In this document: positions 1 to 64,000 of the stretch, piece by piece
Layout: each line of letters opens with the position of its first letter
Position numbering within the stretch: the first letter of the stretch is position 1
Assembly: GCF_002005225.1 (NCBI RefSeq)
Contig: NZ_CP019724.1
Location: 6,576,001 to 6,640,000, forward strand
Length of the DNA: 64,000 nt
Direction: 5' to 3'
Source of the DNA: Streptomyces pactum
GTDB lineage: Bacteria > Actinomycetota > Actinomycetes > Streptomycetales > Streptomycetaceae
Position numbers and translations under genes: made by a program
Notes under the pieces: model-generated
What the model was told of the DNA's origin: nothing
Databases searched by the model: none
Seen by the model: the letters and a program-made list of their open reading frames with translations, nothing else

Positions 1-2612
<2,612 letters not shown>

Positions 2613-2616
<4 letters not shown>

Positions 2617-4121
2617 GCGGGCGCTCCCGGTGGAATGAAGGGCAGTCCTTGTGGCGCGCCGGACTCGATGAGCCGCCACAGCGCGTCCGTGTCCGCGTGG
2701 TGTTCGATCAGGTCGCCGAGCCGGTCGAGCTGCTCCTCGCGCAGCGCGGCGAACGAGGTGTCGGGGGCCGGAACGAAGCGGCGGCCCGCGGCGGCGGCCA
2801 CCTCGCGCAGGAACGCCCGCCGGAAGCCGTCCGACTCCAGGGAACCGTGCCAGTGCGTGCCCCAGGTCCGTCCGACCCGGCAGCCGTCCAGGAACGCCTC
2901 CCCACCGGTCACTTCGGCGATCCCGTGATGGATCTCGTACCCCTCGACGCGCTCGCCGAGGGCCTCGCCCACCGGCCGGGTGAGGGTCTTCTCGGGGGCG
3001 AACCGCACCCGCACGGGGAGCAGCCCGAGCCCGTCGACGTGCCCGGCGCGGGACTCGACCTCGTCCTCGATGTGCTCGCCGAGGAGCTGGAACCCGCCGC
3101 AGACGCCGAGTACGGGCCTGCCGTCGGCGGCCCTGCGCGCGAGGGCGTCCGCGAGCCCGCGCTCCCGCAGCCACTGAAGCGCCCGGACCGTCCCGCGCGT
3201 CCCCGGCACGATGACGAGATCGGCGTCGGCGAGCTCCTCCGGCCGGTCCACGAAACGCACCACGACCCCGGGTTCGGCGGCCAGCGCGTCCACGTCCGTG
3301 AAGTTGGACATCAACGGGACGGCGCAGACGGCGACCCGCAGCACCTCCGCACCGACCGGCGGCGCCACCACCGACTCCCGCACCGTCCCCCTGAGCGAGA
3401 CCCGCAGCCCGTCCTCCTCGTCGATGCCGAGCCCGTGCCGGAACGGCAGGACACCGTACGTCCGCCGCCCGGTGAGCCCCTGGAGCATCTCCAGTCCGGG
3501 CTCCAGCAGCGACACGTCGCCCCGGAACTTGTTGACGAGGAACCCGGCGACCAGCGCCTGGTCCTGGGGCGACAGCAGCGCCACCGTGCCGAAGAAGGAG
3601 GCGAAGACGCCCCCGCGGTCGATGTCGCCGACGACGAGGACGGGGAGCCCGGCGCCCCGGGCGATCCCCATGTTCACGATGTCGGTCCGGCGCAGGTTGA
3701 TCTCGGCCGGACTGCCCGCCCCCTCACAGATCACCGCGTCATACGTGCCCCGCAGCTCGGCCAGGCAGTCCAGCACCGTGCCGAGCAACTGCCGCTGCCG
3801 CCCGCCGTGGTAGCCGCGGGCGCTCATCTCGCCGACCGGCTTGCCGAGCAGCACGACCTGGCTGCTGCGTTCACCGCCCGGCTTGAGCAGCACCGGGTTC
3901 ATCAGCGCGGTGGGCTCCACGCGGCACGCTTGCGCCTGCATGGCCTGCGCCCGCCCGATCTCGGCGCCCTCGCGGGTCACGAAGGAGTTCAGCGACATGT
4001 TCTGCGCCTTGAAGGGCGCGACCTTGACGCCCTGGCGCACCAGCCAGCGGCAGATCCCGGCGGTGACGACGCTCTTGCCGGCGTCGGAGGTGGTTCCGGC
4101 GACGAGAAGGCCACCGTTCAT
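2613..4121 (-). CDS. cobQ: Cobyric acid synthase CobQ
   Basis: This glutamine-dependent amidotransferase amidates side chains of adenosylcobyrinic a,c-diamide to give adenosylcobyric acid. The protein has 502 residues, the normal length. The N-terminal ATPase half begins [17 protein letters not shown], carrying a dethiobiotin-synthetase-like P-loop at residues 9-17. The C-terminal class I glutaminase domain has [12 protein letters not shown] with the presumed nucleophile near Cys341, and GTHWHG with the likely catalytic His near 423. The frame is open far upstream of 4121, but the ATG there matches the family start and forms an ATGA overlap with the cobD stop. The cobN start overlaps its own stop in the same way, so cobD-cobQ-cobN is one transcript. 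Confidence 0.95.
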
Positions 4122-5083
4122 GACGTACGTCCCTTCCTGAGGGCCCCGCGTGCGAGCAGCCGAGCGCCCGCGCACACGCCGAGCGCCAGCCAGCCCACGC
4201 GCCGGGAGAGCCGGACGGCCCGGTCGATGTCGCCGGAAGCGGCCCGGACGGCGCGCCCCGCGGCCCCGTTGAGGACGGGGCGGTGCTCCACCCGCCCGCC
4301 GTAGGAGAGCGTCCCGCCGAGCCGTACGCCCAGGGCGCCCGCGAAGGACGCCTCCACGGGGCCGGCGTTGGGGCTCGGGTGCCGGACGGCGTCGGCGCGC
4401 CAGGCCCGTACGGCGCCGCGCGGATCGCCGCCGGCCACGGTGGCCAGGACGGCGGTCAGGCGGGCGCCCGGCCAGCCCGCGAGGTCGTCGAGCCGGGCCG
4501 AGGCCCAGCCGTACCGCCGGTACCTGGCGGACTTGTGGCCGACCATGGCGTCCAGGGTGTTCACGGCCCGGAAGCCGAGCAGCCCGGGCACTCCGCCGAC
4601 CGCGCCCCACACCAGGGCGCCCACCACCGCGTCCGAGGTGTTCTCGGCGACGGACTCCACGACGGCCCGGGCGATCCCGTCGGCGTCCAGTGCCTGCGGG
4701 TCCCGTCCGCACAGGTGCGGCAGCCGTGCGCGGGCCGCCTCGACGTCCCCGGCGTCCAGGGCCCGGCCGATGGCGAGGGCCTCGCGGGCGAGCGAGGTGC
4801 CGCCGACGACGGCCCAGGTGGCGGCGCCGGTCAGTGCGACGGAGGCGGCGGGGGAGCGGCGTACGGCGCGGGCGGCGGCGGTGCCCAGGGCGGCGGCGCC
4901 ACCGGCGCACACGGCGGTGTGCAGCGCACCCCGGCCCCGGTGGTCCCGCCACAGCACCCGTTCCACGGCACCGGCGGCACGGCCGAACGCGGCGACCGGG
5001 TGTCCGCGGCGCGGATCGCCGAGGAGGAGGTCACCGAGAAGGCCGGCGGCGGCACCGTACGCGAAGACGCGTTCGGCGCGCAC
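4118..5083 (-). CDS. cobD: Adenosylcobinamide-phosphate synthase CobD/CbiB
   Basis: This integral membrane enzyme condenses adenosylcobyric acid with aminopropanol phosphate to form adenosylcobinamide phosphate. The protein is 321 residues, a usual length, with a GTG start at 5083. Family features include [20 protein letters not shown] at the N-terminus, [19 protein letters not shown] in the middle, the [20 protein letters not shown] block, and [16 protein letters not shown]. Several hydrophobic segments are visible. It is the first gene of the cobD-cobQ-cobN operon and lies directly behind the cobalamin riboswitch, so it should be repressed by cobalamin. Confidence 0.95.
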
Positions 5084-5149
5084 GGCTCAACCGGCCGCGG
5101 GGCGGGGGAGCGTGTCGCTGGTGTACCTGGAACGGCGGCCGCGCATGGC

Positions 5150-5345
5150 GATATGTCCTCACTCAGGGTTTCCGCGCCCTGGTTGGAAGAGACCGGCGGT
5201 GAGAGTTCCTGGCTCCCGGGGTCTGCACCCCGGTCACAGTGGCGGGACCGCGCCGGATTCGCACCGGGCTTCCTCTCCTGCCGCCGCATTGGCTCCGGCA
5301 GTCCACCACGGCCCGCGAACACCCGTCAACCTGGCGTTGACCTGC
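5150..5345 (-). ncRNA. Cobalamin riboswitch upstream of cobD-cobQ-cobN
   Basis: On the minus strand this leader contains GGTGCGAATCCGGCGCGGTC followed by CCCGCCACTGTGA (core GCCACTG at 5243-5237), a GGGGTGCAGACCCC hairpin, and the B12-box-like AGCCAGGAACTCTCACC at 5214-5198. These elements occur in the order and spacing of the cobalamin aptamer. The cobD start follows about 65 bases downstream of the aptamer. The 5' boundary is estimated from the CAGGTTGACGGGTG stretch near 5335. Cobalamin binding is expected to reduce expression of the operon; whether it acts on transcription or translation cannot be told by eye. Confidence 0.93.
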
Positions 5346-5409
5346 AACGGGGGAGTGTGCGAAGGCCCACACGCGGGCGGTGTGCACCGGCGTGCGAAGA
5401 ACACGAGAA

Positions 5410-5454
5410 GAAGCGGGGCGCGGGACGGTCCGAGTCCGTCCCGCGCCCCGCTTC
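5410..5454 (-). terminator. Strong hairpin terminator after pit and its partner
   Basis: A perfect 19-bp inverted repeat (5410-5428 paired with 5436-5454) with a 7-base loop lies 28 bases beyond the stop of the small membrane gene and just upstream of the cobalamin riboswitch. It insulates the cob operon from the pit transcript. Confidence 0.85.
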
Positions 5455-5481
5455 AGGGGAGCGCGTGGTGTGCGCGGTCGC

Positions 5482-5703
5482 TCAGGCGACGATCAGGTAG
5501 ATGCCGTACGCCACCGCCGCCGCGCAGGCAGCGAAGCAGGCGTACGCGCCGGTGACCGCGAGGGCCGCGGAGCCGCCCTGGGCGGTCGCCCGCTCCTGGC
5601 GGGAGAGTCCGACGATGCCGAGGGTGAACAGGCCCACCAGGGCCACGGTGGCCACGAGGCTGACCCCGAAGACGGAGCCGAGAGCTGCCCAGTCGATGCT
5701 CAT
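5482..5703 (-). CDS. Small conserved membrane protein next to pit
   Basis: A 73-residue protein beginning MSIDWAALGSVFGVSLVA with two hydrophobic segments (about residues 7-33 and 45-71) separated by a short polar loop (LSRQERATAQGG). It starts 34 bases after the pit stop on the same strand and ends just before a strong terminator, so it is most likely co-transcribed with pit. The function is not known. Its position suggests an accessory role in low-affinity phosphate uptake, which is inference from gene order only. From memory a homologue follows pit in other Streptomyces. Confidence 0.85.
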   Translation of the reverse strand: MSIDWAALGSVFGVSLVATVALVGLFTLGIVGLSRQERATAQGGSAALAVTGAYACFAACAAAVAYGIYLIVA

Positions 5704-5737
5704 GGAGGTTCGCTTTCCTTCGTACCGCGGCGCGGGA

Positions 5738-6976
5738 TCAGACGGAGGTGGTGGCCGAGGAGGCCTTGGAGCCGGACCCGGGCCCCGGGGCGGCGGCCGC
5801 CGCCAGGTCCTCGGTCACGCCCGTCGGGGGCGGGGAGACGGCGGCCATGGCCGTGGTCACCACACCGGACGGCTCGGGCTCGTCGACGACGTTGTTGTGG
5901 TCGACGACCTCGCGCCGGGAGAGCTTCCAGATGGCGGCGCTGGAGGCGACCAGGAAGACCGCGACGAGGGCGGTGCCCCAGTCGCCCAGGCCGCACACCC
6001 ACTCGGCGAGCGCGGCGACCAGGGCCGCGGCCGGCAGGGTCAGGCCCCAGGCGACGAACATCCGGGTGGCCGTGGACCAGCGCACCACGCCGCCCTTGCG
6101 GCCGAGGCCCGCGCCCATCACCGCGCCGGAGACCGAGTGCGTGGTGGAGAGGGAGAAGCCGAGGTGGGAGGAGGCGAGGATGACCGTGGCGGCGCTGGTC
6201 TGGGCGGCGAAGCCCTGCTGCGGCTGGAGGTCGGTCAGGCCCTTGCCCATGGTGCGGATGATGCGCCAGCCGCCGAGGTAGGTGCCGAGGGCGATGGCGA
6301 TGCCCGCGGACAGGATGACCCACATGGGCGGGTCGGAGTCGGGGGCGAGGGCGCCGCCGGCGATCAGGGCGAGGGTGATGATGCCCATCGTCTTCTGGGC
6401 GTCGTTGGTGCCGTGGGCCAGCGAGACCAGGCCGGCGGAGGCGATCTGCCCGGCGCGGTAGCCCTTCGCGGCGGCCTTGCCGTCGGCCTTGCGGCCGAGC
6501 TTGTACGTCAGCCGTGCGCCGAGCAGCGCCGCGACGCCCGCGACGAGCGGGGCGGCGATCGCCGGGATCAGCACCTTGGTGACGAGGGCGTCGCCGTTGA
6601 CCGCGCCGACGCCCGCCGAAGCGACCGCGGCACCGATCAGGCCGCCCATGAGGGCGTGCGAGGAGCTGGACGGGAGGCCGACCAGCCAGGTCAGCAGGTT
6701 CCAGAGGATCGCGCCGACCAGTGCGGCGAAGATGACCTCGGGACGGATGCCGGTCTCGTCGACGAGACCCTTGGAGATCGTGTTGGCGACCTCCACCGAG
6801 AGGAAGGCGCCGACAAGGTTGAGGACGGCGGACATCGCCACCGCCACCTTGGGCTTGAGCGCACCGGTCGAAATGGTCGTTGCCATCGCGTTCGCGGTGT
6901 CGTGGAAACCGTTCGTGAAATCGAACGCGAGTGCGGTTACTACCACAATCGCGAGGATCAGCGAGAAGCTTTCCAT
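5738..6976 (-). CDS. pitH: Low-affinity inorganic phosphate transporter (Pit/PitH family)
   Basis: A 412-residue PiT-family permease driven by a cation gradient. The N-terminal half shows the PiT signature FDFTNGFHDTANAMATTIST (about residues 19-38), and the internal repeat appears as SAGLVSLAHGTNDAQKTMGI. GLPSSSSHALMGG and SLSTTHSVSGAVMG are further family motifs. About ten hydrophobic segments are visible. The C-terminal 50 residues are hydrophilic and Ala/Pro-rich. The ATG at 6976 opens directly onto the conserved first helix. Upstream, at 7013-7045, lie 11-base direct repeats resembling a PHO box, so PhoP control in response to phosphate is likely, as known for pit genes in S. coelicolor. 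Confidence 0.93.
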   Translation of the reverse strand: MESFSLILAIVVVTALAFDFTNGFHDTANAMATTISTGALKPKVAVAMSAVLNLVGAFLSVEVANTISKGLVDETGIRPEVIFAALVGAILWNLLTWLVGLPSSSSHALMGGLIGAAVASAGVGAVNGDALVTKVLIPAIAAPLVAGVAALLGARLTYKLGRKADGKAAAKGYRAGQIASAGLVSLAHGTNDAQKTMGIITLALIAGGALAPDSDPPMWVILSAGIAIALGTYLGGWRIIRTMGKGLTDLQPQQGFAAQTSAATVILASSHLGFSLSTTHSVSGAVMGAGLGRKGGVVRWSTATRMFVAWGLTLPAAALVAALAEWVCGLGDWGTALVAVFLVASSAAIWKLSRREVVDHNNVVDEPEPSGVVTTAMAAVSPPPTGVTEDLAAAAAPGPGSGSKASSATTSV

Positions 6977-7023
6977 TTACCCAGGCAATCGTTCGAGGTC
7001 ATTGGCTGGACGAACGTAGGTAA

Positions 7024-7045
7024 CCAGAGTGAACGGAAGATGAAC
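7024..7045 (-). promoter_or_regulatory. PHO box (PhoP direct repeats) upstream of pit
   Basis: Read on the minus strand, two adjacent 11-base units occur, GTTCATCTTCC (7045-7035) and GTTCACTCTGG (7034-7024), with a weaker third, TTACCTACGTT (7023-7013). The first two match the Streptomyces PhoP direct-repeat consensus, in which GTTCAYC is best conserved. They lie 48-69 bases upstream of the pit start and about 150-170 bases upstream of the divergent aldolase start. Confidence 0.7.
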
Positions 7046-7193
7046 TGGGCAGGGCGCCACGGTGACCGGAACCGGTGCCGCCGCCTCCCTCTGTGTGCCC
7101 GGCCCGATGCTCTCCGGAGACGTGCCTGGCAGGATCGTCGCGAGGCCGGCCGACGGCGGGACGTGAGGGTGTGGAACTGCCCGAGGGGAGACG

Positions 7194-7874
7194 GTGACTG
7201 TGACGTATTCGTGGGTCGGACCGGTGGCCGGCGCCGACGAGGAGGGGGCCTGGGAGGCACTCGTCGCGACGGCTCGCCGGACGGTGGCGGAGGGGCTGGT
7301 GGTCGGCACCTCCGGCAACGTCTCGGTGCGGGTGGGCGACACGGTGCTGGTCACCCCTTCGGGTGTGCCCTACGACCGTCTGGCCCCGGGTGACATCACC
7401 GGCGTCGACCTCGACGGACGGCAGGTGATCGGCCGGCTGGTGCCCACCAGCGAGCTGCCCATGCACCTCGCCGTGTACCGCGCCACCGACGCCCGCGCCG
7501 TCGTCCACACCCACGCCGTGCACGCGACGGCGGTCTCGCTCCTGGTCCCCGAACTGCCGCCGGTCCACTACATGACCGCCGCCCTCGGCGGCCCCGTCCG
7601 GGTCGCCCCCTACGCGGCCTACGGCACCGACGAACTGGCCCGCAACATGCTCGACGCCCTCACCGGCCGCACCGGCTGCCTCCTCCAGAACCACGGCACG
7701 ATCACCTACGGCGCATCCCTCGACCAGGCCTACGACCGCACCGCCCAACTGGAGTGGATGTCCCGCCTCTGGCTGACGGCCGCCTCGGTCCCGGGCCGCA
7801 CACCGTCCCTGCTGACGGCCGACCAGTTGGCAGCGGTGACGGAACGGCTCCGGGGGTACGGGCAGCGGCCCTGA
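7194..7874 (+). CDS. Class II aldolase/adducin family protein (fuculose-phosphate aldolase type)
   Basis: A 226-residue zinc-dependent aldolase of the FucA/AraD fold, expected to cleave or epimerise a phosphorylated sugar or methylthioribulose-type substrate. Phosphate-loop motifs GTSGNVS (residues 38-44) and TPSG (54-57) are present. Zinc ligands appear as the Glu of TSELPMH (E87), HTH (H105, H107) and QNHG (H167). The GTG start at 7194 has the RBS GAGGGGAG a few bases upstream. It stands alone, divergent from pit. The substrate cannot be deduced from sequence; fuculose-1-phosphate is only the family default. Confidence 0.88.
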   Translation: MTVTYSWVGPVAGADEEGAWEALVATARRTVAEGLVVGTSGNVSVRVGDTVLVTPSGVPYDRLAPGDITGVDLDGRQVIGRLVPTSELPMHLAVYRATDARAVVHTHAVHATAVSLLVPELPPVHYMTAALGGPVRVAPYAAYGTDELARNMLDALTGRTGCLLQNHGTITYGASLDQAYDRTAQLEWMSRLWLTAASVPGRTPSLLTADQLAAVTERLRGYGQRP

Positions 7875-7911
7875 GGAACGGCTGCCCACCGGGCCGGGGA
7901 CTCGTGGCGTC

Positions 7912-8142
7912 CCGGGTCTTCGGGGCCTTCGGGGCTTTCGGGGCCTTCAGGGCCTCCGGGGCTTTCGGGATCTCCGGGATCTCCGGGATCTCCGGGATCT
8001 CCGGGATCTCCGGGATCTCCGGGATCTCCGGGATCTCCGGGATCTCCGGGATCTCCGGGATCTCCGGGATCTCCGGGATCTCCGGGATCTCCGGGATCTC
8101 CGGGATCTCCGGGGCTTTCGGCGCCTCCGGGATCTCCGGGGG
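7912..8142. repeat. 9-bp minisatellite (core of 16 perfect copies)
   Basis: The unit GGGATCTCC is repeated 16 times without error at 7967-8110. It is flanked by degenerate 9-base relatives (GGGGCCTTC, GGGGCTTTC, AGGGCCTCC) from about 7912 and up to 8142. The period is three codons, so frames stay open on both strands, but no convincing start or RBS uses them. The array lies in the 690-base gap between the aldolase and the hydrolase. Confidence 0.95.
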
Positions 8143-8187
8143 CGCCCGGTGCCGGGTGCTGGACCTGTGCCCGCGGGTTTTGTGCCG

Positions 8188-8300
8188 TCGGGGCTCGGGG
8201 CTCGGGGCTCGGGGCTCGGGGGTGCCGGTGCGGCTCGAGCCGTGGGCGCGGGGTGCGTGGGCGCGGGGTGCGTGGGCGCGGGGTGCGTGGGCGCGGCGCG
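8188..8300. repeat. Two further short tandem arrays (7-bp and 15-bp units)
   Basis: TCGGGGC is repeated four times at 8188-8215 with a fifth, altered copy to 8222. CGTGGGCGCGGGGTG is then repeated three times at 8241-8285 with a degenerate fourth copy to 8300. They follow the 9-bp array in the same gap. The rest of the gap (8301-8563) shows only the RBS of the next gene. Confidence 0.9.
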
Positions 8301-8563
8301 CCGGGAGTCCGGCGTGCCCGTGCCGTCGGCGTCCTGGCCGACGGGGGCCGGGTCCGGCAGCGCGTCCCCGCGCCACCGGCGCCCCGGACGGCGGAAGCCG
8401 GCCGAAGCCGCGGTCGGCTTCGGCGCGTACCGCGCCGCTTCGGGGGTACCGGCAGCGGGACCGACTCATGGCTCCGGGCCCCGACCGGACGGCCGGCGGG
8501 GGCTCGTCACTCCCCGCCGATCGCCCACTGGCCGCCCGAGGACTCCACCAGGAGACTGGCCCC

Positions 8564-9691
8564 ATGCGCACTGTCACAGCAACGGCCGCCGCCGTCACCG
8601 CAGCCCTGGCGGCCGGTGCAGCGAGCGTCGCCGCCGGCCGGCTCGCCAGCGACGCCGCGCTCAAGGCGGCTCCCGGCCGGCCCCTGCCCACCGAACCCCG
8701 GCTCACCGTGCACGGCACCGCCGCCGGGCAGATCACCCTCACCCGGGATCTGGCCGCACTGCGCCCCGGCCGTTACGGCCTCGCAGGCGACGGTTCGCAC
8801 GCGGTGGTCGGCCCGGTCCTCGGCACGGCCGAGCACGACGCCGACACAGTCGTCCGCCGCCTCGAACGCGTCACACACGGCACCCTCGCGGCCGGCGACC
8901 GGGCGTGGTTCACCCCGAACCTGTACGTCGGGAACCCGGGCACCGCCCTCGACCTCGAGTACGCCGACGTCGAGGTCCCCGGCGAACTCGGCCCGCTGCC
9001 CGCCTGGTTCCTGCCCGGTTCCCGCCCGACCTGGATCATCGCCGTGCACGGCCTGGGCGCCACCCGCGAACACGCCATGAACTTCATGGCACCCCTGCGC
9101 CGCCGGCACGTCCCGGTGCTCGCCCTCGCCTACCGCGGCGATGTCGGCGCCCCGCCCTCGCCGGACGGCCTGCACCACTTCGGCGAGACCGAGTGGCGCG
9201 ACCTGGACGCGGCCGTCCGCTACGCCCTGGACCACGGCGCCCGCCAGGTCGTTCTGCTCGGCTGGTCCACCGGCGCCACCATGGCCCTGCGCACCGCCGC
9301 GCTCTCCGGCGTACGCGAGCGCATCGCGGGGCTCGTGTTGGACTCCCCGGTCCTCAGTTGGGAGACCACCCTGCGCGCCCTGGCCACCGCCCGCCGCACA
9401 CCGGGCGCCCTCCTCCCGCTCGCCGTCCGCGCCGCCCAGGGCCGCGCCGGCCTGCACGCCGACAGCGACGTCCACACCGGGGGCCTCTACCGCCCGGCGG
9501 TCCCTACCCTGATCTTCCACGGCCCCGACGACGTGGTGGCCCCGTGGCGGCTCTCCCGCCGCCTCGCCGACACCCACCCGCGCCTGGTCGCCCTCCACAC
9601 GGTCGAGGGCGCCCCGCACGGCGCCATGTGGAACGCCGACCCCGACCACTACGAAGAGATCCTGCGCCGCTTCATGACCCCACTGGTGTGA
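8564..9691 (+). CDS. Alpha/beta hydrolase with N-terminal signal-like segment
   Basis: A 375-residue protein starting with ATG at 8564 behind the RBS AGGAG. Residues 1-28 form an Ala-rich hydrophobic segment that may be a signal peptide or anchor. The hydrolase core carries the oxyanion-region motif [13 protein letters not shown], the nucleophile elbow [11 protein letters not shown] (Ser about 235), an acid candidate in [11 protein letters not shown] and the His of [12 protein letters not shown] near the C-terminus. This is a complete Ser-Asp-His set. The substrate is unknown; lysophospholipase- or esterase-like activity is the family expectation. The frame is open far upstream through the minisatellite, but that part is not believed to be coding. 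Confidence 0.88.
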
Positions 9692-10011
9692 CCCCCGAGC
9701 ATCCCCGGCCCACCCCCCCCCCGCTCCGGTTCCGTTTAGCGTCGTACCACTGGCCTGTTCCGATGCCCCGACGCCGTACCGGACCGGCGCGTCCACCGTC
9801 CCGGGCACCGGCCGTGGCATTCCGTTTGGGTTTTCGGACCGTCAACCGGAAGACTGCACCCGTGACGTCCCGTATCCCGCGCGACTCCAGGCTTCGACTC
9901 GTCCGCCCGCGACCCCTGGCCGCCGCCCCCCAAGCGATGAACCAGCGGCGACCGCGCCGCGCCGCGCCGCGACCTCCGGAGGGCACACCGGCCCGGTCGG
10001 AGCTGGCCAGA
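9692..10011. other. Gap with a 10-base C run; possible upstream start region of the next gene
   Basis: This stretch holds a run of ten C (9713-9722), a -10-like TAGCGT (9737-9742) and in-frame alternative starts for the next gene at 9862 (GTG) and 9937 (ATG). Codons between 9862 and 10011 include several rare ones (CGA four times, CAA, AGA, CTT), unlike the following coding region, so it is probably leader sequence. Confidence 0.5.
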
Positions 10012-11289
10012 ATGGCGCGCTCCGGCCTGGCCGACGCGGCCCGCGTCGCCCGCTGGGCCGACACCGCCCTGGGCCCCGGCCGCGGCAGCGCGACCGCGGA
10101 CGGCAAGGCCACCCTCTCCGACGCGACCGCCGACCAGGCGGCCCGGGAGCTGGGCCTGACCGCGGCCAAGGTCCGCGCCGACTGGGACACCGCCCGACTC
10201 GCCGGACTGGTCGAGGTGCACGGCGACAGCGCCCGCCCCGGCTGGCGGCTGCGCGCCTGGAACCGCGACGACAGCGCCGTACTGCGCGGCTGGGTCGCCC
10301 TCTTCGACGCCTGGTCGCTGGCCCACCCCGAGCCCGACGGGCAGGAGCCCGCCGCCGTGGCCGAGGTCATCTCCGCGATGCCCCAGGTGCTCTCCTTCCT
10401 CCAGTTGTCTGCCGGGCCCGTCCCGGTGGCGCAGCTCCTGGACCTGCTGGAGCAGCGCGTCACCGAACTGCGCACCGAGCGCTGCGAGGTGCCCTACGGC
10501 CCCCGTCTCGAGCCCGGCACGCCGCAGTCCCCGCCGTCCGCACCGCTCACCGACGCCGCCGCCGACACCCCGCTCGCCCCCCTCCTCGACTGGGCCCTGC
10601 ACGCCCTCGCCTCCGTCGGCGCCCTCACTTGCGGCGACGGCCACGCCACGCTCACGCCGCTCGGGAGCTGGGCGGTCTGGGTCAAGCTGGAGCAGATCTG
10701 CGTCGCCGCCCAGAGCCCGGCCGGGAACATCGAGCAGTCGGCCGAGGACATGCTCCGCGGCTGCGCCCAGCTCCGCCCGAACGCCGCCCGGGCCGAGTAC
10801 CGGGCCTGGCTCGCCGCCCGCCCCGTCGGCAGCGCCGTCGCCGAGCTGCTCGCCGGCGCCCGCGGCGAGGACGCCCTGCTGCGCGGCCTCGCCTTCGAGG
10901 CGCTGCGCGTCGTCGGTGCCCCCGCCGAGCCCGATGTCCGCGCCGTCCTCGACGAGCCGACGCTGCGGCCGTACGCCCTGCTGTGGCTGGCCGAGCACGA
11001 CGGCGCCGACCCCGAGGACGCCCACGAGGTGCTCACGCGCCAGGAGGCCACGTGGCTGTGGGTCGACACCGCGGCCGCCGTCGCCGACCACGGCGAGGCG
11101 CCACTGCTCGTCCGGCACCTGGAGTCGGCGGTGCAGGCCACCGTCCCGGCCCTGCTGGACGAGGTCCGGGCCGTCGGCCATCCCCGCACCGTGCAGGTCC
11201 TGGTCGCCCTCGCCGCGGCGCACCCCGACCCCGCCCTGGCCAAGGCCGTACGCAGGGCGGCCTTCCAGGTCCACACCGGAGGTAGCTGA
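10012..11289 (+). CDS. Conserved protein of unknown function with HEAT-like C-terminal half
   Basis: The chosen ATG at 10012 has GGAG nine bases upstream and gives 425 residues; ATG 9937 or GTG 9862 would extend it in frame by 25 or 50 residues with poor codon use. The N-terminal part (LSDATADQAARELGLTAAKVRADWDTARLAGLVEV) looks like a small winged-helix-type fold. The C-terminal 150 residues are short Ala/Leu-rich helical pairs (LLRGLAFEALRVVG, VPALLDEVRAVGHPRTVQVLVALAAAHPDP) like HEAT repeats. No catalytic motif is seen and I do not recognise the family. It lies between two minisatellite tracts without an obvious operon partner. Confidence 0.75.
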   Translation: MARSGLADAARVARWADTALGPGRGSATADGKATLSDATADQAARELGLTAAKVRADWDTARLAGLVEVHGDSARPGWRLRAWNRDDSAVLRGWVALFDAWSLAHPEPDGQEPAAVAEVISAMPQVLSFLQLSAGPVPVAQLLDLLEQRVTELRTERCEVPYGPRLEPGTPQSPPSAPLTDAAADTPLAPLLDWALHALASVGALTCGDGHATLTPLGSWAVWVKLEQICVAAQSPAGNIEQSAEDMLRGCAQLRPNAARAEYRAWLAARPVGSAVAELLAGARGEDALLRGLAFEALRVVGAPAEPDVRAVLDEPTLRPYALLWLAEHDGADPEDAHEVLTRQEATWLWVDTAAAVADHGEAPLLVRHLESAVQATVPALLDEVRAVGHPRTVQVLVALAAAHPDPALAKAVRRAAFQVHTGGS

Positions 11290-11391
11290 CCACGCCGGGC
11301 ATCCGAGCCCGAGGCCCGGTCGGAGCCCCGTGCCCGGCCCCGTGCCCAGCCGCCCGTCCGGCCCCGGCTCCGGACCACCCACGCGACGTAG

Positions 11392-11587
11392 CCCACCGCG
11401 CACGGCCCACCGCGCACGGCCTGCGGCGCACGGCCCGCCGCGCACGGCCCACCGCGCACGGCCTGCGGCGCACGGCCCACCGCGCACGGCCTGCGGCGCA
11501 CGGCCCACCGCGCACGGCCCGCCGCGCACGGCCCACCGCGCACGGCCCACCGCGCACGGCCCGCCGCGCACGGCCCACCGCGCACGG
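11392..11587. repeat. 14-bp minisatellite, 14 units
   Basis: The unit CCCACCGCGCACGG and its variants CCTGCGGCGCACGG and CCCGCCGCGCACGG are repeated 14 times head to tail with constant 14-base spacing. The array fills the middle of the gap between the HEAT-like protein gene and the VOC protein gene (11290-11759). The remainder of that gap is GC-rich with no gene-like ORF. A 14-base period is not a multiple of three, which argues against coding use. Confidence 0.95.
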
Positions 11588-11759
11588 TCGGCCGCGAACA
11601 ACCGGACGCGTACGACCAGCCCCGACCGACCGCGGACGCTCTCCGCACGGGCGACGAGCAGGCGGTGCACAGCCCGGTGCGCCGCTCGCGGCGGTACACC
11701 GGTCCGGTGCCGCGGCGGCACACCGATCCGCCCACGGGCCGGCCGCGAACCGCCGGAGG

Positions 11760-12173
11760 CTACCCGCGGATCTCCGGCGCGTACGTCCCGAAGCTCCAGA
11801 CGTTTCCCTCCAGGTCCCGGGCCATGTAGTCCCGCGATCCGTAGTCCTGGTCCGTCGGGGGCATCAGGATCTCCGCGCCGTGTTCCACGGCCCGCCGGTG
11901 ATGGGCGTCGACGTCCGCCACCACGACGTACACCCCCGTCGGGCCGGCGTTCTTCATCGCCTCGTCGAAGCGGCTGCCCGTGCCCTTCGAACCGAGCATG
12001 ACCGCGCCGTTGCCCTGGGCCAGCTCGGCGTGGGCCACCGAGCCGTCCTCGCCCTCGTACACCGCCAGTTCCGTGAAGCCGAAGGCCTGGGTGAGCTGGC
12101 GGACCGCCGCCTTGGCATCCGCGTACAGCAGCGTCGGGTAGACGCTCGGACGCCCGCCGTCCATGCCTGCCAT
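11760..12173 (-). CDS. VOC/glyoxalase-superfamily protein
   Basis: A 137-residue single-domain protein of the glyoxalase/bleomycin-resistance (VOC) fold, starting ATG at 12173 behind AAAGGAGT. It shows the beta-alpha-beta pattern of the fold: VYPTLLYADAKAAVRQLTQAF at the start, GNGAVMLGSK in the middle, VVVADVDAHHRRAVEHGAEI opening the second module and YMARDLEGNVWSFGTY at the end, the typical D-x-EGN-x-W-x-F close. It resembles the YdcJ/PhnB-like subset rather than a true glyoxalase I. The ligand is unknown. It is monocistronic and divergent from the ABC-F gene. Confidence 0.85.
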   Translation of the reverse strand: MAGMDGGRPSVYPTLLYADAKAAVRQLTQAFGFTELAVYEGEDGSVAHAELAQGNGAVMLGSKGTGSRFDEAMKNAGPTGVYVVVADVDAHHRRAVEHGAEILMPPTDQDYGSRDYMARDLEGNVWSFGTYAPEIRG

Positions 12174-12376
12174 GCCGATCACTCCTTTGTGAGCCGGTAC
12201 CGGAGGAGTGGACGCCACGAAGACCGGCGAAGTCCGGAAAATCATGGAATCCAGCCCTGACGCCCAGTCTCGCACCGACCACTGACAACGCTCCTGACCC
12301 GCGTGTGCGAACACAGGACCCCCGAACAAGGGGCCGCGAACGCCGGAACCCGGGAAAAGCGGTTGCACGGCCCCGT

Positions 12377-12413
12377 TAGAATGGCCCCCATGGCCATTCT
12401 CCTCGCGCATTAG
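12377..12413 (+). promoter_or_regulatory. -10 box and short upstream ORF before the ABC-F gene
   Basis: TAGAAT (12377-12382) is a good -10 hexamer. Seven bases later ATG at 12390 opens a seven-codon ORF, MAILLAH, ending with TAG at 12411-12413. An in-frame ATG at 12381 would give MAPMAILLAH. The spacing suggests a leaderless transcript beginning at the uORF. The ABC-F start follows 108 bases later. The rest of the 12174-12521 gap has no other gene-like ORF. This could be a regulatory leader peptide; see findings. Confidence 0.5.
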
Positions 12414-12521
12414 ACGGCGGGAACGCCCGCCCGTCGCCCGCCACCACTCTTTGAACGGCGCGCTGCGCGCGGCACCCCCCTCGCCGCCCATCCCGCCAAC
12501 CACCCGCCCAGGAGTCTGACC

Positions 12522-14118
<1,597 letters not shown>

Positions 14119-14120
<2 letters not shown>

Positions 14121-14186
14121 TCGAATGGATGATCCACTGGGTATGGATCATTCGACCGATCCGTGATCCACCATCTGTGTGAGATC
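14119..14186. promoter_or_regulatory. Cluster of six GATC sites ahead of gbn
   Basis: GATC occurs at 14119, 14131, 14146, 14158, 14165 and 14183, six times in 68 bases, with further copies before the gbn start (including within TGATCATG near 14412). Gbn of S. coelicolor is known to recognise GATC-containing sites, so this is a candidate autoregulatory region. The first GATC overlaps the ABC-F stop codon. Confidence 0.55.
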
Positions 14187-14220
14187 TCCTCATCACGAGG
14201 TGTGTCGTACATCGATTTCG

Positions 14221-14253
14221 CGGCCGGGCCCCCAGTCACCGGGGGCCCGGCCG
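14221..14253 (+). terminator. Hairpin terminator after the ABC-F gene
   Basis: A perfect 13-bp GC-only stem (14221-14233 paired with 14241-14253) with a 7-base loop lies 100 bases beyond the ABC-F stop. Confidence 0.8.
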
Positions 14254-14455
14254 TTACGCCCTTCTGACCTGGAACTTCGCGGAAAAACCCGTTCGGCCGT
14301 ACGCGCACGATCCTCTGGAATCAAAGATTCCGTATGTGGGGACTCGCTCCTGTCGTCACAACCTTGTCTCATCGACCTTGCCGAATGGGTGGCCATGAAG
14401 CCCTGGAGGGGTGATCATGAGGAGACCAGAGCGCACTTCCCATGAGGAGGCACGG

Positions 14456-14677
14456 GTGGCCGAGACTCTGAAGAAGGGCAGCCGGGTAACCGGCGCCGCG
14501 CGCGACAAGCTCGCGGCAGACCTGAAGAAGAAGTACGACGCCGGTGCGAGCATCCGGGCGTTGGCCGAGGAAACCGGCCGCTCGTATGGCTTTGTGCACC
14601 GCATGCTCAGTGAGTCGGGTGTCACGCTCCGAGGGCGTGGCGGGGCTACCCGGGGCAAAAAGGCCACATCGGCCTGA
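14456..14677 (+). CDS. gbn: GATC-binding nucleoid-associated protein Gbn
   Basis: A 73-residue basic protein: MAETLKKGSRVTGAARDKLA, then a single helix-turn-helix (AGASIRALAEETGRSYGFVH, about residues 31-50), then a Lys/Arg/Gly-rich tail ending RGKKATSA. It matches Gbn (SCO1839) of S. coelicolor as I remember it, a small nucleoid-associated protein that binds GATC sites and affects development and antibiotic production. The GTG start at 14456, behind GAGGAGG, gives the family length; the longer frame from 14411 lacks support. The upstream region is rich in GATC, and the gene ends in a stem-loop. Confidence 0.92.
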   Translation: MAETLKKGSRVTGAARDKLAADLKKKYDAGASIRALAEETGRSYGFVHRMLSESGVTLRGRGGATRGKKATSA

Positions 14678-14715
14678 TGCTCCGGGCGGCCCCTCGACTC
14701 CGAAAGTGAAGGTGG

Positions 14716-14747
14716 CCACCCGGCCGGTCGTCCGACCGTCCGGGTGG
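14716..14747 (+). terminator. Hairpin terminator after gbn
   Basis: CCACCCGG...CCGGGTGG arms form a 15-bp stem with one mismatch and a two-base loop, beginning 39 bases after the gbn stop and followed by TTA. Confidence 0.7.
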
Positions 14748-14835
14748 TTACTGTGCAGTCACTTAGCTCTGCCGTCGTACGGCGTCGAAGCCGGCGCACG
14801 GCGGGGACGACGACCGCACCCTTCGGAGGCGCCCC

Positions 14836-15639
14836 ATGGCTTCGCCCGCCCACGAACCCGCTCCCGTACTCGACAAGGACGGCGTGCGGCTCACCGTCGA
14901 CGACGCGATCGCCACGGTGACGCTGACCAACGCGGCCAAGCGCAACGCGCAGAGCCCCGCTCTGTGGCGCGCGCTCACCGACGCCGGCCGGCTGCTGCCC
15001 GGATCCGTCCGGGTCGTGGTGCTCCGTGCCGAGGGCAAGTCCTTCTCGGCCGGGCTCGACCGGCAGGCGTTCACGCCCGAGGGCTTCGACGGCGAACCGT
15101 CGTTCATCGACCTCGCGCGGGGTGGCGACGCCGAGCTGGACGCGACCATCACCGAGTACCAGGAGGCGTTCACCTGGTGGCGGCGCAGCGACATCCTGTC
15201 GGTCGCCGCCGTGCAGGGGCACGCCATCGGGGCCGGCTTCCAGTTGGCCCTCGCCTGTGACCTGCGGGTCGTCGCGGACGACGTCCAGTTCGCCATGCGC
15301 GAGACCAGCCTCGGCCTCGTGCCGGACCTGACGGGCACGCACCCCCTGGTGTCCCTGGTCGGCTACGCCCGCGCGCTGGAGATCTGCGCGACGGGCCGCT
15401 TCGTCACGGCCGAGGAGGCGGTGAGCACCGGGCTGGCCAATCTCGCCGTACCCGCGGACCAGCTCGACGGCGCCGTACGCGACCTGGTGTCGGCGGTCCT
15501 GGCGGCGCCGCGCGACGCGGTCATCGAGACCAAGGCGCTGCTTCAGGGCGCCCAGACCCGGGACTACGAGACCCAGCGCGCCGCCGAGCGGGCCGCGCAG
15601 GCCCGCCGCTTGCGCGACCTGGCCGGACTGGGGGAGTAA
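14836..15639 (+). CDS. Enoyl-CoA hydratase/isomerase (crotonase) family protein
   Basis: A 267-residue crotonase-fold protein. The ATG at 14836 follows GGAGG. It has the oxyanion-hole segments VLRAEGKSFSAGLDRQAF (about residues 60-77) and VQGHAIGAGFQLALACDLRV (about 127-146). The second catalytic segment reads RETSLGLVPDLTGTHPL, with Asp where many hydratases have Glu or a varied residue, so the exact reaction (hydratase, isomerase or other) is open. The remaining C-terminal helices contain the usual ALEICATGRFVTAEEA and AAERAAQARRL. It is monocistronic, between gbn and the Asp23 cluster. Confidence 0.88.
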   Translation: MASPAHEPAPVLDKDGVRLTVDDAIATVTLTNAAKRNAQSPALWRALTDAGRLLPGSVRVVVLRAEGKSFSAGLDRQAFTPEGFDGEPSFIDLARGGDAELDATITEYQEAFTWWRRSDILSVAAVQGHAIGAGFQLALACDLRVVADDVQFAMRETSLGLVPDLTGTHPLVSLVGYARALEICATGRFVTAEEAVSTGLANLAVPADQLDGAVRDLVSAVLAAPRDAVIETKALLQGAQTRDYETQRAAERAAQARRLRDLAGLGE

Positions 15640-15685
15640 CCCTCACATCGCGGCCCGGAAGGGTCCGGCGGCGCTCCGGCCGGAA

Positions 15686-16582
15686 TCAGGTGATCGCCGT
15701 CAGCAGCACGGCGACCGAGGGTCGGTCCGGCAGGGACTCCGTCACCGCGGCGCGGACCTGTCGGGCCACCTCCACGGCCCGGTGGTCCGCGTCCACCGCC
15801 AGCTCCACCCGAACGTGGCGGCGCGGCAGGGAGACCTGCTCCTGCGGCAGCTCCGTGACGGTCACCGAACGGCCCAGCGTCGTCGTCAGCCGGGTCACGC
15901 CGGGAACCGCCAGCGCGGCGGCGGCCACGCGCCCCTCGGCACTTTCGCCGCCGTCGCCCGGCTCAACGGCCGCGGGACGCCACGAGCGGCCTTCGGCGGC
16001 CGGACCCGGTTCCCGGGTCGTGTCCGAGTCCGGGCCCGCGTCGGCGTCCGGGCCCGCGTCGGCGTCCGGGCCCGCGTCCGAGTCCGGGCCCGCGTCCGCG
16101 GCCCCAGCGCCGGCGTCGGCCCCGGCCGGGGTCGCGTCCGAGTCCGTGGTCGTGTCCGGATCCGTGGTCGCGTCCAGCAGGGCCGTCGCACGCAGGTCCA
16201 CGTCGGTCACCGTCAGGCCGAGCCCTCGCGCCGCCGCCGTGAGCGCGGCGCGCAGGCGGGCGGCCGTCGCCGGCAGCGGCTCGGCCGTCGCCGCGGATCC
16301 GACGGTCGCCGCGAAGTCGGCCGTCACCCGCAGCGGGCCGGGCGGCAGCGCACTCGGCGGCGGCGGAACGGCCGGCTCGTGCGCGTCGTCCGGGTCGGCG
16401 GGCCCGATACGCAGGCCGCGGCCCGGACGCACGCCGGTCACATCCCGGGCCGCGGCCAGCAGCACCTCACGCGCCGCCCGTTCGGCGATCCACGCGCCGT
16501 CCCGTGGCCCGCCCAGCGGCAGCAACCTGCCGAGCCCCAACTGTTCCCGCACCGTCCGTGTCCACCGGTCCGCCGTCGTCAT
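15686..16582 (-). CDS. Asp23-cluster-associated protein with internal Asp/Ala/Pro-rich repeat
   Basis: A 298-residue protein starting MTTADRWTRTVREQLGLGRL. The ATG at 16582 has GGAGG unusually close; ATG 16600 is an in-frame alternative. The first 110 residues and the last 85 (VAAAALAVPGVTRLTTTL ... VRVELAVDADHRAVEVARQVR) each have the alternating beta-alpha pattern of Asp23-like domains. They are joined by a low-complexity linker with four 18-base repeats (16022-16093) encoding AGPD(A/S)D. It is divergent from the asp23 operon. I recall such Streptomyces proteins being labelled P10-family, which is uninformative. A role in envelope stress with AmaP is inferred. Confidence 0.75.
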   Translation of the reverse strand: MTTADRWTRTVREQLGLGRLLPLGGPRDGAWIAERAAREVLLAAARDVTGVRPGRGLRIGPADPDDAHEPAVPPPPSALPPGPLRVTADFAATVGSAATAEPLPATAARLRAALTAAARGLGLTVTDVDLRATALLDATTDPDTTTDSDATPAGADAGAGAADAGPDSDAGPDADAGPDADAGPDSDTTREPGPAAEGRSWRPAAVEPGDGGESAEGRVAAAALAVPGVTRLTTTLGRSVTVTELPQEQVSLPRRHVRVELAVDADHRAVEVARQVRAAVTESLPDRPSVAVLLTAIT

Positions 16583-16668
16583 TCCTCCAGCCTGCCGCAT
16601 CCACGGCGCGCGATCGCGCAACCGTGCTTACGGTGGTGGAGACGGACGTACCGGAAGGGACTGCGGCG

Positions 16669-17136
16669 ATGAGTGACTTGACGGAGAAGGAAACAACCGA
16701 GACCGGCGCACAGCGTGGGCAAGGGGCCCGACGCGGTGGGGGTGCCCCCGCCGACCGCGGCCGCACCACCATCGCCGACGGCGTCGTGGAGAAGATCACC
16801 GGAATGGCGGCACGCGACGTCGCCGGTGTGCACGCCATGGGCAGCGGGATGTCGCGCACGTTCGGCGCCGTGCGCGACCGGGTGCCCGGCGGGACCAAGT
16901 CCGGGGTGACGCGCGGGGTCAAGGCCGAGGTCGGCGAGAGGCAGACCGCGCTCGACCTGGAGATCGTCGTCGAGTACGGCGTGTCGATCTCGGACGTGGC
17001 CGGGGACGTACGGGAGAACGTGGTCGCGGCGGTGGAGCGGATGACCGGCCTCGAGGTCGTCGAGGTCAACATCGCGGTGAGCGACGTGAAGCTGCCCGAC
17101 GAGGAGGACGAGGAGCCGGAGCCTCGGATCAAGTGA
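16669..17136 (+). CDS. Asp23/Gls24 family envelope stress response protein
   Basis: A 155-residue cytosolic protein of the Asp23 (alkaline shock protein 23) family. The first 28 residues are polar and probably disordered. The domain follows: RTTIADGVVEKITGMAARDVAGVHAM, VKAEVGERQTALDLEIVVEYG, and VRENVVAAVERMTGLEVVEVNI. The acidic tail ends EEDEEPEPRIK. The ATG at 16669 has GGAAGGGA nearby. In Firmicutes, Asp23 is tethered to the membrane by AmaP, and an AmaP-like gene closes this same cluster. First gene of a five-gene run with short or overlapping junctions. Confidence 0.9.
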   Translation: MSDLTEKETTETGAQRGQGARRGGGAPADRGRTTIADGVVEKITGMAARDVAGVHAMGSGMSRTFGAVRDRVPGGTKSGVTRGVKAEVGERQTALDLEIVVEYGVSISDVAGDVRENVVAAVERMTGLEVVEVNIAVSDVKLPDEEDEEPEPRIK

Positions 17137-17179
17137 CGCGGACGGTGACTGGGCGAACGGTGACTGAGGGGAGCGCACG

Positions 17180-17365
17180 ATGAGCATGGCCGTGGCCGGC
17201 ATGATCGCCGGCATGGCGCTGGGTTTCGCCGGGTACTTCGGTGGGTTCGGAGCCTTCCTGCTGGTGGCGGCCCTGGGAGCGGTCGGGTTCATCATCGGCC
17301 GCTTCGTGGAGGGGGACATGGACCTCGGTGACTTCTTCCGGACCCGAGACGACCGGCGGCGGTGA
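17180..17365 (+). CDS. Small membrane protein of the Asp23 cluster (DUF2273-like)
   Basis: A 61-residue protein, MSMAVAGMIAGMALGFAGYF at the start, with two hydrophobic stretches covering residues 4-42 and a charged C-terminus (DFFRTRDDRRR). Size, glycine-rich helices and position match the small DUF2273 proteins found in Gls24/Asp23 operons. It starts 43 bases after the preceding gene with GAGGGGAG ahead, and its stop overlaps the next start (GTGA). Confidence 0.8.
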   Translation: MSMAVAGMIAGMALGFAGYFGGFGAFLLVAALGAVGFIIGRFVEGDMDLGDFFRTRDDRRR

Positions 17366-17742
17366 CCGGCGTGAGCAGTGGGGCCGGTGAGCTCCTCGAA
17401 GTCCCGGCCGTGCCGCCGCGCGAGCGCGGTGCCACGCGCATCGCCGACCGGGTCGTGGCCAAGGTCGCCGCGCAGGCGGCGCGCGAGGCGGCCGGTCCGC
17501 TGCACCCGGACGCCGAGCGCCCGCACGCCACCGTCGTCGTCCACCACGACACCGCGCACGTCCGGGTCCACCTCGAACTCGACTACCCGTGCGACATCGG
17601 TGCCCGCTGCGGTCGGGTGCGTCATCAAGTCGTCCAGCGGGTACGCGCGTTGGTGGGGATGGCGGTGCCGGAGGTCGCCGTCCAGGTGGAGCGGCTGCAC
17701 CTGGCGGCGGAGTACGGCGCGAGACAGGGGAGGACGCGATGA
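17362..17742 (+). CDS. Second Asp23/Gls24-like protein
   Basis: A 126-residue protein with one Asp23-like domain: RGATRIADRVVAKVAAQAAREAAGP, HATVVVHHDTAHVRVHLELDYP, RCGRVRHQVVQRVRALVGMAVPEVAVQVERL. It starts with GTG at 17362, overlapping the DUF2273-like stop, and ends overlapping the next ATG (17739), so it is translationally coupled on both sides. It differs from the first Asp23 protein in lacking the acidic tail and probably forms a mixed Asp23-type assembly. That partnership is inference. Confidence 0.85.
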   Translation: MTGVSSGAGELLEVPAVPPRERGATRIADRVVAKVAAQAAREAAGPLHPDAERPHATVVVHHDTAHVRVHLELDYPCDIGARCGRVRHQVVQRVRALVGMAVPEVAVQVERLHLAAEYGARQGRTR

Positions 17743-18401
17743 GCGAGCCCCAGGGCTCCGAAGGCAGCACGCGGCGCCTGCCCGTCATGGAACCCGCCAT
17801 GGAGAAGCAGACGCCGGCCGGCGCCGGGCCGCCGCCCGACCCCGGCGCGAGCAGCGGGCGCTCCGGCCGCTTCTGGTCCGCGCGCCGCGTCCCCGCGGGC
17901 ATCGTCGCGCTGCTGATTCTGCTGGTCTCGGGCGCCTTCCTCTACGACGTCGTCGCCGTGCGGGCCGGCCGTACCGCCCTCGGCTGGCGCCGGGAACTGG
18001 CGCGGCAGCTCGCCGACCGGCCCCTCGACGACACGTGGGTCCTGGTCGGCGCGGGAGTCGCCGCGGCCCTCGGCCTCTGGCTGCTCGCACTGGCCCTCAC
18101 CCCCGGCCTGCGCAAGGTGCTCCCGATGCGGCGCACCCGGCCGGACGTACGCGCGGGGCTCCACCGGGAGGCCGCCGCCACGGTGCTGCGCGACCGGGCC
18201 ATGGAGGTCGCCGGAGTGCAGTCCGCGCGGGTCAGGATGCGCCGGCGGAAGGCCCGCGTGCGGGCGCTGTCGCACTTCCGTGAACTGGACGACGTACGGA
18301 CCGATCTGGACGGCGTGCTCGACGACGCGGTGCGCGGGCTGGGACTGGCCCGGCCGCCCGCCGTGTCGCTGCGGGTCGCGCGGCCGGGGCGAAAGGGGTG
18401 A
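17739..18401 (+). CDS. Membrane protein of the Asp23 cluster (DUF6286-type)
   Basis: A 220-residue protein. Residues 1-48 are polar and Pro/Gly-rich. There are two transmembrane segments (about 53-70, VPAGIVALLILLVSGAFLY, and about 103-127, WVLVGAGVAAALGLWLLALAL). The cytosolic C-terminal domain carries LHREAAATVLRDRAMEVAGVQSARVRMRRRKA, reminiscent of the Asp23/AmaP fold. The ATG at 17739 overlaps the previous stop, and its own stop overlaps the next GTG. The layout of two helices followed by an Asp23-like domain is the same as AmaP, so this may be a second membrane anchor. Confidence 0.8.
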   Translation: MSEPQGSEGSTRRLPVMEPAMEKQTPAGAGPPPDPGASSGRSGRFWSARRVPAGIVALLILLVSGAFLYDVVAVRAGRTALGWRRELARQLADRPLDDTWVLVGAGVAAALGLWLLALALTPGLRKVLPMRRTRPDVRAGLHREAAATVLRDRAMEVAGVQSARVRMRRRKARVRALSHFRELDDVRTDLDGVLDDAVRGLGLARPPAVSLRVARPGRKG

Positions 18402-18985
18402 GGGCGGTGCTCAGGACCGTCGACCGTGTGCTGCTCGCCCTCGTGGGCCTGATCCTGCTCGCCCTCGGCGGTTCGGTCCTCGCCATCGGGCTCGGCGCCC
18501 CGGCGCCCTCCTGGTGGCTCCACGACGGGCCGGACGACGTGCTGCTCAGCACCGCCGACCGGACGCGGTGGCGGGACGCCGGGTGGTGGTGGCCGGTCGT
18601 CATCGCGGCACTCGCCGTCCTGCTGCTGCTCGCCCTGTGGTGGCTGGTCGCGGTGGTGCGTCGCCGTCGGCTCTCCGAGGTCCTCGTCGACACCGGGGAC
18701 GGCGAGGGCGCGGTGCTGCGCGGCCGGGCCCTGGAGACCGTCCTCGCCCAGGAGGCGGACCGGGTGGACGGGGTCGAACGGGCCAAGGTCCGCCTCACCG
18801 GCCGCCGCGCCGCCCCGGAGACCCGCGTCCGCCTGCTCCTGGCCCCCCACGTCGACCCCGGCACCGCGCTGGACGACCTCACCACCCGCGCCCTGACCCA
18901 CGCCCGTGCCTCGGCGAACCTCGAGACCCTTCCCGCGGAGGTCCACCTCTGGGGCGTCAAACACCGGGCCGAGCGAGTCAACTGA
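18398..18985 (+). CDS. amaP: AmaP-like alkaline shock response membrane anchor
   Basis: A 195-residue protein with two transmembrane helices (about residues 9-32 and 66-87) followed by a cytosolic domain (GRALETVLAQEADRVDGVERAKVRLTG). This is the architecture of AmaP, which anchors Asp23 to the membrane. GTG start at 18398 overlaps the preceding stop. Last gene of the cluster; the following 170 bases contain no clear hairpin. Function is assigned from architecture and context rather than strong sequence identity. Confidence 0.78.
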   Translation: MRAVLRTVDRVLLALVGLILLALGGSVLAIGLGAPAPSWWLHDGPDDVLLSTADRTRWRDAGWWWPVVIAALAVLLLLALWWLVAVVRRRRLSEVLVDTGDGEGAVLRGRALETVLAQEADRVDGVERAKVRLTGRRAAPETRVRLLLAPHVDPGTALDDLTTRALTHARASANLETLPAEVHLWGVKHRAERVN

Positions 18986-19155
18986 GGCCGTCAACTGAGG
19001 TCCGTGCGCGCGGCCGGGGCGCGGCCCTCCGAGCGGGTCCCGCCGCCAACAGGCTCCGCGTGAACGGGGCGCCTGAACGTGGTACGCCGCCCCGGCCGGG
19101 ACGAGTGCGGGGGCAGGGGGCGGGGCGAGCGCGGGGGCGCGGCGAAGCGCGGGGC

Positions 19156-19911
19156 TCAGAACCCGTGCCGTACTCCGCCGTCCACGGGCAGCATCACGCC
19201 CGTCACGTAGGACGCCGCCGGGGACAGCAGGAACGCCGCCGCGCGGCCGAATTCCTCCGGGGCGCCGTAGCGGCGCAGCGGAATGCGGGACTCGGCGGCC
19301 GCCCTGGTCGCCTCCGGGTCGGCGGACAGGCCGTCCAGCTCGCGCACCCGGTCGGTGTCGACGCGGCCCGGCAGCAGGCCGACGACACGGATGCCGCGCG
19401 GCCCCAGCTCGTCGGCGAGGGACTTGGCGAAGCCGGCCAGCCCGGGGCGCAGGCCGTTGGAGATGGTCAGCCCCGGGATCGGCTCGTGCACCGAGCCCGA
19501 CAGCACGAAGCCGACGACGCCGCCGTCCTCCAGCTCCGCCGCCGCCGTCCGGGCCAGCCGCACCGCTCCGAGGAACACCGACTCGAACGCCGCCTGCCAC
19601 TGCTCGTCCGTGTTGTCGGCGACGAACCCGGGCGGCGGTCCGCCCACACTGATCAGTACGCCGTCGAAGCGGCCGAAGCGCTCGCGGGCGGTCGCGATCA
19701 GCCGGCCGGCGGCCTCGGGGTCGGCGTTGTCGGCGGCCACCCCCACCACGTCCGGGCCCAGCGCGGCCGCGGCGTCGGTGACGCTCTTCTCGTCCCGCCC
19801 CGTGACGAGCACCTTCGCCCCGTCGGCGGCCAGCTCGCGCGCGGCGGCGTTGCCCAGGCCCCGGGTGGCTCCCGTGACGACGTACACCCGGTCCTTCAGT
19901 CCAAGATCCAT
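19156..19911 (-). CDS. SDR-family protein lacking the canonical YxxxK
   Basis: A 251-residue Rossmann protein starting MDLGLKDRVYVVTGATRGLG (nucleotide-binding TGxxxGLG at residues 13-19). GVAADNADPEA and LISVGGPPPG occupy the usual NNAG region. The active-site segment reads FVLSGSVHEPIPGLTISN followed by GLRPGLAGFAKSLADELG. Aligning GLAGFAKSLA with the family KAALxGFTRSLA places Ser and Arg where YxxxK should be. The C-terminal PEEFGRAAAFLLSPAASYVTGV is typical. The overall fold is kept but dehydrogenase chemistry is doubtful. Four bases separate it from the upstream GH15 stop, so they are probably co-transcribed. Confidence 0.85.
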   Translation of the reverse strand: MDLGLKDRVYVVTGATRGLGNAAARELAADGAKVLVTGRDEKSVTDAAAALGPDVVGVAADNADPEAAGRLIATARERFGRFDGVLISVGGPPPGFVADNTDEQWQAAFESVFLGAVRLARTAAAELEDGGVVGFVLSGSVHEPIPGLTISNGLRPGLAGFAKSLADELGPRGIRVVGLLPGRVDTDRVRELDGLSADPEATRAAAESRIPLRRYGAPEEFGRAAAFLLSPAASYVTGVMLPVDGGVRHGF

Positions 19912-19915
19912 GGCC

Positions 19916-21703
19916 CTATCCTGCCCCCTGGTCCCCGAACAGGGCGAGGGCCGTGTTCACCAGGCCGATGTGGCTGAACGCCTGAGGGAAGTTGCCGAGC
20001 TGGTGGCCGGCCACCGGGTCGTACTCCTCGGCCAGCAGCCCCACGTCGTTGGCGAGCCCCACCAGCCGCTCGAACAGCTCCCGGGCCTCCTTCGTCCGGC
20101 CGGTCGCGTGCAGCGCGTCCGCGTACCAGAACGAACACACCAGGAAGGTCCCCTCGCTGCCCGGCAACCCGTCGACGGGGTCCCCCTCGGTGCTGTAGCG
20201 GCGCACCAGCCCGTCCCGGGTCAGCTCCTCGCCGATCGCGTCGACCGTGCCGACGACCCGCGGGTCGTCCGGCGGCAGGAAGCCCAGGCGCGGGATGAGC
20301 AGCAGCGAGGCGTCCAGCTCCCGCGAGCCGTAGGACTGGGTGAAGGTGTTGCGCTCCGGGTCGTAGCCCTTCTCGCACACCTCGCGGTGCACCTCCTCGC
20401 GCAGCGCGCGCCAGCCGTCCGGGTCGCCCCCGCCCAGCTCGGGGTGCTCCTCCAGTGTGCGCACCGCCCGGTCCAGGGCCACCCACGTCATCACCTTGGA
20501 GTGCACGAACTGCCGGCGTCCGCCGCGCACCTCCCACAGCCCCTCGTCGGGCTGCCGCCACGCCGTGGTCAGGAAGTCCATCAGGGCGCACTGCAGCTCC
20601 CACATCTGCGGCCGGGGGTGCATGCCCGTCAGCCGGGCCAGTGACAGCGAGTCCATGACCTCGCCGTACACGTCAAGCTGGAGCTGGTTCACCGCGTCGT
20701 TGCCGACCCGTACGGGCGTGGACTCGGCGAAGCCGGACAGCCACGGCAGCTCGAACTCGGGCAGCCGCCGCTCACCCGCCAGGCCGTACATGATCTGCAG
20801 GTCCGCCGGGTTGCCCGCGACCGCGCGCAGCAGCCAGTCGCGCCAGGCCTCGGCCTCCTCCAGATATCCGGCCGCCAACAGGGCGCCCAGGGTGAGGGTG
20901 GAGTCGCGCAGCCAGCAGAAACGGTAGTCCCAGTTGCGCACGCCGCCCGGTTCCTCGGGCAGCGAGGTGGTGGGGGCGGCCACGATGCCGCCGGTCGGCA
21001 GGTAGGTGAGCGCCTTCAGGGTGATCAGCGAGCGGACGACGGCGTCCCGGTACGGACCGTCGTAGCGGCAGTGCGCGACCCAGGCGCGCCAGTCCTCGAC
21101 GCTGTGCTCCAAGGACATGTACGGGTCGACCAGCGGTGGGCGGGACTCGTGCGAGGGGTGCCAGGTCAGGACGAAGGCGACCTTCTCGCCCGCGGCGACC
21201 GTGAACTCCGCGTGCGTCCCGAAATCCTGGCCCCAGCTACGCACCTCGGGCTCGCTGCGCAGCCACGCCGAGTCCGGTCCGGCGACGGCCACGCGGTGCC
21301 CGTCGGTCCTGCGCATCCACGGGACGATCGAGCCGTAGTCGAAGCGCAGCCGGAGCACGCTGTGCACGGTGACCTCACCGCTCAGGCCCTCCACGATGCG
21401 TACGAGGTCCGGGGCGCGGTCGCGCTGGGGCATCAGGTCGGTGACCCGTACCGCGCCGTCCGGGGTCTCCCACTCGGTGTCCAGGACGAGGGTGTCCGGG
21501 CGGTAGGCGCGCCGAGTGCAGCGCTCGGCGCCCTTGGGGGCGATGCGCCAGTGGCCGTTGTCCTCGTCGCCGAGCAGCTTGGCGAAGCAGGCGGCGGAGT
21601 CGAAGCGGGGCAGACAGAGCCAGTCCACGGAACCGTCCGTGCCGACCAGGGCCGCGGTCTGCTGGTCGCCGATGAGCGCGTAGTCCTCGATTTGGGGGTG
21701 CAC
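19916..21703 (-). CDS. Glycoside hydrolase family 15 protein (glucoamylase/trehalase-like)
   Basis: A 595-residue cytosolic GH15 protein. The GTG start at 21703 gives the family N-terminus VHPQIEDYALIGDQQTAALV, followed by GTDGSVDWLCLPRFDSAACF. The (alpha/alpha)6 catalytic part shows GGVRNWDYRFCWLRDSTLTL (about residues 255-275) and, near the end, DGLVRRY, EGTFLVCSFW and GLLAEEYDPVAGHQLGNFPQAFSHIGLVN, with the Glu of LLAEEYDP a likely catalytic base. Actinobacterial members include trehalases and glucan glucosidases. The frame remains open to 21925 but that part is low-complexity repeat. The atypical SDR gene follows closely. Confidence 0.9.
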   Translation of the reverse strand: MHPQIEDYALIGDQQTAALVGTDGSVDWLCLPRFDSAACFAKLLGDEDNGHWRIAPKGAERCTRRAYRPDTLVLDTEWETPDGAVRVTDLMPQRDRAPDLVRIVEGLSGEVTVHSVLRLRFDYGSIVPWMRRTDGHRVAVAGPDSAWLRSEPEVRSWGQDFGTHAEFTVAAGEKVAFVLTWHPSHESRPPLVDPYMSLEHSVEDWRAWVAHCRYDGPYRDAVVRSLITLKALTYLPTGGIVAAPTTSLPEEPGGVRNWDYRFCWLRDSTLTLGALLAAGYLEEAEAWRDWLLRAVAGNPADLQIMYGLAGERRLPEFELPWLSGFAESTPVRVGNDAVNQLQLDVYGEVMDSLSLARLTGMHPRPQMWELQCALMDFLTTAWRQPDEGLWEVRGGRRQFVHSKVMTWVALDRAVRTLEEHPELGGGDPDGWRALREEVHREVCEKGYDPERNTFTQSYGSRELDASLLLIPRLGFLPPDDPRVVGTVDAIGEELTRDGLVRRYSTEGDPVDGLPGSEGTFLVCSFWYADALHATGRTKEARELFERLVGLANDVGLLAEEYDPVAGHQLGNFPQAFSHIGLVNTALALFGDQGAG

Positions 21704-21810
21704 GGGATTCCGTCTTCCCGAGTGGGGACGGAGCAATCGGACCGAGTGGGGACGGAGCGATTCGGATCCGCCGCCGCCCTCCCGCCGAACGGCCCCGTAC
21801 CGGCCACCGC

Positions 21811-21950
21811 GCCGCGGGCCGCTCCGCCGCGGGCCGCTCCGCCGCGGGCCGCTCCGCCGCGGCCCGGTCCGCCACGGGCCACCCACTCCGGGCCACCCAC
21901 TCCGGGCCACTCCGCTACGAGCCACCCACCGTGGTCTACACCACCGTGGT
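21811..21950. repeat. 15-bp minisatellite between GH15 and SURF1
   Basis: GCCGCGGGCCGCTCC is repeated three times exactly (21811-21855) and twice with changes to 21885. This is followed by two copies of a CCCACTCCGGGCCA-type unit and two copies of ACCGTGGTCTACACC ending at the SURF1 stop. Everything lies between two minus-strand genes. Confidence 0.85.
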
Positions 21951-22742
21951 CTACACCGCCGCGGGCTCCGCCTCCGTGGCCTCCCGCTCGTCCTCCGTCG
22001 CCCGGTCCCGGGCCTCGCGGCGGGCCAGGACGAACCAGCCGACCGGGACGCCGGCCGCGAACAGCCACCACTGGACGGCGTACGCCATGTGGTTGCCGAT
22101 GCTGTCGTGGTCGGGCTCGGCGATCAGCTCGGGGGTGTCGCCCGAGGGCTTGGGCTCGGTCAGCTCGACGTAGCCGCCGAGGACCGGCTTGCCGAGGCGC
22201 TCGGCCTGCTGCTCGCTGTTGATCAGCATGACCTGGCGGTCGGGCAGCCCCTCGACGTTCTTGATACCGCTGCCCTCGGTCGTCTGGTCGGGCATCAGCC
22301 GCCCGGTGACGGTGATCTCGCCCTCCGGGGGCGCCGGGATCTTCGGGAAGGCGGTCTGGCTCGCGCCGTTCGACGGGATCCAGCCCCGGTTGACGATCAG
22401 CACCTTGCCGCCGTCCAGGACGAACGGGGTCAGCACGTGGTAGCCGACCCGGTCGTCCGCGTTGGTGCGGCGGCGCACGACGACCTCGTCGGCCCGGTCG
22501 AAGCGCCCCTTCGCGGTCACCCTGCGGTAGCGGTCCTCGTCGTCGACCTTCGCTCCCGGCGAGGTCATGGACTCGACCGGCACGGGCGCGGCCGCCAGGG
22601 AATCGGCGATCTCCCCGTTCAGCTCGACCCTGCGCTCGTGGCGGTGCAACTGCCAGAAACCCAGCTCGATCATCGTCGGGATGAGTGCGAGGACCACGAG
22701 GGTGAGGATCACCCACTGGCGGGACAACAGGAACCGGTACAC
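21951..22742 (-). CDS. SURF1 family cytochrome oxidase assembly protein
   Basis: A 263-residue membrane protein of the SURF1/Shy1 family, which aids assembly of the haem a-containing cytochrome c oxidase. It starts at GTG 22742 (MYRFLLSRQWVILTLVVLAL). The first helix spans about residues 8-28 with the family GFWQLHRHERR just after it. The central periplasmic part contains VLIVNRGWIPS and PEGEITVTGRL. The second helix near 225 is MAYAVQWWLFAAGVPVGWFVL, followed by a charged tail. An 11-bp inverted repeat covers the start codon. The IS upstream now separates it from the small Cys-rich gene that was its neighbour. Confidence 0.9.
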   Translation of the reverse strand: MYRFLLSRQWVILTLVVLALIPTMIELGFWQLHRHERRVELNGEIADSLAAAPVPVESMTSPGAKVDDEDRYRRVTAKGRFDRADEVVVRRRTNADDRVGYHVLTPFVLDGGKVLIVNRGWIPSNGASQTAFPKIPAPPEGEITVTGRLMPDQTTEGSGIKNVEGLPDRQVMLINSEQQAERLGKPVLGGYVELTEPKPSGDTPELIAEPDHDSIGNHMAYAVQWWLFAAGVPVGWFVLARREARDRATEDEREATEAEPAAV

Positions 22743-22772
22743 CCCACGACGGTACAACTCGGTCGTGGGGTG
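22740..22772 (-). promoter_or_regulatory. Inverted repeat enclosing the SURF1 start codon
   Basis: CACCCCACGAC (22740-22750) and GTCGTGGGGTG (22762-22772) are perfect 11-base inverted repeats around an 11-base loop. In the SURF1 mRNA the downstream arm holds the GTGGG sequence and the GTG start, so a hairpin would hide both. It could instead be a protein-binding operator. Confidence 0.5.
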
Positions 22773-22850
22773 TGATGCGTCGGGTACGGCCTTGTGACGC
22801 CGTCCGGCGGCCTCGTGTCGCCGTCCTGCCGGGGCCCGCCGTTCTAGACC

Positions 22851-24286
22851 CAATGCCGGTGACTTAGACGGCTGTGCCTCGTTGTCTGCTGTGTGGCGAG
22901 GGTGGGGCAGGTCAGGGCGCCTGCGGATGAGCGGTTGTCGGACCGGATCGCGATCGGGGTGCTGACGCAGGCGTTTCCGCCTCATCTGGTCGATGAGGTG
23001 ATCGCCGAGAGCGGCCGGACCGAGCAGCGCAGCCGTCTGCTGCCGGCGCGGGTGGTGGTCTACTTCGTTCTCGCGATGTGCCTGTTCTTCGGGCAGGGAT
23101 ACGAGGAGGTCGCCCGGCTGCTGGGCGAGGGGCTCGGTGATGGGCGGCGGTCGTGGCGGGTGCCGACGACCGCCGCGATCGGGCGGGCACGCCGGCGTCT
23201 GGGCACAGAACCGTTGAGGGCATTGTTCGCCCGGGTCTGCCGGCCGGTGGCCGTGCCCGAGACGGCGGGTGCCTGGTACCGGCACTGGCGTCTGGTCGCG
23301 GTGGACGGCACGACCTTGGACGTGGCGGACACGGCGGCCAACGAGGAGTTCTTCGGCCGCCATGCCTCGACGCGCGGAGCAGCCGCGTTCCCGCAGGCAC
23401 GGCTGGTCGCGCTGGCGGAATGCGGCACCCACGCGGTGTTCGGGGCCGTCATCGGTCCGCAGTCGGCGAGCGAGCAGAAACTCTCCCGGCAGCTGTTCCC
23501 CCAGCTTCAGGAAGGGATGCTCCTGCTCGCCGACCGGGGCTTTTACGGATTCGAGTTGTGGCAGGCCGCCCGGGACAGCGGCGCGGACCTGCTGTGGCGC
23601 GTGCGCAAGAGCGCGGTCCTGCCTGTCACCCAGGTCCTCGGCGATGGCTCCTACCTCAGCACGGTCCATGCCGAAAAGGACCGCAGGAGCCGCCGCAACC
23701 CGGTGGTGGTCCGGGTGATCGAGTACACCCTCGCCCGCACCGGCGACGCCACCGTCTACCGCCTGCTGACCAGCCTGCTCGATCCAGAGGAAGCACCCGC
23801 GCGGGAGCTGGCCGCGCTCTACGCCCAGCGGTGGGAGATCGAGACCACGCTGGACGAGATCAAGACTCACCAACGCGGCCCGAAGCTCATCCTGCGCTCG
23901 AAATACCCGTGGGGTGTGGAGCAGGAGATCTACGGCTTCCTCTTGGTGCACCACGCCGTCCGGCAGTTGATGCACCAAAGCGCCCTGCGCGAGGGTCTGG
24001 ACCCTGACCGCCTGTCCTTCACCCGGTCCCTGCGGATCGTGCGCCGCCAGGTCCCGGCCCAGGCGGCGTTTTCCCCCCGGCCGACTCGCCCGGGCACTGG
24101 CCCGCACCCTGGCTGAGATCGCCGAACGCCTCCTGCCCCCACGCCGCCACCGCACCTGCCCCCGAGTGATCAAACGCAAGATGTCCAACTGGCCGCTCAA
24201 ACGGGCCGAGCACTCCAACTGGACACCACCCGCACCGGACACCGTCACCATCACTCGGCAGGACAGAACTTAAGTCACCGGCATTG
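22851..24286 (+). mobile_element. IS4-family insertion sequence, 1,436 bp, with 10-bp target duplication
   Basis: The element is bounded by 16-base inverted repeats: CAATGCCGGTGACTTA at 22851-22866 and its complement at 24271-24286. Immediately outside both ends lies the identical 10-mer GTTCTAGACC (22841-22850 and 24287-24296), a target duplication of the size expected for IS4-family elements. It carries one transposase gene, frameshifted near its 3' end. Removing one copy of the duplication restores an intact junction between the small Cys-rich gene and the SURF1 leader. Confidence 0.95.
22893..24273 (+). pseudogene. IS4-family DDE transposase, frameshifted near the C-terminus
   Basis: The first frame runs from GTG 22893 to a stop at 24114-24116 (407 residues) and contains the DDE set: the first Asp in AVDGTTLDV, the second in LLADRGFYGFELW, and the Glu in AQRWEIETTLDEIK. 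After a TTTTCCCCCC run (about 24069-24078) the continuation of the family C-terminus (RLARALARTLAEIAERLLPP, then WPLKRAEHSNWTPP) is found in another frame and ends at TAA 24271-24273, inside the right inverted repeat. One C fewer, or one skipped base, joins the two. Sequencing error, true mutation or slippage at the homopolymer are all possible. Confidence 0.85.
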
Positions 24287-24289
24287 GTT

Positions 24290-24523
24290 CTAGACCTTGT
24301 CGACGATCCCCGCCCTTCCCTCCGCACGGGCGCAGTGGGCGCCGCAGTACCAGTGGCCCTCGACCTCGACGCCCTGGCCGATGATCTGCACCCGGCAGTG
24401 CTCGCAGATGGGGGCCATCCGGTGGATCGCGCAGGAGAAGCAGTCGAAGACGTGCACCGCTCCCTGGGCGTGGATCTCGAAGGTCATTCCGTAGTTGTTG
24501 CCGCAGACTTCACATGTCGCCAT
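24290..24523 (-). CDS. Small Cys-rich putative zinc-binding protein
   Basis: A 77-residue protein starting MATCEVCGNNYGMTFEI. Cys residues are arranged as CxxC (4 and 7), then DCFSC, PICEHC and WYCGAHC, with His nearby, suggesting two zinc sites in a ribbon or LIM-like fold. The function is unknown. Its TAG stop (24290-24292) lies inside the 10-base target duplication of the IS, so the insertion fell exactly at the gene end and left the protein intact. Before the insertion it lay directly upstream of SURF1 on the same strand. Confidence 0.8.
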   Translation of the reverse strand: MATCEVCGNNYGMTFEIHAQGAVHVFDCFSCAIHRMAPICEHCRVQIIGQGVEVEGHWYCGAHCARAEGRAGIVDKV

Positions 24524-24660
24524 GCGCCACAGGGTGAGCCGTCACCGCGGCGCGGGCGAGCGGGCGGCGGGCGAGTCGCCCGGAATCACCCGTCCGTAGG
24601 CTCACGTACGGCTCAGCCCGCGTACGTCTCGGCCCACCCGCGCCTCGACTCACCCACGGC

Positions 24661-25647
24661 TCAGCCGTCCGCGGGCTCGACATCCGCGAGCAGTTGCCCG
24701 AACGCGGCCTCGTCCACCACCGGCGTGCCGTACTGGCGGGCCTTGACCACCTTCGACGTGCCGGAGTCCGGGTCGTTGGTGACCAGCAGGCTGGTCAGCC
24801 GGGAGAGGCTGGTGGCGACATGCAGTCCGGCGTCGGTCGCACGGTCCTCCAGCAGGTCCCGCTCGACGGAGGTGTCACCCGAGAAGGCGACCCGCATGCC
24901 CTGCTTGAGTCGTTTGCCCTCTTCGTACCGACCGGGGTTGGGATAGGGGCATGCGGGCCTTTTGCGGGAGGGGCGCCAACTGGTCTGCCGGTAACCGCCG
25001 TAGCCCGCCTGCTGCCCGATCCGGGGCGCGGGCCGGTCCGACCACTCGGTCAGCGGCCGGCACTCGTGCAGCGGCAGCCGCACGCCGCCCGCCGCCGCGG
25101 CGAGCAGGCTCGGCCGGAACGCCTCCGCCAGCACGCGCGCGTCGTCCAGCGCGTGGTGCGCACGCTGCTGTACGACGCCGAAGTGGGCGGCCAGCGACTC
25201 CAGCTTGTGGTTGGGCAGCGGCAGGCCCAGCTCCTTGGAGAGCGCGATGGTGCACAGCCGTTGCCGCACCGGCGCCTCGCGCTTCGCGCGCGCGTACTCG
25301 CGGGCGATCATCTGCCAGTCGAAGACGGCGTTGTGCGCGACGAGCACCCGCCCGTCCAGCCGGGCCGCGAACTCCTCGGCGACGTCCGGGAAGAGCGGCG
25401 CTCCCCGCAGCGCGTCGCTCGTCAGGCCGTGTATCCACACGGGGCCGGGGTCCCGCTGCGGATTGACCAGCGTGTACCAGTGGTCCTCGACCTCACCGCG
25501 GGCGTCCAGCCGGTAGACGGCCGCGGAGATGATGCGGTCGTCGCGGGCCAGGCCGGTGGTCTCCACGTCAACGACCGCGTATCCCTGCGGATACGCGGTC
25601 GGCCACGCCGTGGCGGACGGCGCTGCGGTCGTCTGGTCTTCGAGCAT
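24661..25647 (-). CDS. DEDDh 3'-5' exonuclease (DnaQ-like) with C-terminal BRCT-like domain
   Basis: A 328-residue protein. The exonuclease core spans about residues 20-185: YAVVDVETTGL (Exo I Asp-Glu), VAHNAVFDWQM (Exo II Asp) and HHALDDARVLAEAF (Exo III His and Asp), all metal-binding residues being present. After a linker rich in Arg and Pro, residues 245-325 (KQGMRVAFSGDTSVERDLLEDRATDAGLHV, then TSLLVTNDPDSGTSKVVKARQYGTPVV) resemble a BRCT domain like that of NAD-dependent DNA ligase. The combination suggests a DNA-repair or proofreading nuclease. It is monocistronic. Confidence 0.88.
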   Translation of the reverse strand: MLEDQTTAAPSATAWPTAYPQGYAVVDVETTGLARDDRIISAAVYRLDARGEVEDHWYTLVNPQRDPGPVWIHGLTSDALRGAPLFPDVAEEFAARLDGRVLVAHNAVFDWQMIAREYARAKREAPVRQRLCTIALSKELGLPLPNHKLESLAAHFGVVQQRAHHALDDARVLAEAFRPSLLAAAAGGVRLPLHECRPLTEWSDRPAPRIGQQAGYGGYRQTSWRPSRKRPACPYPNPGRYEEGKRLKQGMRVAFSGDTSVERDLLEDRATDAGLHVATSLSRLTSLLVTNDPDSGTSKVVKARQYGTPVVDEAAFGQLLADVEPADG

Positions 25648-25830
25648 GGTCCATGAGGATACGGGTCGCGACTGACACCGCGGACCCGCAGGTGCCCCGT
25701 GACGCCCGGTGAAACGGTCCTGCCGTCAAGTTCCGCGCGGCGGGGCGGGATTGCGGCGGTGAGGCGTGAGGAGAGGGCGGCGGTGCGTCGGTCCGGGGCA
25801 TCCCGCTCCCCGGGTGGCATCCTCCGCCAC

Positions 25831-26541
25831 GTGACGCAACCCACGCACGACGAGGCCCACGGCGGTGCCCTCGGCACCCGGCTCAACTGGCTGCGGGCGG
25901 CGGTCCTGGGCGCCAACGACGGCATCGTGTCCACCGCGGGGCTGGTCGTGGGTGTGGCCGGCGCGACGGACGACCGCTCCGCCCTGCTGACGGCCGGCCT
26001 GGCGGGGCTGCTCGCCGGTTCGCTGTCGATGGCGGCGGGGGAGTACGTGTCCGTCTCCACCCAGCGGGACTCCGAGAAGGCCGCGCTCGCGGTGGAGAAA
26101 CGGGAGCTGCGCGAGCAGCCGGAGGCCGAGTTCGAGGAACTGGTCGGCCTCCTGGCGGACCGAGGGCTGAGCCGTGCCGTCGCCAGGGAGGCGGCCGAGC
26201 AGCTCACCCGGCGGGACGCGCTGCGGGCCCACGCGCGCGTGGAGCTCGGCATCGACCCCGACGAGCTGGCCAACCCCTGGCACGCGGCCTGGGCCAGTTT
26301 CCTGGCGTTCACCGTCGGCGCGTTGCTGCCGCTGCTGGCGATCGTGCTGCCCCCGGCCGGCCTGCGGCTGACGGTCACCGTCTGCTGCGTGCTGGGCGCG
26401 CTCGTCCTCACGGGGTGGGGCAGCGCCCGCCTGGGCGCGGCCCCACCGGGCCGGGCGGTCCTGCGCAACACGGCCGGCGGCGCCCTGGCCATGGCGGTCA
26501 CCTACGCGACGGGTTCCCTGCTGGACGTCGCCGGGGCGTAG
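25831..26541 (+). CDS. VIT1/CCC1 family transporter (iron/manganese)
   Basis: A 236-residue membrane protein. The family signature is clear: RLNWLRAAVLGANDGIVSTAGLVVGVAGA near the N-terminus, GLLAGSLSMAAGEYVSVSTQ after it, then a charged helical metal-binding region (SEKAALAVEKRELREQPEAE, about residues 88-150), and three hydrophobic segments at the C-terminus. It is expected to move Fe2+ or Mn2+ out of the cytoplasm. GTG 25831 gives the usual N-terminus; GTG 25783 has a better RBS (GAGGAGAGGG) and would add 16 residues, so the start is uncertain. Confidence 0.88.
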   Translation: MTQPTHDEAHGGALGTRLNWLRAAVLGANDGIVSTAGLVVGVAGATDDRSALLTAGLAGLLAGSLSMAAGEYVSVSTQRDSEKAALAVEKRELREQPEAEFEELVGLLADRGLSRAVAREAAEQLTRRDALRAHARVELGIDPDELANPWHAAWASFLAFTVGALLPLLAIVLPPAGLRLTVTVCCVLGALVLTGWGSARLGAAPPGRAVLRNTAGGALAMAVTYATGSLLDVAGA

Positions 26542-26662
26542 CGGTGCCACGCGGACGGAAGCGGACGGATACGGAGGAACACAGGCGGGCGCGGACGAGC
26601 ACGGGCGGACGCGGTGGGGTGGGCTCGGACGCGGCCGGACTGGCTCGGACGGGGTCGAGGGG

Positions 26663-27670
26663 TCACCACCGGATCGGTACCGGAAGGGCCGTCAGGAGGC
26701 CCGAGACCGCGACCACCACGCCCAGGGAGACGACCTCCGCGCGCGCGGGCGGGCAGGCGGTCAGCGGGTCGGCCGCGCGGCTCAGCCGGACCCTGGCCCA
26801 CAGGGCGAGCGCGGCGACCGCGGCCACGAGGATCACCTTGGCGAGCAGGACCCGCCCGTACGCCGTGTCCGTCAACTGGTCCAGGATCGTGCCCGCCGGC
26901 ATCCGGCGCAGCGAACTGCACACCCCCGTCGCCGTGACGGCGGCGAGCAGAACGGCCGCCACGCGCGCGTAGAGGCCCAGCAGCGCCGGACCCGCCTCGG
27001 TGCCCCGCCACCGACGCAGGGTCCGCAGCGCGTACAGGAGGCCGCCCACCCACAGCGAAGCGCACGTCAGATGGACGAGGGTCAGACCGGAGCCGATCAG
27101 CGGGCTGTACTCGGTCGTGGGGTGCGCGCGCAGCGCCTCCGCGACGATCACGGCGCCCAGCGGCAGGATCTGGAGGCCCGGCCGGCGCGAGGTGGCGCAC
27201 AGGCCGGCCGCGAGGAAGCCGTTGACCTCCAGGAGCGCGAGCTTGCCGTCACGGGATTCGTAGAGGCCGCCGACGTCGATGTCGGCGACGCTGTCCGGCA
27301 CCAGATTGCCCGTGGCCACGACCGACGCCAGACCCAGCGCGGCGACGAAACCGGCGGCGGCCGCGTACGGCGACCAGTCGCGGGGCCGGTCCGGGGGAGC
27401 GCCGGGGAGCGACCGGGCCAGCCGGTTCACGAAGAGCTCGCCGACCGGAACGCTCAGCGCCGCGAAAAGCACCGCACGCAGCAACGCTATGCCGCCGGTG
27501 CCGGGTGCCTCGGCCTCCCCGGTGCCGTGCAGGGCGGGGGACGGGCCGAGGAGGGGTATCAGCGCGGCCAGCACCACCAGCACGAGCACGGCCACGGTCC
27601 GGCCGGTACCGGCGGGCCGCGGGTGCCGTCCGGTGTCGGCGGCCCGGGACGGGGGTCTTGTCAAGGTCAC
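26663..27670 (-). CDS. CopD family membrane protein
   Basis: A 335-residue polytopic membrane protein with about eight hydrophobic segments. The C-terminal half carries the CopD-domain pattern: LTLVHLTCASLWVGGLLYAL, ARVAAVLLAAVTATGV, TDTAYGRVLLAKVILVAAVAALA, with conserved His and Trp in the first. Family members act in copper uptake or resistance. No copper-binding CopC domain is fused or adjacent. GTG 27670 is chosen because the open frame upstream (to 27970) is Arg-rich and not gene-like. It is convergent with the VIT transporter. Confidence 0.78.
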   Translation of the reverse strand: MTLTRPPSRAADTGRHPRPAGTGRTVAVLVLVVLAALIPLLGPSPALHGTGEAEAPGTGGIALLRAVLFAALSVPVGELFVNRLARSLPGAPPDRPRDWSPYAAAAGFVAALGLASVVATGNLVPDSVADIDVGGLYESRDGKLALLEVNGFLAAGLCATSRRPGLQILPLGAVIVAEALRAHPTTEYSPLIGSGLTLVHLTCASLWVGGLLYALRTLRRWRGTEAGPALLGLYARVAAVLLAAVTATGVCSSLRRMPAGTILDQLTDTAYGRVLLAKVILVAAVAALALWARVRLSRAADPLTACPPARAEVVSLGVVVAVSGLLTALPVPIRW

Positions 27671-27934
27671 CTCGAGATCTTCACCAGCTCCCCAGGTCCG
27701 GGCAAGTTCCGGAGAACGACTGGCGGTCCGGCATTCCGCACATGAGGACGTTCTCGGCCGCCGTACGGTTCGGGAAGGCCCCAGGGAGGATGAGGAACGC
27801 GTCACGACCACCGCGCCGTGCCGCGCCCGGCGTGCTCCCGGCAGGGGCCGGCCGCCACCGCGGCCGGACCGGTTCCGGCGTCCGGGGCGGGTGCCGTACG
27901 CGTGCGTGGCGGGTCCCGCCGCGGGCGGCAAGCG
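27671..27934. other. Leader region of the CopD gene
   Basis: Between the CopD start and the terminator of the downstream subtilase. It contains a possible RBS and GC-rich sequence; the open minus frame here has shadow-like composition. I see no gene. Confidence 0.4.
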
Positions 27935-27968
27935 GAAGCGGGCCGGGAGGTCGCTCCCGGCCCGCTTC
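27935..27968 (-). terminator. Hairpin terminator after the first subtilase gene
   Basis: A perfect 15-bp stem (27935-27949 paired with 27954-27968) with a four-base loop, located 40 bases past the subtilase stop. Confidence 0.85.
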
Positions 27969-28007
27969 ACGCGCGCTTGTGAGTGCCGGCGTTCACCGGG
28001 ACCGCGG

Positions 28008-29546
28008 TTACCAGGTCACCGCGTCCAGCGCGTCGGCCATGCCCCAGCCGTAGAAGCCGTTGCGGTTCTTCGAGCCCTCGCACACCGCGTCGACCTTGCC
28101 GTCGCCGTCGATGTCGTACGGCTTGGTGCACGGCGTGGCGTCGGCCTGGGCGTACAGCAGGGCCTTGACCATGGCCGGGGAGGCGTACGGGTGCGTCGAC
28201 TTGATCAGGGCGGCGACGCCCGCGACGTGCGGCGACGCCATCGACGTACCGGCCATGTAGCCCCACTTGCCACCGGGCAGCGTGCCCAGGATCAGTCCGC
28301 TGGTCGCGGGCGGCTCCGGCTTCTGGTAGGCCGTCGAGTCGCCGCCGGGCGCGGCGATGTCGATGACGCCGAGTCCGTGGTTGGAGAAGGACGACTTGAG
28401 GTCCTTGGCGCCGGTCGACGCGACCGTCACGACACCCGGCAACTGGGTCGGGATGTCGAGGCACTCGGACGGGTCGATCACCCGGTCCGAGGGCGTGGAG
28501 TCGTTCGGGGAGACCGGGTCGGTGATCTCGTCGGCCGCCAGGTCGTAGTTCTCGTTGCCTGCCGCGGCGACGTTGACCGCGCCCTTGCGCTCCGCGTACC
28601 GCGAGGCCCGGGTGACCGCCTCCAGGAGCGCCTTCTGGTCCGGGTCGTCCTTGCAGTTGAAGTACCAGGGATCGGTGTAATAGCTGTTGTTGGTCACGTC
28701 GACGCCGTGCTCGGCCGCCCACATGAAGCTGCAGACCACGGCCTCGGTGTAGAAGAAGCCGTCGGGGTTGGACACCTTGATGCCGGCGACCTTCACCCCG
28801 GGCGCCACGCCGGTCATGCCGACGCCGTTCTTGGCGGCGGCGATCTCCCCGGCCACGTGCGTGCCGTGCGGGCTCTCCGCCGCGCTCGGCCGCCAGGCGC
28901 CGTCGGTGGTGTCCGGCTTGCCCGAGACGCAGTTGACGGAGGCGTCCCGGTCGAAGTTCGGGGCGATGTCCGGGTGGGTGTCGTCCACACCGGTGTCGAT
29001 GACCGCGACCGTGACCTTGCTGCTGCCCAGCGACTTCTCGTGCGCCTGGTCCGCCTTGATGGCGGGCAGGTCCCACTGGAGGGGCTGCAGCGGGTCCTGC
29101 CCCTCGGCCGCCTGGGCGGCGGCGATCTCCCGGCTGCTGAGCACCTTCGGCGCGCCGGTGTCGGTCGTGGCGGCCGAGGGCAGCGGCGCGGTGCGGGTGG
29201 CACCGGCCGACTGCACGCCGTGCACCTTGCGGACGTTCTTGGCGAAGTCCGGGTCCGAGGAGTGGACGACGATCACGCCGATCCGGTCGTACGACGTCAC
29301 GATCGCGCCGCCCGCCTTGGCTATCGCCCGCTTCACGTGCGCCGAAGGGCGGTGCCCGGGGCGGACGTTGACGACGTAGCTGAGCGAGGACGCCGAGTCG
29401 GCCGAGACGGCGGGGGCGGCCTGAGCGGCCCCCGAGGCCTCCGCGGCGGAGGCCGGGACGCCCGGCAGGAAGGCGAGGGACGCTGCCACGGCCATGCCGG
29501 CCGGGATCGCCAGGGCACGACGGTGACGCGGGTGGGGCGCTGTCAT
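28008..29546 (-). CDS. Secreted S8 family (subtilisin-like) serine protease, copy A
   Basis: A 512-residue exported preproprotease. The signal peptide spans about residues 1-34 (RRALAIPAGMAVAASLAFLP, then ASA). Residues 50-130 form an inhibitor-I9-like propeptide (SLSYVVNVRPGHRPSAHVKR). Catalytic residues lie in VAVIDTGVDDTHPD (Asp), ESPHGTHVAGEIAAAKNG (His) and MAGTSMASPHVAGVAALI (Ser). The domain ends soon after with four Cys and a GDGK stretch and no extra C-terminal module. ATG 29546 is chosen for its signal peptide. Its closest relative is the next gene upstream, and a 9-bp minisatellite lies between them. Confidence 0.93.
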   Translation of the reverse strand: MTAPHPRHRRALAIPAGMAVAASLAFLPGVPASAAEASGAAQAAPAVSADSASSLSYVVNVRPGHRPSAHVKRAIAKAGGAIVTSYDRIGVIVVHSSDPDFAKNVRKVHGVQSAGATRTAPLPSAATTDTGAPKVLSSREIAAAQAAEGQDPLQPLQWDLPAIKADQAHEKSLGSSKVTVAVIDTGVDDTHPDIAPNFDRDASVNCVSGKPDTTDGAWRPSAAESPHGTHVAGEIAAAKNGVGMTGVAPGVKVAGIKVSNPDGFFYTEAVVCSFMWAAEHGVDVTNNSYYTDPWYFNCKDDPDQKALLEAVTRASRYAERKGAVNVAAAGNENYDLAADEITDPVSPNDSTPSDRVIDPSECLDIPTQLPGVVTVASTGAKDLKSSFSNHGLGVIDIAAPGGDSTAYQKPEPPATSGLILGTLPGGKWGYMAGTSMASPHVAGVAALIKSTHPYASPAMVKALLYAQADATPCTKPYDIDGDGKVDAVCEGSKNRNGFYGWGMADALDAVTW

Positions 29547-29563
29547 GTGCGATGTCTCCAGTT

Positions 29564-29690
29564 GGTTCGAGTGGTTCCAGCGGTGAGTGGACCGAGTGGT
29601 TCCAGCGGTTCCAGTGGTTCCAGTGGTTCCAGCGGTTCCAGCGGTGAGTGGTCGGAGTGGTTCGAGTGGTTCGAGCGGTCCGAGGGCTTC
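29564..29690. repeat. 9-bp minisatellite between the two subtilase genes
   Basis: Units of the form GGTTC(C/G)AG(C/T) are repeated about a dozen times, interrupted twice by a related segment GGTGAGTGGNCNGAGT. The period is three codons. The array sits in the leader of subtilase A and just after the stop of subtilase B. Confidence 0.88.
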
Positions 29691-29728
29691 GGGAAAGGAG
29701 GAGCGGCGTCCGGAGCCGGACGTGCCGG

Positions 29729-31303
29729 TCACTTCACCGCGCGCAGGGCGTTGACGACGCCGAAGCCGTAGAAGCCGTTGTTCCGCTCGCCGCCCTCGCA
29801 CGTGGCGTCCTGCGCCCCGTCGCCGTCCTGGTCGTAGGAGGCGGGGCAACCCGGGTTGTCCGCCTGGGCCTTCAGCAGTGCCTGGAGCATCGCCGGGGAG
29901 GCGTGCCGGTACTTCGACTTCAGCAGCGCGGCGACGCCCGCGGCGTGCGGCGAGGCCATCGAGGTGCCCTGGAGCCAGGCGTACTCGTTGTTCGGCATGG
30001 TCGACAGGATGCGGCCGTTCTTCGACGGCGTGTCCGGGATCTGGTAGCGCCCGTCGCCGCCCGGCGCCGCGACGTCGACCACACCCTTGCCGTACGAGGA
30101 GTAGTAGGACTTCTCCTCGTCGACGCCCGTGGCGCTGACGGTGACGATGCCCGGTAGCTGGGTCGGCACGTCGAAGCACTCGTGCGGGTCGATGGTCCGC
30201 GTCACCGGCGTGGAGTCGTCGGGGCTGGAGTCGTCGACGATCGCGTCGGAGTCCAGGTCGTGGTTGGAGTTGCCGGCGGAGGCGAGGTGCAGGGTGCCCT
30301 TGCGCTGGGCGTACAACTGGGCCCGGTTGACCGCGTCGACGATCGCGCGCTGGTCCGGGTCGTCCATGCAGTTGTACAGCCAGGGGTCCACGTAGTAGCT
30401 GTTGTTCGTGATCTCCACGCCGTGGTCGGCGGCGAACATGAACGCGCACACGACGTTCTCCGGGTAGAAGAGCCCGTTGTCCGGGTCGCTCACCTTGATG
30501 CTCGACACCTTCACGCCCGGCGCGACGCCCGCGACGCCGATGCCGTTGCGGGCGGCGGCTATCTCCCCGGCCACGTGGGTGCCGTGGTAGTCGTCGGCGG
30601 TGTACGGCCGCCAGGCGCCCTCGCTGGTGTCCGCCTTGCCGCCGACGCAGTTGGCGGACTGCGAGGCGGAGAAGTTCGGGGCGAGGTCGGGGTGGGTGTC
30701 GTCGACGCCGGTGTCGATCACGGCGACGGTGACCCGGGAGCTGCCCGGATTGATCTCCGCGGCCCGGTCGGCGCCGATCGCGCGCAGGTCCCACTGGTCC
30801 GCTTCCAGCGGTTCGCCGGCCCCCGCCGCCTCGGACGCCTTCGCGGTCCGCGCGGCCTGCTCGGCGGAGAGCATCTCGGCGGCGCCCTGGTCCGTCGTGC
30901 CGGCGGCGGTCAGCGGCGCGGTACGGGTCGCGCCCGCCGATCGCACCCCGCGCGCCTCGCGTATCCGCTCACCGAACTCCGGGTTCGACGAGTGGACGAC
31001 GATCACGCCGATCTTCCGGTACGTGGTGACGACACTGCCGCCGGCCTCGGCTATCGCCCGCTGCACCGACGCGATCGTGCGGTGGTCCGTCCTCGTGTTG
31101 ACGACGTAGGCCAGGCGGGGCGCGTCCGCGGCCCCGCCGGCCCGTGCCGCTTCCTGGGCGGAGTCCGCGCGAGGGGCGGCCGAGGCGGCCGCCGGCAGGA
31201 AGCCCAGCGACGCGGTCAGCGACAGGACGACGGGTACGGCGAGGGCGAGCCGCCGTCTGGAGCGCGGGGACCGCGACGAACGCGGCGCGTGCAGATGATC
31301 CAT
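29729..31303 (-). CDS. Secreted S8 family (subtilisin-like) serine protease, copy B
   Basis: A 524-residue paralogue of the adjacent protease. ATG 31303 follows GGAG. The signal peptide covers about residues 1-43 (RRRLALAVPVVLSLTASLGF, then ASA). A propeptide carries LAYVVNTRTDHRTIASVQRA. Catalytic motifs are VAVIDTGVDDTHPDLAPNF, DYHGTHVAGEIAAARNG and QGTSMASPHAAGVAALL. The Cys pattern (NCVGGK, NCMDDPDQ, CFDVPTQLPG) matches copy A. The tandem arrangement points to gene duplication. A 9-bp inverted repeat (31333-31341 with 31354-31362) lies in its leader. Confidence 0.93.
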   Translation of the reverse strand: MDHLHAPRSSRSPRSRRRLALAVPVVLSLTASLGFLPAAASAAPRADSAQEAARAGGAADAPRLAYVVNTRTDHRTIASVQRAIAEAGGSVVTTYRKIGVIVVHSSNPEFGERIREARGVRSAGATRTAPLTAAGTTDQGAAEMLSAEQAARTAKASEAAGAGEPLEADQWDLRAIGADRAAEINPGSSRVTVAVIDTGVDDTHPDLAPNFSASQSANCVGGKADTSEGAWRPYTADDYHGTHVAGEIAAARNGIGVAGVAPGVKVSSIKVSDPDNGLFYPENVVCAFMFAADHGVEITNNSYYVDPWLYNCMDDPDQRAIVDAVNRAQLYAQRKGTLHLASAGNSNHDLDSDAIVDDSSPDDSTPVTRTIDPHECFDVPTQLPGIVTVSATGVDEEKSYYSSYGKGVVDVAAPGGDGRYQIPDTPSKNGRILSTMPNNEYAWLQGTSMASPHAAGVAALLKSKYRHASPAMLQALLKAQADNPGCPASYDQDGDGAQDATCEGGERNNGFYGFGVVNALRAVK

Positions 31304-31568
31304 GGGGTCTCCACATCATCCGGAACCGAGATCTGCCCGACTCACAGGTGGTGGTCGGGCAGGTACATGACGGAGTGGTGCAGGGCGAAGCTATCCCCCG
31401 CACTCCCTGGCCAGCAATGACCCGCCACGGGTGACTTCGGAAAGTGCCCCGGGAGTTGAACCGGTGCCCGCGAGGCGCCGTGTCGTTGGACAGGGAGCCC
31501 GAGCCCGATCAGCCCCCTGTGAGAACACCGAGGTCCAAGCCGTCATGTCCGTAGTACGAGGAGACTCC

Positions 31569-31925
31569 GTGGCCACCGACGCACCGCCCCCCTCGAAAGA
31601 GGAACGCCCACTTCCGTCCGCCGAGGAGTTCTCCGAAGTGCAGCAGAGCGCTGAGTTCGCCGAACTGCGCCGCTCCTTCCGCTCCTTCGCCTTCCCGCTG
31701 ACGATCGCCTTCGTGTCCTGGTACCTGCTGTACGTGCTGCTGTCGAACTACGCCGGCGGCTTCATGGGCACCAAGCTGTTCGGCAACATCAACGTCGCCT
31801 TCGTCTTCGGCATCGCCCAGTTCGTCACCACGTTCCTCATCGCCTGGTGGTACTCGCGGTACGCCGCCGCGAAGCTCGACCCCAAGGCGGAGGCCATCAA
31901 GTCCCGGATGGAGGGCGGCGCATGA
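31569..31925 (+). CDS. DUF485 family membrane protein
   Basis: A 118-residue protein with two transmembrane segments: SFAFPLTIAFVSWYLLYVLL (about 44-63) and INVAFVFGIAQFVTTFLIAWW (about 77-97), followed by YSRYAAAKLDPKAEAIKSRM. This is the DUF485 signature. GTG 31569 has GGAGA close upstream; ATG 31545 is an alternative adding eight residues. Its stop overlaps the symporter ATG. DUF485 proteins regularly pair with acetate-type sodium/solute symporters as small partner subunits. Confidence 0.9.
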   Translation: MATDAPPPSKEERPLPSAEEFSEVQQSAEFAELRRSFRSFAFPLTIAFVSWYLLYVLLSNYAGGFMGTKLFGNINVAFVFGIAQFVTTFLIAWWYSRYAAAKLDPKAEAIKSRMEGGA

Positions 31926-33556
31926 GCCCCGCACAGACTGTTCTCGCCGCCGAGCTCGCCGCCAACGAGGCCAGCGAGCACCGCCCGCTGATCATCACGC
32001 TCTTCGCCCTCTTCGTCCTCGCGACGCTCGGCATCACCGTCTGGGCGGGCCGCCAGACCAAGGACGCCGCCGACTTCTACGCGGGCGGCCGCCAGTTCAG
32101 CGCCTTCCAGAACGGACTCGCCGTCTCCGGCGACTACATGTCGGCCGCGTCCTTCCTCGGCATCGCCGGCGCCATCGCCCTCTTCGGCTACGACGGCTTC
32201 CTCTACTCCATCGGCTTCCTGGTCGCCTGGCTGGTCGCCCTGCTGCTGGTGGCCGAGCCGCTGCGGAACTCCGGCCGCTACACGATGGGCGACGTCCTCG
32301 CGTACCGGATGCGCCAGCGTCCCGTGCGCACGGCCGCCGGCACCTCCACGATCGTCGTGTCGATCTTCTACCTGCTGGCCCAGATGGCGGGCGCGGGCAT
32401 CCTCGTCTCGCTGCTGCTCGGCATCACCTCCGACGCGGGCAAGATCCTGATCGTCGCCCTCGTCGGTCTCCTGATGATCGTGTACGTCTCCATCGGCGGC
32501 ATGAAGGGCACCACCTGGGTCCAGATGGTCAAGGCCGTGCTGCTGATCGGCGGCACCATCCTGATCACCTTCCTGGTGCTGCTGAAGTTCAACTTCAACA
32601 TCTCCGACCTGCTGGGCACGGCGGCCGAGAACAGCGGCAAGGGCGCCGCCTTCCTGGAGCCCGGCCTCCAGTACGGCGCCAGCGGCACCACCAAGCTCGA
32701 CTTCATCTCCCTGGGCATCGCCCTGGTGCTCGGCACGGCCGGCCTGCCGCACATCCTGATCCGCTTCTACACGGTGCCCAACGCCAAGGCCGCCCGTAAG
32801 TCCGTGAACTGGGCGATCGGCATCATCGGCGCCTTCTACCTGATGACCATCGCGCTCGGTTTCGGCGCCGCCGCGCTGGTCGGGCAGAAAGAGATCATCG
32901 CGTCCAACCCCTCCGGCAACACGGCCGCACCGCTGCTCGCCCTGCACGTGGGCGGCGTCGACTCGGCCTGGGGCGCGATCCTGCTCGCCACGATCTCGGC
33001 GGTGGCCTTCGCGACCATCCTCGCCGTGGTCGCCGGCCTCACCCTCGCCTCGTCCTCGTCCTTCGCGCACGACATCTACGCCAACGTCATCCGCAAGGGC
33101 AAGGCCACCGAGAAGGAGGAGATGCGGGCGGCCCGCTGGGCGACCGTCCTCATCGGCATCGTCTCCATCGCGCTCGGTGCCCTCGCCCGGGACCTGAACG
33201 TGGCGGGCCTGGTCGCCCTGGCCTTCGCGGTCGCCGCGTCCGCCAACCTCCCGACCATCCTGTACAGCCTCTTCTGGAAGCGGTTCACCACCCAGGGCGC
33301 CCTGTGGTCGATCTACGGCGGCCTGATCGTCGCCGTCGGCCTCGTGCTGTTCTCGCCGGTGGTCTCCGGCGACCCGAAGGCGATGTTCCCGGACGTCGAC
33401 TTCGCCTGGTTCCCGCTGAAGAACCCGGGCATCATCTCCATCCCGTTCGGCTTCCTCATGGGCTGGCTCGGCACGGTCCTGTCGAAGGAGGAGCCCAACG
33501 TGAAGAAGTACGCGGAACTGGAGGTCCGGTCCCTGACCGGCACCGGAGCGCACTGA
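31922..33556 (+). CDS. Sodium/solute symporter, cation-acetate (ActP)/monocarboxylate type
   Basis: A 544-residue permease of the SSS family with about thirteen hydrophobic segments. Motifs include FYAGGRQFSAFQNGLAVSGDYMSAASFLG, YTMGDVLAYRMRQRPVRT, VYVSIGGMKGTTWVQMVKA and GTAGLPHILIRFYTVPNAKAAR, all typical of ActP/MctP transporters for acetate, pyruvate or similar short acids. The ATG at 31922 overlaps the DUF485 stop (ATGA), indicating coupled translation. A strong hairpin follows at 33601. The exact substrate is unknown. Confidence 0.92.
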   Translation: MSPAQTVLAAELAANEASEHRPLIITLFALFVLATLGITVWAGRQTKDAADFYAGGRQFSAFQNGLAVSGDYMSAASFLGIAGAIALFGYDGFLYSIGFLVAWLVALLLVAEPLRNSGRYTMGDVLAYRMRQRPVRTAAGTSTIVVSIFYLLAQMAGAGILVSLLLGITSDAGKILIVALVGLLMIVYVSIGGMKGTTWVQMVKAVLLIGGTILITFLVLLKFNFNISDLLGTAAENSGKGAAFLEPGLQYGASGTTKLDFISLGIALVLGTAGLPHILIRFYTVPNAKAARKSVNWAIGIIGAFYLMTIALGFGAAALVGQKEIIASNPSGNTAAPLLALHVGGVDSAWGAILLATISAVAFATILAVVAGLTLASSSSFAHDIYANVIRKGKATEKEEMRAARWATVLIGIVSIALGALARDLNVAGLVALAFAVAASANLPTILYSLFWKRFTTQGALWSIYGGLIVAVGLVLFSPVVSGDPKAMFPDVDFAWFPLKNPGIISIPFGFLMGWLGTVLSKEEPNVKKYAELEVRSLTGTGAH

Positions 33557-33600
33557 GCCACGCGCCGGACCATACCGGGGCCACCCGCTGAGGCCCCCGC

Positions 33601-33639
33601 GACGCGGCCGCTCGTAGATCCCTACGACGCGGCCGCGTC
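33601..33639 (+). terminator. Hairpin terminator after the symporter
   Basis: GACGCGGCCGC (33601-33611) pairs with GCGGCCGCGTC (33629-33639). The loop itself contains a CGTAG/CTACG pair, making an extended stem 45 bases beyond the symporter stop. Confidence 0.8.
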
Positions 33640-33746
33640 GCCCGTCGTGGGATCGGGCCGCTGTCGATGTCGGTCCGGTCACGTAGGCTCGCAGGTGTCG
33701 GAGGAGAGAAGTGCTCCACCGATCCGCGTCGAGGGAGGGGGCCCAC

Positions 33747-34736
33747 GTGCTCATCGACACCTACGGCCGAGTGGCCACCGACCTGAGGGTCTCGCTCACC
33801 GACCGTTGCAACCTGCGCTGCACCTACTGCATGCCCGAAGAGGGTCTCCAGTGGCTAGCCAAGCCCGACCTGCTCACGGACGACGAGATCGTCCGCCTCA
33901 TCGGCATCGCCGTCACCTCGCTCGGCATCGAGGAGGTCCGCTTCACCGGCGGCGAGCCCCTGCTGCGCCCCGGCCTGGCCGGCATCGTCGAGCGCGTCGC
34001 CGCCCTGGAGCCGCGCCCCCAGATGTCCCTCACGACCAACGGCATCGGCCTCAGGCGCACGGCACCGGCCCTGAAGGCCGCGGGCCTGGACCGGGTCAAC
34101 GTCTCGCTGGACACCCTCCGCCCGGACGTGTTCAAGACCCTCACCCGCCGGGACCGCCACAAGGACGTCCTGGAAGGCCTGGAGGCCGCCCGCGAGGCCG
34201 GACTGACCCCGGTGAAGGTCAACTCCGTCCTGATGCCGGAGCTCAACGACGACGAGGCACCCGACCTCCTGGCCTGGGCCGTCGAGCACGACTACGAGCT
34301 TCGCTTCATCGAGCAGATGCCGCTGGACGCCCAGCACGGCTGGAAGCGCGAGGGCATGGTCACCGCCGGTGACATCCTGGCCTCCCTGCGCACCCGCTTC
34401 GAGCTGACCGCCGAGGGCTCCGAGGAGCGCGGCTCGGCCCCCGCCGAGCGCTGGCTCGTGGACGGCGGCCCGCACCGCGTCGGCGTCATCGCCTCCGTCA
34501 CCCGCCCGTTCTGCTCGGCCTGCGACCGCACCCGCCTGACCGCCGACGGTCAGGTGCGCACCTGCCTGTTCGCCCGCGAGGAGACCGACCTGCGCGCCGC
34601 CCTGCGCTCCGACGCCCCCGACGAGGAGATCGCGCGCATCTGGCGGCTGGCCATGTGGGGCAAGAAGGCCGGCGCCGGCCTCGACGACCCGGCCTTCGTC
34701 CAGCCGGACCGGCCGATGTCGGCGATCGGCGGCTAG
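33747..34736 (+). CDS. moaA: GTP 3',8-cyclase MoaA
   Basis: A radical-SAM enzyme that with MoaC converts GTP to cyclic pyranopterin monophosphate in molybdenum cofactor synthesis. It has 329 residues. The N-terminal cluster motif is DRCNLRCTYCMPEEG (CxxxCxxC form), with FTGGEPLLRP for SAM binding. The C-terminal cluster uses CSACDRTRLTADGQVRTC. It ends MSAIGG, keeping the conserved C-terminal Gly-Gly needed for activity. GTG 33747 follows GGAGGGGG and matches the family start; ATG 33711 is longer without support. No other moa gene is in the window. Confidence 0.95.
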   Translation: MLIDTYGRVATDLRVSLTDRCNLRCTYCMPEEGLQWLAKPDLLTDDEIVRLIGIAVTSLGIEEVRFTGGEPLLRPGLAGIVERVAALEPRPQMSLTTNGIGLRRTAPALKAAGLDRVNVSLDTLRPDVFKTLTRRDRHKDVLEGLEAAREAGLTPVKVNSVLMPELNDDEAPDLLAWAVEHDYELRFIEQMPLDAQHGWKREGMVTAGDILASLRTRFELTAEGSEERGSAPAERWLVDGGPHRVGVIASVTRPFCSACDRTRLTADGQVRTCLFAREETDLRAALRSDAPDEEIARIWRLAMWGKKAGAGLDDPAFVQPDRPMSAIGG

Positions 34737-34796
34737 GGCCGACGGGCCTAGCCGCCGACAGGCCCCGGCCGCCACGGCCGGCCGGGCCCGGGCGGC

Positions 34797-35018
34797 CTAG
34801 GCGTTGCCGGCGGACTCCCAGTCCGCCAGCGGGACCACGTCCTTGAGGAAACCCCGTACGCCGAGGAACTGGGACAGGTGCTCCCGGTGCTCCTCGCACG
34901 CGATCCACGTCTTGCGGCGCTCCGGCGTGTGGATCTTCGGGTTGTTCCACGCCAGCACCCACACGGCGGCGGTACGGCAGCCCTTGGCGGAGCAGATCGG
35001 GGTGGTCTCGTCACTCAC
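34797..35018 (-). CDS. Small conserved Cys/His protein, function unknown
   Basis: A 73-residue protein, GTG start at 35018, reading MSDETTPICSAKGCRTAAVW at the N-terminus. C9, C14, C41 and H44 (CSAKGC and ACEEHREHL) could bind one metal ion. The rest is soluble with several Trp. I recognise it only as a widespread actinobacterial hypothetical. It is convergent with moaA; about 200 bases of gap follow upstream with no gene visible. Confidence 0.75.
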   Translation of the reverse strand: MSDETTPICSAKGCRTAAVWVLAWNNPKIHTPERRKTWIACEEHREHLSQFLGVRGFLKDVVPLADWESAGNA

Positions 35019-35229
35019 AGGTTCGTCTCACAGGTCCACAAACAAGGCGACGCCGAGCAGCCACGGGGGGAGCTGCCCGGCGTCGGTCCGTCGCTCCGAC
35101 GGGGGATGCGGAGCGCGTACGAAGTATGTCACGGGTCACCCGCGGCCCGGCACCGGAACAACATGATTGATCTGAGGATTTCTCAGGCCTGGCGCGGAAT
35201 CGACGCCCGCTCCGGCGGGGCGTCCGCGG

Positions 35230-35628
35230 TCACGATCTGCCGCGCGGCTCGCCCGCCCCACCCGGCGCCGGGCCGGACACGACATCGTCCGGGACGGATT
35301 CCGCGGACCCGTCGTCGGCCCGCGGCGGCATGATCATCGGCGGAGTCGGCGTCGTGACGAACGTCGACGGCAACGACGGCGCGTTCTCCCGCCCGGCGTT
35401 GGCGATCACCACCGCGATGTACGGCAGGACCGCACCGAGGACCAGGGCCACGATCGCGACGTGCCGTTCCACGTTCCACAGGCAGGCCGCGAGGACCACC
35501 GACACCGTACGGACCGACATCGAGATGATGTACCGGCGCTGGCGCCCGCGCACATCCTCCTGGAGACCCGTCCGGGCCCCGGTGATCCGGAACACCTCGA
35601 CGTTGCCGCCGGTACTCTGCTTCCGCAT
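35230..35628 (-). CDS. DUF3099 family membrane protein
   Basis: A 132-residue protein from ATG 35628. The N-terminal region VFRITGARTGLQEDVRGRQRRYIISMSVRT is the recognisable DUF3099 start. Two transmembrane helices follow (about residues 40-58 and 62-80, VERHVAIVALVLGAVLPYIAVVIANA), then a Pro/Gly-rich tail. The frame is open to 35709 but only the part from 35628 resembles the family. The function is unknown. It is transcribed alone and is divergent from the GlsB-type gene. Confidence 0.8.
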   Translation of the reverse strand: MRKQSTGGNVEVFRITGARTGLQEDVRGRQRRYIISMSVRTVSVVLAACLWNVERHVAIVALVLGAVLPYIAVVIANAGRENAPSLPSTFVTTPTPPMIMPPRADDGSAESVPDDVVSGPAPGGAGEPRGRS

Positions 35629-35889
35629 CTCGTTCCACCATCCGCCCGCATCGGACTGTCCCCGCCCCGCTTTCGTCCGCGGCCGCTCGGGGACTCCGGT
35701 CCCGGACAACTCTCCACGTTACGCCGCACCTGCGCCTGCTACGAGACCGGGGCACCCCCGGGCCGCGCGCACGGCGTGCGCCGCACCGCGTAGTCGGGTA
35801 CCTCGTTAGGCCGTACCCGGCATGCGCCGTACGCGGTACGGCCGAACACTTGCGGTAATGCTCGCGTGGAGCCGTACGAGGAGGCAGTC

Positions 35890-36174
35890 ATGGGCTGGTT
35901 GTGGGCGATCATCGTCGGATTCGTGCTCGGTCTGATCGCCAAGGCGATCATTCCCGGCAAGCAGCACAGTCCCCTGTGGCTGACCACCATCTTCGGCATA
36001 CTCGGCGCCATCGCGGGCAACGCCGTCGCGCGCGGCGTCGGAGTCGAGTCGACCTCCGGCATCGACTGGTGGCGGCACCTGTTCCAGTTGGTGGCCGCGG
36101 TCATCATCGTCGCCGTCGGTGACGCGATCTACATGTCGGTGCGCGGTAAGAGGAAGATGCGCGAGCGGGCCTGA
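35890..36174 (+). CDS. GlsB/YeaQ/YmgE family stress membrane protein
   Basis: A 94-residue protein with three hydrophobic segments: WLWAIIVGFVLGLIAKAIIPG, LTTIFGILGAIAGNAVARG and LVAAVIIVAVGDAIYM. GLIAKxIxPG with GILGAIxG is the signature of the transglycosylase-associated (GlsB/YeaQ) family. ATG 35890 follows GAGGAGG. Members are often induced by stress, but their molecular role is unclear. A shared hairpin separates it from convergent tyrS. Confidence 0.9.
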   Translation: MGWLWAIIVGFVLGLIAKAIIPGKQHSPLWLTTIFGILGAIAGNAVARGVGVESTSGIDWWRHLFQLVAAVIIVAVGDAIYMSVRGKRKMRERA

Positions 36175-36200
36175 CCGCCCTCCCGGACCCGCACGGCGAA

Positions 36201-36241
36201 GGGGCGGTCCCCGGTGGCCGTGAGGCACCGGGGACCACCCC
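36201..36241. terminator. Bidirectional hairpin between the GlsB-type gene and tyrS
   Basis: A 16-bp stem with one mismatch (36201-36216 with 36226-36241) between convergent genes; it can serve both strands. Confidence 0.8.
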
Positions 36242-36253
36242 TCGTACGCGCGC

Positions 36254-37522
36254 TCAGGCGCCGGTGACCTCCACCGCGGCCAGGTTCTTCTTGCCGCGGC
36301 GCAGCACCAGCCAGCGCCCGTGCAGCAGGTCGGTCTCGGCGGGGACCGCGTCCTCGCCGGTCACCTTGGCGTTGTTCACGTAGGCGCCGCCCTCCCTGAC
36401 CGTGCGGCGCGCGGCCGACTTGCTGGCGACCAGGCCGACCTCGGCGAACAGGTCCACGACCGGGCCCAGCCCGGCGACCTTGACGTGCGGCAGCTCGGAG
36501 AGGGCCGCGGCCAGCGTCCGGTCGTCCAGCTCCGTCAGGTCACCCTGGCCGAAGAGGGCCTTGGACGCGGCGATCACGGCGGCCGTCTGATCGGCGCCGT
36601 GCACCAGCGTCGTCAGCTCCTCGGCCAGCGCGCGCTGGGCGGCCCGGGCCTGCGGACGCTCCTCGGTCTGCCGCTCCAGCTCCTCCAGCTCCTCGCGGGA
36701 CCGGAAGGACAGGATGCGCAGGTACTTGGAGATGTCCCGGTCGTCCGCGTTCAGCCAGAACTGGTAGAACGCGTACGGCGTGGTCATCTCCGGGTCCAGC
36801 CAGACGGCGCCGCCCTCGGTCTTGCCGAACTTGGTGCCGTCCGCCTTCGTCATCAGCGGCGTCGCGTAGGCGTGCACGGTGGCGTCCGGCTCCAGCCGGT
36901 GCAGCAGGTCCAGGCCGGCCGTGAGGTTGCCCCACTGGTCGCTGCCACCGCCCTGGAGCGTGCAGCCGTACCTCCGGTAGAGCTGGAGGAAGTCCATGGC
37001 CTGCAGCAACTGGTAGCTGAACTCCGTGTAGCTGATGCCTTCGGAGGACTCCAACCGCCGGGCGACGGAGTCCTTGGTCAGCATCTTGTTGACCCGGAAG
37101 TGCTTGCCGACGTCCCGCAGGAACTCGATCGCGGAGAGCCCCTCGGTCCAGTCGAGGTTGTTGACCAGCACGGCCGCGTTCTCACCCTCGAAGGACAGGA
37201 ACGGCTCGATCTGGCCGCGCAGCCGCTGGACCCAGCCCGCGACGGTCTCCGGCGAGTTCAGCGTCCGCTCGGCGGTCGGGCGCGGGTCGCCGATCTGGCC
37301 CGTGGCCCCGCCGACCAGCGCCAGCGGCCGGTGACCGGCCTGCTGGAGCCGGCGCACGGTGAGCACCTGCACCAGGTGCCCGACGTGCAGGGACGGCGCG
37401 GTCGGGTCGAAACCGCAATAGAACGTGACGGGACCGTCCGCGAGAGCCTTGCGCAAAGCGTCCTCGTCGGTGGACTGGGCGAACAGCCCGCGCCACTGCA
37501 GCTCGTCGACGATGTCCGTCAC
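36254..37522 (-). CDS. tyrS: Tyrosyl-tRNA synthetase
   Basis: A class I synthetase charging tRNA-Tyr, 422 residues. Catalytic motifs: [13 protein letters not shown] (HIGH-like, about residues 42-54), [36 protein letters not shown], and the KMSKS-equivalent KFGKTEGG. An S4-type RNA-binding domain closes the protein ([18 protein letters not shown]). GTG start at 37522 gives the standard N-terminus [13 protein letters not shown]. It is a single gene with its own leader; 62 bases separate it from the upstream pmbA stop. Confidence 0.95.
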
Positions 37523-37584
37523 GGTTCTCGTGTCTCCTACGTACTCATGATCTTCGGGCAGTCGGGTGACAGCCGACTACGAGG

Positions 37585-38975
37585 TTATACGCCCTGGCTG
37601 ACAGAGCTCATCTTGAAATCGGGGACCCGCAGCGCGGGCATCGCCGCCCTGGTGAACCAGTCGCCCCATTCCCTGGGCAGCGTCTTCTCCGTGCGCCCGG
37701 CCTCCGTGGCCCGCCCCAGCAGACTCACCGGTGACTCGTTGAACCGGAAGTTGTTCACCTCGCCGACGACCTCGCCGTTCTCGACGAGGTAGACACCGTC
37801 CCGGGTCAGCCCGGTCAGCAGCAGCGTCGCCGGATCGACCTCGCGGATGTACCAGAGACAGGTCAGCAGCAGCCCGCGCCCGGTGGACGCGACCATCTCC
37901 TCCAGGGAGCGGTCGGTGCCGCCGTCCAGGATCAGGTTGCCGATCGCCGGTGCCACCGGCAGTCCCGTGAGCCCGGCGCTGTGCCGGGTGGTCGTCAGCC
38001 GGTTCAGCTCGCCCGCACGGATCCAGTCGGTGGCCCCGACCGGCAGCCCGTTGTCGAACACCGACTGGTCACCGCCCGAGGAGTGCGCGACCACGAAGGG
38101 CGCGCACTGAAGACCCGGCTCGTGCGGATCGCCGCGCAGGGTCAGCGGCAGCTCGCCGAGCCGCTCGCCGACGCGCGTGCCGCCGCCCGGCTTGGAGAAC
38201 ACCGTGCGCCCCTCGGCCGCGTCCCGCCCCGAGGCCGACCACAACTGGTAGATCAGCAGGTCCGCGACCGCGGTCGGCGGCAGCAGCGTCTCGTACCGGC
38301 CCGCGGGCAGCTCCACCCGCCGCTCGGCCCAGCCCAGCCGTACGGCCAGCTCGGCGTCGAGCGCCGCCGGATCGACGTCCTTGAAGTCCCGCGTGGCGCG
38401 CCCCGCCCACGCCGACCGGGTGCGGTCCGGTGACTTGGCGTTCAGCTCCACCGTCCCGCTCGGCTGGTCGTGCCGCAGCCGCAGCCCCGTGGACGTACCC
38501 ATGTACGTCGACGTCAGCTCGTGGTTGGCGAAGCCGTACAGTTCCCGCCCGCCCGCCCGCGCGCGTGCGAACGCCTCCCCGAGGGCCGGCGCGAAGTCGG
38601 CGAACACCTCGGACGAGGTCTCCGCGGGCGCGTCGGTGTAGTCCGGCGCGGCCGGTACGCCGGTGACCAGCGGCTGCGCGTCCTCGGCCGGTCCGGCGCC
38701 GCGCGCGGCGGCCTCCGCGGCGCGGACCAGGGGCTCCAGCTCGTCCACGGTCACCGCCGAACGCGACACGACCCCGGACGCCGTGCCCTCCCGCCCGTCC
38801 ACGGTGGCCACGACGGTGAGTGTGCGCCCGCGCGTGACGCCGTTGGTGGTGAGCGCGTTGCCCGCCCAGCGCAGGTTGGCGGTGGACTCCTCGTCGGCGA
38901 TGACCACACAACCGTCGGCCCGGGACAGCTCCAGTGCCCGCTCGACGATCTCGTGCGGCCTGCTCGTACGCGCGC

Positions 38976-38979
<4 letters not shown>
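37585..38979 (-). CDS. pmbA: PmbA/TldE-like subunit of the TldD/TldE metalloprotease
   Basis: A 464-residue TldD/PmbA-family protein that lacks the HExxxH zinc motif, as expected for the TldE (PmbA) partner. Features: VVIADEESTANLRWAGNALTTNG near the N-terminus, PSGTVELNAKSPDRTRSAWAG in the middle, QSVFDNGLPVGATDWIRAGELNRL, and VENGEVVGEVNNFRFNESPVSLL near the C-terminus. ATG 38979 overlaps the tldD stop (ATGA), so the two subunits are made together. In other bacteria TldD/E degrades antitoxin and matures modified peptides; its substrate here is unknown. Confidence 0.9.
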
Positions 38980-40499
<1,520 letters not shown>

Positions 40500-40788
40500 C
40501 TGCGTCTCTTTCTGTCGACGTGACCGGTCGTCTGCCGCGACACCGGGGGCTGCGCCGCATCATGTCGCGTCGGGCCGGACGGGGACCACACCTTTCGGGC
40601 CGCGAGCGGGCTCTCGCGGCCGGGCTCTTTCTGTAGGGACCCGACAGTCAGTCCCGTAAGCCACTGTGGGTGCCCGAGTCTCTGCGGACGGGCGGGGACC
40701 GATAGGTTTTCGAGGAAGCCGCCTGTCATCGCCGCCTGTCAACCGGGTGTTCGGGCGGGTACAAGACCGCTATCGAAAGGGTGATCCG

Positions 40789-41508
40789 TTGAGCCGCTCG
40801 GTTCTCGTCACCGGAGGCAACCGGGGCATCGGCCTCGCCATCGCCCGCGCTTTCGCCGACGCCGGTGACAAGGTCGCGATCACGTACCGCTCGGGTGAGC
40901 CGCCGACGGCCCTGACCGACTTGGGCTGCCTCGCCGTCAAGTGCGACATCACCGACAGCGAGCAGGTGGAGCAGGCCTACAAGGAGGTCGAGGAAGCGCA
41001 CGGCCCCGTCGAGGTCCTGGTCGCCAACGCCGGCGTGACCAAGGACCAGCTCCTGATGCGCATGTCGGAGGAGGACTTCACCTCCGTCGTCGACACCAAC
41101 CTCACCGGCACCTTCCGCGTCGTCAAGCGCGCCAACCGTGGCATGCTGCGCGCCAAGAAGGGCCGCGTCGTCCTCATCTCGTCGGTGGTCGGGCTGCTCG
41201 GCTCCGCTGGGCAGGCGAACTACGCCGCGTCCAAGGCCGCCCTGGTCGGGTTCGCGCGCTCCCTCGCCCGTGAGCTGGGCTCGCGCAACCTCACCTTCAA
41301 CGTCGTCGCGCCGGGCTTCGTCGACACGGACATGACCAAGGCGCTCACCGACGAGCAGCGGTCGAACATCGTGTCGCAGGTGCCGCTGGGCCGGTACGCG
41401 CAGCCCGAGGAGATCGCCGCGACGGTGCGGTTCCTCGCCTCGGACGACGCCTCGTACATCACTGGAGCCGTCATTCCCGTTGACGGCGGACTGGGAATGG
41501 GTCACTGA
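40789..41508 (+). CDS. fabG: 3-oxoacyl-[acyl-carrier-protein] reductase FabG
   Basis: A NADPH-dependent SDR of fatty-acid elongation, 239 residues. It begins with a TTG codon at 40789 (AAAGG eight bases upstream), giving the start LSRSVLVTGGNRGIGLAIA as in other Streptomyces FabG; the longer frame from 40666 lacks conserved sequence. Motifs: TGGNRGIG, ANAGVTKDQLLMRM, SSVVGLLGSAGQANYAASKAAL with Ser-Tyr-Lys complete, and VAPGFVDTDMT. It sits five bases before fabI, so the two reductases of the elongation cycle form an operon. Confidence 0.95.
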   Translation: MSRSVLVTGGNRGIGLAIARAFADAGDKVAITYRSGEPPTALTDLGCLAVKCDITDSEQVEQAYKEVEEAHGPVEVLVANAGVTKDQLLMRMSEEDFTSVVDTNLTGTFRVVKRANRGMLRAKKGRVVLISSVVGLLGSAGQANYAASKAALVGFARSLARELGSRNLTFNVVAPGFVDTDMTKALTDEQRSNIVSQVPLGRYAQPEEIAATVRFLASDDASYITGAVIPVDGGLGMGH

Positions 41509-41513
41509 TCACC

Positions 41514-42281
41514 ATGAGCGGAATCCTCGAGGGCAAGCGCGTCCTGATCACCGGTGTGCTGATGGAGTCGTCCATCGCCTTCCACACCGCCAAGCTGGCC
41601 CAGGAGCAGGGCGCCGAGATCATCCTGACCGCGTTCCCGCGGCCCACGCTGACCGAGCGCATCGCCAAGAAGCTGCCCAAGCCCACCAAGGTCATCGAGC
41701 TGGACGTCACCAACGACGAGCACCTCGGGCGCCTGGCCGACATCGTCGGCGAGGAGCTGGGCGGCCTCGACGGCGTCGTGCACTCCATCGGCTTCGCGCC
41801 GCAGGACGCGCTCGGCGGCAACTTCCTGAACACGCCTTTCGAGTCGGTCGCCACCGCCATGCACGTCTCGGCGTACTCCCTGAAGTCGCTGACCATGGCC
41901 TGCCTGCCGCTGATGCAGAACGGCGGCTCGGTCGTCGGCCTCACCTTCGACGCCCAGTACGCCTGGCCGCAGTACGACTGGATGGGCCCGGCCAAGGCCG
42001 CCCTGGAGGCCACCAGCCGCTACATGGCGCGTGACCTGGGCAAGCAGAACATCCGCTGCAACCTCGTCTCCGCGGGCCCGATCGGCTCGATGGCCGCCAA
42101 GTCCATCCCGGGCTTCGCCGAGCTGGCCTCCGTGTGGGACAACCGCGCCCCGCTGGAGTGGGACCTGAAGGACCCGGAGCCCGCCGGCCGCGGTGTCGTC
42201 GCGCTGCTGAGCGACTGGTTCCCGAAGACCACGGGCGAGATCGTCCACGTCGACGGTGGTCTGCACGCCGTCGGCGCCTGA
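41514..42281 (+). CDS. fabI: Enoyl-[acyl-carrier-protein] reductase FabI/InhA
   Basis: The last reductase of the fatty-acid cycle, 255 residues. FabI/InhA hallmarks: GKRVLITGVLMESSIAFHTA, with the SSIA nucleotide-binding segment; VVHSIGFAPQDALGGNF; and the active-site pair in GLTFDAQYAWPQYDWMGPAKAAL, a Tyr-x6-Lys arrangement with closer InhA-like context. ISAGPI-type NLVSAGPIGSMAAKSIPGF follows. Starts with ATG 41514, immediately after fabG. Likely the target of isoniazid/triclosan-type inhibitors as known for the family. A terminator follows at 42297. Confidence 0.95.
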   Translation: MSGILEGKRVLITGVLMESSIAFHTAKLAQEQGAEIILTAFPRPTLTERIAKKLPKPTKVIELDVTNDEHLGRLADIVGEELGGLDGVVHSIGFAPQDALGGNFLNTPFESVATAMHVSAYSLKSLTMACLPLMQNGGSVVGLTFDAQYAWPQYDWMGPAKAALEATSRYMARDLGKQNIRCNLVSAGPIGSMAAKSIPGFAELASVWDNRAPLEWDLKDPEPAGRGVVALLSDWFPKTTGEIVHVDGGLHAVGA

Positions 42282-42296
42282 CCGCCGGCCTTCTCG

Positions 42297-42325
42297 GGGC
42301 CCGCGTCCCGCACGGGCGCGGGCCC
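42297..42325 (+). terminator. Hairpin terminator after fabG-fabI
   Basis: GGGCCCGCG (42297-42305) pairs with CGCGGGCCC (42317-42325) across an 11-base loop, followed by TTGG; 15 bases beyond the fabI stop. Confidence 0.75.
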
Positions 42326-42439
42326 TTGGCGTGTCACCCGTTCGGCCCAGCCGGCCGGGCGGCGGGGCGACCGGCGGCGCACGCTGAAGTACGTCTCCAC
42401 CACGCGCTTTCCTCCCCAGTACGGCCGAGGAGGTCCCTT

Positions 42440-42790
42440 GTGCGTCCGTTTCCCCGCCTGGCCTCGGCGACCGTCGCCCTCGCGTGCGTGCTGATCCTGC
42501 CGAACGAAGCGATGTCCCACGCGCGCGTGCCCGCCGCGGGCGCCGCGTCGGGAGGGCTCTTCGGCGCCGAGTGCAGGGTGCGCGTCGACGCGTCCGACGT
42601 GACCGCCTACTGCCACAACCCGTATCCCGAGACCGACCACGTGCGTCTGCACGTCGAGTGCGCCCGCTGGTGGGACCTAGACGGCGACGGTCCGGCGGTC
42701 GTGGCCGGGCCCGCGCAGACCGTACGGCTGGACGGACGCTGCTGGAAGGACGTCCAGGCGGCGTGGGTCAGCCACCAGCGGGCGCGCTGA
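42440..42790 (+). CDS. Small secreted protein with four Cys, function unknown
   Basis: A 116-residue protein, GTG start at 42440 behind GAGGAGG. A signal peptide is evident in VRPFPRLASATVALACVLIL with likely cleavage after SHA or AAG near residue 30-38. The mature part contains four Cys (AECRV, AYCHN, VECARW, GRCWKD), suggesting two disulphides. No family is recognised. Its last 23 bases overlap the convergent GntR gene (stop at 42768), an unusual 3' overlap that could give antisense effects. Confidence 0.75.
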   Translation: MRPFPRLASATVALACVLILPNEAMSHARVPAAGAASGGLFGAECRVRVDASDVTAYCHNPYPETDHVRLHVECARWWDLDGDGPAVVAGPAQTVRLDGRCWKDVQAAWVSHQRAR

Positions 42791-43460
42791 GCCTGCCCGG
42801 GCGGCACTGGAACGGATAGCCGGCCGCCTCCTCCGCGGCCGTCACGGCGTCCCCCGCGCGGATCGCGTCGACCAGCCGCGTGTGGTCCATGTGCGTCTCC
42901 GGCGTCAGCACGCTGCCGACGTCCACGCGCAACCAGTCCCGCATCACCTCGCCCAGGTCCGCGTACATCGCGGTCATCACGTCGTTGTGCGAGGCGGCCA
43001 CGACGGCCAGGTGAAAGGTCGCGTCCGCCGTCACGAACGTCTCCGTGTCGCCCGACTCCCAGGCCTCCTCGCGGCGTACCAGCAGCGCGTCGAGCTGCTT
43101 GAGGTCCCTCTCCGTGCGCCGCTCGGCGGCGAGCCGGGCGGCGGCGGACTCCAGGGTCGAACGCAGCTCGGCGATGTGCCGGGGGTCGGCGTCGGCGAAG
43201 CGGCGCTGCATCACGCCCGCCAGCTCGCTGGTGGCCACGACGTACGTACCGGAACCCTGGCGGATGTCCAGCAGGCCGTTGTGGGCCAGCGCGCGAACCG
43301 CCTCGCGGACCGTGTTCCGGGCGACACCGAGCTGCTCGACCAGCTCGGGCTCGGTCGGGATGCGGGAGCCGACCGGCCACTCACCCGAGGCGATCTGCTG
43401 GCGCAGCGCCGCGATGACCTGCTCGGACAGCGCCGAACGACGCGGGTGACTCAGGGGCAT
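42768..43460 (-). CDS. GntR/FadR family transcriptional regulator
   Basis: A 230-residue regulator. The N-terminal winged helix has the GntR pattern ASGEWPVGSRIPTEPELVEQ followed by LGVARNTVREAVRALAHNGLLDIRQGSGTYV (about residues 27-75). The C-terminal FCD domain (ELRSTLESAAARLAAE, DATFHLAVVAASHNDVM) supplies possible metal and ligand residues. It is divergent from an MFS exporter with 58 bases between starts. A perfect palindrome AATCAT-CCC-ATGATT lies in that gap, so it probably represses itself and the exporter. Confidence 0.9.
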   Translation of the reverse strand: MPLSHPRRSALSEQVIAALRQQIASGEWPVGSRIPTEPELVEQLGVARNTVREAVRALAHNGLLDIRQGSGTYVVATSELAGVMQRRFADADPRHIAELRSTLESAAARLAAERRTERDLKQLDALLVRREEAWESGDTETFVTADATFHLAVVAASHNDVMTAMYADLGEVMRDWLRVDVGSVLTPETHMDHTRLVDAIRAGDAVTAAEEAAGYPFQCRPGRLSAPAGG

Positions 43461-43489
43461 GGCTCACCTTCGCACGCGAGTGGACAATC

Positions 43490-43504
43490 AATCATCCCAT
43501 GATT
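43490..43504. promoter_or_regulatory. Palindromic operator between the GntR regulator and MFS exporter genes
   Basis: AATCAT, a three-base CCC spacer, then ATGATT: a perfect 6-3-6 inverted repeat, AT-rich in a GC-rich genome. It sits 29 bases upstream of the regulator start and 14 bases upstream of the exporter ATG. This is the right size and place for a FadR-type GntR dimer. Confidence 0.65.
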
Positions 43505-43518
43505 CTATGATGGATCTC

Positions 43519-44961
43519 ATGGCTAGTGACGAAACCCGGACGGAGACTCGTACGGACACCCGGACGGACACCCGGACGGACACCCGGACCGGATCCCCGG
43601 AGTCCGCGACCCCCGGCGAGCCGGCCGCGCCCGGTGCCCGGGTGCCCGGCAGCGCGCCCGCAACGCCCGGCACGCGCGCGTGGACGACGTGGACGACCCG
43701 CCTGCTCCTCCTCGGCATCGTCCTGGCCGCGTTCAACCTGCGCCCCGCCATCACGAGCCTGGGCGCGCTCCTGGAAGAGGTCCGCGACGGGCTCGGCATG
43801 AGCGGCAGCGTGGCCGGGCTGCTCACGTCCGTGCCCCCGCTCTGCTTCGCCGTCTTCGGGGTCACCGCCCCGCGGCTGGCCCGCCGCTTCGGACCCGGTG
43901 CGGTGGTCTGCGCGGGCATGGTCGCCATCACCGCGGGCCTGCTCATACGCCCGTACGCGGGCGGTACGGCGGGCTTCCTGGCCGCCACCGCCCTCGCGCT
44001 GATGGGTATCGCGGTCAGCAACGTCCTGATGCCGGTCATCGTCAAGCGCTACTTCCCCGACCGGGTCGGTTCCATGACCGGCCTGTACTCGATGGCGCTC
44101 GCCTTCGGCACCTCGATCGCCGCCGCGGCGACCGTGCCCGTGACGAACGCGCTGGGCGGGCACTGGCAGCCCGGCCTCGCGGTGTGGGCCGCGGTGGGGG
44201 CGGCGGCCGTTCTGCCCTGGATCCCGTTCGTACGGGACCGGAAGGCACCGTCCACGCCGTCGCCCGCCCGGGACGTCGCCGACGGGGACGGCGCCGACGA
44301 GGCCACCGCGGAGTCCGCCCGGGCGGCGACCGCGCGTACCGACCGGCCGGCGGAGCGGCCCGCCGAGCAGCCGCCGCTGCGGATCACCCGCAGCCGGACG
44401 GCCTGGGCGCTCGCCGTCTTCTTCGGCCTCCAGGCCACCGCCGCCTACATCACGATGGGCTGGATGGCACAGATCTTCCGGGACGCGGGCGTCTCCGCCG
44501 GCACCGCGGGGCTGCTGCTCGCCGTCATCATGGTGATGGGCGTGCCGCTCGCCTTCGTCATCCCGCGCGTGGCGACCCGCCTGCCCCATCAGGGCCCGAT
44601 CGTGCTGGTACTGGGTGTGTGCGGGCTCGCCGGATACGCCGGCCTGTACTTCGCCCCGGCCGGCGGCGCCTGGGCCTGGGCCCTGCTGCTCGGCGTCTCC
44701 AACTGCGCCTTCCCGCTCGCGCTGACCATGGTCGGGATGCGGGCCAGGACCGGCGCGGGTGTCGCCCAGCTCTCCGCCTTCGCGCAGAGCACCGGTTACC
44801 TGATCTCCATCCCGGGGCCGCTGCTGGTGGGCGTGCTGTACCAGCACAGCGGGGGCTGGGGCCTGCCGATCGCGCTGATGAGCGCCCTGATGGTGCCGCA
44901 GATCGTGGTGGGTTTCCTGGCGGGACGCGACCGCACGGTGGAGGAGGAAGCGGCCCGCTGA
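43519..44961 (+). CDS. MFS transporter, CynX/NimT type
   Basis: A 480-residue twelve-helix major facilitator. CynX-family features: RLLLLGIVLAAFNLRPAITS in the first helix, GLLTSVPPLCFAVFGVTAPRLARRFGP, and GNVLMPVIVKRYFPDRVGSMTGLYS-like text (SNVLMPVIVKRYFPDRVGS). The N-terminal tail of about 35 residues holds Thr-Arg-Thr-Asp repeats from a 12-base tandem (ACCCGGACGGAC). ATG 43519 is chosen; ATG 43507 and 43510 are nearby alternatives. The loop between helices 6 and 7 is long and Ala/Glu-rich. Probably exports a compound sensed by the divergent GntR protein. Confidence 0.88.
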   Translation: MASDETRTETRTDTRTDTRTDTRTGSPESATPGEPAAPGARVPGSAPATPGTRAWTTWTTRLLLLGIVLAAFNLRPAITSLGALLEEVRDGLGMSGSVAGLLTSVPPLCFAVFGVTAPRLARRFGPGAVVCAGMVAITAGLLIRPYAGGTAGFLAATALALMGIAVSNVLMPVIVKRYFPDRVGSMTGLYSMALAFGTSIAAAATVPVTNALGGHWQPGLAVWAAVGAAAVLPWIPFVRDRKAPSTPSPARDVADGDGADEATAESARAATARTDRPAERPAEQPPLRITRSRTAWALAVFFGLQATAAYITMGWMAQIFRDAGVSAGTAGLLLAVIMVMGVPLAFVIPRVATRLPHQGPIVLVLGVCGLAGYAGLYFAPAGGAWAWALLLGVSNCAFPLALTMVGMRARTGAGVAQLSAFAQSTGYLISIPGPLLVGVLYQHSGGWGLPIALMSALMVPQIVVGFLAGRDRTVEEEAAR

Positions 44962-45016
44962 CCCCGGCGGCTGCTCACTGACTGTGGCGGGCTGCCCCGG
45001 CAGCCACCTGCCCGCG

Positions 45017-45090
45017 CCGGTCGGTGGCCCGCCTGCCCGCGCAGTCGGTGCTCCGTCTGCCCCGGTCGGTGGCCCGCCTGCCCCGGTGCG
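45017..45090. repeat. Tandem repeat of about 22-24 bp
   Basis: GGTCGGTGGCCCGCCTGCCC, a variant GCAGTCGGTGCTCCGTCTGCCC, and GGTCGGTGGCCCGCCTGCCC again follow each other head to tail between the MFS gene and the mini-protein gene. Confidence 0.75.
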
Positions 45091-45114
45091 GGCGACGGAT
45101 GCGAGACTTGCCGT

Positions 45115-45231
45115 ATGCCAGTCCTCGACCCGAACCCTCAGCACGGCCAGAAGAAGATGTTGATCGTCTTCGGTGCCTTCCTGGCGATTTTCGTGATCAT
45201 CGGCATCATCGCGACGATCGCGTCGCCGTGA
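45115..45231 (+). CDS. 38-residue membrane mini-protein (SGM_5486 type)
   Basis: The ORF encodes MPVLDPNPQHGQKKMLIVF followed by one transmembrane helix (about residues 15-35, rich in Ile, Phe and Ala) ending IASP. It matches the Streptomyces SGM_5486 transporter-associated mini-protein family as I recall it, and here lies downstream of an MFS transporter gene. There is no clear RBS. GAGACT six bases before the ATG resembles the -10 of leaderless Streptomyces transcripts. A partner role for the transporter is inferred from name and position only. Confidence 0.75.
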   Translation: MPVLDPNPQHGQKKMLIVFGAFLAIFVIIGIIATIASP

Positions 45232-45255
45232 CGCCGGCCTCGCCCGGCCGATGGT

Positions 45256-45302
45256 GGGGTTAACCCCCCATCCCCTAGGGGGTGAGGGTCAGGGTCAAGT
45301 GG
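45256..45302. promoter_or_regulatory. Double palindrome and direct repeat upstream of a small membrane gene
   Basis: GGGGTTAACCCC (45256-45267) is followed by CCCCTAGGGG (45272-45281) and then by direct repeats of AGGGTC (45285-45296). All lie 110-160 bases upstream of the ATG at 45414. The C-run/G-run palindromes recall metal-sensor (CsoR-like) operators but do not match closely. Confidence 0.4.
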
Positions 45303-45413
45303 GTGGACCTCCGGATGGGTCGGGGCCCGCGGATTCCGTAGTTTCGAGATGTGCCCGCGACAGGCGGGCCGCGGAGCACGGACCGGGACGCCCGAAGACC
45401 AGCGGAGGCACTC

Positions 45414-45620
45414 ATGTCGGCCACTACCCACACCCGGCCTCCCCAGGCGACCCGGGGTGGCGTCGAGACCCGGCTGCCCTGGTGGGCCCTGGCCCTGCCG
45501 GTGCTCGCCTTCGTCACGCTGCTCCTGCTGATACTCAACCCCTCCGAGGCCCACGCCGCCGCGGGCGAGCCCGCGATCTCCCACCTCCTGGAGCGGGTGC
45601 GGCAGCTCACCGCGCACTGA
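45414..45620 (+). CDS. Small membrane protein, function unknown
   Basis: A 68-residue protein, ATG 45414 with GGAGG five bases upstream. A polar N-terminus (MSATTHTRPPQATRGGVE) precedes one hydrophobic helix, PWWALALPVLAFVTLLLLIL (about 24-43), then NPSEAHAAAGEPAISHLLER. The helix followed by AHA-AA could be a signal peptide or an anchor. No family is recognised. It has its own palindrome-rich upstream region. Confidence 0.7.
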   Translation: MSATTHTRPPQATRGGVETRLPWWALALPVLAFVTLLLLILNPSEAHAAAGEPAISHLLERVRQLTAH

Positions 45621-45712
45621 GGCCCGATCGGCACCCGGGCTGCGCCTGAGGCGGTGAATCGGCATGTCAACTCCCTGCGCCCCGTGGCCTGTTTCATGCG
45701 AAGCTGGATGCC

Positions 45713-46231
45713 ATGAGCGTCGCAGAACCCCGCAGGATCGTCCTTTTCCGGCATGCGAAAGCCGACTGGCCACAGGTGACCGACCACGAACGGCCGCTCG
45801 CCGATCGGGGGCGCAAGGACGCCGCAGAGGCCGGGCGCCGGCTGGCGGATACCGGCATCGCCTTCGACCAGGCCCTGTGCTCCACCTCGACCCGGACTCG
45901 CGAAACCTGGAAGCTCGCCGTCCAGGAGTTCCCGCAGCGGCCGAAAACCGTCTATGAGGAGCGGATCTACGAGGCCTCGCCCGGCGAGCTGATCGCCGTG
46001 CTCAACGAGACCCCCGACGACCTGCGGAACGTACTGGTGATCGGCCACAACCCGGGCATGGAGGGACTCGCCGAGATCCTGGCCGGCTCGACCGAGGAAG
46101 AAGCCCGCGAACGGATGGGCAGCAGGGGCTTCCCGACCGCCGCCTTCGCCGTTCTGACCTTCACCGGCTCCTGGAAGGACGTGGAGCCGGGCGCGGCCTC
46201 CCTCGCCGACTACTGGGCGCCGACCGACTGA
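45713..46231 (+). CDS. SixA-like histidine phosphatase
   Basis: A 172-residue protein of the histidine phosphatase superfamily, short SixA-like branch. The catalytic RHG-equivalent is VLFRHAKADWP (His about 14); STSTRTRETW supplies the second Arg; VIGHNPGMEGLAE holds the second His (about 113). The substrate may be a phosphohistidine protein or a small phosphate ester; sequence does not decide. It is followed by a bidirectional terminator shared with convergent serB. Confidence 0.9.
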   Translation: MSVAEPRRIVLFRHAKADWPQVTDHERPLADRGRKDAAEAGRRLADTGIAFDQALCSTSTRTRETWKLAVQEFPQRPKTVYEERIYEASPGELIAVLNETPDDLRNVLVIGHNPGMEGLAEILAGSTEEEARERMGSRGFPTAAFAVLTFTGSWKDVEPGAASLADYWAPTD

Positions 46232-46290
46232 TCCGGCTCACGCCGATCCGGTCCTACGCCGGTCGAGCCCCGAGCTGATCCGACTCCGCG

Positions 46291-46328
46291 CCGCGGGGCC
46301 CGGAACCCGTGCGGTCCGGGCCCCGCGG
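46291..46328. terminator. Bidirectional hairpin between the sixA-like gene and serB
   Basis: A perfect 14-bp stem (46291-46304 with 46315-46328) with a ten-base loop between convergent genes. Confidence 0.85.
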
Positions 46329-46463
46329 CAGGTCGGGCCTCGCTGTGTCCGGCCCTCGCCGTTCCGCCGCGCGCTCGCCGGGTCCTCGCACGGGCAGCCC
46401 GGCGTGGCGGTGCGCCAGGCCGCCGGCGTCGGATCGCCCCGGGCCGGGCGCCCGCCCGCCGGG

Positions 46464-47708
46464 TCAGATCCGGTCGAGAGGCAGACCGAGGCCCTCGCCG
46501 AGGCCCTCCTCCAGGGTGTCCGCCGCCTCGACCTCTTCGCGGGTGATGCCCAGCAGATACAGGACGGTGTCGAGGAAGGGCACGTTGACCGCCGTGTGCG
46601 CGGCCTCCCGCACCACCGGCTTGGCGTTGAAGGCGACGCCCAGCCCGGCCGCGTTCAGCATGTCCAGGTCGTTGGCGCCGTCACCGATCGCCACGGTCTG
46701 CGACAGGGGGACGGCCGCCTCGGCGGCGAACCTGCGGAGCAGCCGCGCCTTGCCCGCCCGGTCGACGATCTCCCCGGTGACCCGCCCGGTGAGCTTTCCG
46801 TCGACGATCTCCAGCGTGTTGGCCTGGGCGAAGTCCAGCCCCAGCCGTTCCTTGAGGTCGTCGGTGACCTGGGTGAAGCCACCGGAGACGACCCCCACCT
46901 GGTAGCCGAGCCGCTTCAGCGTACGGATCAGGGTGCGGGCGCCCGGCGTCAGCCGCACCTCGCTGCGCACCTTCTCCACCACCGAGGCGTCCAGCCCCGC
47001 CAGCAGCGCCACGCGTGCGTGCAGCGACTGCTCGAAATCCAGCTCCCCGCGCATCGCGGCCGCCGTCACCTCGGCGACCTGGTCCTCGCAGCCGGCGTGC
47101 GCGGCGAACAGCTCGATGACCTCGTCCTGGATCAGCGTGGAGTCCACGTCCATCACGACCAGGCGCTGCGCCCGCCGGTGCAGACCCGCCGAGACGACCG
47201 CGACGTCCACACCGAGCGCCGCGGCCTCGGTGGCCAGCGCGGTGCGCAGGGGCTCGGTCTCCACGCCGGACACCGCGAACTCGACGGCGGTGACCGGGTA
47301 CTTGGCCAGCCGGAAGATACGGTCGATGTTGCTGCCGGACTCGGTGATCCGGGCCGCTATGGCGGCGGTCGCCTCCGCGGTGAGCGGGTGGCCGAGCACC
47401 GTGACCAGGGAGCGGCCGAGACCGCGCGGCCGGTTGTCGCCGATGCCGGAGATGATCTCCGCCTGCAGCTTCAGCGACTCCGCCCAGCCGTGGACGGTCG
47501 CCCGCAGGTCGCCCTCCAGGCCCCGGGGCGGCTCGGTCACGAGCGCGCACAGCACGATCCGGCCACGGGTGACGACCTGCTCGATGTCGACCACGTCGAC
47601 GGAGTAGGCGGCGAGGGTGTCGAACAGGCCGGCCGTGATGCCCGGTCGGTCCTTGCCGAAGATCTTGACGAGAAGCGTGGGAACGTCAGAGGTCTGCGAA
47701 GCGCTCAT
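46464..47708 (-). CDS. serB: Phosphoserine phosphatase SerB
   Basis: The last enzyme of serine synthesis, 414 residues. The N-terminal half has two ACT-like modules (VPTLLVKIFGKDRPGITAGLF at about residue 9 and ITESGSNIDRIFRLAKYPVTAVEF). The HAD catalytic half has RLVVMDVDSTLIQDEVIELF (Asp nucleophile about 187), VGVVSGGFTQV and VAIGDGANDLDML. Start ATG 47708 with GGAG upstream; the frame extends to 47846 without support. The two-ACT architecture matches actinobacterial SerB, in which serine can act as regulator. Confidence 0.94.
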   Translation of the reverse strand: MSASQTSDVPTLLVKIFGKDRPGITAGLFDTLAAYSVDVVDIEQVVTRGRIVLCALVTEPPRGLEGDLRATVHGWAESLKLQAEIISGIGDNRPRGLGRSLVTVLGHPLTAEATAAIAARITESGSNIDRIFRLAKYPVTAVEFAVSGVETEPLRTALATEAAALGVDVAVVSAGLHRRAQRLVVMDVDSTLIQDEVIELFAAHAGCEDQVAEVTAAAMRGELDFEQSLHARVALLAGLDASVVEKVRSEVRLTPGARTLIRTLKRLGYQVGVVSGGFTQVTDDLKERLGLDFAQANTLEIVDGKLTGRVTGEIVDRAGKARLLRRFAAEAAVPLSQTVAIGDGANDLDMLNAAGLGVAFNAKPVVREAAHTAVNVPFLDTVLYLLGITREEVEAADTLEEGLGEGLGLPLDRI

Positions 47709-47902
47709 GGTGCTCCAACCGTATCCGGCACCCGGTGCCTTCCGCCGCCGAGGTCCGCCTGACGGACACGACACCCGGGCTGGCCCGGCTCGCTCCGTCT
47801 CTCGCCGTCGCCCCCGGACACGGAGGAGTCGGGCGTCCCTCGCCACGGTGAGGAAGGCGGCCGGCCCCGGGCCGCCCCGCAGGGGCCGCGGAGGCCGCCG
47901 TA

Positions 47903-48147
47903 CCGCTCGGGGCGGTGGTCGCGGCGGTCGGTGATCCCCGCGGGGGCGGAGCGGGGGCGGGACAGTGTCGGCCGGGTGAGGTCCGGGCCTTCTGCCCGCC
48001 GTCTCCGGGGCGTGGTGGAGGCCCCCGCTCGGGGCGGTGGTCGCGGCGGTCGGTGACTCCCCCGGGGCGGGGACGGGACAGTGAATGCCGTCCGGTGGGG
48101 CCCTGGCCCTCTACCGGCCGTCGCCGGGGCGCCGCGGCGGCCGGGGT
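47903..48147. repeat. Diverged tandem duplication of about 120 bp reaching into a gene end
   Basis: A 32-base sequence (CCGCTCGGGGCGGTGG and so on) occurs identically at 47903-47934 and 48025-48056, 122 bases apart. Similarity continues weakly (GACAGTG, then CCGTC(T/G)CCGGGGCG) so that the second copy covers the 3' end and stop codon (48111-48113) of the streptophobe gene. The rest of the 47709-48110 gap has no gene. Confidence 0.75.
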
Positions 48148-50051
48148 GGCGGCGGAGGCGGGGGAGGCGGCGGGGGGCCCTCGCCCCACCGGGACGGTGG
48201 CCGGCCCCCGGGCCGCGGCGGCCTTCGCGGCGTTCCCGGCGGCGGTCCCAGCGGCCCGGCCACCGTAGGGGCGCCGTACACGTCGTCACCGGCGGGCTGC
48301 CGCTCGTCACCGCCGGGTCGCCGCTCGTCGCTGTCGGGCTGCCGCCCCGCGTCTTCTGGCCGTCGGCCCGCGGCCCCGCGCACCTGCCCCGTGCCGCCGG
48401 GCGGCCGGGCGTCGGGGCCGGCCCGTCCGCTCCCCGGTGTCCCCGCGGCGGGCGCCGGCGGCGTACGCGCCTCCGCCGGCCGCGCGTCCTCGGGTTCCCC
48501 CGCCCCCTCCCGTGGCCGTAGACAGGGATTGGCGCCGGGGCCGGGCGGCCGCTGTGGCGCATCCGGCCGGTACGGGCCCGGGGGTGGCCCCGCATACGTC
48601 GTGGTGCCCCCGGTTCCGCCACCCCCGGCCACGGCGACCGCCCCCGCCGTCCCGGCACCCCGTGCCAACGGCGTCGCCCGAGCCCCGGCCGCCCCGCTCG
48701 CCCGCGCGAGCAGCGCCCCGGCGGCCCCCGCCCCCGCGCCCCACACCGCACCCAGCAGCAGCGCCGTGCCGAGGTGTCCACGCAGGTCGATGCCCGCGCC
48801 GAACACGTCGACGCCGAGCACCGACAGCGAGGCGTTCACGGACACCTCCGTCAGCCAGGCCACAAGCGGCAGCGCCGGCGCGGTCGCGAGGCCCAGCCGC
48901 AGCGCGCACCGCCCGGCGAAAGCGACGGAGCGCGCGTCGTCCCGCGCCACCGGTGTCCGTACCGCCGTCAGTACCCCGGCCAGCAGCATCACCAAGGCCG
49001 CCGCCACCCCCAACAGCCACACCCGTCCGTCCAGTTCCGCCAGCCGCCCGAGCGTGACCGGCTCCTCGGCGCCGGCGCTCAGCAACTCGTCCAGCGGAGC
49101 GGGGAGTAACCCGGCCGGCTCGCCCGTGGCGCGCCCGTCCCACGGCACGAACAGGCCGATCGGCATACCGAGCCAGACCCCGTTCGGCGTGCCGAGCAGC
49201 GCGGCGCCGGCGATCCGCCGGGGATGGTCGTCGCCGATCGCCGCGTACCCCGCCGCCGCGAAGCCGGCCGCCACCGCGGTGAGCGCCACCGTGACGAGGG
49301 CCGACACGGCCGGCCGCACCACGCGGTGCACGGCCTCGCACCCGCGCGGCAGGGGAGTGCGGCGCGAGGCCAGGAGCGCGACGAGCAGGACTGTGGCGGA
49401 CCAGATCAGCCCGCCCAGCAGCGTCGGCGCGGTGTCGACGGTGAAGCCGACCGAGGCCTCCGCACCGACGAGGTCACCGATCCGGTCGGGCAGCAGCCCG
49501 CCGATGTCCCCCACGTCACCGAGTCCGGGAATCTCGAGGCCCCCGCCCCCGCCGCCGGGCAGGTCGTCCAGTCCGAGCGAGCCGCCGTCGATCGTGACGA
49601 CGTCGTGACCCGCCCAGGCCAGGCCGCCCGTCATCGCCACGAAGAGGGCGACGACCGCGCCCGCGCGCGCGAGGAGTTCGGCGGGTGCGACCACGACTCC
49701 GGCCGCCCGCAGGGACCGCAGGAAGAAGAACGACAGGAGCAGCGCGCCGACCAGACCGACACCCAGTGGCGTGATCTCGATGGCCGTGTGCGCCTCCGCC
49801 CCTTTCAGTCCGAACGCGGACACATCACCGGCCGGCGTGACCGAACCACCTGCCCCGAGCGCCACGACCGCCGCGGTCATCGGGCCCAGCGAGCCCGCCG
49901 AGTCGGCGTCGAGCAGATGCAGCCCGAGCGCCGCCGTCCCCGCCATACCGATCAACGCCCAGCTCACGGCGGCGATCGCGGACAACAGGACGTCTCCCCA
50001 CGGCACCTTCGTGTCGTACCCCGCGGGTCCGACGCTTGTGGACGCGCTCAT
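48111..50051 (-). CDS. Streptophobe family membrane protein
   Basis: A 646-residue polytopic membrane protein from ATG 50051 (MSASTSVGPAGYDTKVPWG). About ten hydrophobic segments lie between residues 25 and 470, interrupted by a Gly-rich loop (LPGGGGGGLEIPGLGDVGDI, about 180-200). The C-terminal 170 residues are Pro/Gly/Arg-rich and presumably disordered, ending in a poly-proline stretch. Size and layout match the Streptomyces-specific streptophobe family, whose function is unknown. It is divergent from the FHA-ABC exporter gene, but no functional link can be shown. Confidence 0.82.
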   Translation of the reverse strand: MSASTSVGPAGYDTKVPWGDVLLSAIAAVSWALIGMAGTAALGLHLLDADSAGSLGPMTAAVVALGAGGSVTPAGDVSAFGLKGAEAHTAIEITPLGVGLVGALLLSFFFLRSLRAAGVVVAPAELLARAGAVVALFVAMTGGLAWAGHDVVTIDGGSLGLDDLPGGGGGGLEIPGLGDVGDIGGLLPDRIGDLVGAEASVGFTVDTAPTLLGGLIWSATVLLVALLASRRTPLPRGCEAVHRVVRPAVSALVTVALTAVAAGFAAAGYAAIGDDHPRRIAGAALLGTPNGVWLGMPIGLFVPWDGRATGEPAGLLPAPLDELLSAGAEEPVTLGRLAELDGRVWLLGVAAALVMLLAGVLTAVRTPVARDDARSVAFAGRCALRLGLATAPALPLVAWLTEVSVNASLSVLGVDVFGAGIDLRGHLGTALLLGAVWGAGAGAAGALLARASGAAGARATPLARGAGTAGAVAVAGGGGTGGTTTYAGPPPGPYRPDAPQRPPGPGANPCLRPREGAGEPEDARPAEARTPPAPAAGTPGSGRAGPDARPPGGTGQVRGAAGRRPEDAGRQPDSDERRPGGDERQPAGDDVYGAPTVAGPLGPPPGTPRRPPRPGGRPPSRWGEGPPPPPPPPPPPRPPRRPGDGR

Positions 50052-50279
50052 GGCAGACCCCCCGATCCGCTGCGCGGCGGGGTTGCCGCGCATGTCCCCC
50101 TCGCGTGGAATACCACTTTCCGGGCAGGTTGCAACCTCGTCAACGGGAACGACCGAAGGGTGCCTACGCAGTTTTCACAAGGCCCGACTTTCGGTCAGGG
50201 GGCCGAGCCTGAAATAGTTCCCCCCGATGTTCGACATCCCTAGACTCCCCGCGACGGGGGCAAATCGGGGGACAACTCA

Positions 50280-52874
50280 GTGGGGCATGGAGTGCCGGAA
50301 CTCGTACTGGAATCCAATGGACAGACCTGGACGCTCGATCCGTCCCGGTCATACGCGCTCGGACGCGATCCGCAGGGGGAGCTTGTTTTCGACGACGCCA
50401 GGGTCTCCTGGCGGCATGCCACGATCAGTTTCAACGGCCGCAGTTGGGTCGTCGAGGATCACGGCAGTACCAACGGCACGTTCGTGCACGGGCAGCGGAT
50501 CCAGCAGATGGAGCTCGGCGCCGGCGCGGTGCTGAATCTGGGCAACGCGACCGACGGACCGCGCGTGAGTCTGACCGGCACACAGGCCGCCGTCGGTACA
50601 CCGCAGGTCCAGTCCCAGCAGCAGCCGTACGCCGCGCAGGGCGCGAACGCCGGCTGGGCCCAACAGGCCCCTGCGCAGGAGCCGCAGAAGCAGCAGGTCC
50701 CGCCGCACCAGGCCCCGCACCACCAGGCTCAGCAGCACGGACAGCAGCAGGCCGGCTGGCAGCAGCACGCGCCGCAGCCGCAGCAGGCCGCGCCGCACTT
50801 CCCCCAGCAGCAGGGGCCCGGCGGCGCGGCGGGGGCGCCGCCGGTCCACGGCGACCGCAGTCCGACCACGTTCCACCAGTTCTCGCTCGGCCGCGTGATG
50901 CGCATCGGCCGCGCCCTGGAGAACGAGCTGGTCGTCTCCGACCTCCAGGTGTCCCGCAACCACGCGGAGTTCCACGCGACGCCCGACGGGCGCATGGAGA
51001 TCCGCGACCTGGGCTCGCACAACGGCACGTACGTCAACGGACAGCCGATCGCCAAGGGCGGCTCCCAGTTGCTCGGCCCGACCGACGTTGTGGGCGTCGG
51101 CCACTCGACGTTCCGGATCGTCGGGGACCGCCTCGAGGAGTTCGTCGACACCGGTGAGGTGTCCTTCTCCGCCCGTCACCTGACCGTCACGGTCGACGGC
51201 GGCAAGCAGATCCTCAAGGACGTCTCCTTCGGCGTCCCCGAGAAGTCGCTGATCGCGGTCATCGGCCCGTCCGGCTCCGGCAAGTCGACCCTGCTCAAGG
51301 CGCTCACCGGCTACCGGCCCGCCGACCAGGGCGAGGTCCTCTACGACAACCGGAACCTCTACAAGCAGTTCGCCGAGCTGCGCCAGCGCATCGGTCTGGT
51401 CCCGCAGGACGACATCCTGCACAAGGAACTGACCGTCAAGAAGGCCCTCAAGTACGCGGCGAAACTCCGCTTCCCGGCCGACACCACGGCCGCCGAGCGC
51501 GACGCCCGCATCGACGAGGTGCTGCGCGAGCTCAAGCTGGACATCCACAAGGACAAGAAGGTCACGTCCCTGTCCGGCGGCCAGCGCAAGCGCGTCTCCG
51601 TGGCTCTGGAGCTGCTCACCAAGCCGTCGCTGATCTTCCTGGACGAGCCGACCTCCGGTCTCGACCCCGGCATGGACCGCGACGTCATGCAGTTGCTGCG
51701 GGGCCTGGCCGACGACGGCCGCACCGTCCTCGTCGTCACCCACTCCGTGGCCGAGCTGGCGATCTGCGACAAGCTGCTGGTGATGGCGCCGGGCGGCTCG
51801 GTGGCCTACTTCGGCCCGCCCGAGGAGGCGCTGAACTTCTTCGGCTACGACACCTGGGCCGACGTCTTCTCCGCCTTCGAGAACTACCGCGACTACGACT
51901 GGGCGGGCCGCTGGAAGGGCTCGCAGCACTACCAGATGTACGCCGCGGACCTCGACGCCGTCGCGCCGCAGGCCGTACAGGTGTCGCCGATGCAGGCGAT
52001 GAAACCGCCGAAGCCGCAGGGCTGGATGTCCCAGTTCACCACCTTGGTGCGCCGCTATGTCTCGGTGATCGTCTCCGACAAGGGCTTCCTCGCCCTGATG
52101 GTGATCCTGCCGGCGGTGCTCGGCGCGGTGAGCCTGCTCATCGACCCGGACAAGGGCCTGCTGCCCAATCCCGCCAACCCGCAGTCCGGCCGGATCATCC
52201 CGAACGGCACGGCCACCACGGTGCTGCTGATCCTCGCGGTCGGCGCCTGCTTCGCCGGCGCCTCCAACTCCGTCCGCGAGCTGATCAAGGAACGGGTCAT
52301 CTACGAGCGGGAGCGGGCGACCGGCCTGTCGCGGTCCGCGTACCTGATGTCCAAGGTCTTCGTGCTCGGCGTGATCACCATGCTGCAGGGCCTGCTGGTC
52401 GGCGTCATCGGGTTCGCCACCCGGGAGATCCCGGAGGAGGGGCTGGTCCTCGGCGGGCTGACGCTCGTGGAGCTGTCCCTGCCGATCATGGCGCTGGGCT
52501 TCACCTCGATGATGTTCGGCCTGATCATCTCCTCGCTGGTGAAGACCGCCGAGAAGACCATGCCGCTGCTGGTCATGTTCGCGATCATCCAGGTCGTCTT
52601 CACCGGCTGCCTCTTCGCCCTGAACGGGACGGTGGGCGTCAACCAGTTCTCGTACCTGATGCCCTCGCGCTGGGCGGTCGCCGCGGCCGGCGCCACGCTG
52701 GACTTCAACAAGATCAGCCCGCCCGAGAAGGGCGCCGAGAACGACCCGCTGTGGGAGCACACCGTCGGCGCGTGGGGCATGGACATGGCCGCGCTGATCG
52801 TCCTCGGTGTGATCTGCGGCTTCTTCGTGGCGCGCTTCCTGCGCCGTCACGAGCCCGAGGTCATGCGCAAGTAG
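50280..52874 (+). CDS. FHA-domain ABC exporter (Rv1747-like half-transporter)
   Basis: An 864-residue fusion. FHA domain 1 spans about residues 5-95 (YALGRDPQGELVFDDARVSWRH, GSTNGTFVHG). A Gln/Pro-rich linker spans about 100-195. FHA domain 2 is about 200-285 (MRIGRALENELVVSDLQVSRNHAEF, GSHNGTYVNG). An ABC ATPase lies at 295-530 (GPSGSGKST, LSGGQRKRVSVALELLTKP, FLDEPTSGLDPG), and an ABC2-type membrane domain with six helices completes it. FHA domains bind phosphothreonine, so activity is probably under Ser/Thr kinase control, as for mycobacterial Rv1747. GTG 50280 follows GGGGGACA; GTG 50292 is an alternative. Confidence 0.92.
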   Translation: MGHGVPELVLESNGQTWTLDPSRSYALGRDPQGELVFDDARVSWRHATISFNGRSWVVEDHGSTNGTFVHGQRIQQMELGAGAVLNLGNATDGPRVSLTGTQAAVGTPQVQSQQQPYAAQGANAGWAQQAPAQEPQKQQVPPHQAPHHQAQQHGQQQAGWQQHAPQPQQAAPHFPQQQGPGGAAGAPPVHGDRSPTTFHQFSLGRVMRIGRALENELVVSDLQVSRNHAEFHATPDGRMEIRDLGSHNGTYVNGQPIAKGGSQLLGPTDVVGVGHSTFRIVGDRLEEFVDTGEVSFSARHLTVTVDGGKQILKDVSFGVPEKSLIAVIGPSGSGKSTLLKALTGYRPADQGEVLYDNRNLYKQFAELRQRIGLVPQDDILHKELTVKKALKYAAKLRFPADTTAAERDARIDEVLRELKLDIHKDKKVTSLSGGQRKRVSVALELLTKPSLIFLDEPTSGLDPGMDRDVMQLLRGLADDGRTVLVVTHSVAELAICDKLLVMAPGGSVAYFGPPEEALNFFGYDTWADVFSAFENYRDYDWAGRWKGSQHYQMYAADLDAVAPQAVQVSPMQAMKPPKPQGWMSQFTTLVRRYVSVIVSDKGFLALMVILPAVLGAVSLLIDPDKGLLPNPANPQSGRIIPNGTATTVLLILAVGACFAGASNSVRELIKERVIYERERATGLSRSAYLMSKVFVLGVITMLQGLLVGVIGFATREIPEEGLVLGGLTLVELSLPIMALGFTSMMFGLIISSLVKTAEKTMPLLVMFAIIQVVFTGCLFALNGTVGVNQFSYLMPSRWAVAAAGATLDFNKISPPEKGAENDPLWEHTVGAWGMDMAALIVLGVICGFFVARFLRRHEPEVMRK

Positions 52875-52892
52875 TCCGCGGCCGCGAGGCCC

Positions 52893-52930
52893 CGAAGGGC
52901 GGCACCCCGTCAGGAGGGTGCCGCCCTTCG
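52893..52930 (+). terminator. Hairpin terminator after the FHA-ABC gene
   Basis: A perfect 15-bp stem (52893-52907 with 52916-52930) and an eight-base loop, 18 bases past the stop. Confidence 0.88.
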
Positions 52931-52977
52931 GCGTTCGGATCGGCGTCGGCGACGTCGTGAAGAGGTCCGCGCCGACC

Positions 52978-53694
52978 TCAGTACGCGCTGTCGACGTTGT
53001 CCATGGTGCCGTACTTGTCCGCGGCGTAGTTGCAGGCGGCGGCGATGTTGGCGACCGGGTCGTAGATGTTCCAGGACGTGCCGGGCACGTGGTAGGCCTT
53101 GAACGTCGGCGGGATCACCTGGAGCAGGCCCTTGGACGGGATGCCGTTGATGGCGTTGATGTCCCAGTCGTTGATGGCCTTCGGGTTGCCGGAGGACTCC
53201 CGCATGATGTTGCGGTGGATGCCCTCGTAGCTGCCGGGGATGTCGTGCTTGGCCAGGACGGCCCTGGCCTCGCGGATCCAGCCGTCGAGGTTGTCCGGGT
53301 AGGACTTCGTCGAGGCCTTCTTGACCTCGGCGCGCTTGGCGGACCGGCTGGCGGTCTCCTTGGCCTCGCGCTTCTCCGCGGCCTTCTCGGCAGCGGCCTT
53401 CTTCTTGGCGGCGGCCTTGGCGGCCGCCTCCTTCTTCGCCTCGATGGCGGCGACCTTCTGGCTGGCGCCGGCGAGCTGGCCGGTGACACCGGCGTGCACG
53501 TCCTGGATCTGCTCGGTGCTGTACGCCACCTTGGCCTTCGGAGCGGCAGCCTCGCTCGTGGCCGTCTGTCCGCTGGCCGGGACCGCGGTGAGGGCGACGG
53601 CGGCGGCGCCGAGCGTGCCGACACCGGCTATCGCGAGCTTGTGGGTGCGGTTCAGGGGACGACTATGACCACGGGTGAAGATGTTCTTGGGCAT
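52978..53694 (-). CDS. Secreted transglycosylase (SLT-like) protein
   Basis: A 238-residue exported protein, ATG 53694 (MPKNIFTRGHSRPLNRTHKL). The signal peptide runs to about residue 42 (AGVGTLGAAAVALTAVPASG). Residues 65-130 form an Ala/Lys/Glu-rich coiled coil (VAAIEAKKEAAAKAAAKKKA). The C-terminal domain (about 135-238) is lysozyme/SLT-like: NIMRESSGNPKAINDWDINA with the catalytic Glu of MRESSGNP, then PSKGLLQVIPPTF and ACNYAADKYG. It is expected to cut peptidoglycan during growth or sporulation. Its leader can form two nested hairpins (53729-53808). Confidence 0.88.
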   Translation of the reverse strand: MPKNIFTRGHSRPLNRTHKLAIAGVGTLGAAAVALTAVPASGQTATSEAAAPKAKVAYSTEQIQDVHAGVTGQLAGASQKVAAIEAKKEAAAKAAAKKKAAAEKAAEKREAKETASRSAKRAEVKKASTKSYPDNLDGWIREARAVLAKHDIPGSYEGIHRNIMRESSGNPKAINDWDINAINGIPSKGLLQVIPPTFKAYHVPGTSWNIYDPVANIAAACNYAADKYGTMDNVDSAY

Positions 53695-53728
53695 GGCGGG
53701 ATAGACCTCTTCGAATAGCGCGGAGGTC

Positions 53729-53808
53729 GCTCTCGTCCGGTGGGGACAGGGGGTGCTTCCGGCACGAACGCCGCGGGGCGACAACCCACGGCGTTGAGCG
53801 ACGAGAGC
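53729..53808 (-). promoter_or_regulatory. Structured leader of the transglycosylase gene
   Basis: GCTCTCGTC (53729-53737) and GACGAGAGC (53800-53808) form a 9-bp outer stem. Inside it, AACGCCGCGGG (53767-53777) pairs with CCCACGGCGTT (53785-53795), 11 pairs with one wobble. The start codon follows 35 bases after the structure on the minus strand. It does not show the conserved sequences of the c-di-AMP riboswitch known before some Streptomyces wall-hydrolase genes. Confidence 0.5.
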
Positions 53809-53884
53809 AATTCTTAGCGGCCGCAAAATTCGGAGGCAAAGGTGTGACGTACGATCCGCGGTAGTGGATCAGGGAAGTGCAAAA

Positions 53885-53910
53885 CGGGGCAGACTGGACT
53901 GTCTGCCCCG
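53885..53910 (-). terminator. Intrinsic terminator after queA
   Basis: A perfect 10-bp stem (53885-53894 with 53901-53910), six-base loop, followed on the minus strand by TTTT. It ends the queA-SDR transcript before the transglycosylase leader. Confidence 0.85.
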
Positions 53911-54046
53911 CTCAAAACGGACGAGTCGTCTCCTACTCCCCTTCGTACGTGACGTGCGCCCTATGTGCGGGCTCACATCGGGTCCCCGCCCTTCTCACTT
54001 TTGGTTGCTGGAGCAATGCATAGTGTGAGGGTCTGAGCGCCGCCCC

Positions 54047-55138
54047 CTACGGCAGGAGGAGATGGACGTCCCCGAACTCGTGCCACAGGTAGCGCCCACG
54101 CACCGCCGCCTCGTACCCGCGGTCGATCGCCGCCCGCCCCGCCACCGCCTCCAGCATCAGCAGATGCGAGGCCTCGGGCTCGTGCAGCCCCGTCAGCAGC
54201 CCGTCGACCACCCGCACCCCGCGCTCCGGAGTCACGACCAGATCGGTCCACCCCGCCCGGGCCCGTACGGTCCCGTCGGCACCGGCCGCCGACTCCACCG
54301 CCCGCACGGCCGTCGTCCCCACGGCCAGCACACGCCCGTCGCCCGCCCTCGCCGCGTTGATCAACCGCGCCGACGCCTCCGGCACGCGGAACCGCTCCGG
54401 ATACGGCGGCTCGTGCGCCTGAGCCGAAGCCACACCCGTGTGCAGCGTCACCGGCGCGAACTGCACCCCCCGGCTCACCAGCTCCGCCACCAGCCGCGCC
54501 GTGAAGGGCCGTGCCGCGCTCGGCATCTCCGCGCTCCCCGTCCCGTCCGCGGACGGCAGCGCGAACACCGTCTGGTACGCGGACAACGGCTGGTCCCGCT
54601 CCGTATAGGAGTAGCGAATGGGCCTGCCGTGCTCCCGGAGCACCACGGGCACCTCGGCCCCCGACATCCGCGCCCACCACAACCGCTCCCCGCGCGGACT
54701 CAACGGCTCCTCCAGCACCAGTCGCGCACCGCCCGGCAGCCGTACCTCCGTCCCCCGCGGTCCGCCCGCCCCTCTCCCGCCACCCTTCGAGGGAAGCCCT
54801 TCGCGTTCTCCTTCCGCACGCGCGCGCGTGGTGCCCCGCCCATCGGGGTCCCGCAGCTCCACCGCCCACCGGCCGTCGTCCCCGCGCGTGGAGAAGTGCA
54901 CCACCACGCGTGCGTGGCCGACCCGTCCGTCCACGGCGGCGGCCAGCGTGGCCGACGTGTTGACGATCAGCAGATCCCCCGCCCGCAGCAGCCCCGGCAG
55001 CTCCCGGAACCCGTGATGCGACACCTCGGTGCCACGCGACACCAGCAGCCGTACGCCGTCCCGGTCCCGCCCCGGCCCCCGCTGCTCGACCGGCACCCGC
55101 GCCGACAGCTCCTCCAGAACACGCAGTGCGAGCGTCAT
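54047..55138 (-). CDS. queA: QueA-like S-adenosylmethionine:tRNA ribosyltransferase-isomerase
   Basis: A 363-residue QueA-family protein. In queuosine synthesis QueA transfers the ribosyl part of SAM to 7-aminomethyl-7-deazaguanine in tRNA. Family motifs: GDLLIVNTSATLAAAVDGRV, REHGRPIRYSYTERDQPLSAYQTVFA, PFTARLVAELVSRGVQFAPVTLHTGVASA, and the C-terminal AVGTTAVRAVESAAG, ASHLLMLEAVAG. ATG 55138 follows GGAGGG and overlaps the SDR stop (ATGA). Compared with E. coli QueA the central region has an extra charged, Gly-rich loop (about residues 105-130), so it is a divergent actinobacterial form. No other queuosine gene is in the window. Confidence 0.83.
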   Translation of the reverse strand: MTLALRVLEELSARVPVEQRGPGRDRDGVRLLVSRGTEVSHHGFRELPGLLRAGDLLIVNTSATLAAAVDGRVGHARVVVHFSTRGDDGRWAVELRDPDGRGTTRARAEGEREGLPSKGGGRGAGGPRGTEVRLPGGARLVLEEPLSPRGERLWWARMSGAEVPVVLREHGRPIRYSYTERDQPLSAYQTVFALPSADGTGSAEMPSAARPFTARLVAELVSRGVQFAPVTLHTGVASAQAHEPPYPERFRVPEASARLINAARAGDGRVLAVGTTAVRAVESAAGADGTVRARAGWTDLVVTPERGVRVVDGLLTGLHEPEASHLLMLEAVAGRAAIDRGYEAAVRGRYLWHEFGDVHLLLP

Positions 55139-55833
55139 CGCGGTCCCTCCAGCAACGCCGGAGCCCCGTAGCGACCGCCGGCCGGCCGCTCGTCCAGGAG
55201 CCTGAGCAGCGCCGGCACGACACTCACCGGATCGGGGCGCGGATCCTCGTCGTCCGGTACGGCCGCCGCGTACAGGTCCGTGGCCATGTCCCCGGGATCG
55301 ACCGCCCAGACCCGCAGCCCCGGCTCCTCGGCGCCCAGCACCGCCGCCATCTGGTCCAGGGCCGCCTTGGACGCCCCGTAGCCGCCCCACGTCGCGTACG
55401 CCTCCGCCGCGGCGTCCGAGCTGACCGTCAGCACCGCGCCCGCCGGAGCCGCCCGCAGCAGCGGCAGCGCCTCCTGGACCAGGCCCAGCGCGGCCACGAC
55501 GTTCACCTCCAGCGCCCGCCGCAGGCCGTCGAGCGGCAGCTCCTCCAGCCGCACCAGCGGCTCAGCGCCCAGCGCGCTCGCGTTGCTCACCAGCAGGTCC
55601 ACACCGCCCAGCCGCCAGGCCGCCGACACCAGCGCCGCCCGGTGCCCGGCATCCGTCACATCCCCGGGCAGCGCCGTCACGCGCGTGCCGTACGCCTCGA
55701 GCGCCGCCGCCGCCTCCTCGAGCGCCGTCGGCGTCCTGGCGTCCAGCACCAGGTCCCAGCCCCGTGCCGCCAGGGCCTCGGCGAGCGCCCGGCCCAGCCC
55801 CTTCGAAGCCCCCGTGATGATGGCAACCGGCAT
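55135..55833 (-). CDS. SDR family oxidoreductase coupled to queA
   Basis: A 232-residue classical SDR. MPVAIITGASKGLGRALAEA gives the TGxxxGxG nucleotide-binding motif, LLVSNASA the NNAG region, and VSSDAAAEAYATWGGYGASKAAL the Ser-Tyr-Lys catalytic set, so it should be active. VDPGDMATDLY follows as usual. ATG 55833 has GAGGGGA upstream; the longer frame to 55887 is unsupported. First gene of a two-gene operon with queA, joined by an ATGA overlap. The substrate is unknown. Confidence 0.88.
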   Translation of the reverse strand: MPVAIITGASKGLGRALAEALAARGWDLVLDARTPTALEEAAAALEAYGTRVTALPGDVTDAGHRAALVSAAWRLGGVDLLVSNASALGAEPLVRLEELPLDGLRRALEVNVVAALGLVQEALPLLRAAPAGAVLTVSSDAAAEAYATWGGYGASKAALDQMAAVLGAEEPGLRVWAVDPGDMATDLYAAAVPDDEDPRPDPVSVVPALLRLLDERPAGGRYGAPALLEGPR

Positions 55834-56051
55834 GACACACGTCCCCTCGTCGTCCACACCGCCTGATCGGTTCGGTGTGATCCTCAACGTAGGAACCGGG
55901 CCGCACCGGCCGCCTCGGGCACGGGCCGCAACCGTGCGGGGCCCTTCGACCTAGGACCGGCGCGTAGGACGCAGGGCCTAGGCCCACCGCCCTACGCGGC
56001 GGCGGCCACAGGTCCGATACCGCTGTCGCACCCCGCCGGTACCGTGAGGGC

Positions 56052-57197
56052 ATGAGTCACGGCCCCCGGTCCGGCCTCGCCGCGGTCAGTGCCGCGCTGC
56101 TGGCCATGAGCAGGCATCTCGAGGTGCGCGACGTCCTCAAGACGATCGTCGCCTCGGCCCGCGAGCTGCTCGACGCGCAGTACGCCGCCCTCGGGGTCCC
56201 CGACGACCACGGCGGCTTCGCCCAGTTCGTGGTGGACGGTGTCAGCGACGAGCAGTGGAAGGCGATCGGCCCCCTGCCTCGCCAGCACGGCATCCTCGCC
56301 GCGATGCTGCACGAGGCCACGCCCCAGCGCCTCGCCGACGTCCGCAAGGACGCCCGCTTCGAGGGCTGGCCGTCCGCCCACCCCGACCTGGTCGACTTCC
56401 TGGGACTGCCGATCCGCGACGGCGACGAGGTCATCGGGGCCCTCTTCCTGGCCAACAAGAACTGCCCGAAGCCCGAGGGCACCTGCGGCTTCACCCCGGA
56501 CGACGAGGATCTGCTGGGCATCCTCGCCCAGCACGCCGCGATCGCCCTCACCAACGCCCGGCTGTACGAACGCAGCCGTGAGCTGACCATCGCCGAGGAG
56601 CGCTCCCGCCTCGCCCACGAACTGCACGACGCGGTCAGCCAGAAGCTGTTCTCGCTGCGCCTGACCGCCCAGGCCGCGGCCGCCCTGGTCGACCGCGATC
56701 CCGCGCGCGCCAAGGGCGAGCTGCAACAGGTCGCCGCACTCGCCGCGGAGGCCGCCGACGAGCTGCGCGCCGCCGTCGTCGAGCTGCGCCCCGCCGCCCT
56801 GGACGAGGACGGCCTCGTCGCCACCCTCCGCACCCAGATCCAGGTCCTCGACCGCGCCCACACCGCGCGCGTGACCTTCACCGGCCACGGGGTCAAGGCC
56901 CTGCCCGCCGCCCAGGAGGAGGCGATGCTGCGCGTCGCCCAGGAGGCACTGCACAACGCCCTGCGCCACTCCGCGGCGGAGCACGTAGACGTGACACTGC
57001 ACCGCCGCGGCACCGGAGCCGTGCTGCGGGTCGCCGACGACGGCACCGGCTTCGACCCGCGCACCGTGCGCCGAGCGGGACGCCACCTGGGCCTGGTCTC
57101 CATGCGGGACCGGGCCAACGGCGCCGGCGGCAGACTGACCGTGGAGTCGGCGCCCGGCAAGGGCACCACGATCGAGATGGAGGTCCCCGGTGGCTGA
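56052..57197 (+). CDS. GAF-domain sensor histidine kinase (NarX/DesK-type)
   Basis: A 381-residue soluble kinase. A GAF domain covers about residues 20-175 (DVLKTIVASARELLDAQYAALGV; LGLPIRDGDEVIGALFLANK). HisKA_3 dimerisation follows with the phospho-acceptor in LAHELHDAVSQKLF (His about 195). HATPase_c: VAQEALHNALRHSAAEHVDV (N box), DDGTGFDPR (G1), HLGLVSMRDRANGAGG (G2). There is no membrane segment, so it senses a cytosolic signal, possibly redox or gas through GAF; no haem or Fe-S ligand set can be named. It overlaps the regulator gene by eight bases. Confidence 0.92.
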   Translation: MSHGPRSGLAAVSAALLAMSRHLEVRDVLKTIVASARELLDAQYAALGVPDDHGGFAQFVVDGVSDEQWKAIGPLPRQHGILAAMLHEATPQRLADVRKDARFEGWPSAHPDLVDFLGLPIRDGDEVIGALFLANKNCPKPEGTCGFTPDDEDLLGILAQHAAIALTNARLYERSRELTIAEERSRLAHELHDAVSQKLFSLRLTAQAAAALVDRDPARAKGELQQVAALAAEAADELRAAVVELRPAALDEDGLVATLRTQIQVLDRAHTARVTFTGHGVKALPAAQEEAMLRVAQEALHNALRHSAAEHVDVTLHRRGTGAVLRVADDGTGFDPRTVRRAGRHLGLVSMRDRANGAGGRLTVESAPGKGTTIEMEVPGG

Positions 57198-57831
57198 CGC
57201 AATCAGGGTGCTGCTCGTCGACGACCACCAAGTGGTCCGCCGGGGCCTGCGCACCTTCCTGGAGGTGCAGGACGACATCGAGGTGGTGGGCGAGGCCGCG
57301 GACGGCGCGGAGGGAGTCGACCGTGCCGAGGAGCTGAAACCCGACGTGATCCTCATGGACGTCAAGATGCCGGGCATGGACGGCGTCGACGCGCTGCGCA
57401 GACTCCGCGAGCTGGACAACCGCGCACGCGTGCTGGTCGTCACCAGCTTCACCGAACAGCGCACGGTGGTCCCGGCCCTGCGGGCGGGCGCGGCCGGCTA
57501 CGTCTACAAGGACGTCGATCCCGACGCGCTGGCGGGCGCCATCCGCGCCGTCCACGCCGGCCACATCCTGCTCCAGCCCGAGGTCGCGGGCGCGCTGCTG
57601 TCCCAGGAGGAGGGCAACTCCGGCCAGGGCAGAGCGGGCGCCCTCACGGAGCGGGAGCGCGAGGTGCTGGGCCTGATAGCGGACGGCCGCTCCAACCGGG
57701 AGATCGCGCGCGCCCTCGTCCTCTCCGAGAAGACCGTGAAGACCCACGTATCGAACATCCTGATGAAACTCGACCTCGCGGACCGCACCCAGGCCGCGCT
57801 GTGGGCCGTGCGCCACGGTGTGGCCGGCTGA
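57190..57831 (+). CDS. NarL/LuxR-family response regulator
   Basis: A 213-residue regulator, GTG start at 57190. The receiver domain has VLLVDDHQVVRRGL (acidic pair), phospho-acceptor Asp in VILMDVKMPGMDG (about 57), VVTSFTE and the Lys of YVYKDVDPD. The LuxR-type helix-turn-helix at 145-205 reads LTEREREVLGLIADGRSNREIAR, then SEKTVKTHVSNILMKL. Partner of the overlapping GAF kinase. It is followed by the chaplin gene 155 bases downstream, which makes control of chpE a testable idea but not an established one. Confidence 0.94.
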   Translation: MADAIRVLLVDDHQVVRRGLRTFLEVQDDIEVVGEAADGAEGVDRAEELKPDVILMDVKMPGMDGVDALRRLRELDNRARVLVVTSFTEQRTVVPALRAGAAGYVYKDVDPDALAGAIRAVHAGHILLQPEVAGALLSQEEGNSGQGRAGALTEREREVLGLIADGRSNREIARALVLSEKTVKTHVSNILMKLDLADRTQAALWAVRHGVAG

Positions 57832-57986
57832 CCCCGTACGCGGCGGCAACCCGGAGGGTTCCCTTCCAGTCAGAGATTCATACCGTCGTGGGAATGTCCC
57901 CCATATGGCGCATCCTTCGAGGGGTCCGGCCGTTCTCCAGTGCGTGCCGCGGCGACTGCCGCGGCGATCGCAAGGAGGGCTTGTAA

Positions 57987-58232
57987 GTGAAGAACCTGAA
58001 GAAGGCAGCGGCCGTGACGATGGTGGCCGGCGGGCTGATCGCCGCCGGTGCGGGCATGGCCTCCGCCACCGACGGCTCCGCCGCCCACGGCGAGGCCATC
58101 GGCTCCCCGGGCGTCGTCTCCGGCAACGTCATCCAGGCGCCGGTCCACATCCCGGTGAACGCCGTCGGCAACAGCGTCAACGTCATCGGCCTCCTGAACC
58201 CGGCCTTCGGCAACACTGGCGTCAACCACTGA
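57987..58232 (+). CDS. chpE: Chaplin ChpE (short, cysteine-free)
   Basis: An 81-residue secreted surface-active protein. GTG 57987 follows AAGGAGGG. The signal peptide is about residues 1-27 (VTMVAGGLIAAGAGMASA). The mature protein is a single chaplin domain: GEAIGSPGVVSGNVIQAPVH, then PVNAVGNSVNVIGLLNPAFG and NTGVNH. No Cys is present, the distinguishing feature of ChpE among short chaplins. Chaplins assemble into amyloid-like fibres that let aerial hyphae escape the water surface and coat spores. A perfect 12-bp terminator follows. Confidence 0.95.
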   Translation: MKNLKKAAAVTMVAGGLIAAGAGMASATDGSAAHGEAIGSPGVVSGNVIQAPVHIPVNAVGNSVNVIGLLNPAFGNTGVNH

Positions 58233-58253
58233 CCCAGGCCACCAAGCCGACCA

Positions 58254-58283
58254 CGGCCTCCCGGGCCCTCACCCGGGAGGCCG
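58254..58283 (+). terminator. Hairpin terminator after chpE
   Basis: A perfect 12-bp stem (58254-58265 with 58272-58283) and six-base loop, 21 bases after the stop. Confidence 0.85.
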
Positions 58284-58294
58284 GTCGCGTTACC

Positions 58295-58600
58295 CCCCGC
58301 CGCGGGCAGTCGCTCACCCCTCCCGCTGTCGGCAGTCGCCCATCCCCCCGCTGCAGGCAGTCGCTCACCTCGCCCCGCCGAGGGCAGTGGCTCACCCCCG
58401 CGGCAGGCAGTCGCTCACCTCGCCCCGCCGAGGGCAGTGGCTCACCCCCCGCGGCAGGCAGTCGCTCACCTCGCCCCGCCGCGGGCAGTGGCTCACCCCC
58501 CGCTGCAGGCAGTCGCTCACCTCGCCCCGCCGAGGGCAGTGGCCCACCCCCGCGGCAGGCAGTCGCTCACCCCGCCCCGCTGCGGGCAGTCGTGCCGCTG
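58295..58600. repeat. Tandem array of about 25-bp half-units (50-51 bp composite)
   Basis: Alternating half-units GGCAGTCGCTCACC and GGGCAGTGGCTCACC, each followed by a C/G-rich spacer, recur with composite starts at 58356, 58406, 58457, 58508 and 58558. Degenerate copies lead in from about 58295. It lies in the 590-base gap after chpE. Confidence 0.9.
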
Positions 58601-58717
58601 GGGCGGCACGGGTGGGCGCAGCGGCACCCCGTCAGCGCCGGGCCGCGCGCCCCACCCCCGGCCGACCCCGTGCCGGGCACCCCCACCGAGAAACGTCACC
58701 GCCCCCCGAGCGACGTC

Positions 58718-58835
58718 GCCCGCACAACCAAAGCCACGCCCCCGCACAACCAGGGCCACGCCCCCGCACTACCAAGGGACGTCACCGCACCACCAAGGGA
58801 CGCCCCCGCACAACCAAGGGACGTCACCGCACCCC
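58718..58835. repeat. About 21-bp tandem array at the end of a conserved gene
   Basis: Five copies of a unit like CCCCGCACAACCAAGGGACG (variants AAGCCACG, GGGCCACG, CTACC, CCACC) follow one another. The last copy reaches into the 3' end of the minus-strand gene whose stop is at 58824. Confidence 0.8.
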
Positions 58836-59612
58836 CCTCTCCCGCTCCTCCACAACGGAGTTGTACGCCGCGACCTGCGCCCGCCGAGCCGTCCGCTCCA
58901 CCGGCCGCAACGCCTCCCCCCGCGCCGCCATCTCGGAGGCGCTCACCGCACCCCCGTGCCCGTTGCCACCCGCCAGCGACACCAGCGCCCCCACCCGCTG
59001 CGCCAACTCCAGCACCCGCACCGCCCGCGGCGGATACCCCGGCGCCAAGACTTCCCGCCCCCGCTCGGCCCGCGCCCGGTACGCCGCGACTGCCGCCTCC
59101 GCCACCGGCCCGGACCCAGCGACGTCCAGGCGCGTCAATACCTCCGTCGCCTCCCGCAGCGCCTCCGCCAGTTCACGCTCGGCCTCCCCGAGCGAGGGCA
59201 CATCGGCCGGCGGCCCCTCCCGCACCGGCAGGCAGTGCCAGACGACCTCGACATGCACATCACCCTCGGGCCCGGCCTCGTACACCTCCGGCACCAGCCC
59301 GAGCGCGGCGCCGTGACAGACCACCGCCTCCTCGGCCTCCAGCGCCCGCGCGTTGAAGTCCGGCGGCCCGCTGAGCCCCAGCGGATGCCCGGGCGCCGGC
59401 AGCGCGACCCGGAGCCCGGTCGCCCCGAGCGCCCGCAGTCGCCCCAGCGCCAGGGTGAGACCGACCGGCGCCGACTCGCCCGGCAGCCCCTCCACCCGGT
59501 GCACCGCGTCATCGCCGACAATCGCGACCGCGGCGTCGTCCGGCGAGACCATTCCGGCAATAAGGGCATTTCCCCAGGCGGCAAGGCGCCCTGCGCGTGG
59601 TTCCGAGAGCAT
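58824..59612 (-). CDS. Conserved actinobacterial protein of unknown function
   Basis: A 262-residue soluble protein, ATG 59612 (MLSEPRAGRLAAWGNALIAG). The first 130 residues alternate beta and alpha segments (VAIVGDDAVHRVEGL, LRVALPAPGHPLGLSGPPDF, GDVHVEVVWHCLPV). The rest is helical and Ala/Glu/Arg-rich (AERELAEALREATEVLTRLD, RARAERGREVLAPGYPP). No catalytic motif is recognised. It is divergent from the ABC ATPase gene with 152 bases between. Its 3' end meets the tandem array. Confidence 0.75.
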   Translation of the reverse strand: MLSEPRAGRLAAWGNALIAGMVSPDDAAVAIVGDDAVHRVEGLPGESAPVGLTLALGRLRALGATGLRVALPAPGHPLGLSGPPDFNARALEAEEAVVCHGAALGLVPEVYEAGPEGDVHVEVVWHCLPVREGPPADVPSLGEAERELAEALREATEVLTRLDVAGSGPVAEAAVAAYRARAERGREVLAPGYPPRAVRVLELAQRVGALVSLAGGNGHGGAVSASEMAARGEALRPVERTARRAQVAAYNSVVEERERGVR

Positions 59613-59764
59613 GCCCCCACCCTAAGGACCGGACCGATGGAACGGTGAAGCCGACCGGTGGCGTAGATTTCCTGGAGGGCCTGCGCCCACCGGCGCGGCG
59701 GCCCGAGCCAGAGGCGTACGCGACAGCCGAGACCGGCCACAATGCAAGGGGAGACAACGCGCTC

Positions 59765-60562
59765 ATGAGCGATGTTCTGGAGCTTCAGGACGTATCCGTG
59801 GTCCGCGAGGGCCGGGCTCTGGTGGACCAGGTCTCCTGGTCGGTGAAGGAGGGTGAGCGCTGGGTCATCCTGGGCCCCAACGGCGCCGGCAAGACCACCC
59901 TCCTCAATGTCGCGTCCAGCTACCTCTACCCCAGCAAGGGCACCGCCACCATCCTCGGCGAGACCCTCGGCGAGCCCGGCACCGACGTCTTCGAACTGCG
60001 CCCGCGCATCGGCATGGCCGGCATCGCCATGGCCGACAAGCTGCCCAAGCGCCAGACCGTCCTGCAGACCGTGCTGACCGCCGCCTACGGCATGACCGCT
60101 GGCTGGCAGGAGGAGTACGAGGACATCGACGAGCAGCGCGCCCGCGCCTTCCTCGACCGCCTCGGCATGACCGAGTACCTGGACCGGAGGTTCGGCACCC
60201 TCTCCGAGGGCGAGCGCAAGCGCACGCTGATCGCCCGCGCCCTGATGACCGACCCCGAGCTGCTGCTCCTGGACGAGCCGGCCGCCGGCCTCGACCTCGG
60301 CGGCCGCGAGGACCTCGTCCGCCGCCTCGGCCGACTCGCCCGCGACCCCATCGCCCCCTCGATGATCATGGTCACCCACCATGTCGAGGAGATCGCCCCG
60401 GGCTTCACCCACGTCCTGATGATCCGTCAGGGCAAGGTACTGGCCGCGGGTCCGCTGGAGCTCGAGCTCACCTCCCGCAACCTCTCCCTCTGCTTCGGGC
60501 TCCCGCTCGTCGTCGACCAGGTCGGCGACCGCTGGACCGCGCAGGGACTCCCGTTGTCCTGA
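59765..60562 (+). CDS. ABC transporter ATP-binding protein (stand-alone)
   Basis: A 265-residue ATPase, ATG 59765 behind AAGGGGAGA. Walker A GPNGAGKTT (about 40-48), ABC signature TLSEGERKRTLIARAL (a LSEGE variant of LSGGQ), Walker B LLLLDEPAAGLDLGG and the switch His in MVTHHVEEI are present. No permease or binding protein gene adjoins it, so it resembles the ModF/YlmA-type orphan ATPases. The partner and substrate are unknown. The NfeD-like gene follows 54 bases downstream on the same strand. Confidence 0.88.
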   Translation: MSDVLELQDVSVVREGRALVDQVSWSVKEGERWVILGPNGAGKTTLLNVASSYLYPSKGTATILGETLGEPGTDVFELRPRIGMAGIAMADKLPKRQTVLQTVLTAAYGMTAGWQEEYEDIDEQRARAFLDRLGMTEYLDRRFGTLSEGERKRTLIARALMTDPELLLLDEPAAGLDLGGREDLVRRLGRLARDPIAPSMIMVTHHVEEIAPGFTHVLMIRQGKVLAAGPLELELTSRNLSLCFGLPLVVDQVGDRWTAQGLPLS

Positions 60563-60616
60563 CCCGCCCCCCGTGCGCCCTGTCCCCGGCAGGTCACCCG
60601 GACCTACCATGACCAT

Positions 60617-61048
60617 GTGAACGACATCGACGCATGGGTGTGGTGGCTCGTAGCCGCGGCAGCGCTCGGAATCCCGCTCGTCGTGACCGCGATGCCGGAG
60701 TTCGGGATGCTCGCCGTCGGCGCGGTCGCCGCCGCCGTCGCCTCCGGGCTCGGCGCGGACCTCGTCGTCCAGGTACTCGTCTTCGTCATAGTCTCGGTCG
60801 CCCTCATCGCCGTCGTGCGGCCCATCGCCGCCCGGCACCGCTCCCAACGGCCCCAACTGGCCACGGGCGTGGACGCCCTGAAGGGCAGACAGGCCGTCGT
60901 ACTGGAACGGGTCGACGGCTCCGGCGGCCGGATCAAGCTCGCCGGAGAGATCTGGTCGGCACGCGCACTCGACACCGGGCGTACGTACGAGACGGGCGAG
61001 GAAGTGGACGTCGTGGACATCGAGGGGGCCACGGCGATCATCATGTGA
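60617..61048 (+). CDS. NfeD-like membrane protein
   Basis: A 143-residue protein, GTG start at 60617. Two or three transmembrane stretches occupy residues 7-68 (WWLVAAAALGIPLVVTAMP; VLVFVIVSVALIAVVRPIA). The C-terminal OB-fold typical of NfeD is recognisable: LKGRQAVVLERVDGSGGRIKLAGEIWSARAL, ETGEEVDVVDIEGATAII. NfeD proteins are paired with stomatin/flotillin-type SPFH proteins, and exactly such a gene follows at 61204, so the two probably organise membrane domains together. Confidence 0.9.
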   Translation: MNDIDAWVWWLVAAAALGIPLVVTAMPEFGMLAVGAVAAAVASGLGADLVVQVLVFVIVSVALIAVVRPIAARHRSQRPQLATGVDALKGRQAVVLERVDGSGGRIKLAGEIWSARALDTGRTYETGEEVDVVDIEGATAIIM

Positions 61049-61203
61049 CCGCGCCGCACACAAGTGGACCGAACGCCCTCCGAGGTGCGCGACGGTCTGT
61101 CAGACTCGACCAGCAAGATCCTCAACAGCCGTAAGATCAGCAGTAGTCAGGGTCAATAGGATCTGCCGGAGCGCCCAGGCGGAGAAGGGGACGGACAACC
61201 ACG

Positions 61204-62160
61204 ATGGAACCGGTCATCATCGTCTTGATCATCCTGGTGGTGTTGGTCTTCATCGCCCTGATCAAGACCATCCAGGTCATCCCACAGGCCAGCGCCGCCA
61301 TCGTCGAGCGCTTCGGCCGCTACACGCGGACGCTGAACGCGGGCCTCAACATCGTCGTCCCGTTCATCGACACCATCCGCAACCGCATCGACCTGCGCGA
61401 ACAGGTCGTGCCCTTCCCGCCGCAGCCGGTCATCACCCAGGACAACCTGGTCGTCAACATCGACACCGTCATCTACTACCAGGTGACCGACGCACGCGCC
61501 GCGACCTACGAGGTCGCCAGCTACATCCAGGCCATCGAGCAGCTCACCGTCACCACACTCCGCAACATCATCGGCGGCATGGACCTGGAACGCACCCTGA
61601 CCTCCCGCGAGGAGATCAACGCGGCCCTGCGCGGCGTCCTCGACGAGGCCACGGGCAAGTGGGGCATCCGCGTCAACCGGGTCGAGCTCAAGGCCATCGA
61701 ACCGCCCACCTCCATCCAGGACTCGATGGAGAAGCAGATGCGCGCCGACCGCGACAAGCGCGCCGCGATCCTCCAGGCCGAAGGTGTCCGGCAGTCCGAG
61801 ATCCTGCGTGCCGAGGGCGAGAAGCAGTCCCAGATCCTGCGGGCGGAAGGTGAGGCCAAGGCCGCCGCCCTGCGCGCCGAGGGCGAGGCCCAGGCCGTCC
61901 GTACGGTCTTCGAGGCCATCCACGCCGGCGACCCGGACCAGAAGCTGCTCTCCTACCAGTACCTCCAGATGCTCCCGAAGATCGCCGAGGGCGACGCCAA
62001 CAAGCTCTGGATCGTCCCCAGCGAGATCGGCGACGCCCTCAAGGGCCTGTCCGGCGCCATGGGCAACTTCGGCGGCATGGGCGGCGGTTCGGGCGGCGGC
62101 GGCAACGGCGGCACGGGCGTCCCGGCCCAGGAACGCCGTGAGAAGCCGTCCATCGACTGA
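61204..62160 (+). CDS. SPFH/band 7 (stomatin-like) protein
   Basis: A 318-residue membrane-anchored scaffold protein. One N-terminal helix (VIIVLIILVVLVFIALIKT) is followed by the SPFH domain (QASAAIVERFGRYTRTLNAG; VVPFIDTIRNRIDLREQVVPFPPQPVITQDNL). A coiled-coil with Ala-Glu repeats (about 185-235, ILRAEGEKQSQILRAEGEAK) and a Gly-rich tail complete it. This is the stomatin arrangement. It lies 155 bases after the NfeD-like gene, its usual partner. A dispersed-repeat-like hairpin follows. Confidence 0.93.
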   Translation: MEPVIIVLIILVVLVFIALIKTIQVIPQASAAIVERFGRYTRTLNAGLNIVVPFIDTIRNRIDLREQVVPFPPQPVITQDNLVVNIDTVIYYQVTDARAATYEVASYIQAIEQLTVTTLRNIIGGMDLERTLTSREEINAALRGVLDEATGKWGIRVNRVELKAIEPPTSIQDSMEKQMRADRDKRAAILQAEGVRQSEILRAEGEKQSQILRAEGEAKAAALRAEGEAQAVRTVFEAIHAGDPDQKLLSYQYLQMLPKIAEGDANKLWIVPSEIGDALKGLSGAMGNFGGMGGGSGGGGNGGTGVPAQERREKPSID

Positions 62161-62184
62161 CCAGGTTCCTGCGAACGCCGGGCA

Positions 62185-62240
62185 GAACCCGCGCCCGCAA
62201 GGGCGCGGGGAACTGCACGACCAACCACGGCGCAACCGGC
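62185..62240 (+). repeat. Dispersed Streptomyces intergenic repeat with hairpin
   Basis: CCGCGCCC-GCAA-GGGCGCGG (about 62190-62209) followed by GGAACTGCACGACCAACCAC. I recall close relatives of the GGGCGCGGGGAACTGCGCGACCAGCCAC string in many Streptomyces intergenic regions. Here it also can terminate the SPFH transcript. Confidence 0.6.
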
Positions 62241-62276
62241 AGCCGGGAAGTCACCGAGCCCTCAGCGGCCACGGCC

Positions 62277-62783
62277 TCACGCGGCGTTGGCCGCCAACCA
62301 ATCCGGCAGCGCCTCAAGGTCGTCCCGGGCCAGCGCCAGCAGCATCGCGTCGGCGGGCGTGGGTTCGAACGGCGTCCGCAGCAGCGGCATCCCCGCCTGC
62401 TCCGGCGTCCGGTTCGCCTTGCGGTGATTGTCCTCCGCACAGGAGGCCACCGTGTTCAGCCACGTGTCCTGCCCGCCGTGCGACCGCGGCACCACGTGGT
62501 CGACGGTCGTCGCACGCCGCCCGCAGTACGCGCACCGGTGCCGGTCCCGGACCAGCACGCCCCGCCTCGACCACGGGGCCCGTCTTCGGAAGGGCACCCG
62601 TACGTATTGGCACAGCCTGATTACCCGGGGCGCCGGTATGTCGAGCGCGGCTCCGCGCATACGCAGTTCGGGGTGGGCCTGTTCGACGACGGCCTTGTCC
62701 TGGAGCACCAGAACGACGGCTCGATGAAGCGTCACCGTCGACAACGGCTCGAAGCTCGCGTTCAGTACCAGCGTGTCACGCAT
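62277..62783 (-). CDS. HNH endonuclease
   Basis: A 168-residue protein, ATG 62783 (MRDTLVLNASFEPLSTVTL). The HNH core in the middle: RHRCAYCGRRATTVDHVVPRSHGGQDTWLNTVASCAEDNHRKAN, shown here as parts: CAYC zinc pair, TVDHVVPRS (first His), TWLNTVASC and EDNHRKAN. Both CxxC pairs (CAYC, and C of ASC with the later position) are nearly complete. This short form is widespread in actinobacteria as a chromosomal gene and is not clearly tied to a mobile element. The cellular role is unknown. Confidence 0.88.
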   Translation of the reverse strand: MRDTLVLNASFEPLSTVTLHRAVVLVLQDKAVVEQAHPELRMRGAALDIPAPRVIRLCQYVRVPFRRRAPWSRRGVLVRDRHRCAYCGRRATTVDHVVPRSHGGQDTWLNTVASCAEDNHRKANRTPEQAGMPLLRTPFEPTPADAMLLALARDDLEALPDWLAANAA

Positions 62784-62918
62784 ACCAGCCCACCTCCCGT
62801 GCGCACCGGCCCACCCCCTGGCGGGCTGGGATCAACTCTGGCCGGGCACGCCGGGATGGACAACGCAATATCTGCTGCTCCTACGGGGGACGCGCCCCCG
62901 CCACCCCCGCAACAAAAA

Positions 62919-62956
62919 TGCCCGCCCCTGATCCATTCCAAGACCAGAGGCGGGCA
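62919..62956 (-). terminator. Intrinsic terminator after the PEBP gene
   Basis: TGCCCGCCCCTGATC (62919-62933) pairs with GACCAGAGGCGGGCA (62942-62956) with two mismatched or wobble positions. On the minus strand a TTTTTG tract follows. It ends the transcript from the gene at 62981. Confidence 0.85.
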
Positions 62957-62980
62957 AACGTTGCATGAACGCTCGGAACA

Positions 62981-63520
62981 CTAACCCTCGGCGGGCACCT
63001 CGTACTCACCGACGAGCTGGGCACGCGCGATCGTGTGGAACCGCAGATTGAAGCCGACGAACGCCGGGGTGGCCTCCGCGTCCGGTCCCAGCTTCTCCTG
63101 GTCCACGGCGTACACCGTGAACACATACCGGTGCGGGCCGTCCCCGGGCGGCGGTGCGGCACCGCCGAAGTCCTTGCTGCCGTAGTCGTTGCGTGCCTGT
63201 ACGGCACCCTCCGGCAGCCCCTCGAACTTGCCGCTGCCCGCGCCCGCCGGCAGCTCGGTCACCGAGGCCGGGATGTCGAACACCACCCAGTGCCAGAACC
63301 CGCTGCCCGTCGGGGCGTCCGGGTCGTAGCACGTCACGGCGAAGCTCTTGGTCTCGGCGGGGAAACCCTCCCACCGCAGATGCGGCGAAGTATTGCCGGC
63401 CGCGTGGACCTGAGCGTCCTTGAGCGTCGCGCCCTCCCGGACGTCCTCACTCGTGACCGTGAACGCCGGCACGGGCGGGTGGAAGTCATGGGGGAGCGGA
63501 CGCCGCTTGAGCTCGGTCAC
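62981..63520 (-). CDS. YbhB/YbcL family (PEBP, Raf-kinase-inhibitor-like) protein
   Basis: A 179-residue phosphatidylethanolamine-binding-protein fold, GTG start at 63520. Signature: [40 protein letters not shown] (DPDAP and the HW pair), [22 protein letters not shown] (the GPxxHRY ligand-site segment). Bacterial homologues bind anionic ligands; the precise role is unknown. Monocistronic with its own terminator. Confidence 0.93.
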
Positions 63521-63569
63521 CTCGGTACCTCCTGATCGTTTGGTGCAGAGAAGACCGAGCCTAGAACCC

Positions 63570-64000
63570 CTAGAACCAGTTGCGCTTGCTGCCGACCTCC
63601 GACAGCCACTGGTTGAGATACGCGACCCAGTCGGTCCCCTGGTAGTCGTTCAGCCCCACCTTGAAGGAACGGAACGTGTCGCTGCCCTCGCTGAACAGCC
63701 CAGGCTTCTTGTCCATCTCGAGCACGACGTCCATCGCCTGCGCGTCGGCCACGAAGCTCAGCTCGACCTGGTTCAGCCCCCGGTACTGCTGCGGGGGGAG
63801 GAACTCGATCTCCTGGTAGAAGGGCAGCTTCTGCCGGGTACCCCGAATGTGGCCGCGCTCCATGTCCGCGTTCTTGAAGCGGAAGCCCAGATGGATGAAC
63901 GCGTCCAGGATCGCCTTCTGCGCCGGCAGCGGGTGCACGTTGATCGGGTCCAGGTCACCGGAGTCCACGGCGCGCGCGATCTCCAGCTCCGTGGTCACGC
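63570..64000 (-). CDS. Spo0M-like sporulation protein (C-terminal part; runs off the right edge)
   Basis: The visible 143 or so residues end with [19 protein letters not shown] and a stop at 63570. [20 protein letters not shown] and [20 protein letters not shown] are typical of the second arrestin-like domain of Spo0M (SpoOM) proteins, which influence sporulation in Bacillus and are widespread in Streptomyces. The N-terminal domain and start lie beyond base 64000; ATG 63998 is internal. About 260 residues are expected in full. Confidence 0.85.

Follow-up and report, generated by a model that had tools for sequence, protein, structure and literature searches.

The window, a 64,000-nucleotide stretch of Streptomyces pactum DNA, comes from a genome of 8.55 Mb in a single contig. 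Its nearest named relatives are Streptomyces, judged from the 80 top-ranking stretches out of at least 593 that are related. The locus of interest holds a gene for an ABC-F protein, preceded by a very short open reading frame (hereafter the mini-ORF) close to a -10-like promoter box. Its features are as follows.

12354 to 12368, forward strand: upstream element made of GAAAAG (12354-12359), 3 bp and TTGCAC (12363-12368), 8 bp before the -10-like box and conserved in relatives
12377 to 12382, forward strand: -10-like box TAGAAT, read from the sequence; in relatives 6-7 nt separate the box from the ATG
12390 to 12413, forward strand: seven-codon mini-ORF MAILLAH-TAG, apparently leaderless, recognised by conservation, a frame test and a strict pattern search
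12390 to 12393, forward strand: AUGG of the mini-ORF, which in the predicted fold also pairs with CCGU (12520-12523)
12399 to 12403, forward strand: CUCCU of the mini-ORF, the predicted anti-Shine-Dalgarno strand (pair probabilities 0.80-0.89 with 12510-12514)
12413 to 12435, forward strand: predicted post-stop hairpin GACGGCGGG-AACG-CCCGCCCGTC, from the minimum-energy fold and from arm covariation in the window's family
12510 to 12514, forward strand: Shine-Dalgarno sequence AGGAG of the ABC-F gene, from the sequence and pair probabilities
12522 to 14120, forward strand: ABC-F gene, 532 amino acids, GTG start (NCBIfam NF000355; two Pfam ABC_tran stretches)
14417 to 14677, forward strand: small helix-turn-helix-like gene, 86 amino acids, which accompanies the ABC-F gene in relatives; the label is read from the sequence

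The protein scores 395.7 bits against the NCBIfam model for ribosomal protection-like ABC-F proteins, above the cut-off of 380, and so belongs to the ribosome-protection type, as the sequence-only reading had proposed. Its best solved relatives are nearly tied: PoxtA (1.7e-83), a phenicol and oxazolidinone factor, and YheS (5.4e-83). The gene is near-universal: within the genus 149 of 150 genomes have it, as do all 61 of a family sample and 189 of 197 genomes of a class sample. Below, f-numbers denote sampled families, f1 being the window's own, and L-numbers denote loci. A motif of the helix-turn-helix-like gene accompanies the ABC-F gene in all loci inspected of f1 (30/30), f17 (30/30) and f19 (20/20), in 19/30 of f4 and in 0/28 of f18.

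The arrangement described earlier for this locus was recovered on re-reading the window: TAGAAT, seven bases, an ATG at 12390, MAILLAH closed by a TAG that ends at 12413, and 108 nt before the GTG at 12522. Transcription is predicted to start at 12389-12390, and at WblC-activated promoters of S. coelicolor starts lie 7-8 bp after the -10 (PMC7157823). A consensus sigma-70 scan of 12000-12700 matched no promoter, the -10 lacking a TTGACA-like -35. The upstream element resembles a WblC-like box and -35 that lie about one helical turn too near TAGAAT. It is kept in most f1 leaders: 118 of 139 have TTGC at a distance of 13-14 nt upstream of the -10-like box, and 110 of those 118 also have AAA no more than 12 nt further upstream. 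The WblC/WhiB7 consensus is GAAAWY, 3 bp, TKGMNN, 16-19 bp and TANNNT (PMC7157823). We rejected a standard promoter of this kind for the window because its GAAAAG-CGG-TTGCAC is followed by 8 bp, not 16-19 bp, before the -10. An ECF-sigma reading (GGAAA-N17-GTT) was also set aside, since by eye the constant part is the TAGAMT box and not CGTT. Likewise, the three Rfam matches in 11700-14800 came nowhere near the gathering score. Elsewhere in the window, low-complexity repeats appear in the list of open reading frames at about 7754-9691 and at 11033-11735, as GIS/PEI triplets and GRARWAVRGGPCA-like repeats.

Within the window's family the mini-ORF is strongly conserved. With a TA[AGC][AC]NT box, 6-7 nt, RTG and an open reading frame of 3-10 codons as the criterion, it was found in all 121 loci from L001 to L121, compared with 0.2 expected from dinucleotide shuffles, and it is therefore no chance reading frame. 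The possibility raised at the outset that orthologues would fail to conserve it is thereby excluded for f1, its start and stop both being kept. An initial scan of 110 loci from Streptomyces, Kitasatospora and Streptantibioticus, which allowed box-to-start spacings of 4-10, recovered it in 109. All of these matches fell at a spacing of 7 (55) or 6 (54), which fits the leaderless geometry first suggested from the window, and the stop was TAG in 108 and TAA in one. The locus that was missed, L059, has a TACAGT box and, by eye, a mini-ORF. Of 392 genomes in the genus, 222 contain a strict MAILLAH-like pattern, and the backwards control is 0 in every row. In other genera of the family the mini-ORF was present in 28 of 40 loci. 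By eye, three Kitasatospora-type loci (L107, L108 and L149) encode MAECHTHV with a TAG stop overlapping the Shine-Dalgarno sequence (TAGGAG), and in a fourth, L172, the frame apparently stays open as far as a TGA that overlaps the ABC-F ATG.

Across the whole sample, the mini-ORF occurs in at least one locus of 12 of the 30 families, f1 included (304 non-duplicate loci); many of the families are represented by one locus only. Outside Streptomyces the peptides are unrelated in sequence. It is present in 143/155 loci of f1, 18/36 of f17 (MSAPD, MHTPD, MRVISD, MLPS), 12/18 of f19 (MMPVAD, MNSVAD), 7/27 of f18 (MTSAAS), 3/4 of f9, 3/3 of f28 (MPRRTP, MPSVRTP, MSSCT) and 2/2 of f20 (MLRCEP, MRGCEP), and in single loci of f7, f8, f14, f26 and f37. 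Family f4 has no mini-ORF (0/30 loci); there the ABC-F gene itself looks leaderless in 7 of 29 non-duplicate loci. Reading the conserved TAAAAT...TTCNTGTGC leader of f4 by eye brought up no recurring mini-ORF; loci L219, L222, L225-L229, L233 and L234 show TAAAAT and, after it, a stretch resembling GGTTCNTGTGC, again by eye and with no recurring mini-ORF.

A frame test gave the clearest evidence that these are reading frames. For loci chosen solely by a -10-like box and an RTG at +7/+8, those outside f1 reached an in-frame stop within 3-10 codons in 50 cases out of 51, while each of the two other frames gave 1; in f1 the count was 143 of 148, compared with 2 and 4. These loci are not independent events, since related ones are included (twelve of f19 and seven of f18, for example, among the 51).

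Several rules of counting apply throughout. The family sample comprised upstream regions from 40 of 51 genomes outside the genus, and for the class 54 loci (14 + 40) were drawn from beyond the genus, about one per genus, among places listed with coordinates. Some genomes occur in several sets; duplicates were removed for the frame test and the family tally, and identical pairs for the permutation and recoding tests. Scans accepted ATG or GTG starts only. One locus, L323, was left out as its match begins at residue 113, leaving 27 of 28 f18 loci, and MRFRIRI (L207) was dropped from the counts of peptide endings as a likely chance match. Locus counts differ between analyses because the 121-locus and frame-test scans used stricter promoter boxes than the pairing and peptide-ending sets.

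The mini-ORF is also complementary to the Shine-Dalgarno sequence of the ABC-F gene, a point absent from the sequence-only reading. In the window the predicted pairs are AUGG:CCGU, CA:UG and CUCCU:AGGAG, at 0.80-0.89 per Shine-Dalgarno base; 13 of 500 base-shuffled mini-ORFs pair equally well. Elsewhere the partners differ: GC(A/G)CUCCCGA lies opposite UCGGGAGUGU in f17, and CUCCGUGGC opposite GCCACGGAG in f19. The two strands covary in f1, in f17 and in the class set. With relatedness ignored throughout, cognate pairs were more stable than permuted ones among 65 rows outside f1 (-14.92 vs -11.64 kcal/mol), the 22 rows of the class set (-14.93 vs -11.29), 25 rows of f17 (-15.04 vs -12.28) and 134 rows of f1 (-14.86 vs -14.03), with none of 5000 permutations as good in any of them. 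When f1 was reduced to one row per peptide, one of 5000 was. No covariation was found in f18 (834/5000 permutations as good) or in f19 (cognate better in 2/9).

Further, of all parts of the leader, it is the mini-ORF that pairs best with the ribosome-binding site in 86/124 rows of f1, 7/7 of f19, 12/25 of f17, 8/19 of the class set and 0/11 of f18. The Shine-Dalgarno sequence is predicted to pair with it at 0.72 in f1, compared with 0.18 for shuffled mini-ORFs, and at 0.51 compared with 0.08 in f17; in 104 of 138 f1 leaders the predicted probability exceeds 0.5. The mean f1 duplex of -14.9 weakens to -12.9 on synonymous recoding and to -9.8 on base shuffling, while per sequence a median of 22% of synonymous f1 mini-ORFs pair equally well. 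The arm that follows the stop codon covaries with the gap between mini-ORF and gene in f1 (0/3000 permutations; 90/138 leaders; relatedness ignored) and weakly in the class set (52/3000), with no such covariation in f19, f17 or f18. The earlier description of the gap as hairpin-capable is borne out in part: a hairpin is predicted at 12413-12435, yet the full leader has an unexceptional folding energy, equalled or bettered by 107 of 200 shuffles (z 0.13).

We consider it somewhat better than an even bet that this arrangement is a leaderless translational attenuator, in which a ribosome held on the mini-ORF keeps the ABC-F start open. Transcription would begin at the ATG of the mini-ORF or a single base upstream of it. 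In the idle mRNA, mini-ORF RNA would pair with the Shine-Dalgarno sequence and start region of the ABC-F gene, which would be poorly translated; the post-stop hairpin would shorten the loop of this helix. Ribosomes would load straight onto the 5′ ATG and translate the mini-ORF. If they read through quickly and depart, the helix would form and ABC-F would stay low; if one is held, for example by a peptidyl-transferase inhibitor, the ABC-F start would remain unpaired and the protein would be made. The whole looks like a switch that senses stalled ribosomes.

Modelling bears on the direction of the switch, which we infer. A ribosome placed on the mini-ORF relieves the cost of opening the ribosome-binding site by 2.2 kcal/mol in f1, compared with 0.4 for shuffled mini-ORFs. 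Relief and control are 1.4 vs 0.0 in f17, 1.3 vs 0.2 in f18, 0.0 vs 1.5 in f19 and 1.6 vs 1.2 in the class set, so that f19 gains nothing and the class set barely more than its control. With the mini-ORF occupied, the Shine-Dalgarno sequence of f1 is still paired at 0.81 in the model; in the window GGAG is paired at 0.93-0.99, and the freed Shine-Dalgarno sequence can pair with codons 2-3. Pairing is therefore well supported and switching moderately so, the predicted release being modest and the freed Shine-Dalgarno sequence being able to pair again.

Complementarity to the Shine-Dalgarno sequence would equally suit translational coupling, in which the mini-ORF is a constitutive opener: ribosomes finishing it would melt the helix or re-initiate, and expression would track leaderless initiation and not stalling by drugs. 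The overlaps seen by eye in L172 and in L107, L108 and L149 would fit this arrangement. However, the usual gap of 57-60 nt (68/109 loci) is long for re-initiation, and mini-ORFs of 4-10 codons would probably let the helix re-form within about a second, so we regard coupling as rather unlikely.

The window's own gap, at 108 nt, exceeds the usual length. Its positions 12436-12500 hold TTTGAACGGCGCGCTGCGCGCGGC, which occurs once in the window, and by eye L099 and L100 have a similar stretch in their leaders. In f1 the gap is rich in C and poor in G (C 0.50, G 0.24, compared with C 0.40, G 0.34 at 260-400 nt upstream). Such composition would suit attenuation of transcription, Rho-dependent or intrinsic, with the C-rich untranslated leader ending transcription early and occupancy of the mini-ORF altering the outcome. 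Transcription attenuation is used by other ABC-F leaders with uORFs (PMC10201436, PMC12421871). Yet no intrinsic terminator was found in 12000-12700, and runs of five Ts are rare, being present in 3 of the 138 gaps of f1 and 1 of the 49 from elsewhere, which makes attenuation of transcription less likely than attenuation of translation. It would also leave the Shine-Dalgarno complementarity unexplained, and we think it very improbable.

How the mini-ORF varies indicates what selection acts upon. Among 130 seven-codon mini-ORFs of f1, codon 3 varies mainly at its first base, its third being T in 113, and codon 6 mainly at its second, its third being G in 124. Most of these changes replace the amino acid and leave the third base untouched, a signature of selection on RNA and unlike the behaviour of a conserved peptide. 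Conversely, codon 2 encodes alanine in 129 of 130 through GCC, GCA and GCT. The last codon is CAT in 106, GAT in 13, CAC in 8, CAA in 2 and GCG in 1, and the stop is TAG in all 130. Residue conservation, one of the expectations first set for the mini-ORF, thus holds at codon 2 and fails at codons 3 and 6. We conclude from these patterns that RNA and peptide both appear to matter, codon by codon. A purely structural 5′ RNA element, masking the ribosome-binding site through a short frame that is never translated, would account for codons 3 and 6, and pairing for codons 4-5. It would not predict the frame-specific stops of other families (50/51 loci), an ATG or GTG held at +7/+8 from the box with lengths of 4-10 codons that all close in frame, or an alanine kept through three synonymous codons. 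For these reasons we give such an element hardly any credence.

Linezolid and chloramphenicol stall ribosomes best when the penultimate residue is Ala, Ser or Thr (PMC8987054). As a rule for these peptides, a penultimate residue of this kind was not supported in f1, where 13 of 42 unique peptides have one (shuffle 0.25), and is weak among the other peptides, at 22 of 49 (0.022). The drug-context rule is therefore weakly supported by peptide sequence, and an ending tuned to termination seems at least as likely. The last residue is D, E, H, P or S in 36 of 42 unique f1 peptides and 39 of 49 others, in a residue set that was picked after looking. Such endings would accord with a switch that needs no drug, in which slow termination at the mini-ORF is relieved by the ABC-F protein itself, so that low ABC-F lengthens the stall and raises ABC-F translation. 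Acidic residues set stalls that EttA rescues (PMC12421871), and a C-terminal proline can slow termination (PMC7246954). But the usual last residue in Streptomyces is His, neither acidic nor Pro, and action of the ABC-F protein at termination is itself a supposition. We judge this drug-free loop improbable, and continue to favour the stalled-ribosome attenuator.

The same layout recurs upstream of a second group of genes. All 14 paralogous ABC-F genes (L325-L338), which are all the ABC-F copies listed with coordinates at 59-69% identity and come from two families, have a leaderless seven-codon mini-ORF with a TAG stop, 58-64 nt before the gene. Seven of the 14 encode MSTPRIS and seven encode variants. 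The mini-ORF is largely complementary to the Shine-Dalgarno sequence, ACGCCCCGAA lying opposite UUCGGAGCGU with one mismatch, and in L335 twelve contiguous pairs are possible; both paralog leaders that were folded (n=2) have a post-stop hairpin. GAAA[AT] lies 32-35 bp before the -10 in 8 of 14, where a WblC box would begin 31-34 bp before it, and 2 of 14 fit the full WblC promoter pattern. WblC drives the response of S. coelicolor to translation inhibitors (PMC7157823), so these WblC-like boxes lend indirect support to an antibiotic-response role. The exact MSTPR(I/V)S pattern is found in 6 of 296 class genomes and is absent from the window's genome. Among closer copies, one 92% identical to the window's ABC-F gene (L340, genome G019) has no mini-ORF, and the first copy in that genome, L341, keeps MAILLVH. 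An 80% copy (L339, genome G017) has none either within the roughly 60 nt upstream that were covered.

The window's ABC-F protein is 62-69% identical to those of f4, which are probably Mycobacteriaceae, given the gene order around OcrA/Rv1473. This identity and the helix-turn-helix-like gene beside the ABC-F gene suggest orthology to Mycobacterium OcrA/Rv1473, the comparison running through f4. OcrA/Rv1473 protects against linezolid, an oxazolidinone, and chloramphenicol, a phenicol (PMC9159947, PMC13041422). Given this probable orthology, our guess is that phenicols or oxazolidinones would be the trigger.

We speculate, with appreciably less than even confidence, that the leader is an old actinomycete device in which one leaderless reading frame of 4-10 codons is both ribosome sensor and anti-Shine-Dalgarno. 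Its on or off state would be fixed during transcription, by whether the 5′ end is occupied when the ribosome-binding site emerges. The ending, a small residue followed by Asp, His, Ser or Pro and a stop, would make termination the sensed step, and the device would serve a near-universal ABC-F gene together with a paralog in which a WblC-like promoter is frequent. If true, a ribosome-protection-type factor found in almost all actinomycetes would be run by a very simple translation sensor: no 5′ UTR, few codons and one helix. The probable relatives of this factor in mycobacteria blunt the action of linezolid and chloramphenicol. Leaderless translation would gain a clear regulatory role, and the leader could serve in Streptomyces as a compact reporter for stalled ribosomes, besides pointing to peptide endings that may sense termination.

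No earlier report of this leader was found in the open-access literature searched, where absence is weak evidence. The peptides MAILLAH, MAILLVH, MANLLAD, MMPVAD and MAILPVH returned only matches in that literature that, judged by title, concern unrelated medical or social topics. Among the close parallels are the translational attenuators of erm and cat-86, in which a ribosome on a leader reading frame unmasks the Shine-Dalgarno sequence of the resistance gene, as proposed here. They differ in having a longer leader reading frame with its own Shine-Dalgarno sequence, and also in the class of protein controlled and in the start, which in the window appears leaderless.

Attenuation through uORFs is established for other ABC-F genes, the resistance genes vmlR (MIN), cplR (MRI), are5sc (MLV) and tiaA (MVGDDDISG) among them (PMC10201436, PMC12421871). 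As in the window, a very short uORF precedes the ABC-F gene and, in their case, exposes it upon stalling; cplR likewise hides its Shine-Dalgarno sequence. These leaders are longer, however, at 212 nt for cplR, 194 for tiaA and 232 for are5sc, and ribosome-binding sites are described for the uORFs of are5sc and tiaA, whereas the window's uORF is apparently leaderless. Terminators are described or predicted in this group (PMC10201436, PMC12421871); in the window's leader none is seen, and the uORF itself is the anti-Shine-Dalgarno. The uORF of wblC/whiB7 also controls an antibiotic-response gene in Streptomyces, but through transcription attenuation of a regulator gene, and the likeness is one of description only (PMC7157823). 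Leaderless uORFs of mycobacteria are similar in being short, leaderless, upstream of a gene and proposed as regulators; the examples described are cysteine-rich and precede other genes, and Rv1473 is not mentioned in that account (PMC4633059). Control of ABC-F genes by uORFs and leaderless uORFs in mycobacteria are thus already known (PMC10201436, PMC12421871, PMC4633059). What is new here is that the uORF, apparently leaderless, doubles as the anti-Shine-Dalgarno, is spread over many families and is used by a near-universal ABC-F gene and a paralog.
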